A DNA stretch of 64,000 nucleotides from assembly GCF_030388325.1 (NCBI RefSeq), contig NZ_CP103794.1:1178001-1242000 (forward strand), read 5' to 3'. The DNA is from Flavobacterium johnsoniae (lineage in GTDB: Bacteria; Bacteroidota; Bacteroidia; Flavobacteriales; Flavobacteriaceae). The notes under the pieces are model-generated. The model made no database searches and was not told the origin of the DNA. It saw nothing but the letters and a program-made list of their open reading frames with translations. Positions 1-64,000 of the stretch are shown piece after piece. Numbering within the stretch: the stretch's first letter is position 1; each line of letters opens with the position of its first letter. The translations under genes and the position numbers were made by a program.

Positions 1-53
1 GGTTTCCCACAGGTGTTTGAGACCAGCGCGTCTACCAATTCCGCCATCCGGGC
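1..53 (-). tRNA. tRNA-Leu (CAA), partial, 3' part outside the window
   Basis: Read on the minus strand, the sequence begins GCCCGGATGGCGGAATTGG, the usual 5' part of a class II tRNA-Leu with its D-arm. The anticodon loop CTCAAAC gives anticodon CAA. The gene runs off the left edge within the variable arm. The anticodon stem as read (CTGGT against ACCTG) has one T-T mismatch, which may be real or a base error. Confidence 0.85.
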
Positions 54-211
54 TTAGCAGACGAAAAAACAATCAAAAGAGATTATTTTAACGCAATAGA
101 ATGAAGTCATAAATGGCGTCATTCCTTTAACACGGTGCAAATGTAAAAAATAAAATTAAACCAACTACTAAAAATACTTAAATTTTTCCTTTCAGTGTCC
201 AATAAATTTTA

Positions 212-219
212 TAAATTTG
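212..219 (+). promoter_or_regulatory. Putative -7 box of the prs-rplY promoter
   Basis: TAAATTTG fits the Bacteroidetes -7 consensus TAnnTTTG and lies about 120 bases before the prs start codon. No clear TTG is present at the -33 distance, so the site is moderate. The rest of the gap between tRNA-Leu and prs is AT-rich with no other feature seen. Confidence 0.5.
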
Positions 220-341
220 CACCTCGTTAAAACGAAGCACACACAACTAACTACATTCGAGGCATTTATAAGGTTTTTTTCTTTGTTAGAAATAATAATA
301 ATAAAATTAGATAAATGTAGCGGAGCAAAAACAACAATATA

Positions 342-1283
342 ATGTCGCACCTAGAACCAGAAGCTAAAATTTTTGCTTGTTCACAAAGTGTTTATCTTGC
401 AGAAAAAATTGCAAAAGACTACGGAATTCCGTTAGGAAAAGTAACGATGTCAACGTATAGCGATGGAGAATTTCAGCCATCTTACGAAGAATCGATTAGA
501 GGTTTACGAGTTTTCATCGTATGTTCAACTTTTCCAAGTGCAGATAATCTGATGGAATTGTTGTTGATGATTGATGCGGCAAAACGTGCATCAGCAAGAC
601 ACATTACAGCTGTTATGCCTTATTTTGGTTGGGCAAGACAAGATAGAAAAGACAAACCAAGAGTTCCGATTGGAGCTAAGTTAGTAGCAAATCTACTAAC
701 AGCTGCAGGAGCAACAAGAATCATGACAATGGATTTGCATGCAGATCAAATTCAAGGATTCTTCGAAAAACCAGTAGATCACTTATTTGCATCTACAATC
801 TTTTTACCATACGTAGAAAGTTTAAATTTAGAAAATCTGACAATTGCATCTCCAGATATGGGAGGTTCAAAAAGAGCATATGCTTACTCTAAGTTTTTAG
901 AATCAGATGTAGTAATCTGTTACAAACAAAGAAAAGCAGCCAACGTTATCGATACTATGGAGCTAATTGGTGAAGTAAAAGGTCGTAACGTAATCTTAGT
1001 AGACGACATGATCGATACGGGAGGAACTTTAGCGAAAGCTGCCGACCTAATGATCGAAAAAGGAGCGCTAAGTGTAAGAGCAATTTGTACGCACGCTATT
1101 TTATCTGGCGGAGCATACGAAAAAATTGAAAACTCAAAATTGACAGAATTAATCGTAACAGATTCAATTCCGTTAAAGAAAGAGTCAAAAAAGATAAAAG
1201 TGGTAAGCTGTGCGCCTCTATTTGCTGAGGTTATGCAGATGGTTCACCACAACAATTCCATCAGTGGAAAATTCATTATGTAA
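342..1283 (+). CDS. prs: Ribose-phosphate pyrophosphokinase (PRPP synthetase)
   Basis: The enzyme makes 5-phosphoribosyl 1-diphosphate from ribose 5-phosphate and ATP in the cytoplasm, feeding purine, pyrimidine, histidine and NAD synthesis. The 313-residue length is normal for class I PRPP synthetases. Visible motifs are the DLHADQIQGFF segment near residue 130, which forms part of the ATP site, and the PRPP-binding loop LVDDMIDTGGT near residues 220-230. It lies immediately before rplY and pth, a common neighbourhood in bacteria. The start ATG follows an A-rich leader without a Shine-Dalgarno sequence, as expected for flavobacteria. Within this window purF uses its product. Confidence 0.97.
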   Translation: MSHLEPEAKIFACSQSVYLAEKIAKDYGIPLGKVTMSTYSDGEFQPSYEESIRGLRVFIVCSTFPSADNLMELLLMIDAAKRASARHITAVMPYFGWARQDRKDKPRVPIGAKLVANLLTAAGATRIMTMDLHADQIQGFFEKPVDHLFASTIFLPYVESLNLENLTIASPDMGGSKRAYAYSKFLESDVVICYKQRKAANVIDTMELIGEVKGRNVILVDDMIDTGGTLAKAADLMIEKGALSVRAICTHAILSGGAYEKIENSKLTELIVTDSIPLKKESKKIKVVSCAPLFAEVMQMVHHNNSISGKFIM

Positions 1284-1360
1284 AAGCAGTAAGCTGTAGG
1301 CATTAGGCCGTAAGCTTATTTACTTTGCATAAAAAGCCTAAAGCATATTGCTTAAAGCTT
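1284..1360. repeat. Imperfect intergenic palindrome with 7-nt periodic arms
   Basis: The left arm (1284-1308) and right arm (1336-1360) are imperfect reverse complements over 25 nt. The arms are built from GTAAGC- and TTAGGC-like words repeating about every 7 nt. The element begins directly after the prs stop codon and lies within the prs-rplY gap. Confidence 0.6.
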
Positions 1361-1404
1361 AAACAAAATAGAATATTTATATTAATAACTATATTTTTTT
1401 TACA

Positions 1405-2016
1405 ATGAAATCGATTACAATTAAAGGATCAGAAAGAGAAAGCGTGGGCAAAGTGTCAACTAAAGCCTTACGTAATGCTGGAGCGGTTCCTTGCGTGTTA
1501 TACGGAGGAAATCAAGCAGTGCACTTCTCAGCAGACGCTGCAGCGTTCAAAAACTTGGTTTACACTCCAAATGCACACACAGTTGTGATTGAGCTTGGAA
1601 AAGGAAAATCATTCAATGCAATTTTGCAAGATATCCAAGTTCACCCAGTATCAGACAAAATTTTACACATTGACTTCTTCCAATTATTTGATGATAAAGA
1701 AATCACTATGGAAGTTCCTGTGAAAATCGTTGGTACATCTAAAGGTGTTCTTGCGGGAGGTGTTTTACGTTTGAACCAACGTAAATTAAAAGTTAAAGCT
1801 TTACCAGCAAATCTTCCTGATTTCGTTGAAGCTGACATCACTCCACTTGAAATGGGTAACAAATTATACGTTACTAAAGTTGGTGCTCCAGAATACAAAA
1901 TTATGCACCCAGACAACACAGTTGTTGCTCAAGTAAGAATTTCTCGTGCTGCTATGAAAGCTGCTCAAGAAGCTGCAAAAGCTGCAAAAGCTCCTGCAAA
2001 AGGAAAGAAAAAATAA
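1405..2016 (+). CDS. rplY: 50S ribosomal protein L25, Ctc-type
   Basis: This 203-residue protein is the long (TL5/Ctc) form of L25, which binds 5S rRNA in the large ribosomal subunit. The N-terminal L25 domain covers about residues 1-95, with the usual VPCVLYGG segment near residue 30, followed by the Ctc C-terminal beta domain to about 185. The last 20 residues are an Ala/Lys-rich tail, typical of Bacteroidetes homologues. It follows prs by 121 nt and is closed by a strong intrinsic terminator, so prs-rplY is probably one transcription unit. Confidence 0.96.
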
Positions 2017-2034
2017 TTTTTTTCAAAACTATAC

Positions 2035-2070
2035 AAAAAGCCTCAATCTTACGATTGGGGCTTTTTTTTT
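2035..2070 (+). terminator. Intrinsic terminator of rplY
   Basis: An 8-bp stem (CCTCAATC / GATTGGGG, one G-T pair) with a TTAC loop is followed by a run of T residues. It begins 18 nt after the rplY stop codon. Confidence 0.9.
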
Positions 2071-2117
2071 AGATTCTAAGTTTCTAAGATGCTGAGATGC
2101 TAAGATTTTTAATCGGT

Positions 2118-2205
2118 GTCAGGCTGAGCGAAGTCGAAGCCCACACAAAGTGTTGAATCTACATTGTCGAGCTTCATGTGTTCCTTCGACTTCGCTCAGG
2201 ATGAC
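2118..2205. repeat. REP-like palindrome between rplY and pth
   Basis: The left arm (2118-2139) and right arm (2184-2205) are reverse complements at 20 of 22 positions and contain the core GAGCGAAGTCGAAG. The inner part pairs less well. Just before it, 2072-2107 holds CTAAG/CTGAG words at about 8-nt spacing. Any upstream reading extension of pth into this element is not real coding sequence. Confidence 0.7.
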
Positions 2206-2320
2206 AATAAGAAATGATAATAAATCTGCGAGAAACATTTTCTCAGCGACCTTTGCGGTTAAATCGCGACCAACAAGCAATTATCTAATTGTCACATTCA
2301 CAAATTATCTAATTAACAAA

Positions 2321-2351
2321 TTGTCACATTCTCTAATTAATCTTACTTTTG
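2321..2351 (+). promoter_or_regulatory. pth promoter (TTG-N20-TACTTTTG)
   Basis: A TTG at 2321-2323 and TACTTTTG at 2344-2351 are separated by 20 nt, an exact match to the Bacteroidetes housekeeping consensus. Transcription would start at about 2355-2357, right at the first candidate ATG of pth. Confidence 0.75.
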
Positions 2352-2356
2352 CAAAC

Positions 2357-2983
2357 ATGATAAAATGGATAACAAAACTGTTTTCATCAACACAAAAAGA
2401 AGAGAACATAGATAATATGAAGAAATATTTAATAGTCGGGTTGGGGAATATAGGAGCCGAATACGTAAACACAAGACATAACATCGGGTTTAAAGTATTG
2501 GATTTTTTAGCAAGAAAAGAAAATCTTTCTTTCGAAACCGTAAAACTAGGATCTCTGGCTGAATATAAGTTTAAAGGAAGAACCTTCTTTTTGCTTAAGC
2601 CAAATACTTATATGAATCTAAGTGGGAAAGCTGTAAAATATTGGATGGATAAAGAAAACATTCCATTAGAAAATATTTTGGTCATTACAGATGATTTAAA
2701 CTTGTCATTTGGAACAATCAGAATCAAACCAAAAGGAAGCGATGGCGGTCATAACGGACTAAAAAACATCAATTTGGTTTTGAATACGCAAAATTATACG
2801 CGCTATAGATTTGGTATCAGCGATCAATTCAAAAAAGGGCAGCAAGTAGATTATGTTTTAGGCGAATGGAATGCAGAAGAAGATGCAAAACTAACAGAAC
2901 GCCTAGAAACTTCTGCAGAAATAATTAAAACTTTTGGAACTGCCGGTTTAGAAAATACAATGACAACTTTTAACGGAAAATAA
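2357..2983 (+). CDS. pth: Peptidyl-tRNA hydrolase
   Basis: The enzyme releases tRNA from peptidyl-tRNA that has dropped off ribosomes. The core begins with KYLIVGLGNIGAEYVNTRHN and contains the catalytic His in NTRHNIGF and the conserved KPNTYMNLSG and GSDGGHNGLKN motifs. Two starts are possible. The ATG at 2357 gives 208 residues with a 20-residue extension. The ATG at 2417 gives 188 residues, the usual family length. The promoter at 2321-2351 would make a start at 2357 almost leaderless, which favours 2417. I kept the longer form because flavobacterial homologues are, as I recall, often annotated with such an extension. Product identity is secure; the start is not. Confidence 0.9.
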   Translation: MIKWITKLFSSTQKEENIDNMKKYLIVGLGNIGAEYVNTRHNIGFKVLDFLARKENLSFETVKLGSLAEYKFKGRTFFLLKPNTYMNLSGKAVKYWMDKENIPLENILVITDDLNLSFGTIRIKPKGSDGGHNGLKNINLVLNTQNYTRYRFGISDQFKKGQQVDYVLGEWNAEEDAKLTERLETSAEIIKTFGTAGLENTMTTFNGK

Positions 2984-3078
2984 AGATTTACAGCTATTTA
3001 TATAATGAAAAAGTAAATTATCAGTTAATTTAATTGAATTATAACGAAATAGTATTTTCAATTCCAAAGTTAAATGTC

Positions 3079-3086
3079 TAAATTTG
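3079..3086 (+). promoter_or_regulatory. Putative -7 box of the superoxide dismutase promoter
   Basis: TAAATTTG fits TAnnTTTG and sits 38 nt before the start codon. No TTG is found at the expected upstream distance. Confidence 0.5.
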
Positions 3087-3123
3087 GGATAAATTATTAT
3101 AAACCATAAAAATTAGAAATATC

Positions 3124-3735
3124 ATGGCTTTTGAATTACCACAATTACCTTATGCATACGATGCATTAGAACCACATATTGATGCACGTACAATGGAAAT
3201 CCATCATACAAAGCACCACAATGCATATACTACAAATCTAAATGCAGCAATCGCTGGAACAGATTTAGAAGGAAAAACAATCGAAAATATCTTAATTAAC
3301 TTAGATAAATCTAACGCAGCAGTTCGTAATAATGGTGGAGGTTTCTACAACCACAATTTATTCTGGACTGTAATGTCTCCAAACGGAGGAGGATTGCCAA
3401 CAGGAGATTTATTGGCAGCAATCGAAGCTTCTTTCGGATCATTTGAAGAATTTAAAGCAAAATTTGCTAAAGCTGGAGCAACTCAATTTGGTTCTGGATG
3501 GGCTTGGTTAACAGTTCAAAAAGGAGGAAAATTAGAAGTTGTTGGTACTCCAAATCAAGATAATCCATTAATGCCAGAAGTTGCTGGTAACGGTGGAACT
3601 CCAATCTTAGGAATGGATGTTTGGGAGCACGCTTATTATTTAAACTACCAAAACAGAAGACCAGATTATATTGAAGCTTTCTTTAGTGTAATTAACTGGA
3701 CAGAAGTTGCAAGAAGATTTGCTTTAGACAAATAA
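3124..3735 (+). CDS. sodA: Superoxide dismutase, Mn/Fe family (probably Mn-type)
   Basis: This cytoplasmic enzyme converts superoxide to oxygen and hydrogen peroxide. The 203-residue protein has both family domains. Metal ligands are visible as His27 (EIHHTKHH), the His in [11 protein letters not shown], and Asp and His in the signature [15 protein letters not shown]. The triple Gly before the second ligand and the NQDNPLM segment are typical of Mn enzymes, although metal use cannot be fixed from sequence. There is no signal peptide. The gene is monocistronic, with its own -7 box and a strong terminator. Confidence 0.95.
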
Positions 3736-3758
3736 GAGAAAAGAGAAAAGAGCAAAGA

Positions 3759-3798
3759 AAAAAGACGGATAACGTATTGTTATCCGTCTTTTTTTTTG
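3759..3798 (+). terminator. Intrinsic terminator of the superoxide dismutase gene
   Basis: A perfect 10-bp stem (GACGGATAAC / GTTATCCGTC) with loop GTATT is followed by ten T residues. Confidence 0.92.
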
Positions 3799-3857
3799 TG
3801 ATTTATATTTTTCTCTTTGTTCTATAATCTTTATTCTTTCCTCTAAAAAATAAAAAT

Positions 3858-3928
3858 AAAAAAGGTGGAATCTCTTCCACCTTTTTTGCCCCAAATCTAC
3901 CATAAACTTAACCTACTAATGTTATGGT
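3858..3928 (-). ncRNA. Candidate small RNA, array copy 1
   Basis: Minus-strand reading predicts an RNA of about 70 nt with three parts: a 5' hairpin (CCATAAC against GTTTATGG with one bulged base), the conserved linker GATTTGGGGC, and a GGTGG/CCACC terminator stem followed by T residues. The aligned promoter box is TACCTTTA, one base off the consensus, with TTT instead of TTG upstream. Direction and expression are inferred. Confidence 0.5.
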
Positions 3929-4141
3929 TTAGTAAAGGTAGTAATGGATTTTTGGGAGAAAAAACTTTTCAGATGAAATGTACTAATATCCGATAAATGG
4001 ATTGTTATTTATTGTCTTGTCCTTTTAAAGGAAAAATGAGAATAAAATAGCCTTTAGAATACGGAATGAAGAATGGGTAAAAAAGAGAATTGGGAATTAC
4101 AATATAAATATTGTTGTTTTAAAACTTATAAGGAATAAAAT

Positions 4142-4212
4142 AAAAAAGGCGGAATCTCTTCCGCCTTTTTTGCCCCAAATCTACCATAAACTTAACCTAC
4201 TAATGTTATGGT
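4142..4212 (-). ncRNA. Candidate small RNA, array copy 2
   Basis: It has the same architecture as copy 1, but the terminator stem is GGCGG/CCGCC. A T-A pair in copy 1 is a C-G pair here, so both partners changed together, which supports selection on the RNA hairpin. The promoter box is the degenerate TACCTTTA. Confidence 0.5.
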
Positions 4213-4424
4213 TTAGTAAAGGTAGTGATGGATTTTTGGGAGAAAAAACTTTTCAGATGAAGTGTATTAATATCCGATAAATGGATTGTAATTCATTGTC
4301 TTGTCCTTTTAAAGGAAAAATGGGAATAAAATAGCCTCTAGAAGTGGAATAAAGAATTGTAATAAATAGATTGGAAACTAAAATACAAAGATTGTTATTT
4401 TTAAAACTTACAGGGAATAAAAAT

Positions 4425-4495
4425 AAAAAAGGCGGAATCTCTTCCGCCTTTTTTGCCCCAAATCTACCATAAACTTAACCTACTAATGTTATGGT
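4425..4495 (-). ncRNA. Candidate small RNA, array copy 3
   Basis: The architecture matches copy 2, with a GGCGG/CCGCC terminator stem. The promoter box aligned with copy 4 is TACTTTTA. Confidence 0.5.
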
Positions 4496-4610
4496 TTAGT
4501 AAAAGTAATGAAGGATATTTCGAATTGAAAAAAATTTAGATGAAAGGTAACTATATCCGATTAAATGATATATAAGCTATTGCTTTAGAAATAGTTGAGT
4601 TTATTCCAAT

Positions 4611-4681
4611 AAAAAAGGTGGAATTTCTTCCACCCTTTTTGCCCCAAATCTACCATAAACTTAACCTACTAATGTTATGGT
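4611..4681 (-). ncRNA. Candidate small RNA, array copy 4 (best promoter)
   Basis: This copy is closest to purF. Predicted RNA start is about 4681, with a 5' hairpin of up to nine pairs, the GATTTGGGGC linker, a GGTGG/CCACC terminator stem and six T residues at 4616-4611. It is the only copy with a full consensus promoter, at 4686-4716. Confidence 0.55.
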
Positions 4682-4685
4682 ATTT

Positions 4686-4716
4686 CAAAAGTATCATTGC
4701 TTTTCAATTTTACCAA
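4686..4716 (-). promoter_or_regulatory. Consensus promoter of small-RNA copy 4 (TTG-N20-TACTTTTG)
   Basis: On the minus strand TTG (4716-4714) is followed after exactly 20 nt by TACTTTTG (4693-4686). No open reading frame follows before the hairpin terminator, so a short non-coding transcript is the natural product. Confidence 0.65.
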
Positions 4717-4781
4717 ACAAACAGGATGAACGGCAAAAAAAACCGATGAAATGCACAAATTAACCTTTTATTAATACTTTT

Positions 4782-6680
4782 TTAATAAGCTCTAGCGTCT
4801 TTTCCTTCGTAGAAATTCATAAAAGCACGATTTACGACACGATTTCCACCTGGAGTAGGGTAGTCTCCAGTAAAATACCAATCACCTAAATTTTTAGGGC
4901 ATGCGATGTGAAGATCTTCTACCGTTTGGAAGATGATTTTTACTTCAGCATTGATTTCTGGTGAGCTTAACATTTCTGCTATTTTATCTGATATTTCCTC
5001 ATTTGTAAATTGATCGTAAATTTCTGTTACATAATTTACAACATCAGTATCTGAGAAATTTTCTTGTGCTTTACATTTTGCATAAACTTCATCTACAATA
5101 TGGTAAAGGTTTCTTTCTTTTAATAAAGCAAGTGCTGCTCTAAAAGCAACTAAACCTTCTAGTTTTGCCATATCAATTCCGTAACAATCTGGGTAACGAA
5201 TTTGTGGTGCAGATGAAACAATTACAATACGTTTTGGTTTTAAACGATCCATCATTTTAATGATGCTCATTTTCAGAGTAGTTCCACGAACAATACTATC
5301 GTCAATAATAACCAAATTGTCTTCTGGTTTAATTACGCCATATGTAACATCGTAAACGTGAGCAACTAAATCGTCACGGCTGCTGTCTTCTGTAATAAAG
5401 GTTCTAAGTTTAGCATCTTTAATAGCCACTTTTTCTGTACGTATTTTTACAGCTAAAAGTTCTTGAAGTGTTTCAGCCGTTAAAGTATTTCTATTTTCTA
5501 GAATATAATTGTTTTTTCTCTGATTTAAGAAATCCTGAGCAGCTTCTACTAAACCATAAAATGAAGTTTCGGCTGTATTCGGAATATAAGAGAAAACAGT
5601 GTTGTCTGTATCGCTGTCGATTGCTTTAAGAACTGCTGGTAAAATTAATTTACCTAAATCTTTACGTTCTTGATAGATTTCAGCGTCGCTTCCTCTTGAG
5701 AAATAAATTCTTTCAAAAGAACAAGCTTTTTTAACTGTTGGCTCCAAGATTTGTTTCATAGAAACATTTCCATTTTTTTTGATAATCAAAGCATTTCCTG
5801 GATCGATTTCCTGAACGCTTTCAAAAGGAACATTAAATACAGTTTGAATAACAGGTCTTTCTGAAGCTACAACAACCACTTCATCATCTTGATAAAAGTA
5901 AGCTGGACGTATTCCTGCGGGATCTCTAAATACAAAAGCATCTCCATGACCTAATAAACCAGCCATTGCGTAACCGCCATCTAGGTTTTTAGCTGAACGA
6001 GCTAAGATTTTTGCAATATCCAAACGCTCGGCAATTACTGGCGAAGCTTCTCTTTTAGAATAACCTTCAGCTTTACAGTCTTGGTACAATTGCATAACTT
6101 CTTTATCTAAGAAGTGACCAATTTTTTCCATTACTGTAACAGTATCTGCCATTTCTTTTGGGTGCTGTCCTAATTCCACTAGATTTTCGAAAAGTTCTTT
6201 AACATTCGTCATGTTGAAGTTTCCAGCCAAAATCAAATTACGGTGCATCCAGTTACTTTGACGTAAGAAAGGGTGAACACTTTCGATGCTATTTTTTCCA
6301 AAAGTTCCGTAACGAACGTGTCCTAAAAACAATTCGCCAACATAAGGAATTTGTGATTTTATTTTATCGACATCTTCACCAATTTCTGGATTAGCTTTTA
6401 ACTCTTCGCTGATTCTCTCATTGATTTGTTTAAAAACATCTTGTATTGGCTGCGAATGATTCGAACGTACTCTGCTGATGTAGCGTTGTCCAGGTTCAAC
6501 ATCCAGTTTAATGCTTGCAAAACCAGCACCGTCTTGTCCGCGGTTGTGCTGTTTTTCCATCATTAAATACATTTTCTGAATTCCGTAAAACGCAGTTCCG
6601 TATTTTTCTTTATAATATTCAAGCGGTTTTAGTAGTCTAACTAAGGCTATCCCACATTCGTGTTTTAAAGCGTCGCTCAT
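4782..6680 (-). CDS. purF: Amidophosphoribosyltransferase, long flavobacterial form
   Basis: The enzyme catalyses the first committed step of purine synthesis, moving ammonia from glutamine to PRPP. The N-terminal class II glutamine amidotransferase domain starts with the catalytic Cys9 in HECGIALV, which implies removal of an eight-residue propeptide. The phosphoribosyltransferase domain carries the PRPP loop VIIDDSIVRGTT near residue 460 and the later YPDCYGIDM segment. At 632 residues it is longer than classical PurF (about 500), with extra sequence within and after both domains. It lies downstream of a PfkB kinase gene, separated by a hairpin terminator. A second PurF may exist elsewhere, so a paralogous role cannot be excluded. 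Confidence 0.88.
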   Translation of the reverse strand: MSDALKHECGIALVRLLKPLEYYKEKYGTAFYGIQKMYLMMEKQHNRGQDGAGFASIKLDVEPGQRYISRVRSNHSQPIQDVFKQINERISEELKANPEIGEDVDKIKSQIPYVGELFLGHVRYGTFGKNSIESVHPFLRQSNWMHRNLILAGNFNMTNVKELFENLVELGQHPKEMADTVTVMEKIGHFLDKEVMQLYQDCKAEGYSKREASPVIAERLDIAKILARSAKNLDGGYAMAGLLGHGDAFVFRDPAGIRPAYFYQDDEVVVVASERPVIQTVFNVPFESVQEIDPGNALIIKKNGNVSMKQILEPTVKKACSFERIYFSRGSDAEIYQERKDLGKLILPAVLKAIDSDTDNTVFSYIPNTAETSFYGLVEAAQDFLNQRKNNYILENRNTLTAETLQELLAVKIRTEKVAIKDAKLRTFITEDSSRDDLVAHVYDVTYGVIKPEDNLVIIDDSIVRGTTLKMSIIKMMDRLKPKRIVIVSSAPQIRYPDCYGIDMAKLEGLVAFRAALALLKERNLYHIVDEVYAKCKAQENFSDTDVVNYVTEIYDQFTNEEISDKIAEMLSSPEINAEVKIIFQTVEDLHIACPKNLGDWYFTGDYPTPGGNRVVNRAFMNFYEGKDARAY

Positions 6681-6727
6681 TGTTTTTGTTTTTTGTGTGT
6701 TGTGTAAGTTGTGTGTATTAACGTAAT

Positions 6728-6756
6728 AAAAAAAGCCCCGTGTTATCGAGGCTTTT
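6728..6756 (-). terminator. Intrinsic terminator between the PfkB kinase gene and purF
   Basis: On the minus strand AAAGCCTCG pairs with CGGGGCTTT around the loop ATAACA and is followed by T residues. It should stop most transcripts from the kinase gene before purF. Confidence 0.8.
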
Positions 6757-6761
6757 GCGCA

Positions 6762-7685
6762 TTATATTTCTATGTCAAACTGAGTTAACGACTTAAATTG
6801 CTGTAATCGAATCGCTACTTCGGCTTTGCTTAATGTTTCCATCCTTTCTGTTCCAAATTTTTCTACGCAGAACGAAGCTAAATTAGAACCATAAATAATT
6901 GCATTCTTCATGTTTCCAAAAGAAATGTTTTCGCTTTGCGCAATAAATCCAGAGAAACCACCTGCGAAAGTGTCTCCTGCTCCTGTTGGATCAAAAACTT
7001 CTTCTAATGGTAAAGCTGGTGCAAAGAATACTTCTCTATTGTGGAATAAAAGTGCGCCGTGTTCTCCTTTTTTAATCACCACATATTTTGGTCCCATATC
7101 TTGGATTTTAGCAGCGGCTTTTACTAATGAATATTCTCCAGAAAGTTGTCTTGCTTCTTCGTCATTGATTGTAATAACATCTACACGTTTAATAACGTCT
7201 AATAATTCTGGAAGAGCACAATCCATCCAAAAGTTCATTGTATCTAAAACAACTAATTTTGGTTTTTTCTCCATTTGGTCTAAAACACTGCTTTGTACTA
7301 ATGGGTGTAAGTTTCCTAACATTACAACATCAGCATCTTTGTAGTTTTGAGGAACTTTTGGCTGAAAATCAGCCAAAACATTCAATTCAGTAACTAAAGT
7401 GTCTCTAGAATTCAAATCGTTGTGGTACAAACCGCTCCAGAAAAAAGTCTTTCCTCCTTTTACAATTTCGATACCAGAGATATCGATATTTTTTGAAGTC
7501 AATAAATCTAAATGTTCTTGAGGAAAATCGTCTCCAACTACAGAAACAATAGCCGATTGTAAGTTAAAAAATGACGCTGATAATCCGATGTAGGTTGCAG
7601 CACCACCTAAAATTTTATCTGTTTTTCCGAAAGGAGTTTCAATCGCGTCGAAAGCAACTGTTCCAACAATCAATAGTTTATTCAT
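6762..7685 (-). CDS. PfkB-family carbohydrate kinase
   Basis: A 307-residue ribokinase-fold kinase, cytoplasmic, transferring phosphate from ATP to a sugar or nucleoside. The N-terminal Gly-Gly segment (GGAATYIG, near residue 27) and the C-terminal PfkB signature DPTGAGDTFAGG near residue 235, with the catalytic Asp, are both present. The TINDEEARQL segment is shared with family members. The substrate cannot be assigned; proximity to purF suggests a nucleoside or ribose, but this is weak because a terminator separates them. It has its own consensus promoter on the minus strand. Confidence 0.85.
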   Translation of the reverse strand: MNKLLIVGTVAFDAIETPFGKTDKILGGAATYIGLSASFFNLQSAIVSVVGDDFPQEHLDLLTSKNIDISGIEIVKGGKTFFWSGLYHNDLNSRDTLVTELNVLADFQPKVPQNYKDADVVMLGNLHPLVQSSVLDQMEKKPKLVVLDTMNFWMDCALPELLDVIKRVDVITINDEEARQLSGEYSLVKAAAKIQDMGPKYVVIKKGEHGALLFHNREVFFAPALPLEEVFDPTGAGDTFAGGFSGFIAQSENISFGNMKNAIIYGSNLASFCVEKFGTERMETLSKAEVAIRLQQFKSLTQFDIEI

Positions 7686-7708
7686 TTTATGAATTTCGAA
7701 TTAGGGTG

Positions 7709-7739
7709 CAAAGATACTTCATAAGTTACAATCTTGCAA
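7709..7739 (-). promoter_or_regulatory. Promoter of the PfkB kinase gene (TTG-N20-TATCTTTG)
   Basis: On the minus strand TTG (7739-7737) and TATCTTTG (7716-7709) are separated by 20 nt, matching the Bacteroidetes consensus, 23 nt before the start codon. Confidence 0.7.
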
Positions 7740-7890
7740 CGGTTTATGGTCTCAAAATTTTCTTAAAAAAAAGAGAACGATTTCGAAGTAAAACTATTGT
7801 AAATGAATTGGTTAAAATTGATTTTTTAGAAAGATTAAAATAGGTTTTCTAGAACTAAGATGCAACTAATATTTTGAAAAAATTTTTCGT

Positions 7891-7898
7891 TAGATTTG
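7891..7898 (+). promoter_or_regulatory. Putative -7 box for the lipoprotein gene at 7920
   Basis: TAGATTTG matches TAnnTTTG 22 nt before the chosen ATG. This supports the ATG at 7920 over the in-frame TTG at 7896, which would lie inside the promoter. Confidence 0.5.
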
Positions 7899-7919
7899 TT
7901 TAAATCTGAAATCTCAATT

Positions 7920-8504
7920 ATGCGGAGAATTATCCTTTTAATAGTTTTATGTCTTTTGTTTTCTTGTGAAAGAAAGAAACCTAATTTTTCTGAGGAAATG
8001 ATTGAGATGTTGGCTGATCGTGGGGACACAATTAATGGCGCAGTAAGATTGCCACCACCACCACCATCATTTTCCGACATATATATTCGTACAAATAGCA
8101 ATCAAATTATGTTGACAGATGGAAACGAATTGTTTTTCTTTTACAAAAAATATTATTCTAAAGAATTTAAATCTTTTAAATTTTTCTTAAATGAAGTTTT
8201 AAATAAAGAATTTGTTTTTGATAATAAATTATTGAAGAATCCAAAGTATCCTAAAAGATTTAAAATAAATCCTAAAATAGAAAAAGACTATTCAGCTTTG
8301 GGGTTTAATAAATTTTTAGAAAAATATTCTAAAGCATCATCTCGAAAGGGAGAATTAGAGCTTAATAAATCCAATTTGAAAAATGATGAATATCTCACAA
8401 TAGCCTATTTTCTATATATAAATAGGTATGATATAAGTCAAGATTGCTACTTAGGAAAAGATTACATTTATAAAAGAGAAGACTATTTTGAATTTTACAA
8501 CTGA
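7920..8504 (+). CDS. Hypothetical lipoprotein
   Basis: I do not recognise this 194-residue protein. It starts with a short positive N-terminus, a hydrophobic stretch and the lipobox LLFSC, giving a predicted lipid-anchored Cys near residue 16. A run of five prolines follows (RLPPPPPS), then a Lys/Phe/Asn-rich domain. Codon use is very AT-rich compared with its housekeeping neighbours, which may reflect a recently acquired or fast-evolving gene. The 3' end overlaps the convergent probable anti-sigma gene by 10 nt. No function is inferred. Confidence 0.75.
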   Translation: MRRIILLIVLCLLFSCERKKPNFSEEMIEMLADRGDTINGAVRLPPPPPSFSDIYIRTNSNQIMLTDGNELFFFYKKYYSKEFKSFKFFLNEVLNKEFVFDNKLLKNPKYPKRFKINPKIEKDYSALGFNKFLEKYSKASSRKGELELNKSNLKNDEYLTIAYFLYINRYDISQDCYLGKDYIYKREDYFEFYN

Positions 8505-8890
8505 TACTTCTTATCAAAATAATTCTTCAAGACCCCAACTTGAATCAAAACCATAAAAGGAACGATTAAAATAGCATACAATAAAGTTTTTGAAATATGA
8601 ATTCCAGAAACTACTGTAGAGATTTTATCTGTATATGATTTTCCCATTTCTAGATTGTTTTGAGTCCCGGCAAAAAACACATTATAAGCAATTAAAAGAG
8701 CCAAAGCGACTCCAATAAAAATCCATGTTGTAATAGAAATTAAAGGTTTGTAAGGCTTAATTTTTGCCTTTTCAGCAACAAGAATTTGCGACATTAAATT
8801 CGATGTAAAGTCGGCAGATGGAGATTGCAAAGTGTCATCAGCCATCATTTTCTCGATAAGATTTTCTATATTTTTATCTTCCTCTTTCAT
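8495..8890 (-). CDS. Membrane protein, probable anti-sigma factor partner
   Basis: A 131-residue protein with a cytoplasmic N-terminal domain of about 50 residues and two predicted transmembrane segments (about 55-75 and 95-115). The N-terminal segment SPSADFTSNLMSQI resembles the start of other small flavobacterial proteins encoded next to ECF sigma factors. The gene overlaps the end of the upstream sigma gene by 17 nt, so the two are translationally coupled. The role as sigma-binding regulator is inferred from position and topology; no zinc anti-sigma motif is visible. The ATG at 8890 was chosen over an in-frame TTG at 8899. Confidence 0.7.
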   Translation of the reverse strand: MKEEDKNIENLIEKMMADDTLQSPSADFTSNLMSQILVAEKAKIKPYKPLISITTWIFIGVALALLIAYNVFFAGTQNNLEMGKSYTDKISTVVSGIHISKTLLYAILIVPFMVLIQVGVLKNYFDKKYQL

Positions 8891-9461
8891 AACATTCAAT
8901 TATTTCCGGTTCTAACTGCTTCTTTAAAATAGTGGCTAATTTTTGTCGGCTTCTAAATAATTTTACCTTGACATTATTAGCATTTAAATTCATGATTTTT
9001 CCAATTTCCTCCAAATTCTGATCTTCAAAATAAAATAAAGTAAGCAGGAAATTGTCTTCTCTTGGCAACAAATTTAAACAATTCTGAATTGCCTGCTTTC
9101 GTTCTTTTTCTTCTAAAGCGCTCAAAGCATTGTCCATCGTTTTGACTAAATGCGATGAAAATTCATCTATAGAAATATTAAAATCTTCTTTTTTGTTTTT
9201 CTTTAAACGGTCTAAACAATTATTGTATGAGATTTTATAAATCCAAGTTGAGAATTTAGAATCGCCTTTAAATTTGCTCAAAGAATTATATACTTTAATA
9301 AATGTGTCTTGAGCTGCTTCTTCTGCTTCTTCTCTATTTTTAACCATTTTGAGCGACAATGTAAAAATCATATCCTTATAACGATCAACCAGCACGGCAA
9401 ACAAATTAGTCTCGCCCTGCAGGATTCTATCGATATAATGTTGATCTGGTATTGTACTCAT
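8874..9461 (-). CDS. RNA polymerase ECF sigma factor
   Basis: A 195-residue sigma-70 family protein of the extracytoplasmic function class. Region 2 spans about residues 20-90, with the DTFIKVYNSLSKFKGDSKFS segment followed by TWIYKISYNNCLDRLK for -10 recognition. Region 4 spans about 125-180, with a helix-turn-helix around LEEIGKIMNLNANNVKVKLF. There is no extra domain. It is the first gene of a two-gene unit with the membrane partner. Its promoter matches that of the divergent DUF6249 gene, suggesting autoregulation. The -10 box ends only six bases before the ATG, so the mRNA may be leaderless. Confidence 0.93.
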   Translation of the reverse strand: MSTIPDQHYIDRILQGETNLFAVLVDRYKDMIFTLSLKMVKNREEAEEAAQDTFIKVYNSLSKFKGDSKFSTWIYKISYNNCLDRLKKNKKEDFNISIDEFSSHLVKTMDNALSALEEKERKQAIQNCLNLLPREDNFLLTLFYFEDQNLEEIGKIMNLNANNVKVKLFRSRQKLATILKKQLEPEIIECYERGR

Positions 9462-9466
9462 ATTAT

Positions 9467-9498
9467 ATAGGACGACAGATTGTTATTTTAGGTTACAA
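9467..9498 (-). promoter_or_regulatory. ECF-type promoter of the sigma gene
   Basis: On the minus strand, -35 TTGTAACCT (9498-9490) and -10 CGTCCTAT (9474-9467) occur with 15 nt between AACCT and CGTCC. The same pair at the same spacing precedes the divergent gene. AAC in the -35 and CGTC in the -10 are typical ECF elements. Confidence 0.78.
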
Positions 9499-9663
9499 GA
9501 ATTTTAAAAAATAAATTCCAAGTTTTTTAAAATTCCATCCCGAAGCTTCGGAACCAATTGTTGACTTCGTTAAAACTTTGTCAAAGTTTTGATATTCAAA
9601 ATTAATTGATTATCAATGGTTTTTGAAGTTTTAAATTTAAATATTGAAATTTTTCATCAAAAC

Positions 9664-9695
9664 TTGTAACCTCAAATTAAAAAGCCTCGTCCTAT
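9664..9695 (+). promoter_or_regulatory. ECF-type promoter of the DUF6249 gene
   Basis: -35 TTGTAACCT (9664-9672) and -10 CGTCCTAT (9688-9695) are identical in sequence and spacing to the sigma gene promoter on the other strand. The leader would be about 27 nt. Confidence 0.78.
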
Positions 9696-9728
9696 GGAGT
9701 ATCAATCAATTATAAAAACATAAAAATT

Positions 9729-10079
9729 ATGGGACCACAAGTTTTAGTACCGTTTAGTCTTTTCGCAATGATCTTTGGAATCGTTTACCTCATTTATTCA
9801 ACAAGAAATAGAGAGCGTTTAGCGCTTATAGAAAAAGGTGTTGACGCCAGCATATTTTTAAAAGGAAGAGCCAAAGCAAATTCGGCATGGAAAATCTTTG
9901 TTGTAAATCTGGCATTTTTATTAATAGGAAGTGGAGTTGGAATTTTTCTTGCTTTGATTATCACAACTTATACTGCTCTTAATGACGGAGCAGTTTATCC
10001 TTCAATTATTTTTATAATGGCAGGAATCGGACTTTTGGTTGGATTTAAAACAGCAAAAGATTTAGATAAAGAAGAATAG
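9729..10079 (+). CDS. DUF6249 family membrane protein
   Basis: A 116-residue inner-membrane protein with three predicted transmembrane segments (about 4-22, 52-75 and 88-106) and the charged cytoplasmic loop RNRERLALIEKGVD after the first. This loop and layout fit the DUF6249 family, often found beside ECF sigma factors in Bacteroidetes. It is divergent from the sigma gene and shares its promoter type, so it is probably part of that sigma regulon, for example in an envelope response. The biochemical function is unknown. Confidence 0.75.
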   Translation: MGPQVLVPFSLFAMIFGIVYLIYSTRNRERLALIEKGVDASIFLKGRAKANSAWKIFVVNLAFLLIGSGVGIFLALIITTYTALNDGAVYPSIIFIMAGIGLLVGFKTAKDLDKEE

Positions 10080-10099
10080 ATTTTTTTAAGTTAGAAATT

Positions 10100-10133
10100 A
10101 AAAACGCATCAAGTAATTGATGCGTTTTTTTTT
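10100..10133. terminator. Bidirectional terminator between DUF6249 and rnhA
   Basis: An ACGCATCAA / TTGATGCGT stem with loop GTAA is flanked by A residues on the left and T residues on the right, so it can serve both convergent genes. Confidence 0.85.
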
Positions 10134-10608
10134 ATTCTTTAGAACCGATTTTTTCGTAATATTCATCTACGGAAAGTTTGGGTTGCATAGATGCCATGAC
10201 CGCCAATTGATCGCAGCGTTCGTTTTGCGGATGATTATTGTGGCCTTTAATCCATTTAAAATCTACTTGATGTTTTCGGTAAGCAACAAGAAAGCGTTTC
10301 CATAAATCTGGATTTTTTTTGTCTTTGTATCCTTTTTTTTCCCAGCCAAAAACCCATTTTTTTTCGACAGAATCAACCACATATTTAGAATCTGAAACTA
10401 CCAGAACTTTCATGTTTGGATTTTTAAGTTTTTCCAAACCAACAATTACAGCCAGAAGTTCCATTCTATTATTAGTAGTCAATCTAAAGCCTTCGTAAAA
10501 CTCTTTTTTATATGGAGTGCCAACCAATTCCATTACCACGCCGTAACCTCCATTGCCAGGATTTCCCTTTGCCGCGCCATCTGTATATATATGTACTTCG
10601 TGATTCAT
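10132..10608 (-). CDS. rnhA: Ribonuclease HI
   Basis: The enzyme cuts the RNA strand of RNA-DNA hybrids, removing primers and R-loops. The 158-residue length is typical. The catalytic residues are visible in order: Asp in YTDGAAKGNPG, Glu in TTNNRMEL, Asp in VSDSKYVVDS and Asp in NERCDQLA, with the His-containing KGHNNHPQNE loop. The basic handle WEKKGYKDKKNPDLWK is present, so this is the Escherichia coli-like type. It follows purN by 58 nt on the same strand. The ATG at 10608 was chosen over a preceding TTG. Confidence 0.95.
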   Translation of the reverse strand: MNHEVHIYTDGAAKGNPGNGGYGVVMELVGTPYKKEFYEGFRLTTNNRMELLAVIVGLEKLKNPNMKVLVVSDSKYVVDSVEKKWVFGWEKKGYKDKKNPDLWKRFLVAYRKHQVDFKWIKGHNNHPQNERCDQLAVMASMQPKLSVDEYYEKIGSKE

Positions 10609-10666
10609 CAATTTATTTTAGATTGCAGATTTTAGATTTTAGATTGTTCAAATTTGAATTTGGAAT

Positions 10667-11242
10667 TTAAATATTTGAATTTGTATCTAATAATCTATGA
10701 ATAATCTCTGGAAAATGTTTTTGCTCCAATTCATGAATTTTTTCTGCAACAGTTTCTGGCGTATCTTCGTCTGTTAACGCCACATTTGCCTGAAAAATAA
10801 TGCCGCCTTCATCATAATGTTCGTTTACATAATGAATAGAAATTCCTGTTTCTTTTTCTTTGTTATTAACTATGGCTCTATGTATGTGCATTCCGTACAT
10901 TCCTTTGCCTCCATAATTAGGTAAAAGTGCCGGATGAATGTTTATTATTTTGTTTGGATATTCTTCGATTATGTTCTCAGGAAATTTTAAAAGAAAACCA
11001 GCAAGAACTATCAAATCCGGGTCGATTTTTTGGATTTTTTGTAGGACATTACGCTCTAAAAGTTCGTTTTTTGAGAAGATTTCGACTGGAATTTGATGAT
11101 TTTTTGCTCTTTCGATCACTTTTGCCGAAGCATTATTTGTAAAAACAGAAACGACCTTTGCAATTTCGGTGTTCGAAAAATATTTTATAATGTTCTCTGT
11201 GTTAGTTCCTGATCCTGAGGCAAAAACGATAATTTTTTTCAT
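10667..11242 (-). CDS. purN: Phosphoribosylglycinamide formyltransferase
   Basis: This cytoplasmic enzyme transfers a formyl group from 10-formyltetrahydrofolate to GAR, the third step of purine synthesis. The 191-residue protein begins with the GAR-binding segment FASGSGTNTENI. The catalytic Asn and His appear in NIHPALLP near residue 105, with GISIHYVNEHYDEGG containing the later His and Asp. The gap to rnhA (10609-10666) contains TTAGATT words repeating every 7 nt, similar in style to other periodic repeats in this window. Confidence 0.94.
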   Translation of the reverse strand: MKKIIVFASGSGTNTENIIKYFSNTEIAKVVSVFTNNASAKVIERAKNHQIPVEIFSKNELLERNVLQKIQKIDPDLIVLAGFLLKFPENIIEEYPNKIINIHPALLPNYGGKGMYGMHIHRAIVNNKEKETGISIHYVNEHYDEGGIIFQANVALTDEDTPETVAEKIHELEQKHFPEIIHRLLDTNSNI

Positions 11243-11358
11243 AAAGCTGTGTGTTTTGAGACTGCAAAAAACGGAATAAAAATCGAAAATAAATAGCTTT
11301 AAAAGACCTTTCTTGAAATTAATTTTATAAATTAGTGTTACATTTATAAACTAAATAG

Positions 11359-11387
11359 TTGTTTTAAAATAAAGTTTTTTATTTTTG
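11359..11387 (+). promoter_or_regulatory. acpP promoter (TTG-N18-TATTTTTG)
   Basis: TTG (11359-11361) and TATTTTTG (11380-11387) are 18 nt apart, a good Bacteroidetes promoter 30 nt before the acpP start. Confidence 0.7.
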
Positions 11388-11417
11388 CCAACAAATTAAA
11401 TTCTAAAATTAAAGATT

Positions 11418-11654
11418 ATGTCAGACATTGCATCAAGAGTAAAAGCGATTATCGTAGACAAATTAGGTGTTGACGAAAACGAAGTTGTAACAGAAGCAAG
11501 CTTCACTAATGATTTGGGAGCTGACTCATTAGACACTGTTGAGCTTATTATGGAATTCGAAAAAGAATTTGATATTCAAATTCCAGACGATCAAGCAGAA
11601 AACATTGCTACTGTTGGTCAAGCTATTTCTTATATCGAGGAAGCTAAAAAATAA
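11418..11654 (+). CDS. acpP: Acyl carrier protein
   Basis: A 78-residue acidic four-helix protein that carries growing fatty acyl chains. Ser37 in the motif [12 protein letters not shown] is the phosphopantetheine attachment site. Length, charge and the following fabF gene all fit the housekeeping fatty acid synthesis ACP. Two hairpins lie between acpP and fabF, the first a probable partial terminator, which would let cells make much more ACP than KAS II from one promoter. Confidence 0.97.
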
Positions 11655-11707
11655 TAATACCACACCCGATTTTTGTGTATCACGAGGTCGGGTGTTATTA
11701 TTTTTTT
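11652..11707 (+). terminator. Terminator or attenuator after acpP
   Basis: The arms ACACCCGA and TCGGGTGT enclose a loop of about 17 nt and are followed by a T-rich tail. Outer AATAAT/ATTATT bases extend the stem. Confidence 0.7.
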
Positions 11708-11761
11708 AAAATTTAAATTTCGATTGATTTTCAATCAAAAAGATATATTTATATTGTAATT

Positions 11762-11801
11762 CCCATGGCTCTTAAGTAACAATAAGTTAAGAAAGCGTGG
11801 G
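11762..11801 (+). other. Imperfect hairpin in the fabF leader
   Basis: CCCA (11762-11765) pairs with TGGG (11798-11801) and CTTAA (11771-11775) with TTAAG (11787-11791), followed by TTTTATTTG. It may be a second weak terminator or a processing structure 32 nt before fabF. Confidence 0.4.
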
Positions 11802-11833
11802 TTTTATTTGTTTAAAGTACAAAATACATATTT

Positions 11834-13087
11834 ATGGCATTAAGGCGAGTTGTTGTAACAGGATTAGGTGCACTTACTCCTATCGGGAATAATATCCAAG
11901 AATATTGGGATGCACTTGTGAATGGGGTTAGCGGAGCGGCTCCTATAACATATTATGATACAGAAAAGCATAAAACGAAATTTGCCTGCGAAGTGAAAAA
12001 CTTCAATATTGAAGATTACATGGATCGCAAGGAATCTCGTCGATTAGATAAATTTGCACAATACGCTATTGCTGCCAGTGATGAAGCTATTAAAGATGCT
12101 GGAATTACAAATGATAATGTAAACAAACAAAGAGTTGGTGTTATCTGGGGAGCAGGAATTGGAGGTTTAGAAACTTTTCAAGAAGAAGTTTTGTATTATG
12201 CAAAAGGCGATGGAACTCCAAAGTTCAATCCGTTCTTTATTCCTAAAATGATTGCCGATATTGCGCCTGCACATATCTCTATGCGAAATGGATATATGGG
12301 ACCAAATTATACAACGGTTTCTGCTTGTGCATCTTCTGCAAATGCATTAATTGATGCTTTCAACTACATTCGTTTAGGAATGTGCGATGTTATTGTTTCT
12401 GGTGGTTCTGAAGCTGCTGTTACAATTGCAGGTATGGGAGGTTTTAGTTCTATGCACGCTTTATCTACAAGAAATGAAAGTCCGGAAACAGCTTCAAGAC
12501 CTTTTGATGCAACCAGAGATGGTTTCGTTTTAGGTGAAGGAGCAGGAGCATTGGTTCTTGAAGATTATGAGCACGCAAAAGCAAGAGGTGCAAAAATCTA
12601 TTGCGAAATTGGCGGAGGCGGTATGTCATCTGATGCTTACCACTTAACAGCTCCACATCCGGAAGGAATTGGAGTAATTGCAGTAATGGAAAACACTTTA
12701 AGAGATGCTGGAATGACTCCAGATCAAGTTGATCACATTAACACTCACGGAACTTCTACTCCATTAGGAGACGTTGCTGAGTTAAAAGCGATCAGCAAAG
12801 TTTTTGGAGAGCATGCTAAAAACATCAATATCAATTCAACAAAATCAATGACAGGACACTTACTTGGTGCTGCCGGAGCTATTGAAGCAATTGCTTCTAT
12901 TTTGGCAATGAAGCACGGAATTGTTCCTCCAACGATTAACCATACTGTAGTTGACGAAAATATTGATCCATCTTTAAACCTTACTTTAAACAAACCTCAA
13001 AAAAGAGAGGTAAATGTTGCTATGAGTAATACATTTGGTTTTGGTGGACACAATGCTTGCGTATTGTTTAAAAAATTAGCTGACTAA
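11834..13087 (+). CDS. fabF: 3-oxoacyl-[acyl-carrier-protein] synthase II (KAS II)
   Basis: A cytoplasmic condensing enzyme that elongates acyl-ACP with malonyl-ACP. The 417-residue protein has the Cys-His-His triad of KAS I/II enzymes: Cys165 in TVSACASSAN, His305 in NTHGTSTPLGD and His342 in KSMTGHLLGAAG. The C-terminal NTFGFGGHNA motif is also present. It follows acpP by 179 nt and precedes rnc by 9 nt, so fabF and rnc are probably cotranscribed, a widespread arrangement in Bacteroidetes. Confidence 0.97.
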   Translation: MALRRVVVTGLGALTPIGNNIQEYWDALVNGVSGAAPITYYDTEKHKTKFACEVKNFNIEDYMDRKESRRLDKFAQYAIAASDEAIKDAGITNDNVNKQRVGVIWGAGIGGLETFQEEVLYYAKGDGTPKFNPFFIPKMIADIAPAHISMRNGYMGPNYTTVSACASSANALIDAFNYIRLGMCDVIVSGGSEAAVTIAGMGGFSSMHALSTRNESPETASRPFDATRDGFVLGEGAGALVLEDYEHAKARGAKIYCEIGGGGMSSDAYHLTAPHPEGIGVIAVMENTLRDAGMTPDQVDHINTHGTSTPLGDVAELKAISKVFGEHAKNININSTKSMTGHLLGAAGAIEAIASILAMKHGIVPPTINHTVVDENIDPSLNLTLNKPQKREVNVAMSNTFGFGGHNACVLFKKLAD

Positions 13088-13096
13088 TTTCTGTAT

Positions 13097-13837
13097 ATGA
13101 ATATTATCAAAAAAATATTTTCTAAATCCCGTTCTCTAGAAGACGGGATTTTTTTTGACACTATTCAGAAAATTCTTGGTTTTCAGCCAACTAACATTGA
13201 TTTTTATAGAAGAGCGTTTACACATCGCTCATCTAATAAGTTAGATCAAAGCGGCCAGCCTATTAATTACGAACGATTGGAATTTTTAGGAGATGCTATG
13301 TTAAGTGCCGTAATTGCAGCACATTTATTTAATAAAGCTCCAAATGGCGATGAGGGTTATTTAACCAAAATGCGTTCAAAAATTGTAAGCCGTGAGCATT
13401 TGAACGAATTAGGGAAGGATTTGAATTTAGTGCAATTTGTAGAGAGTAAAGTGCCAATTCAACATTTTGGAGAAAACATTCACGGTAATATTTTTGAATC
13501 TCTAATTGGAGCAATTTATCTGGATAAAGGCTATTCTTTCTGCGAGAAATTTATTGAAAAAAGAGTCGTTACACCTTATGTAGATATTGCACGATTAGAA
13601 GGAAAAGTTATAAGTTATAAAAGTCTTGTTATCGAATGGTGCCAGAAAGAAAAAAGAGTTTTTCATTATGACATTTTTGAAGATAACGGTATTGACGGAC
13701 AACGTTTATTTGGTGTAAAGCTTAGTATTGATGATAAAGTTGTAGCAAGAGCGCGAGCAACTTCAAAAAAGAAAGCTGAAGAAAAAGCATCACAAAGAGC
13801 TTATTTTGCGTTTCAAGAAAAAATTGACAAGAAATAG
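13097..13837 (+). CDS. rnc: Ribonuclease III
   Basis: A double-strand-specific endoribonuclease that processes rRNA precursors and structured RNAs. The 246-residue protein has an N-terminal RNase III domain with the signature YERLEFLGDAML near residue 60 and the acidic metal site in NIFESLIGAIYLD near residue 140. A C-terminal double-stranded RNA-binding domain covers about 170-240. Its start codon is 9 nt after the fabF stop. Confidence 0.95.
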   Translation: MNIIKKIFSKSRSLEDGIFFDTIQKILGFQPTNIDFYRRAFTHRSSNKLDQSGQPINYERLEFLGDAMLSAVIAAHLFNKAPNGDEGYLTKMRSKIVSREHLNELGKDLNLVQFVESKVPIQHFGENIHGNIFESLIGAIYLDKGYSFCEKFIEKRVVTPYVDIARLEGKVISYKSLVIEWCQKEKRVFHYDIFEDNGIDGQRLFGVKLSIDDKVVARARATSKKKAEEKASQRAYFAFQEKIDKK

Positions 13838-13913
13838 TTACAAAAATGTTGTAAGTATCACAAGGCTACATCGTTTTCGTTTATAATTTAACAAAAGTAC
13901 CATGTCATAACTG

Positions 13914-13943
13914 TTGATGCTCCGTTTAGAAATAGTATATTTA
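13914..13943 (+). promoter_or_regulatory. Putative promoter of the IPExxxVDY gene (TTG-N19-TATATTTA)
   Basis: TTG (13914-13916) and TATATTTA (13936-13943) lie 19 nt apart. The last base departs from the consensus G. It supports the ATG at 13963 as start. Confidence 0.5.
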
Positions 13944-13962
13944 CAACTTGATTTTTCAAGAC

Positions 13963-14451
13963 ATGGCTATTCATAAATTGGATTTAGACGAATTTGACGA
14001 AATTGATTATTATTTAATGGCAATTCATACTTCATTAGAAGATTATAGATTAGCCTATTTTATCAATAAAATCCTTCCGATAAACTTAAGTAAGAGCAAA
14101 AACGAGATCCATGCTCAAACTAAGGAAGGTGAAGCAAATTTTTCTAGATTCTATTATTATGATGAAGAAAAAGCTGTTTCCTGGAATTTAATTCAGAATA
14201 AAAACGAAATCATTTCTGTGAGTACAAATGATTTTCAGAATTTGTTTTCTAATGAAACAAGTGAGGTTTCGACAACAATTCATTTACTTCCTGAATTTAA
14301 AAAAGTCGATTTTTTCCTGAAAATTGATAATAGCGAAGAGGCGCTTAATTTTTCAGAAATTCAACAAAAATTAAAAACAATCGAAAGTATTGCAGCAATT
14401 TATGCTGTTGATACGGACAATATAAAATCAAAAAACAATCTAATTTTTTAA
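13963..14451 (+). CDS. IPExxxVDY family protein
   Basis: A 162-residue soluble protein of unknown function. It carries the family motif as LPEFKKVDFFLKI near residue 115, and the acidic N-terminus KLDLDEFDEIDY is typical. The family is known from Bacteroidetes, usually directly upstream of pyruvate kinase as here, where only 5 nt separate the two genes. Coupling to pyk suggests a linked role, but none is established. The ATG at 13963 was preferred to an in-frame TTG at 13948 that lies too close to the promoter. Confidence 0.8.
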   Translation: MAIHKLDLDEFDEIDYYLMAIHTSLEDYRLAYFINKILPINLSKSKNEIHAQTKEGEANFSRFYYYDEEKAVSWNLIQNKNEIISVSTNDFQNLFSNETSEVSTTIHLLPEFKKVDFFLKIDNSEEALNFSEIQQKLKTIESIAAIYAVDTDNIKSKNNLIF

Positions 14452-14456
14452 AAAAA

Positions 14457-15890
14457 ATGCTAACAAACAAGAAAACCAAAATTGTTGCTACACTTGGCCC
14501 CGCTTGTAGTACAAGAGAGATCATTAAAGACATGATCGAAGCAGGTGTTAATGTGTTTAGAATCAATTTTTCGCATGCAGATTACGAAGGAGTAAAAGAA
14601 AAGATTAACATTATTAGAGGCCTAAACGAAGAGTTTGGGTACACTACTGCAATTTTAGGAGATTTGCAAGGACCAAAACTTAGAGTTGGTGTAATGGAAG
14701 AAGGAACTGTTGTACATGATGGTGATGAAATTACTTTTACAACAGCAGAAGATATTGTCGGAAATGCAAAAAAAGCATTTATGAAATATCAAAATTTTCC
14801 AAATGATGTAAATGTTGGAGAGCGTATTTTGCTTGACGATGGTAAACTTATTTTTGAAATTGTTTCAACAGATAAAAAAACAGAAGTTGTTGCTAAAGTT
14901 ATTCAAGGTGGAGAATTAAAATCTAAAAAAGGGGTTAATCTTCCAAACACAAAAATTTCTTTGCCAGCTTTAACTGAAAAAGATATTGCTGATGCGATTT
15001 TCGCAATTGAGCAAAAAGTAGACTGGATTGCACTTTCATTCGTGAAAACTCCTCGCGATTTACAAGATTTGCAAGAATTAATTGCGAAGCATTCAGATGT
15101 TAAAATTCCAATTGTTGCTAAAATTGAAATGCCAGAAGCTCTTGAGAACATGGACAAAATTGTAGCATATTGCGATGGTTTAATGGTGGCTCGTGGAGAT
15201 CTTGGTGTTGAGCTTCCTGCTCACGAAGTGCCATTGGTACAAAAAGATTTGATCAGAAGAGCTAAAACGGCTAGAATTCCTGTTATTGTTGCTACACAAA
15301 TGATGGAAACAATGATTACGAGTTTAACTCCAACAAGAGCAGAGGTAAACGACGTTGCTAACTCAGTAATGGACGGTGCAGATGCAGTAATGTTGTCTGG
15401 AGAAACTGCTACAGGAAACTATCCAGTACAAGTTATCCAGAGAATGACTCAAATTTGCGAAGCAGTAGAAAACTCTCCGCTTATTCAAGTTCCTCAAAAT
15501 ACTCCACAAATTAAAACAAACCGTTTTGTAACTAAAACTGTTTGTCACCAAGCAGCTTTATTAGCGAATGAAATCGAAGCTAAAGCAATCTGTACTTTAA
15601 CAAACAGTGGTTATACTGCTTTTCAAATTTCAGCTTGGAGACCATCAACAGCTCATATACTAGTATTTACTTCAAACAGAAGAATCTTAACACAATTGAA
15701 TTTATTATGGGGAGTAAAATCTTTCTACTATGATAATGAAGAAAGTACAGATGATACTGTAACAGATGTAAATCAAATTGCAGTTGAAAAAGGTTATGCT
15801 CAAAAAGGAGATTATTTAATTAACCTTGCAGCAATGCCAATTAAAGAAAAAGGAATGGTTAATACAATGAGAGTTTCTCAAATAGATTAA
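14457..15890 (+). CDS. pyk: Pyruvate kinase
   Basis: This glycolytic enzyme transfers phosphate from phosphoenolpyruvate to ADP. The 477-residue protein starts with KTKIVATLGPACSTREII. It contains the active-site segment IPIVAKIEMPEALEN with the catalytic Lys and metal-binding Glu near residue 220, and the MVARGDLGVELP segment. The C-terminal allosteric-type domain is present (about 350-475). It forms a unit with the IPExxxVDY gene and ends at a strong terminator. Confidence 0.97.
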   Translation: MLTNKKTKIVATLGPACSTREIIKDMIEAGVNVFRINFSHADYEGVKEKINIIRGLNEEFGYTTAILGDLQGPKLRVGVMEEGTVVHDGDEITFTTAEDIVGNAKKAFMKYQNFPNDVNVGERILLDDGKLIFEIVSTDKKTEVVAKVIQGGELKSKKGVNLPNTKISLPALTEKDIADAIFAIEQKVDWIALSFVKTPRDLQDLQELIAKHSDVKIPIVAKIEMPEALENMDKIVAYCDGLMVARGDLGVELPAHEVPLVQKDLIRRAKTARIPVIVATQMMETMITSLTPTRAEVNDVANSVMDGADAVMLSGETATGNYPVQVIQRMTQICEAVENSPLIQVPQNTPQIKTNRFVTKTVCHQAALLANEIEAKAICTLTNSGYTAFQISAWRPSTAHILVFTSNRRILTQLNLLWGVKSFYYDNEESTDDTVTDVNQIAVEKGYAQKGDYLINLAAMPIKEKGMVNTMRVSQID

Positions 15891-15908
15891 TCAGATTTTC
15901 ATAAAAAC

Positions 15909-15944
15909 AAAAAAAGCCGCTTATTTAATAAGCGGCTTTTTTTG
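15909..15944 (+). terminator. Intrinsic terminator of pyk
   Basis: GCCGCTTATT pairs with AATAAGCGGC; A residues precede and seven T residues follow. The hairpin is near perfect. Confidence 0.92.
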
Positions 15945-15985
15945 TTTTTATACTTTCTCATTTTATTTTTTTGAAGATAGAATAG

Positions 15986-16007
15986 GTTTCATCTTGTAAA
16001 ATGAAAC
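15986..16007. promoter_or_regulatory. Operator-like inverted repeat 1 upstream of the sulfatase
   Basis: GTTTCAT-N8-ATGAAAC has perfect 7-nt arms. It lies in the 404-nt gap between pyk and the sulfatase gene, which contains no gene. Confidence 0.55.
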
Positions 16008-16033
16008 ATCTTGTTGCAGATTCTAAATTTTTG

Positions 16034-16059
16034 TTGTTTCATATTATAAAATGAAACAA
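16034..16059. promoter_or_regulatory. Operator-like inverted repeat 2 upstream of the sulfatase
   Basis: TTGTTTCAT-N8-ATGAAACAA has perfect 9-nt arms and the same 8-nt spacer as repeat 1. The centres are exactly 50 nt apart, close to five helical turns, so two dimers could bind the same DNA face. Confidence 0.6.
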
Positions 16060-16165
16060 GCTCATGCCGAATAAATGCTATAGTTCGGTTTTTTATTAGT
16101 TAATTTTGAGTCACTTAAAAAAAAGTTAAAAAAAAATGTTTCAGATTTTAATGTAAAATGCATTT

Positions 16166-16187
16166 GAAACATATCAAAAAATGAAAC
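16166..16187. promoter_or_regulatory. Degenerate third operator-like site
   Basis: GAAACAT-N8-ATGAAAC keeps the spacer and one full half-site. A further ATGTTTCA half-site lies at 16136-16143. The sulfatase ATG is 108 nt downstream of this third site. Confidence 0.35.
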
Positions 16188-16294
16188 TTTAATTAGGAGT
16201 TGTTTTTTGAAAGCTTACCCATTATTTCCCATTTGTTTTTTGGATTCACAATTCATACATATATAACAAGAATCATTAACGAATTTTTATTATC

Positions 16295-17974
16295 ATGAAA
16301 CAAATCAAACGAAAATGCGGATTTAAAAATACTCTACAAGTATTTACATTACTATTTTTTGCAGGAGTTTCTGTAACAGCCCAAAAAAAACCAAATATTT
16401 TGGTTCTTTGGGGAGATGATATCGGAACAACTAATATTAGCGCTTACAGCGACGGCGTTATGGGATATACAACCCCAAACATTGATCGTTTAGCCAATGA
16501 AGGTTTACGTTTTTTACATTACTATGGAGAACAAAGCTGCACTGCAGGACGTGCGGCGTTTTTAACAGGACAGCATGGTCTTAGAACAGGATTGACAAAA
16601 GTAGGTTTTCCTGGAGCGCCAATGGGAATGAGTCAGTTAGATCCTTCTATTGGAGGTATTATGAAAAGCTTAGGCTATACTACAGGACAATTTGGTAAAA
16701 ATCACGTAGGCGATCGTAATGAAAGTTTGCCAACTGTAAATGGCTTTGATGAGTTCTTTGGAAACCTTTATCACTTAAATGCAGAAGAAGAACCAGAATT
16801 GCCAGATTATCCTAAAGATCCAGAATATTTGAAAAAATTTGGTCCAAGAGGAGTTTTAAAATGTACAGCAACAAATGTTGATGATCCGACTACAGATCCT
16901 CGTTTTGGTAGAGTTGGAAAACAAAAAATTGAAGATACAGGTGCCTTAACTAAAAAAAGAATGGAAACTGTAGATGACGAAACATCTGCGGCAGCTATTG
17001 ATTTTATCAAAAGACAAAGTGCAGGCGGAAAACCATTTTTCTGCTGGTTTAATGCTACACGTATGCACCTTCGTACACACGTAAGACCAGAGCACAGAGG
17101 AAGATATACTCATGGAGATAGTGAATATATTGATGGTATGATTGAGCATGACGAAACGATCGGAAGCATTCTTAAGGCATTAGATGAACTAGGAATTGCA
17201 GATAATACAATCGTTATTTATTCTACAGATAATGGCCCTCACATGAATACATGGCCAGATGCTGCGATGACACCATATCGTTCAGAAAAAAATACAAACT
17301 GGGAAGGAGCTTTCCGTGTACCTTGTATTGTTCGCTGGCCTGGACATATTAAAGCAGGAGCTGTAACTACTGAGTTAATGAGTCATAATGATTGGATTCC
17401 TACTCTTGCTTCTATTGCAGGAGAACCAGATATAACAAATAAACTTCTAAAAGGATACTCTGCAAACGGAAAAACTTACAAAGTGCATTTAGATGGTTAT
17501 GATCAAAGTAATTTTTTACTTGGCAAAACACAAAAAAGTGCCAGAGATAAATTCTTTTATACAGATGATGATGGTCTTTTGGTAGGTTTAAGAGAAGGAG
17601 ATTATAAATATGTTTTTGCTGAACAACGCTTAGAAGGTACAATGGGGGTTTGGGCAGAACCATTTACAAAATTGCGTTTGCAGAAAATATTCAACCTTTA
17701 TCAGGATCCTTTCGAAAGAGCAGATATAACTTCTAATTCATTTTGGGAATGGCAGTTAAATCACGTTCAGATGATGTATGGTGCAATTCAAGATGTGGTT
17801 GTATTTGCAGAAACATTTAAAGAATATCCTCCAAGATCAATTCCTCCAAGCTTCTCAGCGTATACTATCATGGAAGAAGCCATGAAGGATATAAAAGCAA
17901 AACAATACATAGAGAAAAATGTAATGCCTAAATTAAAAGAGGAAGAACAGACAGCTTCAAAAAAGAAAAAATAG
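16295..17974 (+). CDS. Exported sulfatase (arylsulfatase family)
   Basis: This enzyme hydrolyses sulfate esters and is exported: an N-terminal signal peptide ends near residue 30 (VSVTAQ). The formylglycine motif is Cys82-Thr-Ala-Gly-Arg in SCTAGRAAFLTGQ, the CxAxR variant rather than CxPSR. Metal-site residues appear in LWGDDIG near the N-terminus and STDNGPH near residue 312. The 559-residue length is normal. It is the first gene of a long co-directional block and follows operator-like repeats. No formylglycine-generating enzyme or anaerobic sulfatase-maturing enzyme is encoded in this window. The substrate is unknown. Confidence 0.9.
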   Translation: MKQIKRKCGFKNTLQVFTLLFFAGVSVTAQKKPNILVLWGDDIGTTNISAYSDGVMGYTTPNIDRLANEGLRFLHYYGEQSCTAGRAAFLTGQHGLRTGLTKVGFPGAPMGMSQLDPSIGGIMKSLGYTTGQFGKNHVGDRNESLPTVNGFDEFFGNLYHLNAEEEPELPDYPKDPEYLKKFGPRGVLKCTATNVDDPTTDPRFGRVGKQKIEDTGALTKKRMETVDDETSAAAIDFIKRQSAGGKPFFCWFNATRMHLRTHVRPEHRGRYTHGDSEYIDGMIEHDETIGSILKALDELGIADNTIVIYSTDNGPHMNTWPDAAMTPYRSEKNTNWEGAFRVPCIVRWPGHIKAGAVTTELMSHNDWIPTLASIAGEPDITNKLLKGYSANGKTYKVHLDGYDQSNFLLGKTQKSARDKFFYTDDDGLLVGLREGDYKYVFAEQRLEGTMGVWAEPFTKLRLQKIFNLYQDPFERADITSNSFWEWQLNHVQMMYGAIQDVVVFAETFKEYPPRSIPPSFSAYTIMEEAMKDIKAKQYIEKNVMPKLKEEEQTASKKKK

Positions 17975-17986
17975 AAAATAATCACA

Positions 17987-18020
17987 AAAGAGATTCAGGC
18001 GTAAAATCCTGAATCTCTTT
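17987..18020 (+). terminator. Hairpin after the sulfatase gene
   Basis: A perfect 13-bp stem (AAAGAGATTCAGG / CCTGAATCTCTTT) with an 8-nt loop is followed by AATAAA rather than a long T run. It may attenuate or stabilise the upstream mRNA within the block. Confidence 0.55.
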
Positions 18021-18037
18021 AATAAAATACAAACATC

Positions 18038-19051
18038 ATGAAGAAAAGAATATTTATCTTATCATTCGTCGTTTTATCTTTATTCTCTTGTAAAAAATCT
18101 GAACCTGCAACCTCCACAACGACAGAAAGCAAACAAACTGAAACGATCGTAAATGGCGATCCGTTGCCAAGCTGGAATGACACTGCGCTAAAAAAAGGCA
18201 TCATTGCTTATGTTGAAAAAGTAACTAAAGAAGGAAGTCCTGATTTTATTCCGCAAAAAAACAGAATTGCAACTTTTGATAATGATGGAACGCTTTGGGC
18301 CGAAAAACCTTTAGTTCAGGAATTATTTGCTTTTTATAGAGTAAAAAAAATGGTAGAAGCTAATCCTGCTTTAGCTCAAAAACAACCATTTAAAGCAGTG
18401 CTCGAAAAAGACAAAAGCTATTTCGCAAAAGGCGGAGATAAAGCGCTTATCGAATTGGTAGCAGCGACACACACAGGAATGTCTGAAGATGAATTTGAAA
18501 CTTCTGTTGCCGAATTTTTTAAAGTCGCAAAAATTCCGGGAAAAGAAACTGCGCTGAAAAGCATACGTTACCAACCTCAATTGGAACTGCTTAATTATCT
18601 GCGTGCCAACGGATTTAAAACATTTATTGTAACAGGCGGAACAATCGAAGTGGTTAGAGGAATTTCTGAAGATTTTTACGGTATTCCAAAAGAGCAAGTT
18701 GTCGGAACTTCTTTCAAATACAAATACGATCCAGACAAAAATGTGGTGCTTAGAGAACCAGCTTTAGATTTATTTAATGATAAAGAAGGCAAACCAGTTA
18801 GCATTCAGTTACATATCGGACAACGCCCTGTTTTTGCTTGCGGAAATGAAGGCGGTGCAGGAGATCTTGCTATGCTAAAATATTCGCAAGGAAGTAAATA
18901 TCCTTCGTTTCAAATGCTGGTAAATCATAATGATTCAATCAGAGAATTCAATTATCAGGAAAAAGATAATTTATCACTCAACACAGCAGCAAAAAACAAA
19001 TACCATGTTATCAACATGAAAGAAGATTGGAAAAAGGTTTTTGCAGATTAA
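18038..19051 (+). CDS. HAD-superfamily hydrolase, lipoprotein
   Basis: A 337-residue phosphatase-like protein with an unusual location. The N-terminus has a lipoprotein signal with lipobox LFSC, Cys near residue 18. HAD motif I is FDNDGTLW near residue 85, motif II is the TGGT segment near residue 200, and motif IV is probably the CGNEGGAGDLAM segment near residue 270. It resembles HAD proteins related to phosphoserine phosphatase. Most HAD phosphatases are cytoplasmic; anchoring outside the cytoplasm suggests work on an extracellular or periplasmic phosphoester. It sits between the sulfatase and an outer-membrane barrel in the same direction. Confidence 0.82.
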   Translation: MKKRIFILSFVVLSLFSCKKSEPATSTTTESKQTETIVNGDPLPSWNDTALKKGIIAYVEKVTKEGSPDFIPQKNRIATFDNDGTLWAEKPLVQELFAFYRVKKMVEANPALAQKQPFKAVLEKDKSYFAKGGDKALIELVAATHTGMSEDEFETSVAEFFKVAKIPGKETALKSIRYQPQLELLNYLRANGFKTFIVTGGTIEVVRGISEDFYGIPKEQVVGTSFKYKYDPDKNVVLREPALDLFNDKEGKPVSIQLHIGQRPVFACGNEGGAGDLAMLKYSQGSKYPSFQMLVNHNDSIREFNYQEKDNLSLNTAAKNKYHVINMKEDWKKVFAD

Positions 19052-19119
19052 ATGAAAAAATAATTGTTACAATATAATGGTTTGAGAATGAATTTTTTTA
19101 ACAAATAAATTTAAGCCGC

Positions 19120-19920
19120 ATGAAACATATTTTTTTAGCAATATTGATTCTTTTCACTTTTACAATTTCTGCTCAAGAAGAAGCATCAAAAGCAGGAAGT
19201 AGTGCGCAAGAACTTGCCGATAAAATGGCAAATCCTGTGGCAAGTTTAATTAGTGTTCCGCTGCAAAATAATCTTACTTATGGAATTGGTCCGTATAATG
19301 GAATAAAATATCAGATTAACATTCAGCCAGTCGTTCCGTTTAAATTAAGTGAAAATCTAAATTTAATTACGCGTTATATTCTTCCAGTTGTAGACCAGCA
19401 GGATGTTACGGGCGAAAACACACACGAATTTGGTTTAAGCGATGCAACAGTAACCGCTTTTTTTGCTCCTAAAACAAAAGGAATCATCTTTGGAGCCGGC
19501 CCAGCCTTTTTGGTGCCAACTGCTACAGAAAAATTTTTAGGAACAGAAAAATTTGGAATTGGACCAAGTGTTTTGGTAATGCATCAGGGAAAAGGACTTT
19601 CTATAGGTTTTTTGGCTAATCAAATTTGGTCTGTTGCAGGAGCTTCAGATCGTGCAGATTTCAACCAGTTTTATACGCAAATATTTCTAACACATAGTTA
19701 TAAAAGCGGTGCGAGTTTAGGAGTTACTTCAGAAATTACTCAAAACTGGCAAGGAAATACAACTCTCGTTACAATTAGTCCTAATGTTGGTGCAATTACA
19801 AAATTAGGCGGTCAGACCATGCAATTTGCCGTTATGCCTTTAATTCCAGTTGTTGGACATCAATCTATTAAGCCAGATTGGGGATTAAGAGCGGTTGTGG
19901 CTTTTATATTCCCTCAGTAG
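19120..19920 (+). CDS. Outer-membrane beta-barrel protein, transporter-like
   Basis: A 266-residue protein with a signal peptide ending near TISAQ and many short amphipathic strands ending in the aromatic FIFPQ, as in outer-membrane barrels. The profile resembles the MetA-pathway (phenol degradation) barrel family, whose members are thought to move hydrophobic molecules. The family call is by eye. Position among exported hydrolases suggests uptake or release of their substrate or product. Confidence 0.65.
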   Translation: MKHIFLAILILFTFTISAQEEASKAGSSAQELADKMANPVASLISVPLQNNLTYGIGPYNGIKYQINIQPVVPFKLSENLNLITRYILPVVDQQDVTGENTHEFGLSDATVTAFFAPKTKGIIFGAGPAFLVPTATEKFLGTEKFGIGPSVLVMHQGKGLSIGFLANQIWSVAGASDRADFNQFYTQIFLTHSYKSGASLGVTSEITQNWQGNTTLVTISPNVGAITKLGGQTMQFAVMPLIPVVGHQSIKPDWGLRAVVAFIFPQ

Positions 19921-20068
19921 TTTTATGAGAAGTTTTTAGAAAAATAATTCTCTCATTTTTCTACGAAAACAATTCCACCTTGTTCTTATTGCTTTAAGCT
20001 ACAGAAAAATAGAAACGGGTTTTTGGTGATTAATTTCAAATGATTTCAAACCATAAAACAGATTTAGT

Positions 20069-21541
20069 ATGAAAAGTAAATGCCTTATAATTTTAGCTCT
20101 AATTTCGTTACTATTAAATTTTGGATGTAAAGAATCAACTATAAAAAATCCAGATTCAAAAGCGATTTCACAATCTAGTTCAGAAATAAAAATGGATGGT
20201 GATTTGCCTTCAAAAGAATCTATTCCTTTATTGTTTGACGAAATGGATTTTCAGCAAGCAACACAATGTTATTTGTGGGGACTTCCAATTGTGGCTTTCG
20301 CCGAATGGCAACAACAACATTACAAAGCATTTAACGCAACAAGTAATGATCTTGTTTTGTACAATTCTTATCATGACAGATTAGGAATATTGACGGCAAA
20401 TGCTACAACTCCTTATGTCATGTCTTTTATAGATTTGAAAGCAAATGGCCCAACAGTTATAGAAATGCCCGCTGGAAAAACCGCTGGAGGACTAGCAGAT
20501 TTTTGGCAGAGAGAACAAGCTACAATTGGCGAAATGGGACCAGACAAAGGAAAAGGAGGGAAATATGTTCTTGTACCGCCAACAATGAAAGATTTTAAAG
20601 CAGATGGTTATTACATAATTCCATGTTATACTGTAAATATGTTTTTTGGTTTTAGAACATTAGATCCAGATCCAAAAGTTACAGAAGAATTGCTGAAAAA
20701 GGTAAAAATTTATCCTTACGCACAAAGAGCAAATCCAACAGCAACAAAAGTTATAAGCCCGCCTACTGATAAAAACTGGTACGGAATCCAGCCTTCGGGA
20801 ATTAAATATTGGGAACGTCTTCACGCTATTTTGCAAGACGAACCAGTAGAAGAGCGTGATCGTTTTTTTATGGCTTGGCTTAAAAATTTAGGCATCGAAA
20901 AAGGAAAACCTTTTGCACCAGACGAACGTCAGAAGAAAATTTTAATTGCTGCAGCCGAAAAAGGACAGCAAATGGCAATGGCAAATTCTTTTGAAAAACG
21001 TTTTGCAGATGTTAAACATTGGCCAGATAAAAAATGGGATTATGTTATGATACTTTCAGATCCCTCTCAACGCGCAGCCAATTATGATGAGTTTTTCGAA
21101 AGATCATCTTATTTCTATGAAGCAGTTACTTATTCTAAAGCTATGATGACTAAAATACCAAATGTTGGTCAAGCTTATTTAGGGGCTTATTTTGATAATA
21201 ATGGAAACTGGTTAGATGGTTCAAAAAACTATATTTTAAATATTCCAGCAAATCCGCCAGCAGTTAATTTCTGGTCGATTACAGTTTATGATTCTGCAAC
21301 AAGATGTCTGATTGATAATCCTCAAAAAAATGCCGATTTGTCTTCGCGTAAAGATTTGATAAAAAATTCGGATGGTTCTGTCGATTTGTATTTTGGACCT
21401 AAAGCTCCCGTAGGAAAAGAGAAAAATTGGGTTCAGACTTTACCAGGAAAACATTGGTTTACTTATATGCGTTTTTACGGACCAACAACGGCTTACTTTG
21501 ATAAAAGTTGGAAAATGGATGACATAAAAGAAGTGAAATAG
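20069..21541 (+). CDS. DUF1254/DUF1214 domain lipoprotein 1
   Basis: A 490-residue lipoprotein with a lipobox near residue 20 (LLNFGCKES). The N-terminal DUF1254 region covers roughly residues 60-200 and the C-terminal DUF1214 region roughly 370-485, the latter recognisable from NFWSITVYDSATRCLIDNP and the terminal YMRFYGPTTAYFDKSW. These paired domains have no established reaction. It is followed after 32 nt by a second gene of the same family, with limited identity between them. Both are in the exported sulfatase block. Confidence 0.82.
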   Translation: MKSKCLIILALISLLLNFGCKESTIKNPDSKAISQSSSEIKMDGDLPSKESIPLLFDEMDFQQATQCYLWGLPIVAFAEWQQQHYKAFNATSNDLVLYNSYHDRLGILTANATTPYVMSFIDLKANGPTVIEMPAGKTAGGLADFWQREQATIGEMGPDKGKGGKYVLVPPTMKDFKADGYYIIPCYTVNMFFGFRTLDPDPKVTEELLKKVKIYPYAQRANPTATKVISPPTDKNWYGIQPSGIKYWERLHAILQDEPVEERDRFFMAWLKNLGIEKGKPFAPDERQKKILIAAAEKGQQMAMANSFEKRFADVKHWPDKKWDYVMILSDPSQRAANYDEFFERSSYFYEAVTYSKAMMTKIPNVGQAYLGAYFDNNGNWLDGSKNYILNIPANPPAVNFWSITVYDSATRCLIDNPQKNADLSSRKDLIKNSDGSVDLYFGPKAPVGKEKNWVQTLPGKHWFTYMRFYGPTTAYFDKSWKMDDIKEVK

Positions 21542-21573
21542 ATAGTTTATTTACTAAGATTAAAACATTCAAG

Positions 21574-22983
21574 ATGAAAAAAATTCTGTTTATAACATTC
21601 GTTTTTATTGCTATTTTTTCTTGTAAAAAGAAAGAGAACGTATCTCCTGAAAAAGAAGCAGCAACAAATATATCAATCACAAAATCGGCAGATTCTGCAA
21701 AGGCAATTGCAAAAGAAGCGTGGACTTATATTTTTCCGCTAGCAATGAATTATAGAACAATGCATCTGTATGCTTTAGACAAAACCTATCCAGATTATGC
21801 AGGAGGATTTAATAAATTTAAACATTACGATAAGATTTTTACGCCTAAAGATACAGCTGTAGTTACACCAAATAATGATACACCCTATTCTTGGGCAGTT
21901 TTAAACCTTTCAGATGAACCTGTTGTTTTAGAAGTGCCAGAGATTTTAAACAGATATTATTCTTTTCAGTTTGTCGATTTATACACATTCAATTTTGCTT
22001 ATGTGGGAAGTAGGGAAACAGGAGATAAAGCAGGTAAATATTTAATTGCTGGGCCAGATTGGAAAGGCGAAAAACCAAGCGGAATTGATAAAGTAATTCA
22101 GTCAGAAACTAATCTAGTCACTTTATTAGGAAGAACAGAATTGAAAATGACAGCAGGAGATATTGAAAATGTAAAAAAAATACAGACTCAATATAAGCTT
22201 ACTACTTGGCATGAATTTTCAAAAACTACAGCACCAGCACAAAAAAAATACGCTTTACCATTTCCGGCATTTAAACAAACAGATTTAGCGTCTGCGTCAT
22301 TTATAGGTTTAGGAAATAATTTACTTCAGTACACTTCTATAAATAATGTAGAAACAGATCTAAGAGCAAAATTTGCTAAAATCGGCATTGTTCCAGGAAA
22401 AGAATTTGATGAAAAAAATTATTCGCCAGAAGTTTTAAAAGCAATCAATGAAGGAGTTTTAGAAGTTGGGAAAGAACTGGAAGATGGCGCTAACAAGCTC
22501 ACAAATGCAACTGACTTATTTGGAACAAGAGAGGAACTAAATGGCGACTTTACAAAAAGAGCTCTAGGTGCCGCAGCAGGATTATATGGAAACACAAAAC
22601 AAGAAGCCATTTATATTGGAACAAGAACTGATAAAGACAATAATATTTTATCTGGAAAAAATAAATATGTTATTCGATTTCCAAAAGGACAAACACCTCC
22701 TGCAAAATATTTCTGGAGTATTACATTGTACGAATTGCCTAGTCGTTATTTGGTTAACAATCCAATAAACAGATATTCTATTGGAGACAGAACCACAGGT
22801 TTGAAATATGAAACAAATGGAGATTTGATTATTTACATTCAAAATGAAGTGCCAAAAGGAAAAGAATCCAACTGGTTGCCTGCTCCTAAAAATGCTTTTT
22901 ATTATTTAATTCGAATTTATGGACCGAATGAATCTATTTTAAATGGAATATGGAAAGCGCCACAACCTGAATTGGTTAAATAA
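21574..22983 (+). CDS. DUF1254/DUF1214 domain lipoprotein 2
   Basis: A 469-residue lipoprotein (lipobox IFSC near residue 15) with the DUF1254 region early (TPNNDTPYSWAVLNLSDEPV near residues 89-108) and the DUF1214 region late (KYFWSITLYELPSRYLVNNP and YLIRIYGPNESILNGIW). It is a paralogue of its upstream neighbour, but the N-terminal halves differ clearly, suggesting distinct partners or substrates. The DUF2252 gene begins 11 nt after it. Confidence 0.82.
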   Translation: MKKILFITFVFIAIFSCKKKENVSPEKEAATNISITKSADSAKAIAKEAWTYIFPLAMNYRTMHLYALDKTYPDYAGGFNKFKHYDKIFTPKDTAVVTPNNDTPYSWAVLNLSDEPVVLEVPEILNRYYSFQFVDLYTFNFAYVGSRETGDKAGKYLIAGPDWKGEKPSGIDKVIQSETNLVTLLGRTELKMTAGDIENVKKIQTQYKLTTWHEFSKTTAPAQKKYALPFPAFKQTDLASASFIGLGNNLLQYTSINNVETDLRAKFAKIGIVPGKEFDEKNYSPEVLKAINEGVLEVGKELEDGANKLTNATDLFGTREELNGDFTKRALGAAAGLYGNTKQEAIYIGTRTDKDNNILSGKNKYVIRFPKGQTPPAKYFWSITLYELPSRYLVNNPINRYSIGDRTTGLKYETNGDLIIYIQNEVPKGKESNWLPAPKNAFYYLIRIYGPNESILNGIWKAPQPELVK

Positions 22984-22994
22984 AATTCATTTTT

Positions 22995-24395
22995 ATGACC
23001 GAAAAAGCAACAAATAATACCGATAACTTTTTTGATCCATTAGCATCAAAAGCAGAACGATATGACAAAGGTATGGCGATAAGAAAAACTGTGCCTCGTT
23101 CTTCTCATCAGGAATGGAAGCCTTTAGAAGATCGTGAAGATCCTATTGCTATTTTGATCAAAACTAGTGTTGGTAGAATAGAAGATTTGTTGCCTATTCG
23201 ATATAGAAGAATGATCGAATCGCCTTTTGCCTTTTATAGAGGAGCTGCGGCAATTATGGCGGCCGATTTGGCAAATACTCCAAATACTGGAATGCAATTA
23301 CAGCTTTGCGGAGATTGCCATTTAATGAATTTTGGAGGATTTGCAACTCCCGAACGCAAACTCGTTTTTGATATTAATGATTTTGATGAAACTTTTCACG
23401 GACCTTGGGAATGGGATGTTAAAAGACTTGCTGTAAGTTTTGCAATTGCAGGAAAGTGGAGAAAATTTTCTAACAAAGATTGTAAAGAATTCGCTTGGCA
23501 TGTCGCAGATAGTTATAAAAGACATATGCTGGAATACAGTAAATTATCGGCATTGCAAATTTGGTATGCTGATTTAGATTTAACCCAACTTATTGAATTA
23601 GGAAAAGATGAGGAATTAAAAGAGTTTCAGCAAAAACGAATTAAAAAAGCGGCTGAATCTACGGCTCATGAAAAAGAATTTGCAAAAATGACCTATCATG
23701 ATGGAGTTCGAGCCAGAATAAAAGATGATCCGCCATTGATTTATCATCCTTCTGGAACAGATGAAAATTATACTTTGAGAGAAGCCAAACTTATTCATAA
23801 AAGATATGTCGAATCGCTTCCAGAAGACAAACAGGTTTTATTAAGCCGATATACCATGCATGACTTTGCCATAAAAGTTGTAGGTGTAGGAAGTGTTGGA
23901 ACTTTGTGCGGCATTAGTTTATTAATGTCGGCAACTGGAGAACCGATTTTTTTGCAGTTTAAAGAAGCCAGACAAAGTGTTTTGGAACCTAATGTAAAAA
24001 ACAAGCCTAAATACAAACATCAAGGCGAGCGAATTGTAATGGGACAAAAATTAATGCAATCTGCTTCGGATATGTTTTTAGGATGGACAAATGATGATAG
24101 AGGAAGATTTTTCTACATCCGTCAGCTTCGAGATGCTAAAATAAAGCCGGTTATCGAAATTATGAAAGCAGAAAATATGGCAGATTACGCCAAAGCTTGC
24201 GGTTGGGCGCTTGCACGAGCACACGCACGATCAGGTGATCCGTCAATGTTGTCGGGTTACATTGGAAATAATAATGAATTTGCAAATGCGATTTCTAAAT
24301 TCTCGATTTCTTATGCGCATCAAAATGAGTTGGATTATAATAAACTTGTCGAAGCCGTTAAAGAAGGAAGATTGCCAATTTCGGCAGAAATGTAA
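22995..24395 (+). CDS. DUF2252 family protein
   Basis: A 466-residue protein without a signal peptide, so probably cytoplasmic and the exception in this exported block. It fits DUF2252: the early RSSHQEW segment, FYRGAAAIMAADLA near residue 82, the GDCHLMNFGGFATPE motif near residue 105 and FDINDFDETFHGPWEWD. The family is thought to share a protein-kinase or aminoglycoside-phosphotransferase-like fold, with GDCHLMNFG resembling a catalytic loop. No substrate is known. It begins 11 nt after the second DUF1254 gene, so cotranscription is likely. Confidence 0.82.
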   Translation: MTEKATNNTDNFFDPLASKAERYDKGMAIRKTVPRSSHQEWKPLEDREDPIAILIKTSVGRIEDLLPIRYRRMIESPFAFYRGAAAIMAADLANTPNTGMQLQLCGDCHLMNFGGFATPERKLVFDINDFDETFHGPWEWDVKRLAVSFAIAGKWRKFSNKDCKEFAWHVADSYKRHMLEYSKLSALQIWYADLDLTQLIELGKDEELKEFQQKRIKKAAESTAHEKEFAKMTYHDGVRARIKDDPPLIYHPSGTDENYTLREAKLIHKRYVESLPEDKQVLLSRYTMHDFAIKVVGVGSVGTLCGISLLMSATGEPIFLQFKEARQSVLEPNVKNKPKYKHQGERIVMGQKLMQSASDMFLGWTNDDRGRFFYIRQLRDAKIKPVIEIMKAENMADYAKACGWALARAHARSGDPSMLSGYIGNNNEFANAISKFSISYAHQNELDYNKLVEAVKEGRLPISAEM

Positions 24396-24422
24396 TTTTA
24401 GTAATGATTAAAAATAGAAAGT

Positions 24423-25163
24423 ATGAATAGAAAATTTATGTTACTAATTGGCTTTCTGATGATGACAATTACAACACAAAGTCAGGCACAGCGTATTGAT
24501 TCTGCTGCTGTTTATATTTTAGGACGAACCACAGAATCATTGCAATATATAAAATCATGCAGTTTTAAAGCTGTTATGACTTATGATATTTATAACGAAT
24601 CTCTAGGTTTAATAAAGCATTCTATAAACGAAAAAGTTTCAATGAAATTTCCAGATAAAATGAAAATTACATCATCTGGCGATAAAGGAAACAGAAGTTT
24701 ATGGTACAACGGAAAGACGCTTTATTACTATTCTTTCGACAATAATACTTATGCAGTTACCGATGCTCCAAAATCGGTTATTCAAACCATTGATGAAACT
24801 AGCAAAAAGTTCGGGATTGAATTTCCCGCTGCAGATTTTTTCTATGAAACATTTCTCGATGATTTAAAATCAGAACAAGGAACTTTAATGTATTTAGGAA
24901 AAACGATTATCGACGACAAGGAATGTTTTCATATTGCAGGAAAAGACAAAAACAAAAGTTTTCAATTCTGGATCGGAAACGATGATAATTTCCTGCCCAT
25001 TAAAATGGCTATTGTTTACACCAATGATAAAGATAAACCGCAATACGAGGCAGTTTACAAAGATTGGATTGTAAATCCTGATTTTTCAGATTATATGTTC
25101 GAATTTTCGATTCCGCCAAAAGCTTCCAAAATAAAATTGCAGCCGAGAGAAGAAAAAAAATAA
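24423..25163 (+). CDS. DUF2092 domain periplasmic protein
   Basis: A 246-residue exported protein; the signal peptide ends near residue 23 (QSQAQ). The body fits DUF2092, a family with a LolA/LolB-like lipid-carrier fold: strands around KMKITSSGDKGNRSLWYNGK and the late FWIGNDDNFLPIKMAI segment. A hydrophobic-ligand carrier role is an inference from that fold. It starts 28 nt after the DUF2252 gene. Confidence 0.72.
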   Translation: MNRKFMLLIGFLMMTITTQSQAQRIDSAAVYILGRTTESLQYIKSCSFKAVMTYDIYNESLGLIKHSINEKVSMKFPDKMKITSSGDKGNRSLWYNGKTLYYYSFDNNTYAVTDAPKSVIQTIDETSKKFGIEFPAADFFYETFLDDLKSEQGTLMYLGKTIIDDKECFHIAGKDKNKSFQFWIGNDDNFLPIKMAIVYTNDKDKPQYEAVYKDWIVNPDFSDYMFEFSIPPKASKIKLQPREEKK

Positions 25164-25182
25164 TCATTGTAAATTTTTTGTC

Positions 25183-25935
25183 ATGAAATTAGCGATACTT
25201 AAAAATATAAAATCATGGATTCTCATAGCGGTATTTGTAATGATGCTTATGCCAGAATCTTTAACTGCACAACGATTCGGTCATTTTACGCCGCATGCAG
25301 TAATGCCTCGTCCGATGCCGATACGCCCAATGCCGCATCCAACACCAATAAACCCTGGGCCGAGACCAATTCCACCGGGACCAAGGCCGATTCCGCCTGG
25401 ACCGCGTCCAATTCCACCGCATCCATATCCGAGACCGTTGCCACCTCCGCCGCCGTTTCATCCTTATCCAGTGCCGTTTCCATACATTTATCATCCTTTC
25501 GTACCTTATTATTGGGGGCCAACTTGGTATCCTGTTGGTTTCTTTTTAACAACATTAACAACTGCAGCAATAGTTATTTCTGTAGAAAACAATAGCTATA
25601 ATTACGATGACGGAGTATATTATGTAAAAGAATCTGATGGTTACAAAGTAGTTCCTGCACCATTAGGAGCAACGATTACAGAATTGCCAAAAGGGTATGT
25701 CACAATTACCGTTTCTGGAGTTGATTATTATTACTATGGAGGCACTTATTACATAAAAGATACCACAAAATATAAGGTTGTAACTCCTCCTGTTGGTGCA
25801 GTTGTAGCGCATTTGCCCGAAGGCGCTGAAGAAAAAAATATAGATGGGCAGAAATATATGATTTACAATAATGTATACTATCAGCCGATTTCTAAAGACG
25901 GACAAGATAGTTATGTAGTTGTACAAGGTAAATAA
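25183..25935 (+). CDS. Proline-rich exported protein, DUF6515 type
   Basis: A 250-residue protein with a signal peptide ending near residue 30 (LTAQR). Residues about 40-110 are a low-complexity Pro/Arg/His region in which PIPPGPR recurs. Then comes a hydrophobic segment (FFLTTLTTAAIVISV) and two DUF6515-like repeats built around YYVKESDGYKVVPAP and YYIKDTTKYKVVTPP. The repeat DNA is GC-richer than the surroundings, producing long false reading frames on other strands. Possible role: a cell-surface or envelope scaffold. Function is unknown. Confidence 0.72.
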   Translation: MKLAILKNIKSWILIAVFVMMLMPESLTAQRFGHFTPHAVMPRPMPIRPMPHPTPINPGPRPIPPGPRPIPPGPRPIPPHPYPRPLPPPPPFHPYPVPFPYIYHPFVPYYWGPTWYPVGFFLTTLTTAAIVISVENNSYNYDDGVYYVKESDGYKVVPAPLGATITELPKGYVTITVSGVDYYYYGGTYYIKDTTKYKVVTPPVGAVVAHLPEGAEEKNIDGQKYMIYNNVYYQPISKDGQDSYVVVQGK

Positions 25936-26172
25936 TAAAGACAAAGTCTTTGGAGTTTGTGAAAGTAAAAAACGACTAAGTAAGATTTTATTTATTTAAT
26001 TGTGTTAATTAATTAAAATCAATTATCTTTGATATTGTCTTAATTGGTTGTTTTCTAGTTAATTATAATCATTAAACAATTGTTAACGAGCTTTCCGCCC
26101 TTCATCCAAGATTTTTTAGATTTTAATACATTCGAGTTAAACTGATTTAATTATTAATTTAAATTTTAAAAG

Positions 26173-26751
26173 ATGAATATTAAAAGAACAAATCTTCGTA
26201 TAATCCCAATGTTGTTTTTGGGTTTAATTTACAGCTGTTCTCCAACTGTAAAGGTTACAAGTGATTATGACCATTCAGCAAATTTTAGTGAATACAAAAC
26301 CTTTGCGGTTTATGATTTGAAAGCGCAAGAAGGGCAGGTTAATCAATTGAATGTTGACCGTGTAACAAAGGCAATACGCAACGAAATGCTGGCAAAAGGT
26401 TTTACAGAATCTGATAATCCAGATTTTAAAGTAAATGCAGTTTCTATCTTAAAAAACAAAACTTCAGTTAGTTCTAATACCAATTTTTATGGATATGGAG
26501 GAATGTATCGTCCATACGGATATTGGGGTGGAGGAGCTATGATGGGTGGTGCCAATACAACATTTAATACTTACGATTATGTTGACGGCTCACTAGTAAT
26601 TGATGTTGTGTCTACAAAAACAGGTAAATTGATTTGGCAAGGAATTGGAAATTCCGAAATTGACAGTAAACCAGATAATCCAGAAGAGTTTATCAATGGT
26701 GCGATTAATAAAATCTTAGCCGGATTTCCTCCCGGAGCAGAAAAAAAATAA
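26173..26751 (+). CDS. DUF4136 domain lipoprotein
   Basis: A 192-residue lipoprotein with the lipobox region LIYSC (Cys near residue 22). DUF4136 features are the early VTSDYDHSANFSEYKTFAVY segment, a middle EMLAKGFTESDNPDFKVN, and the late GKLIWQGIGNSEID. A glycine/tyrosine-rich insert lies near residues 112-130. The family is common among envelope lipoproteins but has no defined activity. A 237-nt AT-rich gap precedes it, so it may have its own promoter; none matched the consensus clearly. Confidence 0.82.
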   Translation: MNIKRTNLRIIPMLFLGLIYSCSPTVKVTSDYDHSANFSEYKTFAVYDLKAQEGQVNQLNVDRVTKAIRNEMLAKGFTESDNPDFKVNAVSILKNKTSVSSNTNFYGYGGMYRPYGYWGGGAMMGGANTTFNTYDYVDGSLVIDVVSTKTGKLIWQGIGNSEIDSKPDNPEEFINGAINKILAGFPPGAEKK

Positions 26752-26877
26752 TCTGAATATAGGATCCAAACAAATGTGCTTGGTCTAATCAGCCGATAAG
26801 CACATTTGTTTTCTAGACGAAAGTCCCCCCTTTCGAAAACAATTTTTAAGAAGTATAAACAAATTAAGCTAAAAAAA

Positions 26878-27390
26878 ATGATCGATATTTTACTTTCGCT
26901 ATTCTTCTTTATAGCTACAATTGCCGGTTTTGCTACAGCTTTAATGGTTCTTTTGTCGAGGAAGAACTATTCAAAAAGTTTCTTTTTGGGTGTTTTTTTG
27001 CTGAGTCTTGCAGTAGTAAGTATTTATAATTTTTACTTATCAGCTAATATCTTTAAGACTTTTCCAGATTTGATTACCATTACAAAAGCATTTATTTTTC
27101 TGACCGCTCCTTGCTCTTTTCTGTATGTTAGAAATATTTTGTCTTTTAAAAAAAGTTTCAGAAAATATGATTGGCTGCATTTTATGCCGTTCATTGTATA
27201 TTTTGGTTTAACTGTAATTGTCTACATCGGAAGTTTTACAAATATAAAAGCGATCGATTATCTTGCAAACATTATTAAAAATCCATTTTCAATTCTTACG
27301 CTTACACTTTGGCTTTGCTATGTTTTTTTTCAAACCATGTTGATTTTAAACTATGATCTGAAAAAATTTAAAGGAAACCAATTTCAATGA
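26878..27390 (+). CDS. N-terminal membrane half of a split AraC-type regulator
   Basis: 170 residues ending at a TGA in frame with the following gene. It contains about five predicted transmembrane helices and no DNA-binding domain. In intact membrane-bound AraC regulators of Bacteroidetes such a region precedes a C-terminal helix-turn-helix domain. Reading through the TGA continues without a frame change into RSKVINWIKVYNL-like sequence (first residue unknown) and the next half, for a total of 391 codons. This is most likely a nonsense mutation or a base error, giving a pseudogene 26878-28053. Confidence 0.7.
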   Translation: MIDILLSLFFFIATIAGFATALMVLLSRKNYSKSFFLGVFLLSLAVVSIYNFYLSANIFKTFPDLITITKAFIFLTAPCSFLYVRNILSFKKSFRKYDWLHFMPFIVYFGLTVIVYIGSFTNIKAIDYLANIIKNPFSILTLTLWLCYVFFQTMLILNYDLKKFKGNQFQ

Positions 27391-27426
27391 AGCAAAGTAA
27401 TTAATTGGATTAAGGTTTATAACCTG

Positions 27427-28053
27427 ATGATTTTATTCTTGTTTTCGGCGCTTTTCGTGCATCATTTTCTTCTCAGAAAAGTTGCGGCTGTAGATATTTC
27501 CTGTTATGTGTTAATTTCATCTGTTTTGTTTTTTACAGTCGGCTGGCTTTATTTTAGACCGAATATTTTTCATGACGAAGAAGAAACATTCGACTTTGTA
27601 GTTGATAATGCCATTCTTGTAAAATCTAAGGAAACAAAAAATGTGATTCCGATAACAAACGAGTTGACTCCTGAAAAAAAAGAAGATTATCTTTTAAAAC
27701 TGGATTTTGTATTGAATTCTAAAAATCTTTTTCTTAAAAAAGATTTCGTAATCAGAGATTTAGCAGACGAAACAGGAATTTCAGTTCATCATTTATCTAA
27801 TTTGATCAATTCTGAATTTGGGCTTCATTTTCAGGATTATATCAATCTTAAAAGGATTGAATATTTCAAAGAGAAAATAAATGATCCAGAATGGAAAGAT
27901 TTATCGTTAGAAGGAATGGCTTGGGGTTCTGGTTTTAAATCTCGAACAACTTGCTTTAGAGCATTTATAAAACATACTGGAAAATCTCCTTCAGAATACT
28001 TCAAAACAATTAGAATAAATCCAGATCGAACAGGCGCTTACTATTTTAAGTAG
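27427..28053 (+). CDS. C-terminal half of the split AraC-type regulator
   Basis: 208 residues from the first ATG after the in-frame TGA. It starts with two further transmembrane segments and ends with an AraC/XylS helix-turn-helix domain (about 120-200: KKDFVIRDLADETGISVHHL and FKSRTTCFRAFIKHTGKSPS). If made alone it would be a membrane-anchored DNA-binding protein lacking most of the sensor. Position inside the sulfatase block makes it the obvious candidate local regulator, perhaps of the operator-like repeats upstream, but that link is speculative. Confidence 0.75.
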   Translation: MILFLFSALFVHHFLLRKVAAVDISCYVLISSVLFFTVGWLYFRPNIFHDEEETFDFVVDNAILVKSKETKNVIPITNELTPEKKEDYLLKLDFVLNSKNLFLKKDFVIRDLADETGISVHHLSNLINSEFGLHFQDYINLKRIEYFKEKINDPEWKDLSLEGMAWGSGFKSRTTCFRAFIKHTGKSPSEYFKTIRINPDRTGAYYFK

Positions 28054-28125
28054 ATCTTGATACTTTCAGAAATGAAATTATTGATAGCGATTGTAAAGTC
28101 TTAATTCATTTTAAAAAATTTCGCC

Positions 28126-29094
28126 ATGAAAGCAAAAAATAATTATTCGAAAAAAGTACTGCAATCCGCTTTATTAATAATGATGTTATTCGTTTTCTTT
28201 ATTGGAAATGCACAATTGAAAGGCGGTCATATTTTAGGAGCAATGGGATTACAATCGGGAACTCAAGCTCCAGAAAATACTTTAAGCGTATATGTTCCGG
28301 CATATATTTACACAGCAAATTGTCTGAGAAATGCCGATGGTGATAAAATTGGAAATCCAGACTTAACAATGTTTATAACAGGTGTTGGAGCTAATTATGT
28401 AAGCGATTTTAAAATTCTCGGAGCCAATTACGGAGCAACTATTTTGTTGGCAGGAGCTTCAAACACTATTCAAGGAAGTTATATCGATTCTAAAAGCAGT
28501 TTTGCTTTTACAGATATGTATGTGCAACCAATTCAATTAGGCTGGCACAATAAAAAAGCCGATTTTGTTTTCAGCTACCAAATGTATATTCCAACAGGGA
28601 AATACGAACTAGGAGGCAGTAACAACAGCGGATTGGGAATGTTTATGAACGAATTCTCGGCAGGAACGACTTTGTTTTTTAATGAAAAGAAAACATTCCA
28701 TTTTTCTGCATTAGCGGCGTATGAAATCAATGGAAAAAAGAAAGATACCGATATAAAAACAGGAGATATTTTAAGTATTGAAGGTGGTTTAGGAAAGACG
28801 TTCTATTGTATGAATGCCGAGAAAACAGCTCCAAAAGGAATCTTAAATGCGGGATTAATTTATTATTTCCAGTACAAAGTTTCAGATGATAAAATTCCTG
28901 TTGGAAGTTTCCTAGTCCTTGAGCCAGACAAAGACCATGTAAGCGCGCTTGGAGCTGAGGTCAATTATCTGCATATTGGCTGCATGACGCAAGCAGGTTT
29001 TAGATGGGTTTCTGAACTTGGAGCAGTCAATAGATTTCAAGGAAATACTTTTTTCATCACTCTAGCACATGTTTTCAGTTTAAAGAAAAAATAA
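28126..29094 (+). CDS. Outer-membrane barrel, MetA-pathway (phenol degradation) family
   Basis: A 322-residue exported protein with a signal peptide ending near residue 30 (IGNAQ). The pattern LKGGHILGAMGLQSGTQAPE followed by SVYVPAYIYTANCLRNADGD is typical of the family of outer-membrane proteins named after the phenol-degradation MetA pathway. Members occur with aromatic degradation genes and may transport hydrophobic compounds. It is the second barrel in this block and is followed after 48 nt by an Omp85-like barrel. Confidence 0.78.
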   Translation: MKAKNNYSKKVLQSALLIMMLFVFFIGNAQLKGGHILGAMGLQSGTQAPENTLSVYVPAYIYTANCLRNADGDKIGNPDLTMFITGVGANYVSDFKILGANYGATILLAGASNTIQGSYIDSKSSFAFTDMYVQPIQLGWHNKKADFVFSYQMYIPTGKYELGGSNNSGLGMFMNEFSAGTTLFFNEKKTFHFSALAAYEINGKKKDTDIKTGDILSIEGGLGKTFYCMNAEKTAPKGILNAGLIYYFQYKVSDDKIPVGSFLVLEPDKDHVSALGAEVNYLHIGCMTQAGFRWVSELGAVNRFQGNTFFITLAHVFSLKKK

Positions 29095-29142
29095 CGTTTT
29101 AGAATAAGGTAAATTTTAATTGTAATTTAAAGATTCAGTCTT

Positions 29143-30303
29143 ATGAAAAACAGAAAACCATCAAGAAAAAATATCTTATTCTCCCTTTTGATTCTTTTGT
29201 CATTTAATACTTTAAATGCGCAGAAATATCATATCAGTGTAAAAGATTCTTTAGACGGAGCTTTCGATTTGAGCGATTATATAATTTACGCGCACGGTTT
29301 TATTGTTGTTCCAACAATTATTACAGAACCCGCATTAGGAAATATTGGAGGTGCATTGGTTCCCATTTTTTTAAAAAAACATGCGCCAGTAATAGAAGAA
29401 GATGGTAAAAAACGTATTGTAAGTCCAGATATAACAGGCGGAATCGGAATGTACACTGGGAATAAAAGTTGGATGGTAGGAGCTTTTCGTTCAGCGACAC
29501 TCGTAAAACCTAGAATATTATATCGTGTTGCGGCAGGATATGGAGATGTAAATCTTTCGTTTTATGCCAACAACAGACCGAATCTTCCCGATGAAGAATT
29601 TAAACTTAATTTTAGATCTACGATTTTTTATACACAATGGCTTAAACAATTTAAAAATGCCAAATGGAGCGCAGGTCCACAGTATTTATTTTTAAACTCT
29701 AAAATAAATCTGCCCGATTTTAATCTTCCGCCGCCATTTGTAAAACCTGGCGATATCAAAAGTACAGTTAGTCAGTTTGGAGGAGCAATTCAGTTTGACG
29801 GACGTGATAACATATTTACACCAGATAAAGGAATCAGGATTCAATCCGATTTCTTTTGGTCAGACAACGCAATAGGAAGCGACTACGATGCCTGGCGCGT
29901 TAATTTATCAGCAATAGGATATTATCCATTAGCAAAAACATTAATTGGCGGACTAAGGGTAGAAGGAGAGCAGGCGTTTGGGAGTCCGCCTTTTTATTTA
30001 AGGCCAGGAATTAACCTGAGAGGAATTCCCGCAGCGCGTTATCAAGGAAAAACAAGTATTGTAACTGAAGCCGAACTAAGATGGGATTTTTATAAAAGAT
30101 GGAGCATTATGGGATTTGGCGGACTTGCAAGTGCTTTTAACGATTGGGATCAGGCTTTTGCAAAACCCGTTGTTTACAGTTACGGTACAGGTTTTAGGTA
30201 CCTAGTTGCCCGAAAATTTAAACTCAGAATGGGAGTTGATGTCGCGAAAGGAAATGAAGATTGGGCTTACTATATCGTTTTTGGAAGCAATTGGATGCGA
30301 TAA
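29143..30303 (+). CDS. BamA/TamA-like (Omp85) outer-membrane protein
   Basis: A 386-residue exported protein with a signal peptide ending near NTLNAQ. The C-terminal half resembles the bacterial surface antigen barrel: FGGAIQFDGRDNIFTPDKGI, LRPGINLRGIPAARYQG (the RG-x-x segment resembling the conserved Omp85 loop), and a final strand ending FGSNWMR. No POTRA domains are visible, so it is not the essential BamA. It ends the co-directional block that starts with the sulfatase. Confidence 0.78.
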   Translation: MKNRKPSRKNILFSLLILLSFNTLNAQKYHISVKDSLDGAFDLSDYIIYAHGFIVVPTIITEPALGNIGGALVPIFLKKHAPVIEEDGKKRIVSPDITGGIGMYTGNKSWMVGAFRSATLVKPRILYRVAAGYGDVNLSFYANNRPNLPDEEFKLNFRSTIFYTQWLKQFKNAKWSAGPQYLFLNSKINLPDFNLPPPFVKPGDIKSTVSQFGGAIQFDGRDNIFTPDKGIRIQSDFFWSDNAIGSDYDAWRVNLSAIGYYPLAKTLIGGLRVEGEQAFGSPPFYLRPGINLRGIPAARYQGKTSIVTEAELRWDFYKRWSIMGFGGLASAFNDWDQAFAKPVVYSYGTGFRYLVARKFKLRMGVDVAKGNEDWAYYIVFGSNWMR

Positions 30304-30323
30304 TTATGAATTGGGAAAAGTAA

Positions 30324-30349
30324 AATTCCCGATAATACTATCGGGAATT
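30324..30349. terminator. Hairpin between convergent genes
   Basis: A perfect 11-bp stem (AATTCCCGATA / TATCGGGAATT) with loop ATAC lies between the Omp85-like gene and the convergent CPBP gene. T tails are weak in both directions. Confidence 0.55.
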
Positions 30350-30397
30350 CAAATAAAATTTGTGTTAATTAGAGCCATTTGGCAAACAAAAAGCTGT

Positions 30398-31258
30398 TTA
30401 TTTCTTCCAAGAAGGTTTGATAATTCTATTGTTTTTATGGCATAATACCAACAGTAGAATAGTTGCTAAAGCACAAAAGACAATTGCCTGTATTGATCCT
30501 TCGGGACCAAATGCACCACCTGTAATAAATTCTGGACCTTGTATTTGAGCTTCGACTAAATTGTTTGTTTTTTCATTTCCAGATGTGATTGCTCCATAAA
30601 TTCCAGATTGAGTAAAATTCCAAGCAAAATGTATCGCGATTGGCAACCACAAACTACGACTGTACATAAACGCAGCTCCAAATAAAAAACCTGCAGTTGT
30701 AATACATATTCCAGAAATCAATGTACCATGGGGGTTTGCCAAGTGTAGAGCTCCAAATAATACTGAAGAAATAGCTAGCGAAATATAGCTTCCTAGTTTT
30801 TCTTCCATTATTCTAAAGATAATACCGCGAACCAAAACTTCTTCGATAATAGCAACGGTAAACATAATTGCAAACGGAATCAAGATAAACGTAACAGGAT
30901 TTATTTTTACAATACTATAATTTCCGTTAAGGTACATGACCAAAATAGTTAAGGATTGTAAAATAAAACCAATCGAAATTCCAATAAATAGATTTTTAGC
31001 AAGTCCTTTTACAGCAAATTCAGTTATGATTCTTTTATCATATTTTTTAAAGAAAAAGATATAACTCAATATGCATGACGCGGAAACGAAAAGTCCTTTC
31101 AATAGATTTCTGTAATCTTTGTCGAGTGCAGTCAAACTGAGTAATTTTGAAGCAATTTGTTGTCCGATAATAACAACTGCCATAAAAGTAAGTAAGGCAA
31201 GAATAATTTTGGTTATTGGAGAATTGAATGTTTTTTGTTTTAAAGTAAACGTTTCCAT
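30398..31258 (-). CDS. CPBP family intramembrane metalloprotease (CAAX-like)
   Basis: A 286-residue inner-membrane protein with about eight predicted transmembrane helices. The three conserved motifs of the CPBP/Abi family are present: EEVLVRGIIFR, FGALHLANPHG and HFAWNF. The family cleaves substrates within the membrane, but the target is unknown. It follows an AraC-type regulator gene by 77 nt on the same strand, so the pair is probably one unit. The ATG at 31258 was preferred over an in-frame TTG at 31288. Confidence 0.85.
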   Translation of the reverse strand: METFTLKQKTFNSPITKIILALLTFMAVVIIGQQIASKLLSLTALDKDYRNLLKGLFVSASCILSYIFFFKKYDKRIITEFAVKGLAKNLFIGISIGFILQSLTILVMYLNGNYSIVKINPVTFILIPFAIMFTVAIIEEVLVRGIIFRIMEEKLGSYISLAISSVLFGALHLANPHGTLISGICITTAGFLFGAAFMYSRSLWLPIAIHFAWNFTQSGIYGAITSGNEKTNNLVEAQIQGPEFITGGAFGPEGSIQAIVFCALATILLLVLCHKNNRIIKPSWKK

Positions 31259-31335
31259 TGGTTTGGTTTTAATGATTTGATGAAGCAAATGTATATTGCC
31301 TTGAAACCAAAAAATAGAATGAAATTTGCCTTCTT

Positions 31336-32133
31336 TTATAATTTTTGAAATTGTTTTGGTAAAAATCCAGTTTGGTTTTTAAAAGTTCTGATAAAATGAC
31401 TTTGATCTGAAAATCCGCAACGAAGCGCAATTTCAGTCAAATTTTCTGAGCTAGATTGTATCAGCGAAAGCGAACGATTAATTTTAATTCTACGCATATA
31501 TTCGCCTAAAGTACAGCCAAAATATTTCGGAAAATGTTTAGAGATTGTAATAGGATTTAAATTCAAAACTTGCGCCAAATCATTTAAATTAGGATTTTCA
31601 TTCCAGCAGTCATTTAATAATTCATGTAGGCTTTTTACCCAAAAGGGACTCTTTTCATAGCGTTGCAAGTAATCATTGGCTAGAGAAAGCTGAGAAAACA
31701 GCATTTTAATTGTATCGTTAGAAAACGTATCTGCACATTGAGTTTCTCTAAAGATTTTCAGAATTAAAAACTTGATGTATGAGCTGTTTTGAATAGATTT
31801 TTCAATTGTAGTTTCATTAATTTGAAGCTCCTTCAGAAGATTTTCTTCAATTTCGACATTAATATTTCGAGAAGGAAAAAGGGTATTTTGATTCAAATGA
31901 AGTTCATCGCTGTGATAAAAAAGTAAAGAACCAGGACCAACAGTTTCATTGAAATTTTTTCGTTTCTCTGTAGTACCTCCTTTTAGAAAAAGCGTAAGAT
32001 GAGCATTATTATGAGAATGCCAGCCTTCATAAACCTTATTTTGATATTCGGTTTCAACAATTGCAATTCCTTGATTGGTATTGAAAATGTTTTTGGTATT
32101 GCCGAGGTATTTTTCTTTTTCCAGTTCGTACAT
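31336..32133 (-). CDS. AraC-family transcriptional regulator with cupin sensor
   Basis: A 265-residue cytoplasmic regulator. The N-terminal part is a cupin-like sensor (GWHSHNNAHLTLFLKGG and the later GSLLFYHSDELH). The C-terminal AraC domain has two helix-turn-helix units, including LAQVLNLNPITISKHF and the signature EIALRCGFSDQSHFIRTFKN near residues 235-255. It is transcribed before the CPBP protease gene and may control it. The 230-nt gap to the divergent C1 peptidase gene holds promoters for both directions but no other gene. Confidence 0.88.
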   Translation of the reverse strand: MYELEKEKYLGNTKNIFNTNQGIAIVETEYQNKVYEGWHSHNNAHLTLFLKGGTTEKRKNFNETVGPGSLLFYHSDELHLNQNTLFPSRNINVEIEENLLKELQINETTIEKSIQNSSYIKFLILKIFRETQCADTFSNDTIKMLFSQLSLANDYLQRYEKSPFWVKSLHELLNDCWNENPNLNDLAQVLNLNPITISKHFPKYFGCTLGEYMRRIKINRSLSLIQSSSENLTEIALRCGFSDQSHFIRTFKNQTGFLPKQFQKL

Positions 32134-32308
32134 TTCGAGTTTACTTTCTGAATCTATGCCACCAAATTACGGTTTATTTATTTACGCTCAAATATTGAAT
32201 ATAAGAGATTAATATTTTTGCATAATTTGTAATCCTTTACATCCAAAAGGAAAGATTGTGAAAAAATTAACCGCTAAATAGCAATAAATTATAAAAAATT
32301 TAATTGTT

Positions 32309-32343
32309 TTGTAACAAATTAGAAACATTGCAGACTAATTTTG
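32309..32343 (+). promoter_or_regulatory. Putative promoter of the C1 peptidase gene
   Basis: TTG (32309-32311) and TAATTTTG (32336-32343) lie 24 nt apart, slightly longer than usual. The -7 box is 20 nt before the start codon. Confidence 0.5.
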
Positions 32344-32363
32344 TTAAATCTTAAACATAACTT

Positions 32364-33560
32364 ATGAATACATTTTCATTCAAATCAATGTTTGCAGCTT
32401 CAGTATTTTTGGCTGGAACAGCAGGCTGTTTTGCGCAAGATATTTTAGTAAATTCACTAAAATTAAACGCTAGCGACAAAAGCAAAGAGAACTTTAAATT
32501 TACAGAAGTAATTAATTTAGGAACAACCTCAGTAAAAACTCAAGGTTCGTCTGGAACTTGCTGGAGTTACTCAACAAACTCATTCTTAGAGTCAGAAATG
32601 ATTCGTTTAGGAAAACAGCCAGTAGAATTATCCCAAATTTACTCTGCAAGAAATGTATATGTTGAAAAAGGAATTAACTACGTTCGCATGCATGGAGCAA
32701 TTACTTTAGGTGATGGTGGAGCTTTGCATGACGTAATTAATATGTATAAAAAATATGGAACTGTTCCGAGAGAAGTTTACACAGGTTTAAATTACGGAAC
32801 AGATAAAAATAAATTTGGTGAGATGTCAGCTCTTATCGAAGGCGTTTTATCGGCTGTTGTTAAAAATCCAAACGGAGAATTGACACCAAACTGGCAAAAA
32901 GCTTATGCAGCGGTTATTGATTCTTATTTAGGAAAAGTGCCAGAAAACTTCAACTACAAAGGGAAAAACTATACGCCACAATCTTTTGCTAAAGAAGTAG
33001 TAGGAATCAACCCTGATGATTATGTAGAAATGTCTTCTTTTACAAATACGCCATACTACCAAAAAACAACTATGATGGTGCCAGATAACTGGTCATTGGA
33101 TCAAGTTTACAACGTGAAATTGAACGACATGACAGATGTAATCGACAATGCGTTGAAAAAAGGATACACAGTTGCTTGGGCAACAGATGTTAGCGAGAAA
33201 ACATTCAGCTGGAAAAATGGTGTAGCTTATGTTGCAACTAAAAAATTCGACGATATGACTGCAGAAGAAAAAGCAGACTTATTTAACGGACCAAAAGCAG
33301 AGCCAGAAATTACTCCAGAAATGCGTCAAGCTGCGTTTGACAATTACACAACTACAGACGACCACGGAATGCACATTATTGGTTTAGCAAAAGACCAAAC
33401 TGGAAAAGAATATTATATCGTAAAAAATTCTTGGGGAGAAACAAATGACTACAAAGGTTTCTTGTTTGTAACTAAGAACTTCGTAAAATATAAAACGACT
33501 GCGTTACTAGTAAATAAAGGAGGAATTCCTGCTGAAATTGCTAAGAAATTAGGGGTTTAA
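32364..33560 (+). CDS. C1-family cysteine peptidase (bleomycin hydrolase type), exported
   Basis: A 398-residue papain-fold peptidase related to aminopeptidase C. The signal peptide ends near residue 25 (GCFAQ). The catalytic Cys66 lies in GSSGTCWSYSTNSF, the His in DDHGMHIIGLA and the Asn in YIVKNSWGETN. Bleomycin hydrolases are usually cytoplasmic; flavobacterial relatives like this one carry signal peptides and are probably periplasmic. It is monocistronic, with its own promoter and terminator. Confidence 0.88.
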   Translation: MNTFSFKSMFAASVFLAGTAGCFAQDILVNSLKLNASDKSKENFKFTEVINLGTTSVKTQGSSGTCWSYSTNSFLESEMIRLGKQPVELSQIYSARNVYVEKGINYVRMHGAITLGDGGALHDVINMYKKYGTVPREVYTGLNYGTDKNKFGEMSALIEGVLSAVVKNPNGELTPNWQKAYAAVIDSYLGKVPENFNYKGKNYTPQSFAKEVVGINPDDYVEMSSFTNTPYYQKTTMMVPDNWSLDQVYNVKLNDMTDVIDNALKKGYTVAWATDVSEKTFSWKNGVAYVATKKFDDMTAEEKADLFNGPKAEPEITPEMRQAAFDNYTTTDDHGMHIIGLAKDQTGKEYYIVKNSWGETNDYKGFLFVTKNFVKYKTTALLVNKGGIPAEIAKKLGV

Positions 33561-33586
33561 TTACTTTAAGTTTTTAAAGAAATTGG

Positions 33587-33616
33587 AAAGCGCTGCAATT
33601 TATTGCGGCGCTTTTT
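33587..33616 (+). terminator. Intrinsic terminator of the C1 peptidase gene
   Basis: AAGCGCTGCAA pairs with TTGCGGCGCTT (one T-G pair) around a short loop and is followed by six T residues. Confidence 0.88.
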
Positions 33617-33748
33617 TGTTTTAGAACCTAAAGAAAAATAATTTAAGGAACCTTTCTCCCTAATCAGGAACGCTTTACTGAAAAAAAGCATTTTAACGTT
33701 TTTTCGAGTTGTTTGCGGGAAATATTAAGCAAAACTGCAACAATGCAA

Positions 33749-33756
33749 TATTTTTG
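33749..33756 (+). promoter_or_regulatory. Putative -7 box of the TPR protein gene
   Basis: TATTTTTG matches TAnnTTTG, 41 nt before the ATG at 33798. No TTG lies at the expected upstream distance. Confidence 0.45.
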
Positions 33757-33797
33757 ATAAAATTTTAAGACAAACTGATAATTTTATTGAATTGTTT

Positions 33798-34469
33798 ATG
33801 AGAAAGCAAAAAGCATTTTGGAGCATATTTTTATTGATTATTTCGCTTAATTGTTTTGCTCAACGTGCAGCAAATGCGGCTTCTTCGGTAAAAGGACAAA
33901 CGATATTATTAACAGATAGTAAGTCAGACGATGATTGGTATATAAAGTCTTATTATGTAGAAGAACGAATTAATAAATTGTTCGGTGGAAGAATCATAAC
34001 TTACGAAGTTTCAAAACTAGATATGGTCGATACTTACGATTTAGGTCCGAATAATGTTCGAACAATAATTCCGAAATATGTAAAAAGAAAACAAAAGATT
34101 AGTGCAGTTGCTGAGACAAAACCTCAAACAGGAAATATGACAGCTTCTTTGCAACCTGTTAAAATCGATATTAAAGCTCCTGCTAAAGAAGTACAATACG
34201 CAAATGTGGATGTAACGGGAACTTATGAAAAAGTCTTAGAGAAAGGCTATAAATCGCCAGAAATGCTTCAAAAAGTAGCCGACCGACTTTATTTTGAAGG
34301 AAACTTAAACACAGCGGCGGGCTATTATGAACAGTTGTTCATTTTGGTAAAAGATCCTGACGTTATTTATTACTACAGATACGCTCAATCATTAAAAGCA
34401 ATCAATCAAATCGACAAAGCTGAGGTTTTGATGAAAAGGTTTAAGAGTGAGACATTGGTGGCGAAGTAA
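33798..34469 (+). CDS. Exported TPR protein related to flavobacterial OmpA-TPR proteins
   Basis: A 223-residue exported protein with a signal peptide ending near NCFAQ. The C-terminal third is a tetratricopeptide module: TYEKVLEKGYKSPEMLQKVA, a middle repeat and IYYYRYAQSLKAINQIDKAE. This closely resembles the TPR part of long flavobacterial proteins that continue into PD40 and OmpA domains. Here translation stops after the TPRs and no such domains follow. It could be a stand-alone adaptor or a truncated paralogue. The ATG at 33798 was preferred to an in-frame TTG at 33792. Confidence 0.75.
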   Translation: MRKQKAFWSIFLLIISLNCFAQRAANAASSVKGQTILLTDSKSDDDWYIKSYYVEERINKLFGGRIITYEVSKLDMVDTYDLGPNNVRTIIPKYVKRKQKISAVAETKPQTGNMTASLQPVKIDIKAPAKEVQYANVDVTGTYEKVLEKGYKSPEMLQKVADRLYFEGNLNTAAGYYEQLFILVKDPDVIYYYRYAQSLKAINQIDKAEVLMKRFKSETLVAK

Positions 34470-34473
34470 TTTT

Positions 34474-34544
34474 TTAACCGCAAAGCACACAAAGTAAAAG
34501 CGCAAAGGTCGCAAAGTTTTATTTTTAAGCTTTGCGACCTTTGC
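34474..34544. repeat. GCAAAG-type periodic palindrome, copy 1
   Basis: GCAAAGGTCGCAAAG (34502-34516) and CTTTGCGACCTTTGC (34530-34544) are perfect 15-nt reverse complements. The left flank continues the periodic CGCAAAG/ACAAAG words back to 34474. It lies just after the TPR gene. Copies 2 and 3 are at 47036 and 53086. Confidence 0.85.
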
Positions 34545-34596
34545 ATATGAAGATTTTTAGCCATTTTTTTTTAAAGAGATAACCGTCATTTTTAAT

Positions 34597-34671
34597 ATAG
34601 CCCGTGGTTTCAACCACGGGAACACAATCATGACCATAATATGGAATCCAGTGGTTGAAACCACTGGCTAT
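34597..34671. repeat. REP pair in inverted orientation (BIME-like)
   Basis: Two hairpins, CCCGTGGTTTCAACCACGGG (34601-34620) and CCAGTGGTTGAAACCACTGG (34648-34667), face each other and are bounded by ATAG on the left and CTAT on the right. This resembles REP elements spread by RAYT transposases. No such transposase gene is in this window. Confidence 0.8.
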
Positions 34672-34687
34672 GTTTAAATATTATGGT

Positions 34688-34720
34688 AAAAAAAAGACGA
34701 TCAATTTGATCGTCTTTTTT
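34688..34720 (-). terminator. Terminator of the tRNA-Asn pair
   Basis: GACGATCA / TGATCGTC with loop ATT is flanked by A residues on one side and T residues on the other. Read on the minus strand it lies directly downstream of the tRNA genes. Confidence 0.8.
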
Positions 34721-34724
34721 TAAG

Positions 34725-34797
34725 CTCCCCTCTTGGGCTCGAACCAAGGACCCTCTGATTAACAGTCAGATGCTCTAACCAACTGAGCTAAGGAGGA
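34725..34797 (-). tRNA. tRNA-Asn (GTT), copy with a one-base deletion in the acceptor stem
   Basis: The body is identical to the neighbouring tRNA-Asn, with anticodon GTT. The 3' acceptor strand has four C residues on the plus strand where the other copy has five, giving 73 instead of 74 nt. As a result the acceptor pair at position 2-71 is C-A and 1-72 is T-G. It may be a pseudogene or poorly charged. Confidence 0.75.
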
Positions 34798-34835
34798 ATC
34801 ACCTTATAGGTAAATATGTTTGCTAAAAAAAGTTG

Positions 34836-34909
34836 CTCCCCCTCTTGGGCTCGAACCAAGGACCCTCTGATTAACAGTCAGATGCTCTAACCAACTGAGC
34901 TAAGGAGGA
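34836..34909 (-). tRNA. tRNA-Asn (GTT), intact copy
   Basis: A 74-nt tRNA with acceptor TCCTCCT / AGGGGGA pairing over all seven positions, a normal D-arm, anticodon loop CTGTTAA and a TTCGAGC loop. It is the upstream member of the pair on the minus strand. Confidence 0.95.
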
Positions 34910-34992
34910 AGTTGTTGCTCTTTTTAGCGAGTGCAAATATAAAACTATTTTTAGTTTCTCAAAAACATTTCCACTCTTTTTTTGACTTTTTT

Positions 34993-36336
34993 TTACTTGC
35001 CTACAATTGCTTTGTAAATGTCGTTTCCGTTAGCAAATAGTAGTAGTGAAATAAGTAAAACAAAACCAACCATTTGCGCATTCTCTAGGAATTTATCGCT
35101 CGGTTTTTTGCCACTAATCATTTCATATAATAAAAACATAACATGACCACCATCAAGAGCCGGAATTGGCAATAAATTCATAACTCCAAGCATAATTGAC
35201 AATAAAGCCGTGATTGACCAGAATACTTCCCAGCTCCAAGAAGTAGGGAAAATATTGAAAATAGCCGCAAATCCACCTACTTGTTTGTAAGCTTTAGTTT
35301 CTGGATTAAAAATCATTTTCAATTGTTTTCCGTAACCAACCAATTGATCTTTTCCTTTTTCAAGACCAACCGGAATAGATTCGAAGAAACCATATTTTTT
35401 TGTGCTGATTTTATAATATCCTAATTTTTCTAATGATTTTAAATCTAAACCACCAGCCAAAACACCCAATTTTCCATCATTAGTAACTTTTAAAGTAATT
35501 GGAGTTTCTTTTAAATCACGTAACACAACGGCAGAAATTTGTTGTCCTTTATTGATGTCTAAAATAGGTTTTGCTTCATCAAAATATTTAATTTTTTGTC
35601 CGTTAAGAGAAAGAATCAAATCTTTTGGTTTTAAATTTTGGTTTGGAGAATTTTCGGCTACTTGACTAATTGCATAAGGTTTGCGTATCCCTATAAGAAG
35701 ACCTTTTTCTGTTTTAGAAAGTTGATCAACAAAATCAGTTGGCATTGTGATGGTTTGCTGTTTTCCATCTCTTTCTATCAAAACATGCTTTGCCATAATA
35801 ACATTCATGTTCATATCGCTGTCGTAATTTTCTACCGTTTTTCCGTCAATAGAAATAATTTTGTCTCCAGTTTTAAAACCAGCTTTAAGCATCACTGGAT
35901 TTTCAATTAGAACACCATCTTTTAAGTCAGCATTTGAAATATAAGTATCGCCATAAGCGAAAGCCATACCAATATATATTATAAAAGCTAATATAAAGTT
36001 TACTGTAACACCGCCAAGCATGATAATTAAACGTTGCCAAGCTGGTTTAGTACGAAATTCCCAAGGTTGTGGAGGAAGAGCCATTTGCTCTTTGTCCATA
36101 CTTTCATCTATCATTCCAGAAATTTTCACATAACCTCCAAGCGGAAGCCACCCGATACCGTATTCTGTTTCTCCGATTTTCTTTTTGAAAAGTGAATATT
36201 TAACATCAAAAAACAAATAAAATTTTTCGACTCTTGTTTTAAACAATTTAGCAGGGATAAAATGCCCTAATTCATGCAGAATAATAAGTAAAGATAAACT
36301 CAATAGAAATTGAGAGAGTTTGATAACTATATCCAT
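34993..36336 (-). CDS. rseP: RIP metalloprotease RseP (site-2 protease)
   Basis: A 447-residue inner-membrane zinc protease that cleaves transmembrane substrates such as anti-sigma factors. The zinc-binding HELGH is at residues 21-25 in the first helix, and LDGGH near residue 390 supplies the third ligand. Two PDZ-like regions lie between (for example KAGFKTGDKIISIDGK). It could process the membrane partner of the ECF sigma factor encoded at 8495-9461, though nothing in the sequence ties them directly. A -7 box (TACTTTTG, 36372-36365 on the minus strand) lies 29 nt before the ATG. Confidence 0.94.
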   Translation of the reverse strand: MDIVIKLSQFLLSLSLLIILHELGHFIPAKLFKTRVEKFYLFFDVKYSLFKKKIGETEYGIGWLPLGGYVKISGMIDESMDKEQMALPPQPWEFRTKPAWQRLIIMLGGVTVNFILAFIIYIGMAFAYGDTYISNADLKDGVLIENPVMLKAGFKTGDKIISIDGKTVENYDSDMNMNVIMAKHVLIERDGKQQTITMPTDFVDQLSKTEKGLLIGIRKPYAISQVAENSPNQNLKPKDLILSLNGQKIKYFDEAKPILDINKGQQISAVVLRDLKETPITLKVTNDGKLGVLAGGLDLKSLEKLGYYKISTKKYGFFESIPVGLEKGKDQLVGYGKQLKMIFNPETKAYKQVGGFAAIFNIFPTSWSWEVFWSITALLSIMLGVMNLLPIPALDGGHVMFLLYEMISGKKPSDKFLENAQMVGFVLLISLLLFANGNDIYKAIVGK

Positions 36337-36535
36337 TTTTTATTTTTAGTTCGTATTTAACGCACAAAAGTAGCGTTTTCTATTTTAATATAAGTGTGCA
36401 AGATAGTGTTTAAGATTTTAAATGTTTGTTAATTAATAAACATTTCAATATCTCATTTTAACAAGATACTGTAACTTTACTTTTTCAACATTATTTATAC
36501 TAATAGGTAGTATAAAACCATTAAAAGTTACAATT

Positions 36536-37606
36536 ATGGCTTCACGATTATTTTCTCCTTTAACGATAAAAAACATTACCCTAAAAAATAGAATTGTTAT
36601 TTCTCCAATGTGTCAATATTCTGCCGAAGACGGTTTTGCAAACAATTGGCATTTGGTTCATTTAGGAAGTCGCGCAACAGGCGGAGCAGGACTAATTATT
36701 CAGGAAGCGACTGCAGTTTCTCCAGAAGCTAGAATTTCTCCTTCTGATCTTGGAATTTGGAAAGACGAACATATCGAAAAACTAAAAGAAATCAATCAAT
36801 TTATTATTTCTCAAAATTCGATTCCTGGAATTCAATTGGCACATGCGGGACGAAAAGCGAGTGTATCTTCTCCTTGGCAGGGAAATAAAAAGTTAGATTT
36901 CGCTCAAGGCGGATGGCAAACCGTCGCTCCAAGTGCGATTCCGTATCATGATGACGAACCTTTTCTTCCAGAAGCTTTAGATAAAAACGGAATTCAAAAA
37001 GTAATTTCAGATTTTAAAACAGCAACCAAAAGAGTAGTCGAAGCAGGATATCAGGTTTTAGAAATTCATGCGGCACACGGTTATTTATTGCATCAATTTT
37101 TATCGCCTTTAACAAATGTAAGAACAGATGAATACGGCGGAAGTTTCGAAAATAGAATCCGTTTTACTTTAGAAATTCTAGAAGCTGTTCAAACAGAATG
37201 GCCTTCAGATTTGCCTTTATTTGTTAGAATTTCAGCAACAGATTGGGCAGAAAATGGTTGGAATCCAGAAGAATCTGTACAGCTTTCTAAAATATTAAAA
37301 GAAAAAGGAGTAGATTTAATAGACGTTTCGTCAGGCGGATTGGTTTCGCATCAAAAAATAACTTTAGGTCCTGGTTACCAAGTCCCTTTCGCAGAAAAGG
37401 TTAAAAAAGAAGCAAACATTTCAACGGGCGCAGTTGGTTTAATTACGGAGGCGAAACAAGCCGAAGAAATTTTGACAAAAGATCAAGCCGATTTAATTTT
37501 GTTTGCGAGAGAATCTTTGCGAAATCCCAATTTGCCTTTGGATTTTGCAAAAGAATTAGAAAGCGATATTCAATGGCCAAAACAATACGAAAGAGCTAAA
37601 CTTTAA
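36536..37606 (+). CDS. NADH:flavin oxidoreductase, old yellow enzyme (YqjM/NamA type)
   Basis: A 356-residue cytoplasmic FMN enzyme that reduces activated alkenes with NADPH. The class II marker SPMCQYS near residue 25, HAGRK near residue 105 and the EIHAAHGYLLHQFLSP segment near residue 178 are visible. The TIM-barrel phosphate-binding end LILFARESLRNP is near residue 325. The physiological substrate is unknown. It is followed by a long palindrome and then an oxidoreductase gene in the same direction. Confidence 0.9.
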   Translation: MASRLFSPLTIKNITLKNRIVISPMCQYSAEDGFANNWHLVHLGSRATGGAGLIIQEATAVSPEARISPSDLGIWKDEHIEKLKEINQFIISQNSIPGIQLAHAGRKASVSSPWQGNKKLDFAQGGWQTVAPSAIPYHDDEPFLPEALDKNGIQKVISDFKTATKRVVEAGYQVLEIHAAHGYLLHQFLSPLTNVRTDEYGGSFENRIRFTLEILEAVQTEWPSDLPLFVRISATDWAENGWNPEESVQLSKILKEKGVDLIDVSSGGLVSHQKITLGPGYQVPFAEKVKKEANISTGAVGLITEAKQAEEILTKDQADLILFARESLRNPNLPLDFAKELESDIQWPKQYERAKL

Positions 37607-37619
37607 ATGTTTTTTTTGC

Positions 37620-37662
37620 CACGAATTCACGAATTATAAAAAAATAAATTCGTGAATTCGTG
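37620..37662. repeat. CACGAATT-type periodic palindrome
   Basis: CACGAATTCACGAATT (37620-37635) and AATTCGTGAATTCGTG (37647-37662) are perfect 16-nt reverse complements. Each arm is two copies of the 8-nt word CACGAATT. Confidence 0.88.
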
Positions 37663-37685
37663 TCGGAAAAGAAAATCACAACAAC

Positions 37686-38726
37686 ATGCAAAAAATAAAA
37701 ACAGCATTATTATCATACGGAATGTCGGGGAAAGTTTTTCACGCTCCGTTTTTAGATATTCACGAAGGATTTGAATTATTAGGTTCTTGGGAAAGAAGTA
37801 AAAAACTAATTCAAGAAGATTATCCATACGTAAAAAGCTATGCAACAATAGACGAATTATTAAGCGATGATATCGATTTGGTAATTGTAAATACGCCGGT
37901 TGGAACACATTACGAATATGCAAAAAAAGTGCTTTTGGCAGGAAAACATGCCATTGTAGAAAAAGCATTCACAACAACTGTTGATGAAGCAAAAGAATTG
38001 GCAAAAATTGCAAAAGATAAAGGATTGAAATTGGCCGTATTTCAAAATAGAAGATGGGACAGTGATTTTAAAACCATTAAAAAAGTAATTGACGAAGGCG
38101 TTTTAGGAGATTTAGTAGAAGCAGAATTCCATTTCGACAGGTATAATCCACTATTGAGTCCGAAAGCACATAAAGAAACAGCCAATGATGGCGCGGGAGT
38201 TCTAAAAGATTTAGGTCCGCACATTATAGATCAAGCAGTTAGTTTATTTGGTTGCCCGAAAGCCGTTTTTGGAGATATTCGCGTAACCAGAGAAAATTCT
38301 GTTGTAGACGATTGGATCGATTTGACTTTGTTTTATTCTAATTTCAGAGTTAGACTAAAAGCTGGTTTTTTTGTAAGAGAAGCTAATCCAGCTTACGTGC
38401 TTCACGGAAAAAAAGGTTCATTTTTAAAACCTCGTGGAGACGTTCAGGAAGATGATTTAAAAGTTGGTAAAAAACCAAATCTAGAATCTTGGGGAACAGA
38501 AGATGAAAATCTGCAAGGACTTTTACACACAGAAATTAACGGTAAAATTGTTAGAGAAAAAATCCCAACACTTCAAGGCAATTATTTCAGTTTCTTCGAT
38601 GGTGTTTACGAATCGATTGCAAGTCATAAAGAAGAACCAGTTACGGCACAAGACGGTGTAAAAGTAATGCAGGTTATAGAAGCTGCGATTGCAAGTAATG
38701 CACAGCAAAAAGTAATAAGTATATAA
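37686..38726 (+). CDS. Gfo/Idh/MocA family oxidoreductase
   Basis: A 346-residue NAD(P)-dependent oxidoreductase. The N-terminal Rossmann domain (1-120) contains YGMSGKVFHAPFL and the EKAFTTTVDEAKEL segment, the usual E-K-P/A motif. The C-terminal domain follows with NRRWDSDFKTIKK and the LGPHIIDQA segment containing the likely catalytic His. It resembles scyllo-inositol or related sugar dehydrogenases, but the substrate is not assignable. Confidence 0.87.
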   Translation: MQKIKTALLSYGMSGKVFHAPFLDIHEGFELLGSWERSKKLIQEDYPYVKSYATIDELLSDDIDLVIVNTPVGTHYEYAKKVLLAGKHAIVEKAFTTTVDEAKELAKIAKDKGLKLAVFQNRRWDSDFKTIKKVIDEGVLGDLVEAEFHFDRYNPLLSPKAHKETANDGAGVLKDLGPHIIDQAVSLFGCPKAVFGDIRVTRENSVVDDWIDLTLFYSNFRVRLKAGFFVREANPAYVLHGKKGSFLKPRGDVQEDDLKVGKKPNLESWGTEDENLQGLLHTEINGKIVREKIPTLQGNYFSFFDGVYESIASHKEEPVTAQDGVKVMQVIEAAIASNAQQKVISI

Positions 38727-38742
38727 TTAAGTAAGATTATCA

Positions 38743-38782
38743 TTCCGTAGAAAATTTCTACCAATGAAATGTTCCTACGGAA
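38743..38782. repeat. Stem-loop repeat with TTCCGTAG/CTACGGAA ends
   Basis: TTCCGTAG (38743-38750) pairs with CTACGGAA (38775-38782), with an inner ATTTC/GAAAT stem. It looks like a REP-type element. Confidence 0.65.
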
Positions 38783-38800
38783 CAAGAAATATAAATAAAT

Positions 38801-38835
38801 GGAGTTTTCTCAAAATTGAGATTGCTCCTTTTTTT
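38801..38835 (+). terminator. Terminator after the Gfo/Idh/MocA gene
   Basis: GGAG pairs with CTCC, and CTCAA with TTGAG inside; seven T residues follow. Confidence 0.65.
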
Positions 38836-38992
38836 GCTTAAAAAAAAATGAAACAAATTATGATTCTAATGAATCCGAAAAAATCGTAATTTTAATAAGA
38901 AGAAATCAACTGAAAACTTCTTAATTTATAAACAATAACGTTGTATATTGTGCATAACGTTAGACTTTATAGGCTTTGAAGCACGTTTTTAG

Positions 38993-39000
38993 TATTTTTG
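38993..39000 (+). promoter_or_regulatory. Putative -7 box of the MFS transporter gene
   Basis: TATTTTTG fits TAnnTTTG, 25 nt before the start codon. The nearest TTG is only 14 nt upstream, so the -33 element is unclear. Confidence 0.45.
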
Positions 39001-39025
39001 AAAATATTACAAAATCAAAACAAAT

Positions 39026-40246
39026 ATGCTGATAAACATTAATCCATTATCGCTTTTTCAAACCAAAGGAAAAATCAAGAAAGTATTTAGAGAAGCAAAA
39101 GCTTCTTATTTAAATAGAATTCGATTTGCCGTTGGAATGTTTTATTTCGGAATGGGTTTAAGTTTCGCCACATGGGCGAGCAGAATTCCAGATATTAAAA
39201 CCGCTTTGCATTTAACCGAAGGCGATTTAGGTTCTATACTTTTTGCACTTCCGGTTGGACAATTGGCGATTATGCCATTTTCTGGAAAAATGGTTACGAA
39301 ATTTGGAAGTCATCGTATTTTGATTTTTTCTTTAATAATGTACGTTTTCTGCCTCATTAATTTAGGTTTAGCCACAACTGCATTACAATTATCTCTCGGA
39401 TTATTCTTGTTCGGATTATTTGGAAACTTAGCTAATATTGCTGTAAATACACAAGGTGTTTATACCGAAGTTTTGTTTAAAAAAACGATTATGTCTGCAT
39501 TTCACGGAATGTGGAGTTTTGCTGGATTTACCGGAGCATTGATAGGTTTAGGAATGCTGGCTTTAAATTTAAGTCCGCTGCATCATTTTATAATTGTTGC
39601 AATCGTAGTTTTAATCATGGTGGCATTTAATTTTAGATTTTTGGTGAGAGCCAAAGAAAAAAAGAAAGCCAAAGAAGAAGGAAAAAAATTATTTGTAAAA
39701 CCAGATACTGCTTTGCTTTGGCTTGGAGTTATCGGATTTTGCAGTATGGCGAGTGAAGGTGTAATGTTTGATTGGAGCGGCGTTTATTTTAAAGATATTG
39801 TGCAAGCGCCAGGACCTTTGGTAGTTTTAGGATATACTTCTTTTATGATTATGATGGCGGGCGGAAGATTTTTGGGAGATGGTTTAATCAATAAATTCGG
39901 TCGCGAACGCGTTATGCAAATTAGCGGTGTTATGATTTCGGCTGGACTTTTTACGGCAGTTTTTCTTCCTTATATTATTCCATGTACTATTGCATTTATG
40001 TTTGTCGGTTTGGGCGTTGCAACGATTGTTCCTACCGTTTATAGTATTGCAGGAAAAAACCCGACAGTTCCTGCTGGAGAAGCTTTAACGATTGTTTCGA
40101 GTGTAAGTTTCCTTGGTTTCTTAATGGGGCCACCAGTAATTGGACATATTGCACAAAGTTTCGGATTGCAATTTTCTTTCGCCTTTATCGGAATTTTTGG
40201 TGTTCTAATCGCCTTTATGGTTTCTAAAATTAGAACTACTCCATAA
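39026..40246 (+). CDS. MFS transporter
   Basis: A 406-residue inner-membrane protein with about 12 predicted helices and an N-terminal cytoplasmic extension of about 30 residues. The loop between helices 2 and 3 (GKMVTKFGSHRILI) and the equivalent in the second half (DGLINKFGRERVMQ) are the usual major facilitator motif A variants. WASRIPDIKTAL near residue 51 is typical of the YbjJ/FucP-like group. The substrate is unknown. It stands alone between two terminator or AT-rich gaps. Confidence 0.88.
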   Translation: MLININPLSLFQTKGKIKKVFREAKASYLNRIRFAVGMFYFGMGLSFATWASRIPDIKTALHLTEGDLGSILFALPVGQLAIMPFSGKMVTKFGSHRILIFSLIMYVFCLINLGLATTALQLSLGLFLFGLFGNLANIAVNTQGVYTEVLFKKTIMSAFHGMWSFAGFTGALIGLGMLALNLSPLHHFIIVAIVVLIMVAFNFRFLVRAKEKKKAKEEGKKLFVKPDTALLWLGVIGFCSMASEGVMFDWSGVYFKDIVQAPGPLVVLGYTSFMIMMAGGRFLGDGLINKFGRERVMQISGVMISAGLFTAVFLPYIIPCTIAFMFVGLGVATIVPTVYSIAGKNPTVPAGEALTIVSSVSFLGFLMGPPVIGHIAQSFGLQFSFAFIGIFGVLIAFMVSKIRTTP

Positions 40247-40448
40247 TTGTAATCGAAATACATTTTTATTAAATTAATTAAAAACACATTAAATTGTAAG
40301 AATTTATTTAATTTTAAATATTTTGTTTATATTTGAATTTGAATGATACCGCTTAGGTATTAAACTGCTCTTTTTCCAAAAACCAATTTTATCTTTTGAA
40401 TTAAGGATTGATTTCCTAAAATAATTTCAAAGTAAATTGGATTTTTTA

Positions 40449-43268
40449 ATGGTAAAAAAATACGTATTCTTCTTTATAGTATTGTTTTTTAATTTTGCTT
40501 CTGCACAACAGGAAATAACAGTTACAGGAATTGTTATTGACGCGCGAACGCAAAATCCGCTAGAAAATGTAGTGGTAACAATACAAAATACAGCTGTGAT
40601 GCAGCTAACTTCGAAAACGGGAAAATTTGAATTGCATATATTTCCTCAAAAACAGCAATTACTTTTGCTTAGAAGTCAAGGCTACAAAGACTTTCTTTTA
40701 AAATTTCAATCTAATTCTGGAGAGAATATTAATTTCGGAATATTACAATTAGAAGATACTTATTCGGATGAAGTTCCTGCGGCATTAATCACTTTGTCAG
40801 ACAGTGATTTCTCTGAAGATAATAGTTCTTCAGAAATGACTTCTGGACTTCTACAATCTTCCAAAGATGCTTTTATGCAAGCTTCGGCATTTAATTGGGG
40901 ACAAGCAAGATTTCGTGTTCGTGGTTTAGACAGCGAAAACGGAACGATGATGCTCAACGGAATGACGATGAATAAAATCTACGACGGCAGACCGCAATGG
41001 AATAATTGGGGCGGATTGAATAACGTACTTCGTAATCAGGAATTTTCAATCGGAACCGCAGCTTCAAATTATACTTTCGGAGGAATTTTAGGAACGCAAC
41101 AAATTTTTACTCGTGCTTCTTTATATAGAAAAGGAACTTCACTTACTTTTTCAGGAAGTAATACGACATACACGTGGCGCGGAATCGGAACCTATGCTTC
41201 AGGAATGAATGCGGCTGGTTGGGCGTATGTTGTTTCAGCAGGAAAGCGCTATTCAGATGAAGGTTATTTTGAAGGAACAAATTTCAATGCCGATTCTTTT
41301 TTTCTTAGTGTTGAAAAAAAATTAAACAATAAACATTCTCTAAATTTTACTGGATTTTATACGCCAAATTCAAGAGGGAAAAACTCCGCCAATACAAATG
41401 AAGTTGTTGGTTTAATGAACGAAAAATACAATTCGTATTGGGGATTTCAAAATGGAAAAAAACGAAATGCAAGAGTAAAAAATGTAGAAGAACCGTTACT
41501 AATGCTCAATCATTATTTTAAAATTGATGATAAAACGAATCTAAATTCTGGTATAATGTATCAGTTTGGAAAAGTGGGAAACAGCAATATCGATTACCAA
41601 AATGCCGACAGTCCAGATCCGGTTTATTATAAAAAAATGCCAAGTTATTTTAGTTCGCTTTACGCGAAAGATCAGGGCGAATTTTCAGGAGAATTTACGC
41701 CTGATTATGAAAATGCAGAAAAAAATAAAATAGCTTTTCTGGCAAATTCGCAGATAGATTGGAATGCGATGTATTTGGCAAATCAGAAACCTGGAACAAA
41801 TGGTTACGAAGCTTCGCAAAGTCATTATGTAATATATGAAGACAGAACTGATGATAAAACTTTAGCCATAAATTCAACGTTAAATACACAGATTACACCA
41901 AACATTTCTTTTGATGGAGGTTTCATTTTTAAGAAACTAAAGTCACATAATTTTCAATATTTATTAGACCTTCTAGGCGGCTCATATTTTGAAGATATTG
42001 ATACTTTCTACAAAGGAAATCTTTCGCAATCTGATTTACAGCATCCAAATCGCAAAGTTAAAGAAGGTGATATTTATGGTTATAATTACAACTTGCTGGC
42101 GAATACTTTAGACGTTTTTACGCAGTTTAAATTTGCTTACAACAAAACCGAATTTTATTTGGCACAATCTTATTCAATGTCAAATTATCAAAGAGAAGGT
42201 TTATACCAAAACGGACTTTATCCAACGACTTCTTTAGGGAAAAGTGAAAAAGTAGATTTCGAAAATTTTGGTTTCAAAGGCGGATTTACCTATAAAATTT
42301 CTGGAAAGCAACTCATGTTTTTTAACGCAGCACATTTGACTAGAGCGCCTTCGCTTCGAAATACATTTGCAAATTCAAGATTAAATAATTCTATAGTTAA
42401 TGGAATAGAAAGTGAAAATATTAGCAGTATTGATGCTAATTATATGTATCGTTCTCCAAAACTCAAATTGCGTTTAACGGCTTATTATTCATTAATAAAA
42501 AACAGTACAAAAACCTCTTTCTTTTATGCCGAAGGAATTTTTGATAACGGAGCAGGTTACGATGCTACAGATGCTTTTGTGAGTCAAACTTTAACTCATT
42601 TAGATAAGAAAAATACAGGAGCAGAATTGAGTTTGGAATATCAGATTTCATCAACATTAAAAACCACTTTATGTGGCGCTTACGGAAAATATATTTACAG
42701 CAGTAATCCAAATGTTTCTATTACAAATGATGCCAATTTAGCGAAGGATGGAATGCAGACGACTTTTGATTTTGGAAGTGCATTACTTAAAAATTACAAA
42801 CAACCAGGTACTCCACATCAAGCCTATTCATTTGGATTAGAATATAGAGATCCTAAATTTTGGTGGCTTGGTGCGAATATAAATTATTTGGCAGAAAGTT
42901 ATATTGATATTTCTCCGATTTCTAGAACTCCACAATTTTACATTAATCCAGCAAATAATTTTCCTTTTCCAGAAGCAACTTCTGAAAGAGGAAATGAATT
43001 ATTAAAACAAGAAAAATTTGATCCTGTTTCATTGTTAAATATAAGTGGTGGAAAGTCTTGGCGCATTCGCAAAAAATATATCGGACTTTTTTCCAGCGTT
43101 AATAATGTATTCAATTCGATGTATAAAACTGGCGGATTTGAACAAGCAAGAAATGCAAACTTCAGAGCATTAAATCAAGATGTTTCTAGCGGAACGCCAT
43201 CATTTGGACCTAAATATTATTACGGTTACGGAAGAACTTATTTTTTAAATCTCACAATTGGATTATAA
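40449..43268 (+). CDS. TonB-dependent receptor with N-terminal carboxypeptidase-like domain
   Basis: A 939-residue outer-membrane active transporter. A signal peptide (to about FASAQ, residue 20) is followed by a carboxypeptidase-regulatory-like domain (TVTGIVIDARTQNPLENVVV), then the plug (FRVRGLDSENGTMMLNGMT) and a 22-strand-type barrel ending in LNLTIGL. No SusD-like gene follows; instead a DUF5689 lipoprotein gene starts 18 nt later, and the two probably act together. The substrate is unknown. The ATG at 40449 was chosen over an in-frame TTG at 40437. Confidence 0.9.
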   Translation: MVKKYVFFFIVLFFNFASAQQEITVTGIVIDARTQNPLENVVVTIQNTAVMQLTSKTGKFELHIFPQKQQLLLLRSQGYKDFLLKFQSNSGENINFGILQLEDTYSDEVPAALITLSDSDFSEDNSSSEMTSGLLQSSKDAFMQASAFNWGQARFRVRGLDSENGTMMLNGMTMNKIYDGRPQWNNWGGLNNVLRNQEFSIGTAASNYTFGGILGTQQIFTRASLYRKGTSLTFSGSNTTYTWRGIGTYASGMNAAGWAYVVSAGKRYSDEGYFEGTNFNADSFFLSVEKKLNNKHSLNFTGFYTPNSRGKNSANTNEVVGLMNEKYNSYWGFQNGKKRNARVKNVEEPLLMLNHYFKIDDKTNLNSGIMYQFGKVGNSNIDYQNADSPDPVYYKKMPSYFSSLYAKDQGEFSGEFTPDYENAEKNKIAFLANSQIDWNAMYLANQKPGTNGYEASQSHYVIYEDRTDDKTLAINSTLNTQITPNISFDGGFIFKKLKSHNFQYLLDLLGGSYFEDIDTFYKGNLSQSDLQHPNRKVKEGDIYGYNYNLLANTLDVFTQFKFAYNKTEFYLAQSYSMSNYQREGLYQNGLYPTTSLGKSEKVDFENFGFKGGFTYKISGKQLMFFNAAHLTRAPSLRNTFANSRLNNSIVNGIESENISSIDANYMYRSPKLKLRLTAYYSLIKNSTKTSFFYAEGIFDNGAGYDATDAFVSQTLTHLDKKNTGAELSLEYQISSTLKTTLCGAYGKYIYSSNPNVSITNDANLAKDGMQTTFDFGSALLKNYKQPGTPHQAYSFGLEYRDPKFWWLGANINYLAESYIDISPISRTPQFYINPANNFPFPEATSERGNELLKQEKFDPVSLLNISGGKSWRIRKKYIGLFSSVNNVFNSMYKTGGFEQARNANFRALNQDVSSGTPSFGPKYYYGYGRTYFLNLTIGL

Positions 43269-43286
43269 ATCAAAAAATTATTGGTT

Positions 43287-44636
43287 ATGAAAAACATATT
43301 TTTAAATTCACTTTTTGGATTATCATTTTTAATTATTTGCAGTTGTAGTACCGAAGTCGAAACTCCAAAATTAGCATGTACACAACCTGATTTTACAGTA
43401 AATAAAACCGTCGAAAAAGTTTATGAACTTTCTGCTAATACAGCAAAACAATATTTATACGATGATGTAATTGAAGCTTATGTGGTGTCGAGTGATGAAG
43501 GCGGAAATTTTTTTAAAACTATTTCACTGCAAACAAAAAAGACCGAAAAAAATCCAGCAATTGGTTTCAGCGTTCCTATTGATGCCTCAAATACTTATAT
43601 CGATTATCGTTTAGGAAACAAAGTTTATGTAAAACTTAAAAACCAATTTACAGATTTGTATTACGGTGGTTTAAGAATTGGCAGTTTGTATGTAAGTAAT
43701 GCGGGAGATCCTACAATTGGGAGGATTTCTCAAAATGAATATAAAAATGTATTAAATGCTTCTTGTACGATAATTGAGGAAGATTTATTGGTTGAATCAA
43801 TTTCTGTTGAAGAAGCATTAAATGATAGCAAGTTGAATACTTTAATAGAATTGAACGATGTTGAGTTTACAGAATCGGCTTTGGGACGCCATTATTTTGA
43901 AGAATCAAATAATGTTGGCGGATCGACAAATTGGAATTTACGAGATAAAACTGGAAATCAAATTATTTTTAGAACGAGTGCTTATGCAAAATTTGCAGAT
44001 CATTTTGTGCCAGAAGGAAGCGGGAAAGTACGAGGAATTCTAACCAAATTCGGAACAGATTATCAATTGATGGTTCGCTTTGAAAGTGATATCGAAATGA
44101 ATGGAAAAAGAAATACGCCTTTTTTTGCAGAAGATTTTCAATCGGTTAAAAACAATGTAAATTTTGCACTTCCTGGTTGGAGCAATATTGTAGAAAAAGC
44201 AGCCAAATTATGGAAAAGTATGGTGTACGCCGGAAACGGTTACGCAGAATTTAACACTACAAGCACAACCGCTGCCGAAAATGTTGCTTGGTTGGTTTCT
44301 CCTAAAATAAATCTAACAGGTTACAAAAATGCAGTTCTTTCTTTTAGAAGTGCACAACATGATTTAAAAATAGATTCACCTTTAAATACTTTGGAAATTT
44401 ATGTTTCAACCAATTTTGATGGCTCAAGTGTTGCCAAAGCAAAATGGACAAAATTGGAAGCAAAAGTTCCAAATCTTTCCACTCCTGCACGCGAGTTTAT
44501 AAGTTCTGGCGGAATTGATCTTTCGGCATATTCTGGAAATATCAATATTGCATTTAAATACATTGGTTCTGGAAAAGACAAAACCTTAAACGGCGCTTTT
44601 ATGGTAGACGATATTAAGATATTTGGAGAAAAATAA
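43287..44636 (+). CDS. DUF5689 domain lipoprotein
   Basis: A 449-residue surface or periplasmic lipoprotein with lipobox region IICSC near residue 22. The middle (about 40-280) fits DUF5689, with an OB-like region (EAYVVSSDEGGNFFKTISLQ). The C-terminal part (about 285-449) resembles a jelly-roll ligand-binding module ending FMVDDIKIFGEK, as in choice-of-anchor J domains. It is encoded with the TonB-dependent receptor and is probably its surface partner. The ATG at 43287 was preferred to an upstream TTG. Confidence 0.82.
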   Translation: MKNIFLNSLFGLSFLIICSCSTEVETPKLACTQPDFTVNKTVEKVYELSANTAKQYLYDDVIEAYVVSSDEGGNFFKTISLQTKKTEKNPAIGFSVPIDASNTYIDYRLGNKVYVKLKNQFTDLYYGGLRIGSLYVSNAGDPTIGRISQNEYKNVLNASCTIIEEDLLVESISVEEALNDSKLNTLIELNDVEFTESALGRHYFEESNNVGGSTNWNLRDKTGNQIIFRTSAYAKFADHFVPEGSGKVRGILTKFGTDYQLMVRFESDIEMNGKRNTPFFAEDFQSVKNNVNFALPGWSNIVEKAAKLWKSMVYAGNGYAEFNTTSTTAAENVAWLVSPKINLTGYKNAVLSFRSAQHDLKIDSPLNTLEIYVSTNFDGSSVAKAKWTKLEAKVPNLSTPAREFISSGGIDLSAYSGNINIAFKYIGSGKDKTLNGAFMVDDIKIFGEK

Positions 44637-44772
44637 AATGCGATTTAGGATTTAATAAATAATAAGTTGGTTTTTAGAGTTTTATTGAAAAGTTTGTAGT
44701 TTTTGTATTTCAAATTCCTGAAATTTAATGGAATTTTGTATTTTGGTCATCCCAAATCAATACAAATATCAC

Positions 44773-45633
44773 ATGAAAACCTACTTTATTGCCATCTTAA
44801 TGATGGTTTTTCCATGCGTAATACATAGTCAGGACGCTCCAGTTCGACTTAAGCAAATCAACGTTGTAAAGACGAATTACCAAAACTCTAAAGACGGTGA
44901 AATTGTAAACAAAACATTCGTTTTTAAAGATGGCAAAGTTCAAACCATAACTACTTCAGATGTGGTGCAGCATTTCTTTTACAATAAAAATGGCTTACTT
45001 GATATGACAGTAAAAGATAAAGTTGGAAGTGACTGGAAAGAAGTAGTAAACTATAGTTACGATGCTGATAACAATATTACGAAGTTTGTAAAAAAATATC
45101 AGGAAGGGCCAAATTATATTACAAAAGTGGTTTCGTTTCTTTATGAAGGAGCAAGAATCAAAGTGACAACAAAAAAGAGTACTAATCATCAGAATTTAGT
45201 AGACGATATTGAATATTTGGTTGAAAATGGAATTATTGTCAGACGCACGTCACGCGACAGAAACAAAGCCATTATCGGAAAATTAGAATACGTTTATGTA
45301 AACGATAATGTATCAAAACATAAAGGATTGGTTGGAGATAAAATCTCTAAAACATATACTTATGATGATAAAAAATCGGTAGATCAATTAATTGTTCAAA
45401 GTCTTTTTGGAGATAATTACAAAGTAATTGTTCCGATGATTTCGTATCACGAAGAAGAGTTTCCGTTTGAATCGATTTCTTATAATAATGAAATGAATTT
45501 CAGTCCGTCTTCTACAGCATTAGTTGCAGTAAGCAGAAAGTACAAATACAATAAATTAAATTTTCCGATTTCTTGTTCTCAGATAGAAGAAAACGGAATT
45601 GTAAAAACGGAGAAAACCTTTATTTACGAATAA
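44773..45633 (+). CDS. Exported hypothetical protein
   Basis: I do not recognise the family. The 286-residue protein has a signal peptide ending near residue 20 (CVIHSQ), and the body is rich in short beta strands with a repeating Tyr/Asp pattern such as VNYSYDADNNITKFVKKY, which recalls RHS/YD-like repeats. The ATG at 44773 was chosen because it directly precedes the signal peptide; a longer in-frame start adds an unlikely hydrophobic leader. A terminator overlaps its stop codon. Confidence 0.7.
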   Translation: MKTYFIAILMMVFPCVIHSQDAPVRLKQINVVKTNYQNSKDGEIVNKTFVFKDGKVQTITTSDVVQHFFYNKNGLLDMTVKDKVGSDWKEVVNYSYDADNNITKFVKKYQEGPNYITKVVSFLYEGARIKVTTKKSTNHQNLVDDIEYLVENGIIVRRTSRDRNKAIIGKLEYVYVNDNVSKHKGLVGDKISKTYTYDDKKSVDQLIVQSLFGDNYKVIVPMISYHEEEFPFESISYNNEMNFSPSSTALVAVSRKYKYNKLNFPISCSQIEENGIVKTEKTFIYE

Positions 45634-45643
45634 AGGGTTTTTA
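45613..45643 (+). terminator. Terminator overlapping the stop codon of the exported protein gene
   Basis: CCTTTATT pairs with AATAAAGG around loop TACG, followed by GTTTTT. The right arm contains the TAA stop codon. Confidence 0.75.
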
Positions 45644-45748
45644 TAAAAAGACCATTCAGAGGTGGAATTTTGCTGAGGTAAAACTTGGCGGAGTTCCATT
45701 TTTTTGTGATAATCATTTGGATATAAATTTAAAAACCAAATTGTGTAA

Positions 45749-45778
45749 TTGATTGTAGCCGACAAATGATTAAATTTG
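45749..45778 (+). promoter_or_regulatory. hflX promoter (TTG-N19-TAAATTTG)
   Basis: TTG (45749-45751) and TAAATTTG (45771-45778) are 19 nt apart, with the -7 box ending 16 nt before the ATG. Confidence 0.7.
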
Positions 45779-45794
45779 CACCTTATTCAAGAAT

Positions 45795-47030
45795 ATGTTA
45801 GAAAAAGAAGTTATAAATTTTGAGAGAACGGTTATTGTTGGAATCGTTACTCAAAGTCAAAGTGAAGAGAAACTAAATGAATATTTAGACGAATTGGAGT
45901 TTTTGACTTTTACCGCTGGCGGTGAAGTTATTAAGCGCTTTTCGCAAAAAATGGAACGCCCAAATCCGAAGACTTTTGTTGGAACGGGAAAAATTGACGA
46001 CATCAATCTCTATGTAAAAGAGAACAAAATATCGACCGTAATTTTTGATGATGAATTAACGCCTTCTCAGCAAAAAAATATTTCAAGAATTATTGATTGT
46101 AAAATTCTGGATAGAACGAATTTGATTCTGGATATTTTTGCACAAAGAGCAGAAACTTCATATGCAAGAACGCAGGTAGAATTGGCGCAGTGTATTTATT
46201 TACTGCCAAGACTTTCTGGTTTATGGACGCACCTTGAACGTCAAAAAGGGGGTATCGGTATGCGTGGGCCTGGAGAGACGGAGATTGAGACAGATAGACG
46301 TATTGTGCGTGATAGAATTTCGTTATTGAAAGAAAAAATCAAAACGATCGATAAACAAATGGGTATTCAGAGAAGTAATCGAGGCGCAATGGTTCGTGTG
46401 GCTTTAGTTGGATATACCAATGTTGGAAAATCGACTCTGATGAATGCCATTGGAAAAAGTGATGTTTTTGTTGAAAATAAATTGTTTGCAACTTTAGATA
46501 CGACAGTTCGAAAAGTGGTTATCAAAAACCTTCCTTTCTTACTTTCTGATACAGTTGGATTTATTAGAAAATTACCAACGCAATTGGTAGATTCTTTTAA
46601 AAGTACTTTGGACGAGGTTCGCGAAGCAGATTTGCTTTTGCATGTTGTAGATATTTCACATCCAGATTTTGAAGATCATATTGAATCGGTTAATAAAATT
46701 TTGCAAGAAATCAAAAGTAACGATAAGCCAACGATTATGGTTTTTAACAAAATCGACGCTTACAAACACTTGACAATTGATGAAGACGATCTAATTACAG
46801 AAAGAACTCGTAAACATTATACGCTTAACGAATGGAAACAAACGTGGATGAGTAATGTTGGAGAAGATAAAGCATTGTTTATTTCGGCGAGACAAAAAGA
46901 AAACTTTGAAGAATTTAGAGAAAGGGTTTATGAAGCAGTTAGACAAATTCATATTACGCGTTTTCCTTATAATAAATTCTTGTATCCTGATTATAAGGAT
47001 GCAGTTGAAAAGGAAGAAGAGCAGGAATAA
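45795..47030 (+). CDS. hflX: Ribosome-associated GTPase HflX
   Basis: A 411-residue GTPase that binds the large ribosomal subunit and splits stalled ribosomes. The N-terminal HflX domain includes NPKTFVGTGKI near residue 57 and the glycine-rich GGIGMRGPGETEIETDRR near residues 153-170. GTPase motifs follow: G1 GYTNVGKST, G3 DTVGFI and G4 NKID. A C-terminal extension ends in an acidic Glu-rich tail. The gene is monocistronic with its own consensus promoter. Confidence 0.95.
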   Translation: MLEKEVINFERTVIVGIVTQSQSEEKLNEYLDELEFLTFTAGGEVIKRFSQKMERPNPKTFVGTGKIDDINLYVKENKISTVIFDDELTPSQQKNISRIIDCKILDRTNLILDIFAQRAETSYARTQVELAQCIYLLPRLSGLWTHLERQKGGIGMRGPGETEIETDRRIVRDRISLLKEKIKTIDKQMGIQRSNRGAMVRVALVGYTNVGKSTLMNAIGKSDVFVENKLFATLDTTVRKVVIKNLPFLLSDTVGFIRKLPTQLVDSFKSTLDEVREADLLLHVVDISHPDFEDHIESVNKILQEIKSNDKPTIMVFNKIDAYKHLTIDEDDLITERTRKHYTLNEWKQTWMSNVGEDKALFISARQKENFEEFRERVYEAVRQIHITRFPYNKFLYPDYKDAVEKEEEQE

Positions 47031-47035
47031 ATTAA

Positions 47036-47162
47036 TTTAACGTAAAGAACGCTAAGGTTATATGCACAAAGTTCGCAAAGCTAAATTTATATATAGCTTT
47101 GCGAACTTTTTCTTTTATACAAAAAAACAACTAATAAAAATCTTAGCGTTTTTTGCGTTAAA
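47036..47162. repeat. GCAAAG-type nested periodic palindrome, copy 2
   Basis: Outer arms 47036-47056 and 47142-47162 match at 19 of 21 positions. The inner arms are AAAGTTCGCAAAGCTA and TAGCTTTGCGAACTTT. It fills the gap between convergent hflX and DUF3078 genes. Confidence 0.85.
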
Positions 47163-47185
47163 ACTAAGCAGTTTCCAGACTCAAA

Positions 47186-48136
47186 TTAAAATCCAAAATT
47201 AACTCCTAAACCAAATACTTGTCTGGTTTGAAGTCCTCTGAAAGCATTATCATCATAAATTGCTTGAAAAGCAAAATTTGCAGATAAGAATTTATTAATT
47301 TTCATAATGATATTCAAAGAATAATTGATATCTACATTTTGCGGATCTTCTAAATAATTAGAATATAAATTCAGTGTATTTTCTGCCGTTACGTTGGTCA
47401 TAATAGCGAGTTTATAATAAACAGATGCATAGAAACCAAGTTCGTAACGCATTGTTTTGCCTTCGTCAACTCCAAAATAATCGCCATCTACATAGGGCAA
47501 ACCTGTAAATCTATCAATTCCGCTTGTATAAGCATTATCTACAAAAGTGAATTTTGAAGTTAGAGGCGCAAAGTTAATCTTCAGATTTTCATCTTTAGAC
47601 CAATAAATACCAGGTCCAGTTGTAAGATATCCAGGTGACATAAACTTAGTTTGTTCTGTTCTGATTTCTTTTCCATTGGCATCTTGACCATAAATATAAC
47701 CCGTTGTAAATTGGGTTCTAAAATTCAGAAAGAAAGAATAATACCAATCGCCAAAAGCTCTCTTACCAAGAATAGAGTTGAATTCTAATCTATCGTCGGT
47801 CTTTTTGCTAAAGTCGGTATTTTTGGTTTGGAGTATACCGTAAGAGGCAAGGACTTTATTATCCCAAGTTACGTCATCTTTTTTATAATTAAAATCATAA
47901 TTGATTCCGAGTGTTCCAGAGAAACTGTCTTCTCCACCAGCAATCCAGTTGTTAAAACTCGATTGATTTAATAAAAGTGATACAATTCCTTTTGCCTTCC
48001 AGCCTTCTTTTTCAATGGTGTCATTGAGTTTTTTTACGGCTTTTTCAGTATTTTGAGCTAATTCTTTTTCAGTGTTTTGGGCTTGAACAAAAGTAAGATT
48101 TGCTAAAACGAAGAGTAATAAAAAGATCTTTCTCAT
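47186..48136 (-). CDS. DUF3078 domain protein, outer-membrane type
   Basis: A 316-residue exported protein with a signal peptide ending near FVQAQ. The DUF3078 core is seen in SLLLNQSSFNNWIAGGEDSF and GTLGINYDFNYKKDD, followed by many beta strands and the terminal FGLGVNFGF, consistent with an outer-membrane barrel. The function is unknown. It lies at the end of the suf cluster but has its own -7 box (TATATTTG, 48167-48160 on the minus strand), so it may be expressed separately. The ATG at 48136 precedes the signal peptide directly. Confidence 0.83.
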   Translation of the reverse strand: MRKIFLLLFVLANLTFVQAQNTEKELAQNTEKAVKKLNDTIEKEGWKAKGIVSLLLNQSSFNNWIAGGEDSFSGTLGINYDFNYKKDDVTWDNKVLASYGILQTKNTDFSKKTDDRLEFNSILGKRAFGDWYYSFFLNFRTQFTTGYIYGQDANGKEIRTEQTKFMSPGYLTTGPGIYWSKDENLKINFAPLTSKFTFVDNAYTSGIDRFTGLPYVDGDYFGVDEGKTMRYELGFYASVYYKLAIMTNVTAENTLNLYSNYLEDPQNVDINYSLNIIMKINKFLSANFAFQAIYDDNAFRGLQTRQVFGLGVNFGF

Positions 48137-48213
48137 GGTATCTAGTTTAAGTGTGTAATCAAATATACTAAAAACCAATCGAAAGATAAAGGTTGATTGC
48201 GTGTTATTGCAGG

Positions 48214-48723
48214 TTATTTCTTAGATTCTTTGTATAAAGGTACTGCAGAACATGCTTCGCCATACATAATGCTTCTTGCAAAGGGCTGCAAATAAGTAGT
48301 GGCTAATATGTAGGCGCGCATTGGAACAGGTTTTCTAGAACAGCCTTTTACAATTACCGGTTTGTTCTGATAAACCGAATAATCTATTTTACTTAAGATT
48401 TCTTCGTATAAGCTTCCGTCTAAATCTTCGATTGTTCCGTTAACAACTTTTTTTGCAAAAGGAGCTAAATGAACGCTTACTAAAATTAACGCCCAAGCTG
48501 GAATAATGGCGTCTGTACTGCAATGTACAGCGACATATTGATCTTGATATTGCGACCAGTCATGATTTTTAAGATGTTCTCTAAAGTCTTTTTCTTTTAA
48601 TAAAAATCCTTCTAAAAGCCATTGCGAAATGTCAATCTGCACACGCATTCCTTTTGGATAATAATCCTCTAAATCAAAAACTTCTAAAGCACTATTGGCA
48701 ACTTTGTTGATGATTTCTTCCAT
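48214..48723 (-). CDS. DUF2480 family protein
   Basis: A 169-residue soluble protein of the DUF2480 family, recognised from the FDLEDYYPKGMRVQIDISQW and IVKGCSRKPVPMRAYI segments. The conserved Cys near residue 140 stands out. The family is largely confined to Bacteroidetes and usually sits in the suf cluster, as here, so a role in iron-sulfur assembly or repair is plausible but unproven. The ATG at 48723 was chosen; a TTG further upstream lies inside a repeat element. Confidence 0.82.
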   Translation of the reverse strand: MEEIINKVANSALEVFDLEDYYPKGMRVQIDISQWLLEGFLLKEKDFREHLKNHDWSQYQDQYVAVHCSTDAIIPAWALILVSVHLAPFAKKVVNGTIEDLDGSLYEEILSKIDYSVYQNKPVIVKGCSRKPVPMRAYILATTYLQPFARSIMYGEACSAVPLYKESKK

Positions 48724-48741
48724 GTGAAAAGTTAGTTTCAA

Positions 48742-48793
48742 GTTTCAGGTTTCACGTTTCAAGTTGTGTAACCTGAAACGTGAAACCTGAAAC
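48742..48793. repeat. GTTTCA-type periodic palindrome
   Basis: GTTTCAGGTTTCACGTTTCA (48742-48761) and its exact 20-nt reverse complement (48774-48793) enclose a 12-nt loop. Each arm is three GTTTCAN words of period 7. It fills the gap between the SufT-like and DUF2480 genes. Confidence 0.9.
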
Positions 48794-48805
48794 CTGAAAC
48801 AAATA

Positions 48806-49129
48806 TTAAAGCATTCCTAATTCTAACTTAGCTTCTTCGCTCATTAAATCTTTGCTCCAAGGCGGGTCAAAAGTAATTTCTACTTCAACATCTTTAATGT
48901 GTTCGATTGTTTTTACCTTTTCTTCAACTTCTCTTGGTAAACTTTCTGCAACTGGGCAGTTTGGCGAAGTAAGTGTCATAAGGATTTTTACTTCGTAATC
49001 TGTGTTTACCATTACGTCGTAAATTAATCCTAACTCATAAATATCTACAGGAATCTCAGGATCGTAAATGCCTTTAAGGATTCTTACGATTGATTCTCCT
49101 AATTCGTTTGTGTCTATTTCTTGTTCCAT
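48806..49129 (-). CDS. SufT-like iron-sulfur assembly factor (DUF59/MIP18 family)
   Basis: A 107-residue cytoplasmic protein with a DUF59 domain. The hallmarks DPEIPVDIYELGLIYD and LTSPNCPVAESLP are visible, the latter with the conserved Cys. Relatives (SufT, PaaD, MIP18) act in maturation of iron-sulfur proteins. It lies after sufE in the suf cluster. The ATG at 49129 is preferred; an upstream ATG at 49150 lies in the arm of a repeat element. Confidence 0.88.
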   Translation of the reverse strand: MEQEIDTNELGESIVRILKGIYDPEIPVDIYELGLIYDVMVNTDYEVKILMTLTSPNCPVAESLPREVEEKVKTIEHIKDVEVEITFDPPWSKDLMSEEAKLELGML

Positions 49130-49145
49130 TTTTGTTTTTGTTTTT

Positions 49146-49250
49146 ACCATTAAGATATTAAGAAAATTAAGTTTTGCAATACGCTTAATTCTCTTATAAC
49201 TACCAAGAAAATTAAGCTTAGTACTTTATGAACCTTAATGCCTTAATGGT
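49146..49250. repeat. ATTAAG-type periodic palindrome
   Basis: ACCATTAAGATATTAAG (49146-49162) is an imperfect reverse complement of CTTAATGCCTTAATGGT (49234-49250). The inside holds more ATTAAG words at 8-9 nt spacing. It fills the sufE to SufT-like gap. Confidence 0.75.
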
Positions 49251-49260
49251 TTAAAATTTT

Positions 49261-49686
49261 TTAATTTTTGTTTTTTGCATCAAAAGCCAAAGCATACATT
49301 TTGATGTTTTTTATCATCGAAACCAAACCGTTGGCGCGCGTTGCAGATAAATGCTCTTTTAAACCAATTTCGTCTATAAAATCAGTATCGGCTTCTAGAA
49401 TATCTTTTGCTTTTTGATTGGAGAAAGCACGAATTAAAATTGCAATTATTCCCTTTGTCAAAATAGCATCGCTGTCTGCTGTAAAAACGATTTTATCATC
49501 GTTTTGTTCGCCTTGCAACCAAACTTTAGATTGGCAGCCTTTGATTAAATTATCGTCGGTTTTGTATTCTTCTTTAATTAACGGAAGACTTTTTCCTAAT
49601 TCGATAATGTATTCATAACGCTGCATCCAGTCGTCGAACATTGAAAATTCGTCTATTATCTCGTCTTGTATTTCTTTTATTGTCAT
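49261..49686 (-). CDS. sufE: SufE family sulfur acceptor
   Basis: A 141-residue protein that accepts sulfur from the cysteine desulfurase SufS and passes it to the SufBCD scaffold. The acceptor Cys51 is in the conserved LIKGCQSKVWL motif, and the C-terminal HLSATRANGL segment is typical. It lies downstream of sufS, with a small lipoprotein gene in between. Confidence 0.93.
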   Translation of the reverse strand: MTIKEIQDEIIDEFSMFDDWMQRYEYIIELGKSLPLIKEEYKTDDNLIKGCQSKVWLQGEQNDDKIVFTADSDAILTKGIIAILIRAFSNQKAKDILEADTDFIDEIGLKEHLSATRANGLVSMIKNIKMYALAFDAKNKN

Positions 49687-49688
49687 AA

Positions 49689-50114
49689 TTATTCTTTAGA
49701 AAAATCAACTAATAAATTTACTAGTTTTTCGATTTCTTTTGGCGGAAAACCATTGTCAAAACCTGAAGTTTCGTAGGTTTTTCCATCTTTAGTTATTTTT
49801 AAATTTCCTATTGCGGCACCGTCATAAGTACGTTTGTCGGTTGGCGCTTTTAAGGAAGAAAGACTTTCTAAATTTATTTTTGAATAGGCATCAACAATTT
49901 TATTCCATTTTGCATCATCAATATTGCTTTTAACAGCTTCTGCGTTGCGTTCTTTAACAACAGAAACCGATTTATTTTGCACTACAATACTTTTGTAATA
50001 GCCTCTCGACATTGCAGAATATTCAATTTGTGTAGATTTCATATCTGCTTTTTTTTGACTGCAGCATCCCGTAGCAATAAAAAGTGTCAGGAGCAATAAT
50101 GATACTATTCGCAT
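49689..50114 (-). CDS. Hypothetical lipoprotein inside the suf cluster
   Basis: An unrecognised 141-residue protein with a lipoprotein signal ending in ATGCC (Cys17-Cys18). The body has no clear known domain; a segment LKITKDGKTYETSGFDNGFPP resembles small flavobacterial envelope proteins. It starts 12 nt after sufS and ends 2 nt before sufE, so it is cotranscribed with cytoplasmic assembly genes even though it is exported. No function can be inferred. Confidence 0.75.
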   Translation of the reverse strand: MRIVSLLLLTLFIATGCCSQKKADMKSTQIEYSAMSRGYYKSIVVQNKSVSVVKERNAEAVKSNIDDAKWNKIVDAYSKINLESLSSLKAPTDKRTYDGAAIGNLKITKDGKTYETSGFDNGFPPKEIEKLVNLLVDFSKE

Positions 50115-50126
50115 ATATTTTTTTTT

Positions 50127-51341
50127 TTAGCTTAACATAGTTTGTGCTTTTTTAACAGCATCAACCATGGCATCGATTTCTTCTTTTGTATTATAGAAAG
50201 AGAAAGAAGCGCGAATTGTTCCCGGAATACAGAAGAAATTCATAATTGGCTGTGCACAGTGATGTCCTGTTCTAACCGCAATTCCTAATTTATCTATAAT
50301 AGAACCAACATCATAAGGATGAATTCCATCAATATTAAACGAAACTACAGAAGCTTTATTTTTGGTGTTTCCGTAAATTCGGATACCTTCAATTTCGTTA
50401 AGACGTTTTGTAGCATGTTCTAAAAGTTCATTTTCATATTCATGAATTTTATCAAAACCGATCTCGTTTAAATAATCAATGGCAGTTCCTAAAACAATTC
50501 CGCCAGCAATATTTGGCGTTCCAGCTTCAAATTTATGAGGCAGATCTGCGTACGTTGTTTTTTCGAAAGTAACTTCTTTAATCATTTCGCCACCGCCTTG
50601 GTAAGGAGGAAGTTTGTTTAACCATTCTTCTTTTCCGTAAAGAATTCCAGTTCCGGTTGGACCGCACATTTTATGACCAGAAAAAGCATAAAAATCGCAG
50701 TCTAATTCCTGAACATTTGGTTTTAAATGCGGAACAGCCTGTGCGCCGTCAATTAAAACTGCAGCGCCAACAGCGTGTGCTTTATCAATAATATATTTTA
50801 TTGGATTGATTACACCCAATGCGTTTGAAATATGATTTACGGTAACGATTTTTGTTTTGTCTGAAAGCAATTTGTCAAATTCCTCAATGATTAATTCTCC
50901 ATTTTCATTGATTGGGATAACTTTTAAAACAGCGCCCGTTTTTTCGCATAACATCTGCCAAGGCACAATATTACTGTGATGTTCCAATGAAGAAACTACA
51001 ACTTCGTCACCAGGTTTTAAAATCGAAGCAAAACCGTTTGAAACTAAGTTAATTCCGTGCGTTGTTCCCGAAGTAAAAAGAACTTCATGAGCATGTTTTG
51101 CGTTGATATGGTCTTTTACTTTTCCGCGAGAAATTTCGTAAGCGTCAGTTGCTAACTGGCTTAAAGTGTGAACGCCACGGTGAATATTGGCGTTGATTTC
51201 GTTATAATATTTTACTTCAGCATCAATTACAACTTGTGGTTTTTGCGAAGTAGCTCCGTTGTCGAAATATACTAATGGCTTTCCGTTTACAGTTTGTGAA
51301 AGTATCGGGAAATCAGCTCTTATTTTTTGAATATCTAGCAT
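50127..51341 (-). CDS. sufS: Cysteine desulfurase SufS
   Basis: A 404-residue PLP enzyme that removes sulfur from cysteine for iron-sulfur cluster assembly. The PLP Lys is in SGHKMCGPTGTG near residue 224, and the catalytic Cys is in RTGHHCAQPIM near residue 362, which is the group II (SufS) form. PLP-site segments TSGTTHGIN and EHHSNIVPW are also present. In related genomes it usually follows sufD; here a plus-strand insertion separates them and a promoter lies directly upstream. Confidence 0.95.
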   Translation of the reverse strand: MLDIQKIRADFPILSQTVNGKPLVYFDNGATSQKPQVVIDAEVKYYNEINANIHRGVHTLSQLATDAYEISRGKVKDHINAKHAHEVLFTSGTTHGINLVSNGFASILKPGDEVVVSSLEHHSNIVPWQMLCEKTGAVLKVIPINENGELIIEEFDKLLSDKTKIVTVNHISNALGVINPIKYIIDKAHAVGAAVLIDGAQAVPHLKPNVQELDCDFYAFSGHKMCGPTGTGILYGKEEWLNKLPPYQGGGEMIKEVTFEKTTYADLPHKFEAGTPNIAGGIVLGTAIDYLNEIGFDKIHEYENELLEHATKRLNEIEGIRIYGNTKNKASVVSFNIDGIHPYDVGSIIDKLGIAVRTGHHCAQPIMNFFCIPGTIRASFSFYNTKEEIDAMVDAVKKAQTMLS

Positions 51342-51366
51342 GTCTTATTTAGAAAAAATCTATCTA

Positions 51367-51401
51367 CAAAAGTACTAAAACTAAATTTGTTTATACAGCA
51401 A
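51367..51401 (-). promoter_or_regulatory. Putative separate promoter of the sufS unit
   Basis: On the minus strand TTG (51401-51399) and TACTTTTG (51374-51367) are 24 nt apart; the -7 box is a perfect match, 25 nt before the sufS start. Confidence 0.55.
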
Positions 51402-51561
51402 TTCTATAATTTCCTTTTATGATGCCATTGATTAAAGGCTTAAATGCTGATTTTATAAAAATCAGTTCGCTTTTCTGAATTATCTGAAATAGATTTATAA
51501 TTTGAGTCTTAATATCGTGAACATAAATTATTTATATTGCAATAAAAATAACTAAATCATC

Positions 51562-52911
51562 ATGAAAAAATTTCTCAAAGTACTTTTGCTTGTTGTGGTT
51601 CTTGCTTTTTTGTATTTCGGATTTACAACTTATCCAAAACTTGATTTGATTTCTGGCTTTTCGGCCAAAAGTGTCGCGTCGGGTCATTTTATAGATAACC
51701 GCTCTTTGGATTTAATTCAAAAAACCGACAATGATATCGATATGATTGATTTGGCGAAGAACTCAATTGATGATGCTGGAAAATTTGCTGTTTCATCTGT
51801 TTACGGATTGAAAGAAAGAAAAGCAATTTATCGCGAAGGTTTAGGTGCAACTTTGATTAATGATAATTTTGATATTTCAAAACCATATTTACTTCCAAAA
51901 AGAACAAAACTAGAAAACAATCTTCCTTTTCCATACGGAAATAATGAACCAAAAGATTCTGCTTTCGTAAATGTTGATTATTCAGAACTAAAAAAAGCTG
52001 TCGAAAATGCTTTTGACAAAACAGGCGGAAGAATTAAAAGAACTCGTGCTGTTGTAGTTTTATATAAAGATCATTTAATTGCCGAAAAATACGATACAGG
52101 TTTTAATAAGGACAGTAAAATTTTAGGATGGTCAATGACTAAAAGTATTACCAGTTCTGCTTTTGGAGTTTTGACAAAACAAGGAAAAATTGATATTTAT
52201 AAACCTGCTCCAGTTGCAGAATGGAAAAATGACGAACGTAAAAATATTACACTTAATGATTTGCTTCATATGAATTCTGGTTTAGAATGGGAAGAGAATT
52301 ACAGCACAATCTGCGACGCCACAAAAATGCTTTTTCAAGCTGAAGATATGGGGAAAGTGCAGTTGGAAAAACCAGCTCAATTTAAACCCAACACACATTG
52401 GAATTATTCATCAGGAACGACTAATTTATTGTCTTTAATTTTGAGAAGACAATTTAAAACCCAACAAGAATATCTTGATTTTTGGTACAGCGCCGTAATC
52501 GACAAAATCGGAATGAACTCAATGATTGTCGAGCAGGATATGTCGGGAACTTTTGTAGGTTCCTCTTACGGATGGGCAACGCCAAGAGACTGGTCAAAAT
52601 TCGGATTATTATATCTTCATAAAGGAAACTGGAACGGAGAACAAATTTTGGATGAAAGCTGGGTAAAATACACATCAACACCAACGAATACTTCTAATGG
52701 AAAATACGGAGCACAATTTTGGCTAAATGCAGGAGGAAAATTCCGGGACGTTCCTAGAGATATGTTTTATTGCAGTGGTTATCAAGGTCAAATGGTTGCG
52801 ATTGTTCCATCAAAAGATATGGTAATCGTGAGAATGGGAGTGAGAGAGGGTGATAAAAGTTTTGATTTTAATGGGTTTTTGAAAGATGTCATTTCTTCAG
52901 TGAAAAAATAA
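51562..52911 (+). CDS. Serine hydrolase, beta-lactamase (class C) family
   Basis: A 449-residue membrane-anchored or exported hydrolase; residues about 5-22 form an N-terminal transmembrane segment. The SxxK motif appears as SMTK near residue 193, the Tyr motif as WNYSSGT near residue 281, and a probable third element in YCSGYQGQM near residue 412. Family members act on beta-lactams, peptides or esters; nothing points to resistance. It interrupts the suf cluster on the opposite strand and is followed after 3 nt by a tiny membrane protein gene. Confidence 0.87.
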   Translation: MKKFLKVLLLVVVLAFLYFGFTTYPKLDLISGFSAKSVASGHFIDNRSLDLIQKTDNDIDMIDLAKNSIDDAGKFAVSSVYGLKERKAIYREGLGATLINDNFDISKPYLLPKRTKLENNLPFPYGNNEPKDSAFVNVDYSELKKAVENAFDKTGGRIKRTRAVVVLYKDHLIAEKYDTGFNKDSKILGWSMTKSITSSAFGVLTKQGKIDIYKPAPVAEWKNDERKNITLNDLLHMNSGLEWEENYSTICDATKMLFQAEDMGKVQLEKPAQFKPNTHWNYSSGTTNLLSLILRRQFKTQQEYLDFWYSAVIDKIGMNSMIVEQDMSGTFVGSSYGWATPRDWSKFGLLYLHKGNWNGEQILDESWVKYTSTPTNTSNGKYGAQFWLNAGGKFRDVPRDMFYCSGYQGQMVAIVPSKDMVIVRMGVREGDKSFDFNGFLKDVISSVKK

Positions 52912-52914
52912 ATT

Positions 52915-53082
52915 ATGAAGAAACTATTTCATCCAATTGTTTTATTAATAATCGGTTTTGTTTTAAATGGATTTGCATGGTCTACTAATATTGGTCATCC
53001 ATTTAATACGATCTGTTTATTACTTGGATTGGGATTGTTTTTCTTAGGAATTATATTGTCAATAATAAAAATTAAAGATTAA
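52915..53082 (+). CDS. Small membrane protein, 55 residues
   Basis: A short gene that starts 3 nt after the serine hydrolase stop codon. It encodes MKKLFHPIVLLIIGFVLNGF, then a short polar turn and a second hydrophobic segment, ending IKIKD. Two transmembrane helices fill most of the protein. Tight spacing suggests cotranscription with, and perhaps a membrane partner for, the hydrolase. The family is not recognised. Confidence 0.6.
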   Translation: MKKLFHPIVLLIIGFVLNGFAWSTNIGHPFNTICLLLGLGLFFLGIILSIIKIKD

Positions 53083-53085
53083 TAT

Positions 53086-53184
53086 TTAACTGCAAAGAGC
53101 GCAAGGTATAAAAGCGCAAAGTTCGCAAAGCTTAATAAAAAACTTTGCGAACTTTGCGTAACCTTTGTGTCTTTGCGGTAAAAC
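53086..53184. repeat. GCAAAG-type nested periodic palindrome, copy 3
   Basis: The inner arms CGCAAAGTTCGCAAAG (53115-53130) and CTTTGCGAACTTTGCG (53143-53158) are perfect. The outer arms carrying TGCAAAG and CTTTGCGG pair imperfectly. It lies between the small membrane gene and the convergent sufD. Confidence 0.85.
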
Positions 53185-53188
53185 CCGA

Positions 53189-54505
53189 CTACAAATCAAA
53201 TCCTAAATTCACGCCTAATTTCATGGCAATGATTTTAGTAATTCTTTGTTTTAATTCTGGTATTTTAATGCTTTCGATAACGGCATTTGAGAATGCGTAC
53301 ATCAATAAAGCTTTGGCTTCTTTTTTCGGGATTCCACGAGATTGCATGTAGAACATTGCTGTTTCATCAAGCTGTCCAACTGTACATCCGTGAGAACATT
53401 TTACGTCATCTGCAAAAATCTCTAATTGAGGTTTTGCATTGATTGTAGCTTTATCACTCAATAAAATATTGTTGCTTTTTTGGAAAGCGTTTGTTTTTTG
53501 AGCTTCTTTTTCAACCAAAACTTTTCCATTGAAAACTCCTGTCGAACGATCAGAGAAAATTCCTTTATAATCTTGGAAACTTTCGCAGTTTGGTTGTGCG
53601 TGGTTTACCAAAGTATAATGATCAACGTGCTGTTTGTCATTTAAGATTGAAATTCCGTTTAACGTACTTGTCAATCTTTCGCCAAAATGATAGAAATTCA
53701 AATTGTTTCGAGTCAAGTTTCCTCCGAAAGAGAAAGTATGAACAGAAGCATGACTTTCTTGTTGTTGCGAAACATAAGTATTGTCAACTAAATTAGCTTC
53801 GCTGTTGTCGTTTTGGATTTTATAATAATCTACAATCGCACGTTTTTGAGCAAAAATCTCTGTAACAGAGTTTGTTAAAACTGGATTTTCATTCAAACTT
53901 TGGTGACGCTCAATAATTTGTACATGTGAATTTTCGCCCACAATAATCAAGTTTCTTGGCTGAACCATTAAAGCAGATTCGTTTCCAGTTGAGAAATACA
54001 TAATCTCAATTGGTTTATCTGCTACTTTTTTCTTCGGAATATTGATAAAAGCGCCTTCAATTGCAAAAGCTGTATTCAATGAAGTCAAGCTATCATCTTT
54101 ACTTGCAATTTGATTAAAGTACGTATCAATAACCATTTTATATTTTGGTTTGGTTAATGCCGATGACATTAAGCAAACATCGATTCCGTCGTGCGTTGTA
54201 GAAGACAAATGCGAACTGAAAACGCCATCGATAAATACTAATTTGTACGTATCAATTTCGTGTAAAAAGTATTTTTTTACCTGATTGAATTCGATTGCAT
54301 TTTCCTGTTTTGGAAAAACCGTAAAGTCATTTTTTAAGATGGCATTTAGCGATGTATATTTCCAAGCTTCTTCTTTTTTGGTTGGGAAACCTTTATTTTC
54401 GAAGTTTTTTAAAGCATTTGTGCGTATGTCATGTAAATCTGAATGTACATCGACACGCTCTTCAAAAGCCATAAAAGACGATACTAATTTTTCTTTTAAA
54501 TCCAT
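53189..54505 (-). CDS. sufD: Fe-S cluster assembly protein SufD
   Basis: A 438-residue subunit of the SufBCD scaffold. The SUF FeS assembly beta-helix covers about residues 100-410, with the conserved CSHGCTVGQLDETAMFYMQS near residue 365 and SRGIPKKEA. The N-terminus has the expected FPTKKEEAWKYTSL. It follows sufC by 66 nt; the gap contains short tandem words (AGTTATG and ACTGTAA) rather than a terminator. Confidence 0.93.
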   Translation of the reverse strand: MDLKEKLVSSFMAFEERVDVHSDLHDIRTNALKNFENKGFPTKKEEAWKYTSLNAILKNDFTVFPKQENAIEFNQVKKYFLHEIDTYKLVFIDGVFSSHLSSTTHDGIDVCLMSSALTKPKYKMVIDTYFNQIASKDDSLTSLNTAFAIEGAFINIPKKKVADKPIEIMYFSTGNESALMVQPRNLIIVGENSHVQIIERHQSLNENPVLTNSVTEIFAQKRAIVDYYKIQNDNSEANLVDNTYVSQQQESHASVHTFSFGGNLTRNNLNFYHFGERLTSTLNGISILNDKQHVDHYTLVNHAQPNCESFQDYKGIFSDRSTGVFNGKVLVEKEAQKTNAFQKSNNILLSDKATINAKPQLEIFADDVKCSHGCTVGQLDETAMFYMQSRGIPKKEAKALLMYAFSNAVIESIKIPELKQRITKIIAMKLGVNLGFDL

Positions 54506-54571
54506 TTTCTTAGTTGTAAGTTATGAGTTATGAGTTATGAGTTTTTGCAAACTGTAAACTGTAACTGTAAA

Positions 54572-55318
54572 CTAGTTTTCTGCTTTAATCCAGTCGTATC
54601 CTTTTTCCTCAAGCTCGTAAGCTAATTCTTTTCCACCAGATTTTACGATTCTTCCGTTGTAAAGAACGTGAACGAAATCAGGAACGATATAATCTAATAA
54701 ACGTTGGTAGTGTGTGATCACAATGATTGCGTTTTTGTCGCTTTTTAATTTGTTCACACCATTTGCAACAATTCTTAAAGCATCGATATCAAGACCAGAA
54801 TCAGTTTCGTCAAGGATTGCTAATTTTGGCTCTAACATTGCCATTTGGAAAATTTCGTTTCTTTTTTTCTCTCCTCCAGAAAAACCTTCGTTAAGAGAAC
54901 GAGATAAAAATTTACGGTCAATTTCTAATAATTCAGATTTTTCACGAATTACTTTCAACATTTCGTTAGCTGGCATTTCTTCTTGTCCGTTTGCTTTACG
55001 AGTTTCGTTGATAGCAGTTTTCATAAAGTTAGTAACGCTAACTCCAGGAATTTCTACCGGATATTGGAAAGAAAGGAAAACACCTTTATGTGCTCTTTCT
55101 TCAGGAGCTAAATCAGCAAGATCTTCTCCGTCAAGAATAACTTCTCCGTCTGTAACTTCATAATTTTCGTTTCCTGCAATAACAGCAGAAAGTGTACTTT
55201 TTCCAGAACCGTTTGGTCCCATTATCGCGTGAACTTCCCCAGCTTTAACTTCTATATTAATTCCCTTAAGGATTTCTTTATCACCAATTGCGGCGTGAAG
55301 GTTTTTTATTGATAACAT
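54572..55318 (-). CDS. sufC: Fe-S cluster assembly ATPase SufC
   Basis: A 248-residue ABC-type ATPase that powers the SufBCD scaffold. The Walker A motif is GPNGSGKST near residue 35, the signature is FSGGEKKR near residue 148, and Walker B is LAILDETDSGLD near residue 170. Cytoplasmic. It follows the flavodoxin-like gene by 11 nt and is clearly in the same transcript. Confidence 0.96.
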   Translation of the reverse strand: MLSIKNLHAAIGDKEILKGINIEVKAGEVHAIMGPNGSGKSTLSAVIAGNENYEVTDGEVILDGEDLADLAPEERAHKGVFLSFQYPVEIPGVSVTNFMKTAINETRKANGQEEMPANEMLKVIREKSELLEIDRKFLSRSLNEGFSGGEKKRNEIFQMAMLEPKLAILDETDSGLDIDALRIVANGVNKLKSDKNAIIVITHYQRLLDYIVPDFVHVLYNGRIVKSGGKELAYELEEKGYDWIKAEN

Positions 55319-55329
55319 TGTTTTTTATT

Positions 55330-55818
55330 TTATATAAATGTCAATTCTATTTTTGTTGTTTGGTTTAGGATATTGGCATTAAAATGCGCGTGTCCTAAAT
55401 ATTCCATGCCTAAATAATCGGCTGTTTTTTGAAACGGAATGTAAAAACTATCTTCAATTACATTATCGTGTGAATTTGTAATTACTCCGATTTTCTTTCC
55501 TCTAAGTTTTCTTCCGGTTTCTTTTTCAATGCGGATTAAATCTGAAATCCTGTCAAAAAAGACCTTCATAATTCCGCTCATATTATACCAATAAATGGGC
55601 GTTGCAAAAATTAAAGTATCATACTTTTCGATAATTCCTCTTATCAAAGGCAAAAAATCATCGCCTATATTTTTGCTTTCATAATCATAATAGGAAATAG
55701 TATAATCACTTAAATTAATTACATCTATGTTGTGTTCTTTCGAAATTTCGTCCACAATTTTTGTTGTGTTTCCGTTTTTTCTGGAAGAACCTAAAATGAT
55801 TACTTTTTTATTTTCCAT
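55330..55818 (-). CDS. Flavodoxin-like NAD(P)H-dependent FMN reductase
   Basis: A 162-residue protein of the NADPH-dependent FMN reductase/flavodoxin fold. The phosphate-binding loop GSSRKNGNTTKI lies near the N-terminus and the flavin segment FATPIYWYNMSGIMKVFFDR near residues 72-91. It is inserted between sufB and sufC, 7 nt after the sufB stop, so it is made with the scaffold. An electron-donor role in cluster assembly is an attractive inference. The ATG at 55818 was chosen over a TTG at 55824. Confidence 0.85.
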   Translation of the reverse strand: MENKKVIILGSSRKNGNTTKIVDEISKEHNIDVINLSDYTISYYDYESKNIGDDFLPLIRGIIEKYDTLIFATPIYWYNMSGIMKVFFDRISDLIRIEKETGRKLRGKKIGVITNSHDNVIEDSFYIPFQKTADYLGMEYLGHAHFNANILNQTTKIELTFI

Positions 55819-55825
55819 CTTCAAA

Positions 55826-57274
55826 TTATCCTACAGAACCTTCTAAAGAAATCTCTAATAATTTTTGAGCTTCAACCGCAAATTCCATTGGAAGTTTATT
55901 CAAGACATCTTTACTGAAACCGTTTACAATTAAGGCAATCGCTTTTTCAGTTGGGATACCTCTTTGGTTGCAATAAAAAACCTGATCTTCTCCAATTTTA
56001 CTTGTCGTTGCTTCGTGCTCAATTTTAGCAGATGGATTTTTACTTTCGATATAAGGGAAAGTATGCGCTCCACAATTGTTCCCCATTAAAAGAGAATCAC
56101 ACTGAGAAAAGTTTCTTGCATTCTCTGCTCTTGGCGAAATCTGCACTAAACCACGATAGCTATTTTGTGATTTTCCAGCTGAAATACCTTTAGAAATAAT
56201 AGTCGATTTAGTGTTTTTTCCTAAATGGATCATTTTTGTTCCAGTATCAGCTTGTTGATAATTATTAGTTACAGCGATAGAATAAAATTCTCCAACAGAA
56301 TTATCACCTTTTAATACACAAGAAGGATATTTCCAAGTTACAGCAGAACCGGTTTCAACTTGTGTCCAAGAAATTTTAGCGTTTGTTTCGCATAAACCTC
56401 TTTTGGTTACGAAGTTGTAAACTCCACCTTTTCCTTCTTTATTTCCAGGAAACCAGTTTTGAACGGTAGAATATTTAATTTCAGCATCGTCCAAAGCGAT
56501 TAATTCAACCACAGCAGCGTGTAATTGATTTTCGTCACGGCTTGGAGCTGTACATCCTTCAAGATAAGAAACGTAACTTCCTTCGTCAGCAATAACTAGA
56601 GTTCTTTCAAATTGTCCCGTTCCTGCTTGATTGATTCTAAAGTAAGTTGAAAGTTCCATCGGACATTTTACGCCTTTTGGAATATAACAGAAACTTCCAT
56701 CAGAGAAAACTGCTGAGTTTAATGCTGCATAGAAGTTGTCTTTTTGAGGTACAACAGTTCCTAAATATTTTTTTACTAATTCTGGATGCTCTTTAATAGC
56801 TTCAGAAATTGGACAGAAAATAATTCCTTTTTCTGCCAAAGTTTTCTTGAAAGTTGTAGCAACAGAAACAGAATCGACAACAATATCCATAGCGATATTG
56901 TTCATTTTTTTCTGTTCGTCTACAGAGATTCCTAACTTTTTGTACATCTCTAATAATTCAGGATCTACATCGTCTAAAGTTTTGTTAGGATCTACTTGTT
57001 TTGGAGCCGAATAATATGAAATAGCCTGAAAATCTGGTTTTTCGTAATTTACATTTGCCCATTCTGGTTCGATCATTTCTTTCCATGCGCGGAAAGCTTC
57101 GATACGCCACTCAGTCATCCATTCAGGCTCTTCTTTTTTAAGAGAAATTGCGCGAACGATTTCTTCGTTTAAACCCACAGGAAATGTTTCAGATTCTATA
57201 TTGGTATAAAATCCGTATTCGTATTCTTTAGTTTCGAGTTCGATTTTTAAATCGTCTTCTGTGTATTTGCTCAT
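55826..57274 (-). CDS. sufB: Fe-S cluster assembly protein SufB
   Basis: A 482-residue scaffold subunit on which the iron-sulfur cluster is built. Family features include [15 protein letters not shown] near residue 200, [20 protein letters not shown] near 238, and the late [20 protein letters not shown] with the cluster-related Cys. The second gene of the suf transcript, 86 nt after the A-type carrier gene. The gap holds an imperfect palindrome. Confidence 0.96.
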
Positions 57275-57300
57275 TATTTTTTTTATTGTCTAAAGTTTTA

Positions 57301-57362
57301 AAGTCTAAAGTTCGAAAGTCAATCTGCAGTCTTTAAGACTTTATGACTTTCGGCTTTTGACT
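57301..57362. repeat. AAAGTC-type periodic palindrome
   Basis: The left arm 57301-57320, made of AAAGT-containing words about every 8 nt, pairs imperfectly with GACTTTCGGCTTTTGACT around a central AGTCTTTAAGACT palindrome. The right arm reaches the stop codon of the upstream A-type carrier gene. Confidence 0.65.
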
Positions 57363-57690
57363 AAAGAGAGAATGATTCTCCGCATCCGCAAGTTCTGCTT
57401 GCATTCGGATTATTGAAAACAAATCCTTTTCCGTTTAATCCTCCAGAAAATTCTAAAATTGTTCCGGCTAAATAAAGGAATGATTTTTTTTCAACGGCAA
57501 TTTGTATATCGTTATCTACGAATATTTTATCGTCTTCTCCTTTGGTTTTGTCAAATTTTAAATCATAAGACAAACCAGAGCATCCACCGCTTTTTACACC
57601 TACTCTTACGTAGTCGCTAGCAGCGTCAAAACCATCATCAGTCATCAGGTCGATGATTTTCTTTTTGGCAGTATCTGAAACTTTTATCAT
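57361..57690 (-). CDS. HesB/IscA/SufA-type iron-sulfur carrier
   Basis: A 109-residue A-type carrier that receives clusters and delivers them to apoproteins. The three conserved cysteines are seen in SGGCSGLSYDL near residue 37 and in the terminal CGCGESFSL. As first gene of the suf operon it is functionally SufA, but SufA and IscA cannot be separated by sequence alone. Confidence 0.93.
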   Translation of the reverse strand: MIKVSDTAKKKIIDLMTDDGFDAASDYVRVGVKSGGCSGLSYDLKFDKTKGEDDKIFVDNDIQIAVEKKSFLYLAGTILEFSGGLNGKGFVFNNPNASRTCGCGESFSL

Positions 57691-57787
57691 TGTTCTTAGA
57701 TGTTTAATTTAATGAGCATTTATCTTCTGTAATGAAATTAGTACAGATTTAAAACGCTTATTTTCAATGTTAAATAGAAATTGTCTG

Positions 57788-57795
57788 CAAAGATA
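57788..57795 (-). promoter_or_regulatory. Putative -7 box of the suf operon
   Basis: On the minus strand TATCTTTG matches TAnnTTTG about 98 nt before the first suf gene, leaving a leader of about 90 nt. No TTG was found at the -33 distance. The rest of the 331-nt gap (57691-58021) is AT-rich without a recognisable gene or regulator site. Confidence 0.5.
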
Positions 57796-57994
57796 CGACT
57801 TAAAAACCTTTTTCCATAACGGTTCACATTATTATAACAAATGAGAAAATAGATATTAGTTATTTTGATAAAATCTTACTCCAAAATGAACCTATAAATG
57901 CTGAAAATGTTAGTTTTTTTTCGATTTTTTGCAATTTCTTGTTTTAAATGTTAAAAACGAGTATTTCTACTGATGTAACTCTGTGATTATTTGG

Positions 57995-58002
57995 TATTTT
58001 TG
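57995..58002 (+). promoter_or_regulatory. Putative -7 box for the gene at 58022
   Basis: TATTTTTG fits the consensus 20 nt before the start codon; no TTG at the expected distance. Confidence 0.45.
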
Positions 58003-58021
58003 CGAAAAATTGTGACTAATT

Positions 58022-58948
58022 ATGAAAAAACAAAATACAATAAAGTGGTTTAAACCATTATTTGCTTTAATTTTTGTTTTAGGAATAGGCGCTACAGTAT
58101 TGGTTTTTAGCAGCGAGCCTGAAAATGAGGAAAGTGAGATAAAAGAAGAAGTTGTTACGAAAGCAAATCCCGTTGCTAAGCGAGAGTTGAGCGAACAAAT
58201 GAATATTTTAGATTCTTTAAATACTTTAAAGGAGGCGTACGATGTAGCTATTCTTGAGAAAAATACAATGTCTAGAGAATTAGAATTAGAACGCAAGAAT
58301 GTTGAAAATTTAATGCAGTTAATTAAAGTTTCTCAAAATCCGACGGCGGCTCAAATAAAAATATACAGAAATCAGCTTTTAGATTTAAAGAATTCTTTGG
58401 ATACGAGAGTGCAGGAAATAAAAAAATTAAAATTTCAGAATAAAAATCTTCTAACAGAAATTGAAAGTCAGAATGTTGTGATGTACCAACAGAAAGCAGA
58501 AAATGATACTTTGGTTTCTAAACAAAAAAAGCTGGAATCGACTTTAAAAGATGCTTCAAAACTTTCTTTGAGTAATTTTAAAGTAATTGCACTTCGCGAA
58601 AAAAACTCTGGAAAAGAATTGGAAACCACAAAATCAAAAAGTACAGATAAGCTTAAAATTAGTTTCACTATTAACGGAAATGGCGTTGCAAAAACTGGAA
58701 AACGGATATATTATGTTCAGGTATTAGATCAAAAAAATACCGTTTTGGGAGATGATAAACTAATCGAATTCGGAAATAATAAAGCTTTAGTTTATAGTTT
58801 TATCGTTGCTGCAGATTTTCAAGGAAAGTCTGTAAATGTTTATGGAATCTTAAATGCGAATGAAGATCATTTTAAGAAAGGCACTTATTTTGTTAATTAT
58901 TTTGACAAGCAAGAAATAATGGGTAGTACTTCGATCACATTAGAATAA
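58022..58948 (+). CDS. Membrane-anchored coiled-coil protein
   Basis: A 308-residue protein of a family I do not recognise by name. Residues about 10-30 form a transmembrane or signal-anchor segment. Residues about 55-185 are a long predicted coiled coil (heptad-rich Glu/Lys/Leu), and residues about 195-308 form a compact beta-rich domain. The layout suggests an envelope protein with a periplasmic coiled coil, perhaps a scaffold. It is divergent from the suf operon and not obviously linked to it. Confidence 0.7.
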   Translation: MKKQNTIKWFKPLFALIFVLGIGATVLVFSSEPENEESEIKEEVVTKANPVAKRELSEQMNILDSLNTLKEAYDVAILEKNTMSRELELERKNVENLMQLIKVSQNPTAAQIKIYRNQLLDLKNSLDTRVQEIKKLKFQNKNLLTEIESQNVVMYQQKAENDTLVSKQKKLESTLKDASKLSLSNFKVIALREKNSGKELETTKSKSTDKLKISFTINGNGVAKTGKRIYYVQVLDQKNTVLGDDKLIEFGNNKALVYSFIVAADFQGKSVNVYGILNANEDHFKKGTYFVNYFDKQEIMGSTSITLE

Positions 58949-58997
58949 AGTAAAAGTTTTTTAAGTAGAAATTTTAGTAAAAGGAGTCGGGATTTCC

Positions 58998-59005
58998 TAG
59001 CTTTG
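58998..59005 (+). promoter_or_regulatory. Putative -7 box of the MBL-fold hydrolase gene
   Basis: TAGCTTTG fits TAnnTTTG 21 nt before the chosen ATG. This excludes the in-frame TTG at 59003, which lies within the box. Confidence 0.55.
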
Positions 59006-59026
59006 TTCTTTTACAAAAATATTCTC

Positions 59027-59884
59027 ATGAAACTTTATCCTATAGAATCTGGAAATTTCAAATTAGATGGCGGCGCTATGTTTGGCGTGGTTCCTAAAAC
59101 TATTTGGAACAAAACAAATCCCGCAGACGCGAATAATTTAATTGATATTGCGGCACGCTGTTTATTAATTGAAGACGGAAAACGTTTAATTTTAATTGAC
59201 ACCGGAATGGGAGATAAACAATCTGAAAAGTTTTTTGGCTATTATTCGCTTTGGGGTTCTCATTCTATAGATAAATCTCTAGCAAAATATGGTTTTAACC
59301 GTGATGATATTACAGATGTTTTTATGACGCATCTTCATTTTGATCATTGCGGCGGAAGCGTTCAATGGAATTCAACCAAAACGGGTTACGAACCAGCTTT
59401 TAAAAATGCCAAATTCTGGACCAACGAAAATCATTGGGAATGGGCAACAAAACCCAACGCACGCGAAAAAGCTTCTTTTTTGTCTGAAAATATATTGCCT
59501 ATGCTAGAAAGCGGACAATTGAATTTTGTTGAAAGACCAGAAACTGATTTTGGTTTTTCAAAAGAATTAAATTTTGATATTTTCTACGTTGACGGCCACA
59601 CCGAAAAACAGATGATTCCGTACATAAAATACCAAGATAAAACCATTGTTTTTTGTGCCGATTTATTGGCAACAGCCGGACACATTCCGTTGCCTTATGT
59701 TATGGGTTACGATACCCGACCTTTGCTGACAATGCCAGAAAAATCAAAATTTTTGAATGCAGCGGCAGATCATAATCATTATTTGTTTTTAGAACATGAT
59801 GCGCACAATCAAATTATAACTGTGGAACATACAGAGAAAGGTGTTCGATTAAAAGATGTTTTTACTTGCGAAGATATTTTTTAA
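59027..59884 (+). CDS. MBL-fold metallo-hydrolase
   Basis: A 285-residue cytoplasmic metallo-beta-lactamase-fold enzyme. The metal-binding motif HxHxDH is in MTHLHFDHCGG near residue 105, with later ligands in DGHTEKQM near residue 190 and EHDAHNQ near residue 258. It resembles lactonase-like or uncharacterised family members. Substrates in this fold range from lactones to phosphodiesters, and none can be assigned here. Confidence 0.87.
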   Translation: MKLYPIESGNFKLDGGAMFGVVPKTIWNKTNPADANNLIDIAARCLLIEDGKRLILIDTGMGDKQSEKFFGYYSLWGSHSIDKSLAKYGFNRDDITDVFMTHLHFDHCGGSVQWNSTKTGYEPAFKNAKFWTNENHWEWATKPNAREKASFLSENILPMLESGQLNFVERPETDFGFSKELNFDIFYVDGHTEKQMIPYIKYQDKTIVFCADLLATAGHIPLPYVMGYDTRPLLTMPEKSKFLNAAADHNHYLFLEHDAHNQIITVEHTEKGVRLKDVFTCEDIF

Positions 59885-59902
59885 ACGAAAAAATCAAAAC
59901 AT

Positions 59903-59941
59903 AAAAAAATCCCATTTCAAATACTGAAGATGGGATTTTTT
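59903..59941. terminator. Bidirectional terminator
   Basis: AAAAAATCCCAT pairs with ATGGGATTTTTT around a loop of about 15 nt. It serves the MBL gene and the convergent leucine-rich repeat protein gene. Confidence 0.82.
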
Positions 59942-59962
59942 AATTGAACTAAATCGTATGGT

Positions 59963-62900
59963 TTATTCAACGATTATTTTTTTCGCGGAAGCGGCATCTC
60001 CACTAATTAGATACACAAAATAAACTCCTCTCGGCAAACCAGATAAATTTATAGTATTACTAGTTTCGCCGTTATTGAAAACAAATGTTTTAACCAGTTG
60101 TCCTAACGAATTATAAACAGTTGCCTTTTCTAAAGAAACATTATTAATGTTAACCTCTCCTTTTGTCGGGTTAGGGAAAACTGTTGCTTTGCTGAAAACC
60201 GAATCTTCAAGTCCTAAAGTACATGTTGCAGAGTAAGAAGCGCCAGCATCTTTAAAGAATACGCCACTCGAAGCAGCAAAAGAAGGATTGTCAACTGTGA
60301 TACAAGTCAGAGATGTATTTTTATTTAACAATGCACCTGTAAAATTGCTGTTATTACCATTTTTAAGGTTTAATGTTTTCAGTGAGTTTTCCGTTACGTT
60401 AACATAAACCAATTTGCTGTTTTTAGATAAATCTAAAGCAGTCAGTTTGTTTTTGTTGGCATATAAAGTCGTAAGAGCTGGATTTGCAGATAAATCTAAT
60501 GTTGTCAAATCATTTCCGTGCGTATATAATTCTATTAATTTTGAATTTTTAGATACATTCAAAGAAGTTAAAAGATTGAATTGACAGTTTAAATACTCAA
60601 GAGAAGCAAAATCCTGAATTCCAGTTAAGTCTTTAATATCGCTTAATTGAACATTTAAGTCTTTTACAGTTGAAATTGTTGAAGTTAAAACTTTTCCATT
60701 TTTACCATCAATATCAATTTTCAAGGCAATCAATTCATCTTCAAAATTGCTGTCAGGAATAAGCGTAAACGTATTACAGTCTTCTGTGAAATAAGAAGTT
60801 TTGTCTAATTTTCCATTCCACTCATCATTAGAATATTTTGCGTTATCAACCTGAATACAGCCTAAAGAAGCATTTTTAGTAAAATTCACACTAAACCAAT
60901 CCATATTGGTGTTGAAACCATTTTTTACGTTCAAAGAATTTAAATTATTGTTTGAAACATTTAATGCCGTCAATGCTTTGTTTTTACTAACATCAAGAGT
61001 TGTTAAAGCGTTGTAAGAAACATTTAATTCTGTCAATGAAAGATTGTTTGCAAGAGTTAAAGAAGTTAATTGGTTTGTACTACAATTTAATACTTTCAGA
61101 GAAACAAAATCCTGAATTCCAGTAAGATCTTTAATAGAACTTGATGAAACGTCTAATGTAGTAACAGAAACAATACTTGAAGTAGCTACTTTTCCGTTTT
61201 TACCATCTTTATCAATTTGCAATGCAATTAATTTATCTTCAAAAGCAGCATCTGGAATTAAGGTATAAACTGCACAATCTACATTGTAATTTGCTGTAAC
61301 GTCTTTTATAGCAGACCAATTATCATTAGAATAGGTTTCGTTGTCAACCTGAATACAAGTAAGTTTTGGATTGTTTTTGAAACTAGAAGAAGCTAAAACT
61401 AGTTTTGTATTATTGCCATTTTTTAAATTTAATGAAGTCAATAAATTGTTGTTACAAGCCAATTCAGTTATTTTCGGATTATTAGAAATGTCTAAGCTTG
61501 TAATTTGATTTTCAAAACAATCAAGTATAATTAAAGCTGTGTTTTTAGAAAGATTAAGTGCAGTCAGTTTATTGCCATTACACATTAAGTTTTGTAATAA
61601 AATGTTGCTTGAAACATCTAAACTTGCGATTTGATTATTAAAACAATATAAAGTAGTTAAAGCTGTATTTGTTGTAACATTTAAGCTAGTCAATTTGTTA
61701 TTGCCACAATTTAGACTTGTCAATGCTTTGCTAGCTGAAACGTTTAATGATGTTATCGCATTACTGCTAACATTAAGCTCTTCTAGTTTTGTCAAGGCTG
61801 AAATATCTAAAGAAGTTAATTTGTTAGTACCTAAATTTAAAACCTTAAGAGACTTATTAGCAGTCGTATTTAATGAAGTTAATTCATTTTTTTGAGCATA
61901 TAAGTTTTCTAAAACTGTATTTTTAGACAAATCAAGTATTGTCAAAGTATTTGTAGAACAGTTTAAATCAATTAATGAAGTAAAGTCTTGAATTCCTGTA
62001 AGGTCTTTGATAGAACTTCCAGAAACATCTAGCGAAGTTACGCTAGCAATACTAGAAGTTATCACTTTACCATTTTTACCATCTTTGTCAATTTGTAAAG
62101 CAATTAATTTATCTTCAAAATTAGAATCTGGAATTAAAGTATAAACTGTACAATCTGTGTTGTAAGAAGCACTTGAGTCTTTAATTGAAGTAGCCCAATT
62201 CGCATTTGAATAAGCAACATCGTCTACTTGAATACATTTTAAGCTTAAGTTAGAGAAAAAGAATAAGTTAGCTTTCTCAAGTAATTTATTGTTTCCATTT
62301 TTTAAATTCAAACTTTCCAATTTGTTAATAGAACAGTCAAACATTTTCAGCAATGTATTTTGAGAAACATCTAAACTTTTTATTTTGTTTTGGGAACAAG
62401 ATAAAGATGTTAACGCTGTGTTTTTAGAAACATTTAAGGTGTCTAATTCATTTCTCTCACAAACAAATTCAGTCAATGCTAAATTGCTAGAAATATCCAA
62501 ATTTGGCAGTTTATTTCTTTGACACCATAAAGTTATCAATTTACTGTTTTTAGATACATTTAAACTAGTTAAGACGTTATCGGTAATATATATTTTAGAT
62601 AATTCAGTATTGGCAGAAAAATCTAAAGCAGTAAATTGGTTATTATTACCAGCAAAATAATCTAGAGCTATATTTTTTGAAATGTTTATAGACTTCAATT
62701 GGTTTTTACTAACCGTTAATGATTTAAGATTTACATTTGTCGAAAGATCAACCGTTGTTAATGCATTTTCTGAACAATTTAGGATTGTAAGAGCAGTAAA
62801 ATCCTGAATTCCTGTAAGGTCAGCAATATTGCTTTTAGAAACGCCTAATGTAGTTAATGAAGCAATGCTTGAAGTCAATACTTTCCCATTTTTCCCATCT

Positions 62901-64000
62901 TTATCAATTCCTAAATCGATCAATTTTTGTTCAAAATTGGCATCTGGAATTAAAGTATAAACTAAAGAGGCGCAGTCTAAAGTATATTCGCCGCTATTTT
63001 TAAAGGTTGACCAATTTGTGTTAGAATAAGAAACATCATCGACCAAAATGCATGATAAGCTGGTATTACCCATAATACTTGATTCTCCAGGACCGCCATT
63101 AGTTCCTGTCCAATAAGTAAAAGTTTTAAGTAAGTTGGTATTTTTTCCATTTCGTAAATCCAACGTTTTTAAATTAGGGTTGTTGTCACAATCTAAACCA
63201 ATTAGAAGCTTATTATTACTTAGGTCAAGTGTGCTTATTTGAGAGTAATAAATTTGTAAAGCTTTTAAATTAATATTAGCTTTTAAATTGATGCTAGTAA
63301 TAGGATTGTTAGAAAAATTAAGATATTCTAACTTCGTATTTGCACTTAAATCTAATGTTGTTAGCAAATTAGAATCGATTGTAAGATTTACTAATTCTTT
63401 GTTTTCAGAGAGATTTAGGGTTGTAAATTTGTTGTCTCGAGCCCATAAAGAAATCAAAGACTTATTATTACTTAAGTCTATAGAAGGCATCTTACAGTTT
63501 AGCATATTCAAGCGGTTAAGTAATTTTAAATTACTCAGATCAATCGAAGTTATAGGATTATGACTAAAACTTAAACTCTTTAATAGCGGCGTATAACTTA
63601 AATTTATAGAAGTAAGTTGATTACTGTCAAAGCTTAAAACGGTCAATTTAGTATTTTTAGAAATATCTAAGTTTGTCAGCTTATTCTCATCTACAGATAA
63701 ATCTGTTAAATTGATATTATTAGAAATATCAACGTTTGTCAGCTTATTCCTGTATACAGATAACCTTGTTAAATTGATATTTTTGGATACATCTATATTT
63801 GTTAACTGATTTAAGTCAGCATTCAAGTTTTGTAGACTTGTAAAATCTTGTATGCCAGTAAGATCAGCGATGTTTTTTTGGTATAAAAACAAATAGGTTA
63901 CGGTAGAAATCTTAGAAGTTAAAACTTTTCCATCAGGAGCGCCAGAGTCTAAACCTAATGCTATAAGTTCATTTTCAAAGTTTACATCTGGTATAAGCGT
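59963..64000 (-). CDS. Leucine-rich repeat protein with type IX secretion sorting domain, 5' end outside the window
   Basis: The visible 1,345 residues stay open to the right edge, so the start is missing. The protein is a series of five modules. Each begins with a block like TLIPDSNFEDKLIALQID-KDGKNGKV, then SIKDLTGIQDF, then a run of internalin-like 21-residue leucine-rich repeats (LTSLDVSKNTALTTLxC), and ends with a short Cys-containing CIQVDN-YSN-W element. Module starts are near 64000, 62956, 62140, 61264 and 60766. The last 75 residues (FPNPTKGEVNI to KKIIVE) are a type A sorting domain. It is therefore secreted by the type IX system and probably surface-attached or released. An adhesion or binding role is inferred. 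Confidence 0.88.
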   Translation of the reverse strand, partial: TLIPDVNFENELIALGLDSGAPDGKVLTSKISTVTYLFLYQKNIADLTGIQDFTSLQNLNADLNQLTNIDVSKNINLTRLSVYRNKLTNVDISNNINLTDLSVDENKLTNLDISKNTKLTVLSFDSNQLTSINLSYTPLLKSLSFSHNPITSIDLSNLKLLNRLNMLNCKMPSIDLSNNKSLISLWARDNKFTTLNLSENKELVNLTIDSNLLTTLDLSANTKLEYLNFSNNPITSINLKANINLKALQIYYSQISTLDLSNNKLLIGLDCDNNPNLKTLDLRNGKNTNLLKTFTYWTGTNGGPGESSIMGNTSLSCILVDDVSYSNTNWSTFKNSGEYTLDCASLVYTLIPDANFEQKLIDLGIDKDGKNGKVLTSSIASLTTLGVSKSNIADLTGIQDFTALTILNCSENALTTVDLSTNVNLKSLTVSKNQLKSINISKNIALDYFAGNNNQFTALDFSANTELSKIYITDNVLTSLNVSKNSKLITLWCQRNKLPNLDISSNLALTEFVCERNELDTLNVSKNTALTSLSCSQNKIKSLDVSQNTLLKMFDCSINKLESLNLKNGNNKLLEKANLFFFSNLSLKCIQVDDVAYSNANWATSIKDSSASYNTDCTVYTLIPDSNFEDKLIALQIDKDGKNGKVITSSIASVTSLDVSGSSIKDLTGIQDFTSLIDLNCSTNTLTILDLSKNTVLENLYAQKNELTSLNTTANKSLKVLNLGTNKLTSLDISALTKLEELNVSSNAITSLNVSASKALTSLNCGNNKLTSLNVTTNTALTTLYCFNNQIASLDVSSNILLQNLMCNGNKLTALNLSKNTALIILDCFENQITSLDISNNPKITELACNNNLLTSLNLKNGNNTKLVLASSSFKNNPKLTCIQVDNETYSNDNWSAIKDVTANYNVDCAVYTLIPDAAFEDKLIALQIDKDGKNGKVATSSIVSVTTLDVSSSSIKDLTGIQDFVSLKVLNCSTNQLTSLTLANNLSLTELNVSYNALTTLDVSKNKALTALNVSNNNLNSLNVKNGFNTNMDWFSVNFTKNASLGCIQVDNAKYSNDEWNGKLDKTSYFTEDCNTFTLIPDSNFEDELIALKIDIDGKNGKVLTSTISTVKDLNVQLSDIKDLTGIQDFASLEYLNCQFNLLTSLNVSKNSKLIELYTHGNDLTTLDLSANPALTTLYANKNKLTALDLSKNSKLVYVNVTENSLKTLNLKNGNNSNFTGALLNKNTSLTCITVDNPSFAASSGVFFKDAGASYSATCTLGLEDSVFSKATVFPNPTKGEVNINNVSLEKATVYNSLGQLVKTFVFNNGETSNTINLSGLPRGVYFVYLISGDAASAKKIIVE

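What the first reader, a model, noticed from the sequence alone, without database searches (positions are those of the whole stretch)
3858..4716. Tandem array of four candidate small RNAs next to purF
Four copies of a block of about 70 nt sit in a gene-free kilobase. Each copy predicts, on the minus strand, a 5' hairpin, the invariant linker GATTTGGGGC and an intrinsic terminator. Copies 1-3 are true tandem duplications of about 284 nt including spacer. Multi-copy small-RNA arrays are known in bacteria, but I do not recognise this one. Tandem retention suggests dosage or stepwise regulation.
Basis: partly seen in the sequence, partly recalled or inferred. Interest (0 to 1): 0.8.

Follow-up and report, generated by a model that had tools for sequence, protein, structure and literature searches.

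The report
Family-wide antisense small-RNA array
Four copies of a small-RNA gene sit in a row here; the same RNA recurs through most of one bacterial family and appears shaped to pair, over about 45 letters, with the start of a few messenger RNAs that share its DNA switch, so it probably turns those messages off.

Summary
The four minus-strand units are real: each has its own promoter, an identical 40-nt core and an intrinsic terminator. No Rfam family matches at threshold. The core is in 100 of 150 sampled genomes of the genus. A covariance model finds it in 240 of 299 genomes of the family (11 weak hits dropped), and a core-only model hit nothing outside the family in a phylum sample of 395. 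The order purF, RNA array, sod is kept across genera.

I propose a target. The leader of a CAP-domain lipoprotein mRNA pairs with nearly the whole 5' domain of the RNA, ending on the start codon: -38.5 kcal/mol in this genome, -34.9 or better in 27 of 30 examined loci of the genus. In five other genera a 30-42 aa ORF has such sites, two or three in four of them.

RNA and CAP promoters share a two-repeat operator resembling LytTR sites, 20 bp nearer the -10 at CAP. Best reading: a LytTR-type regulator drives a multicopy sRNA that blocks translation of co-regulated genes. Expression, repression and the regulator's identity are inferred. Genomes lacking the RNA were not tested for the leader.

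The parts
3856..3927 (-). sRNA copy 1: 5' hairpin, linker GATTTGGGGC, terminator (hairpin arms 3858-3887)
4140..4211 (-). sRNA copy 2
4423..4494 (-). sRNA copy 3
4609..4680 (-). sRNA copy 4, nearest to purF
3933..3940 (-). -10-like element of copy 1, TACCTTTA
   Evidence: consensus position, not a mapped start
4217..4224 (-). -10-like element of copy 2, TACCTTTA
4500..4507 (-). -10-like element of copy 3, TACTTTTA
4686..4693 (-). -10 element of copy 4, TACTTTTG
3969..4003 (-). two-repeat operator of copy 1 (TTTATCGG, then TTCATCTG 20 bp on)
4253..4287 (-). two-repeat operator of copy 2
4536..4570 (-). two-repeat operator of copy 3
4722..4756 (-). two-repeat operator of copy 4 (GCATTTCATCGG, then CCGTTCATCC)
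4782..6680 (-). purF-like gene, conserved upstream neighbour
3124..3735 (+). Fe/Mn superoxide dismutase gene, conserved convergent neighbour (its own terminator-like repeat at 3755-3797)

Best explanation
The array encodes four copies of a roughly 72-nt trans-acting antisense sRNA characteristic of the family (Flavobacteriaceae). Each copy has its own TAnnTTT[GA] promoter under a two-repeat operator, probably bound by a LytTR-type regulator, and ends at an intrinsic terminator. Nearly the whole 5' domain (about nt 2-45) pairs with target leaders up to and over the start codon, and so most likely blocks translation initiation. In Flavobacterium the target is a CAP-domain lipoprotein mRNA; in five other genera a 30-42 aa ORF. 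The same operator lies on the CAP promoters, 20 bp nearer the -10, so one regulator likely sets both sRNA and target (feed-forward). Extra copies would raise RNA dose. Shown by computation: anatomy, distribution, synteny, conserved pairing, shared operator. Inferred: expression, repression, which protein binds, the sign of the circuit, the physiology.
For: RNA anatomy and covarying terminator. Family-wide near-invariant core at a fixed locus. CAP leader pairing of -38.5 in this genome and -50.1, -49.8, -52.7 in two others; 29 of 36 CAP ORFs in 30 loci at -34.9 or better, against -22.7 for the best of 29 other ORFs there; leader by leader 0 of 3200 shuffled-core energies as low, and leader identity 0.70 against 0.39 upstream and 0.50 in the frame, for 32 leaders selected by a partial motif. 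Best of 377 control and 44 susC start regions of this genome: -23.8. Same short ORF with start-codon site in five genera. Operator matrix: 32 of 32 CAP promoters above all 376 controls. LytTR likeness.
Against: No transcript, protein or mutant data. 7 of 36 CAP ORFs lack the strong site (one is cut by the locus edge) and 3 of 30 loci have none. All 40 genomes were chosen among carriers of the RNA, so absence of the leader where the RNA is absent was not tested; 3 of 40 had no CAP match. Hairpin covariation is weak, and isolated 5' domains of three variants are not clearly more stable than shuffles. Small-ORF sites were found with a model of the sRNA, so their energies are selected and were not shuffle-tested. 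The regulator gene is unknown; some sRNA operators score poorly on their own matrix (minimum -29.7).
Confidence: 0.74

Rival explanations
1. The RNA works mainly by binding a protein (an RRM protein like RbpB, or titration as by CsrB or 6S RNA), which would explain the frozen core; CAP pairing is secondary.
For: Loop and linker are almost invariant over the family, more than one or two mRNA targets seem to require; RbpB binds multicopy sRNAs in Bacteroides (PMC11697453, passages).
Against: Complementary leaders are conserved and end on the start codon, and the target promoters share the operator. No binding protein was looked for.
Confidence: 0.1
2. The CAP and small-ORF leaders are sponges or mimics that sequester the sRNA, whose main targets are other mRNAs not found here.
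For: Pairing is much longer than usual for trans-acting sRNAs, and small-ORF leaders often carry two or three sites.
Against: The main site always reaches the start codon of an ORF conserved in length or domain. The target survey was partial.
Confidence: 0.1
3. It is the flavobacterial counterpart of FopS and silences susC-type transporters.
For: Sub-threshold FopS alignment shares AUGGU..AGAUUU..GG (19.5 bits); loop pairing to 44 susC starts slightly better than to 377 controls (p 0.001; 1 of 20 shuffled loops as good).
Against: FopS cut-off is 56 bits; linker pairing to susC starts is no better than to controls (p 0.996) and the whole core not significantly (p 0.13); the susC leader motif AACCAA (23 of 44 against 18 of 377) has no exact complement in this RNA.
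Confidence: 0.03
4. Only a string of terminators or a DNA repeat, with no RNA function.
For: The terminator hairpin is strong on both strands; the best Rfam hit, STnc40, is mostly the terminator and hits both strands.
Against: The invariant part lies before the terminator, which varies freely; promoter and operator are conserved.
Confidence: 0.02

Closest known systems
FopS / GibS multicopy sRNAs of Bacteroides (RF04319; PMC11697453: abstract, outline and passages seen)
   Same: Multicopy sRNAs of Bacteroidota with their own promoters and terminators; pairing at the start codon of target mRNAs; a short shared stretch AUGGU..AGAUUU in the Rfam alignment
   Different: 19.5 bits against a cut-off of 56; here one tandem locus, not 14 scattered genes; pairing over about 45 nt; CAP lipoprotein or small peptide rather than SusC; a 5' hairpin
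Rfp18 and other Rfp RNAs of Flavobacterium psychrophilum (PMC9723704: abstract, passages and the small-RNA section read)
   Same: Flavobacterium sRNAs, some conserved in the genus
   Different: Rfp18 has at least three stem-loops and acts on metalloproteases; this RNA has two hairpins. Sequences of the other Rfp RNAs were not seen, so one of them could be this RNA
LytTR-controlled regulatory RNA, such as RNAIII under AgrA (recalled)
   Same: Regulatory RNA promoter with a LytTR-like direct repeat upstream
   Different: RNAIII is long, single-copy and encodes a peptide; the regulator here is unknown
Type I toxin-antitoxin pairs (recalled)
   Same: Antisense RNA with long pairing to a short-peptide mRNA, in five genera here
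   Different: RNA and target at separate loci; toxicity untested; in Flavobacterium the target is a lipoprotein of about 167 aa

Membership tests
Trans-acting antisense sRNA | independent promoter and intrinsic terminator | tested here: met
   (by sequence only)
Trans-acting antisense sRNA | conserved complementarity to mRNAs encoded elsewhere, near the start codon | tested here: met
Trans-acting antisense sRNA | expression and effect on the target | not testable with these tools
   needs RNA-seq, mutants, reporters
FopS (RF04319) | score at or above the Rfam gathering threshold of 56 bits | tested here: not met
   18.0 to 19.5 bits
FopS (RF04319) | pairing with susC start regions | tested here: not met
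   linker p 0.996, core p 0.13, loop p 0.001 in one genome
STnc40 (RF02057) | score at or above 45 bits | tested here: not met
   35.6 bits at best, terminator-driven, also on the other strand
LytTR-type operator | two 9-11 nt repeats separated by 11-13 nt | tested here: met
   repeats 20 bp apart against the description in PMC4847170; half-sites resemble those of YpdB and AlgR
LytTR-type operator | binding by a LytTR protein | not testable with these tools
   only hint: a LytTR-domain gene near a second diverged array in another genus, whose repeats differ
Type I toxin-antitoxin | toxic small peptide silenced by antisense RNA | not tested
   short ORF and pairing in five genera; toxicity unknown; this genome was not searched for the ORF

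The most novel reading that the evidence does not exclude
An ancient family-wide circuit in which one LytTR regulator controls both a dose-set array of antitoxin-like antisense RNAs and a small amphipathic peptide; in Flavobacterium a CAP lipoprotein took over the same operator and antisense leader. Unrelated proteins would join the circuit by acquiring an inverted copy of the sRNA as their leader, while the sRNA itself stays frozen.
Probability: 0.15. Interest if true: 0.85.

Novelty: new variant of a known kind. Interest (0 to 1): 0.72.

Why it matters
An RNA this conserved, at a fixed locus in most sampled genera of a large family and absent from Rfam, would give flavobacteria a small RNA with a named predicted target and a predicted type of regulator. 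Pairing of nearly the whole 5' domain with mRNAs encoded elsewhere, sometimes at tandem sites and under a shared operator, is unusual for trans-acting RNAs and makes dosage and feed-forward control directly testable in a laboratory strain. It also offers a case where targets turn over while the sRNA stays fixed.

Tried and rejected
Rfam: no gathering-level hit in the array. susC targeting not supported as main role. A 14-nt perfect match at a metalloprotease start (L227): in a search of 121 genus genomes the site extended by ATG was exact in only two listed places (this genome and G036); among 30 fetched loci only this genome's own had it at that gene's start. In this genome the 14-mer at 2 mismatches or fewer is no commoner than its reversed control (291 against 321). 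Dual-operator sites elsewhere in this genome: 70 at 1 mismatch or fewer (control 22), 30 inspected; only the four array sites have the -10 element at 37 nt; one other (L334) has a 5-of-6 match at 36 nt and was not followed. A peptide reading of the core (MVDLGQK...) was dropped because one extra A shifts the frame in several genera. Hits outside the family with model R1 (6 of 246 genomes, E 8.5e-4 to 4.8e-3) were not inspected; the core-only model found none. Weak rows: 32, of which 21 inspected (one, 20): 5 small-ORF leaders, 1 leader of a 127-aa ORF, 1 extra sRNA with terminator, 14 not convincing (three are one recurring coding sequence); 11 not inspected. The CAP gene of this genome was at hand by luck: L232 had been fetched for an unrelated match about 800 nt away.

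Rows dropped before counts: A2 holds 31 of 35 distinct sequences; A3 holds 34 of the 46 distinct cores, out-of-register or odd ones left out; 5 of 382 control ORFs dropped as susC-like; 11 of 251 family hits dropped as weak. A few kept weak ones (L160, L162, L164) are doubtful too.

Full report
OBSERVATION. The gap 3736-4781 holds four minus-strand units. Their 40-nt core is identical; each folds into a 5' hairpin, a free linker and a terminator, with 0 of 200 shuffles as stable. Copies 1 and 2 are a 284-bp duplication at 96%; copies 3 and 4 differ more outside the core. Rfam has nothing at its gathering scores in the array; the best sub-threshold hit, STnc40, is mostly the terminator and appears on both strands.

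DISTRIBUTION. The core with at most 3 mismatches is in 100 of 150 sampled genomes of the genus, this one included, and the reversed-pattern control is zero in the listed genomes. All 80 named loci kept by a purF search (the best of 584; by title Flavobacterium or close kin) carry 1 to 5 copies right after purF, on its strand: 9, 45, 19, 6 and 1 loci with 1, 2, 3, 4 and 5 copies. These lean to near relatives. With covariance model R1 (31 sequences, 22 pairs), 251 of 299 family genomes (203 of 236 genera) matched at E 0.01. Eleven of these have best E of only 3.2e-4 to 9.9e-3 and show no core on inspection, leaving 240; a few of the weaker kept ones are doubtful. In an order sample 6 genomes outside the family matched, all at E 8.5e-4 or worse. 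A core-only model R2 matched 33 of 395 genomes of a phylum sample, all in the same family; 8 listed family genomes had no match (strict filters for large samples). One of those, G651, has a diverged copy at the usual place (L381). Of 47 family loci, purF lies within the 1.5-kb flank in 43 and sod as well in 40.

SIGNATURE. Loci L006-L192 hold only 46 distinct core sequences. The terminator stem changes but keeps pairing: 8 of 13 pairs changed on both sides, 0 of 500 shuffles as many. The 5' hairpin is kept in 92.9% of cells (34 of 46 cores used), but covariation is weak: 2 pairs changed on both sides, 75 of 500 shuffles as many, and three variant 5' domains folded alone are not clearly better than shuffles. 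What is fixed is mainly the letters of hairpin, loop and linker.

PROMOTER. In 183 Flavobacterium upstream regions (copies and near relatives, so not independent) the layout is TTYATCGG at -70, TTYATCT at -50, TTT(G) near -36 and TAnnTTT[GA] at -13; 77 regions of other genera show it with more drift. Operator start to -10 is 63 nt in 181 of 183. The window's copies conform. The repeats look like LytTR sites: passages of PMC4847170 describe two 9-11 nt repeats with an 11-13 nt spacer and the YpdB half-site GGCATTTCAT, against TGCATTTCAT at copy 4; passages of PMC4064291 give AlgR's CCGTTCGTC, against CCGTTCATC at copy 4. In genome G245 a second, diverged array (five model matches, two of them weak) has another repeat pair, CCACTTAT, and lies about 0.7 kb from a gene with a LytTR domain (23.1 bits, cut-off 22.6).

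TARGET. The four weak rows turned out to be the opposite strand of mRNA leaders. Two tandem CAP-domain lipoprotein genes in G556, one in G551 and the orthologue in this genome (L232, G000:C1 about 4,444,301-4,444,804, minus strand; PF00188 at 46.9 bits) pair with sRNA nt 2-45 or 2-46 at -50.1, -49.8, -52.7 and -38.5 kcal/mol, reaching the start codon. I then chose 40 genus genomes that carry the sRNA; 37 encode the protein. Loci were given for 30 of them and hold 36 homologous ORFs: 29 at -34.9 or better, one at -27.0, six weaker than -21, one of which (L399_1) is cut by the locus edge. By locus, 27 of 30 have a strong site. 29 other ORFs in these loci reach -22.7 at best. In this genome the best of 377 control and 44 susC start regions is -23.8. 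For 32 leaders selected by a partial motif, leader by leader 0 of 3200 shuffled-core energies are as low, and the leader is more conserved (0.70) than the stretch upstream (0.39) or the start of the frame (0.50). Typical leader: TTTGCCCCACAATCTACTTTAAACTTAAACTACTAA-ATTATG. Genomes without the sRNA were not examined.

OTHER GENERA. R2 over 40 other-genus genomes (38 genera) gave 32 weak rows; 21 were inspected (and L380). Five genomes of five genera have a 30-42 aa ORF ending in [LV][TA]KK[LVI]F[MT][LF], with the main site running from about -36 to -29 into the start codon at -38.0 to -46.9 kcal/mol; four of the five have a second site at -27 or better and two a third. Four database proteins resemble the peptide; Pfam has no match for two of the ORFs tried. 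A 127-aa ORF (L428) has a site at -49.1. These were found with a model of the sRNA, so the energies are selected; the recurrence of the same ORF is the evidence.

SHARED OPERATOR. A weight matrix of the sRNA operators scores all 32 CAP promoters (1.6 to 31.6) above all 376 control upstream regions (top 1.2), though some sRNA operators themselves score poorly. At CAP the operator starts 43-44 nt before TAnnTTTG in 22 of 32, 20 bp closer than in the sRNA. Leaders L380, L412, L416 and L419 show similar repeats by eye; L426 and L428 do not. Upstream of the promoter for the sRNA and over it for CAP would suit activation of the first and repression of the second; that sign is inference.

MECHANISM. 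A signal acts on a LytTR-type regulator (inferred); it turns on the sRNA genes (elements shown, activity inferred); the sRNA pairs with leader and start codon (shown as conserved complementarity); translation is blocked and the mRNA perhaps degraded (inferred). The hairpin (about -6.5 kcal/mol) is weak beside -35 to -53 for the duplex.

KNOWN OR NEW. It works like FopS in its multicopy nature and start-codon pairing, but is not a member: 18.0-19.5 bits against 56, and susC pairing not met. Searches of an open-licence full-text library listed no paper that I could recognise as describing this RNA. Of the papers, I read the small-RNA section of PMC9723704 (also outline and passages) and passages of PMC11697453, PMC5395568, PMC6193735, PMC4847170 and PMC4064291. 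PMC9723704 names Rfp1-89, some conserved in the genus, without sequences in the text seen, and PMC5395568 reports F. columnare candidates without Rfam match; either may include this RNA. Supplements were not open to me.

Noticed in passing
this genome's susC loci L193-L222, L253-L266: susC-type start regions share a leader motif around AACTAACCAA: AACCAA in 23 of 44 against 18 of 377 control start regions. It is not an exact complement of this RNA; it may be a target site of another sRNA or a translation signal.
   Followed up: partly
L377:4545-5418 (G245): A second array of diverged copies with different operator repeats near a LytTR-domain gene, beside a Crp-like gene.
   Followed up: partly
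L380, L412, L416, L419, L426: A conserved 30-42 aa amphipathic-looking ORF, not in Pfam for the two tried, lies near ABC-transporter or CoA-transferase genes and carries the sRNA sites.
   Followed up: partly
L128 (G303), L414 (G435), G163:C1:980915: Some genera have extra sRNA copies away from the purF-sod locus.
   Followed up: no
L227:1501-1516: A zinc-metalloprotease-like gene of this genome has a 14-nt perfect complement to the RNA just before its start codon; not conserved in the genus sample.
   Followed up: yes
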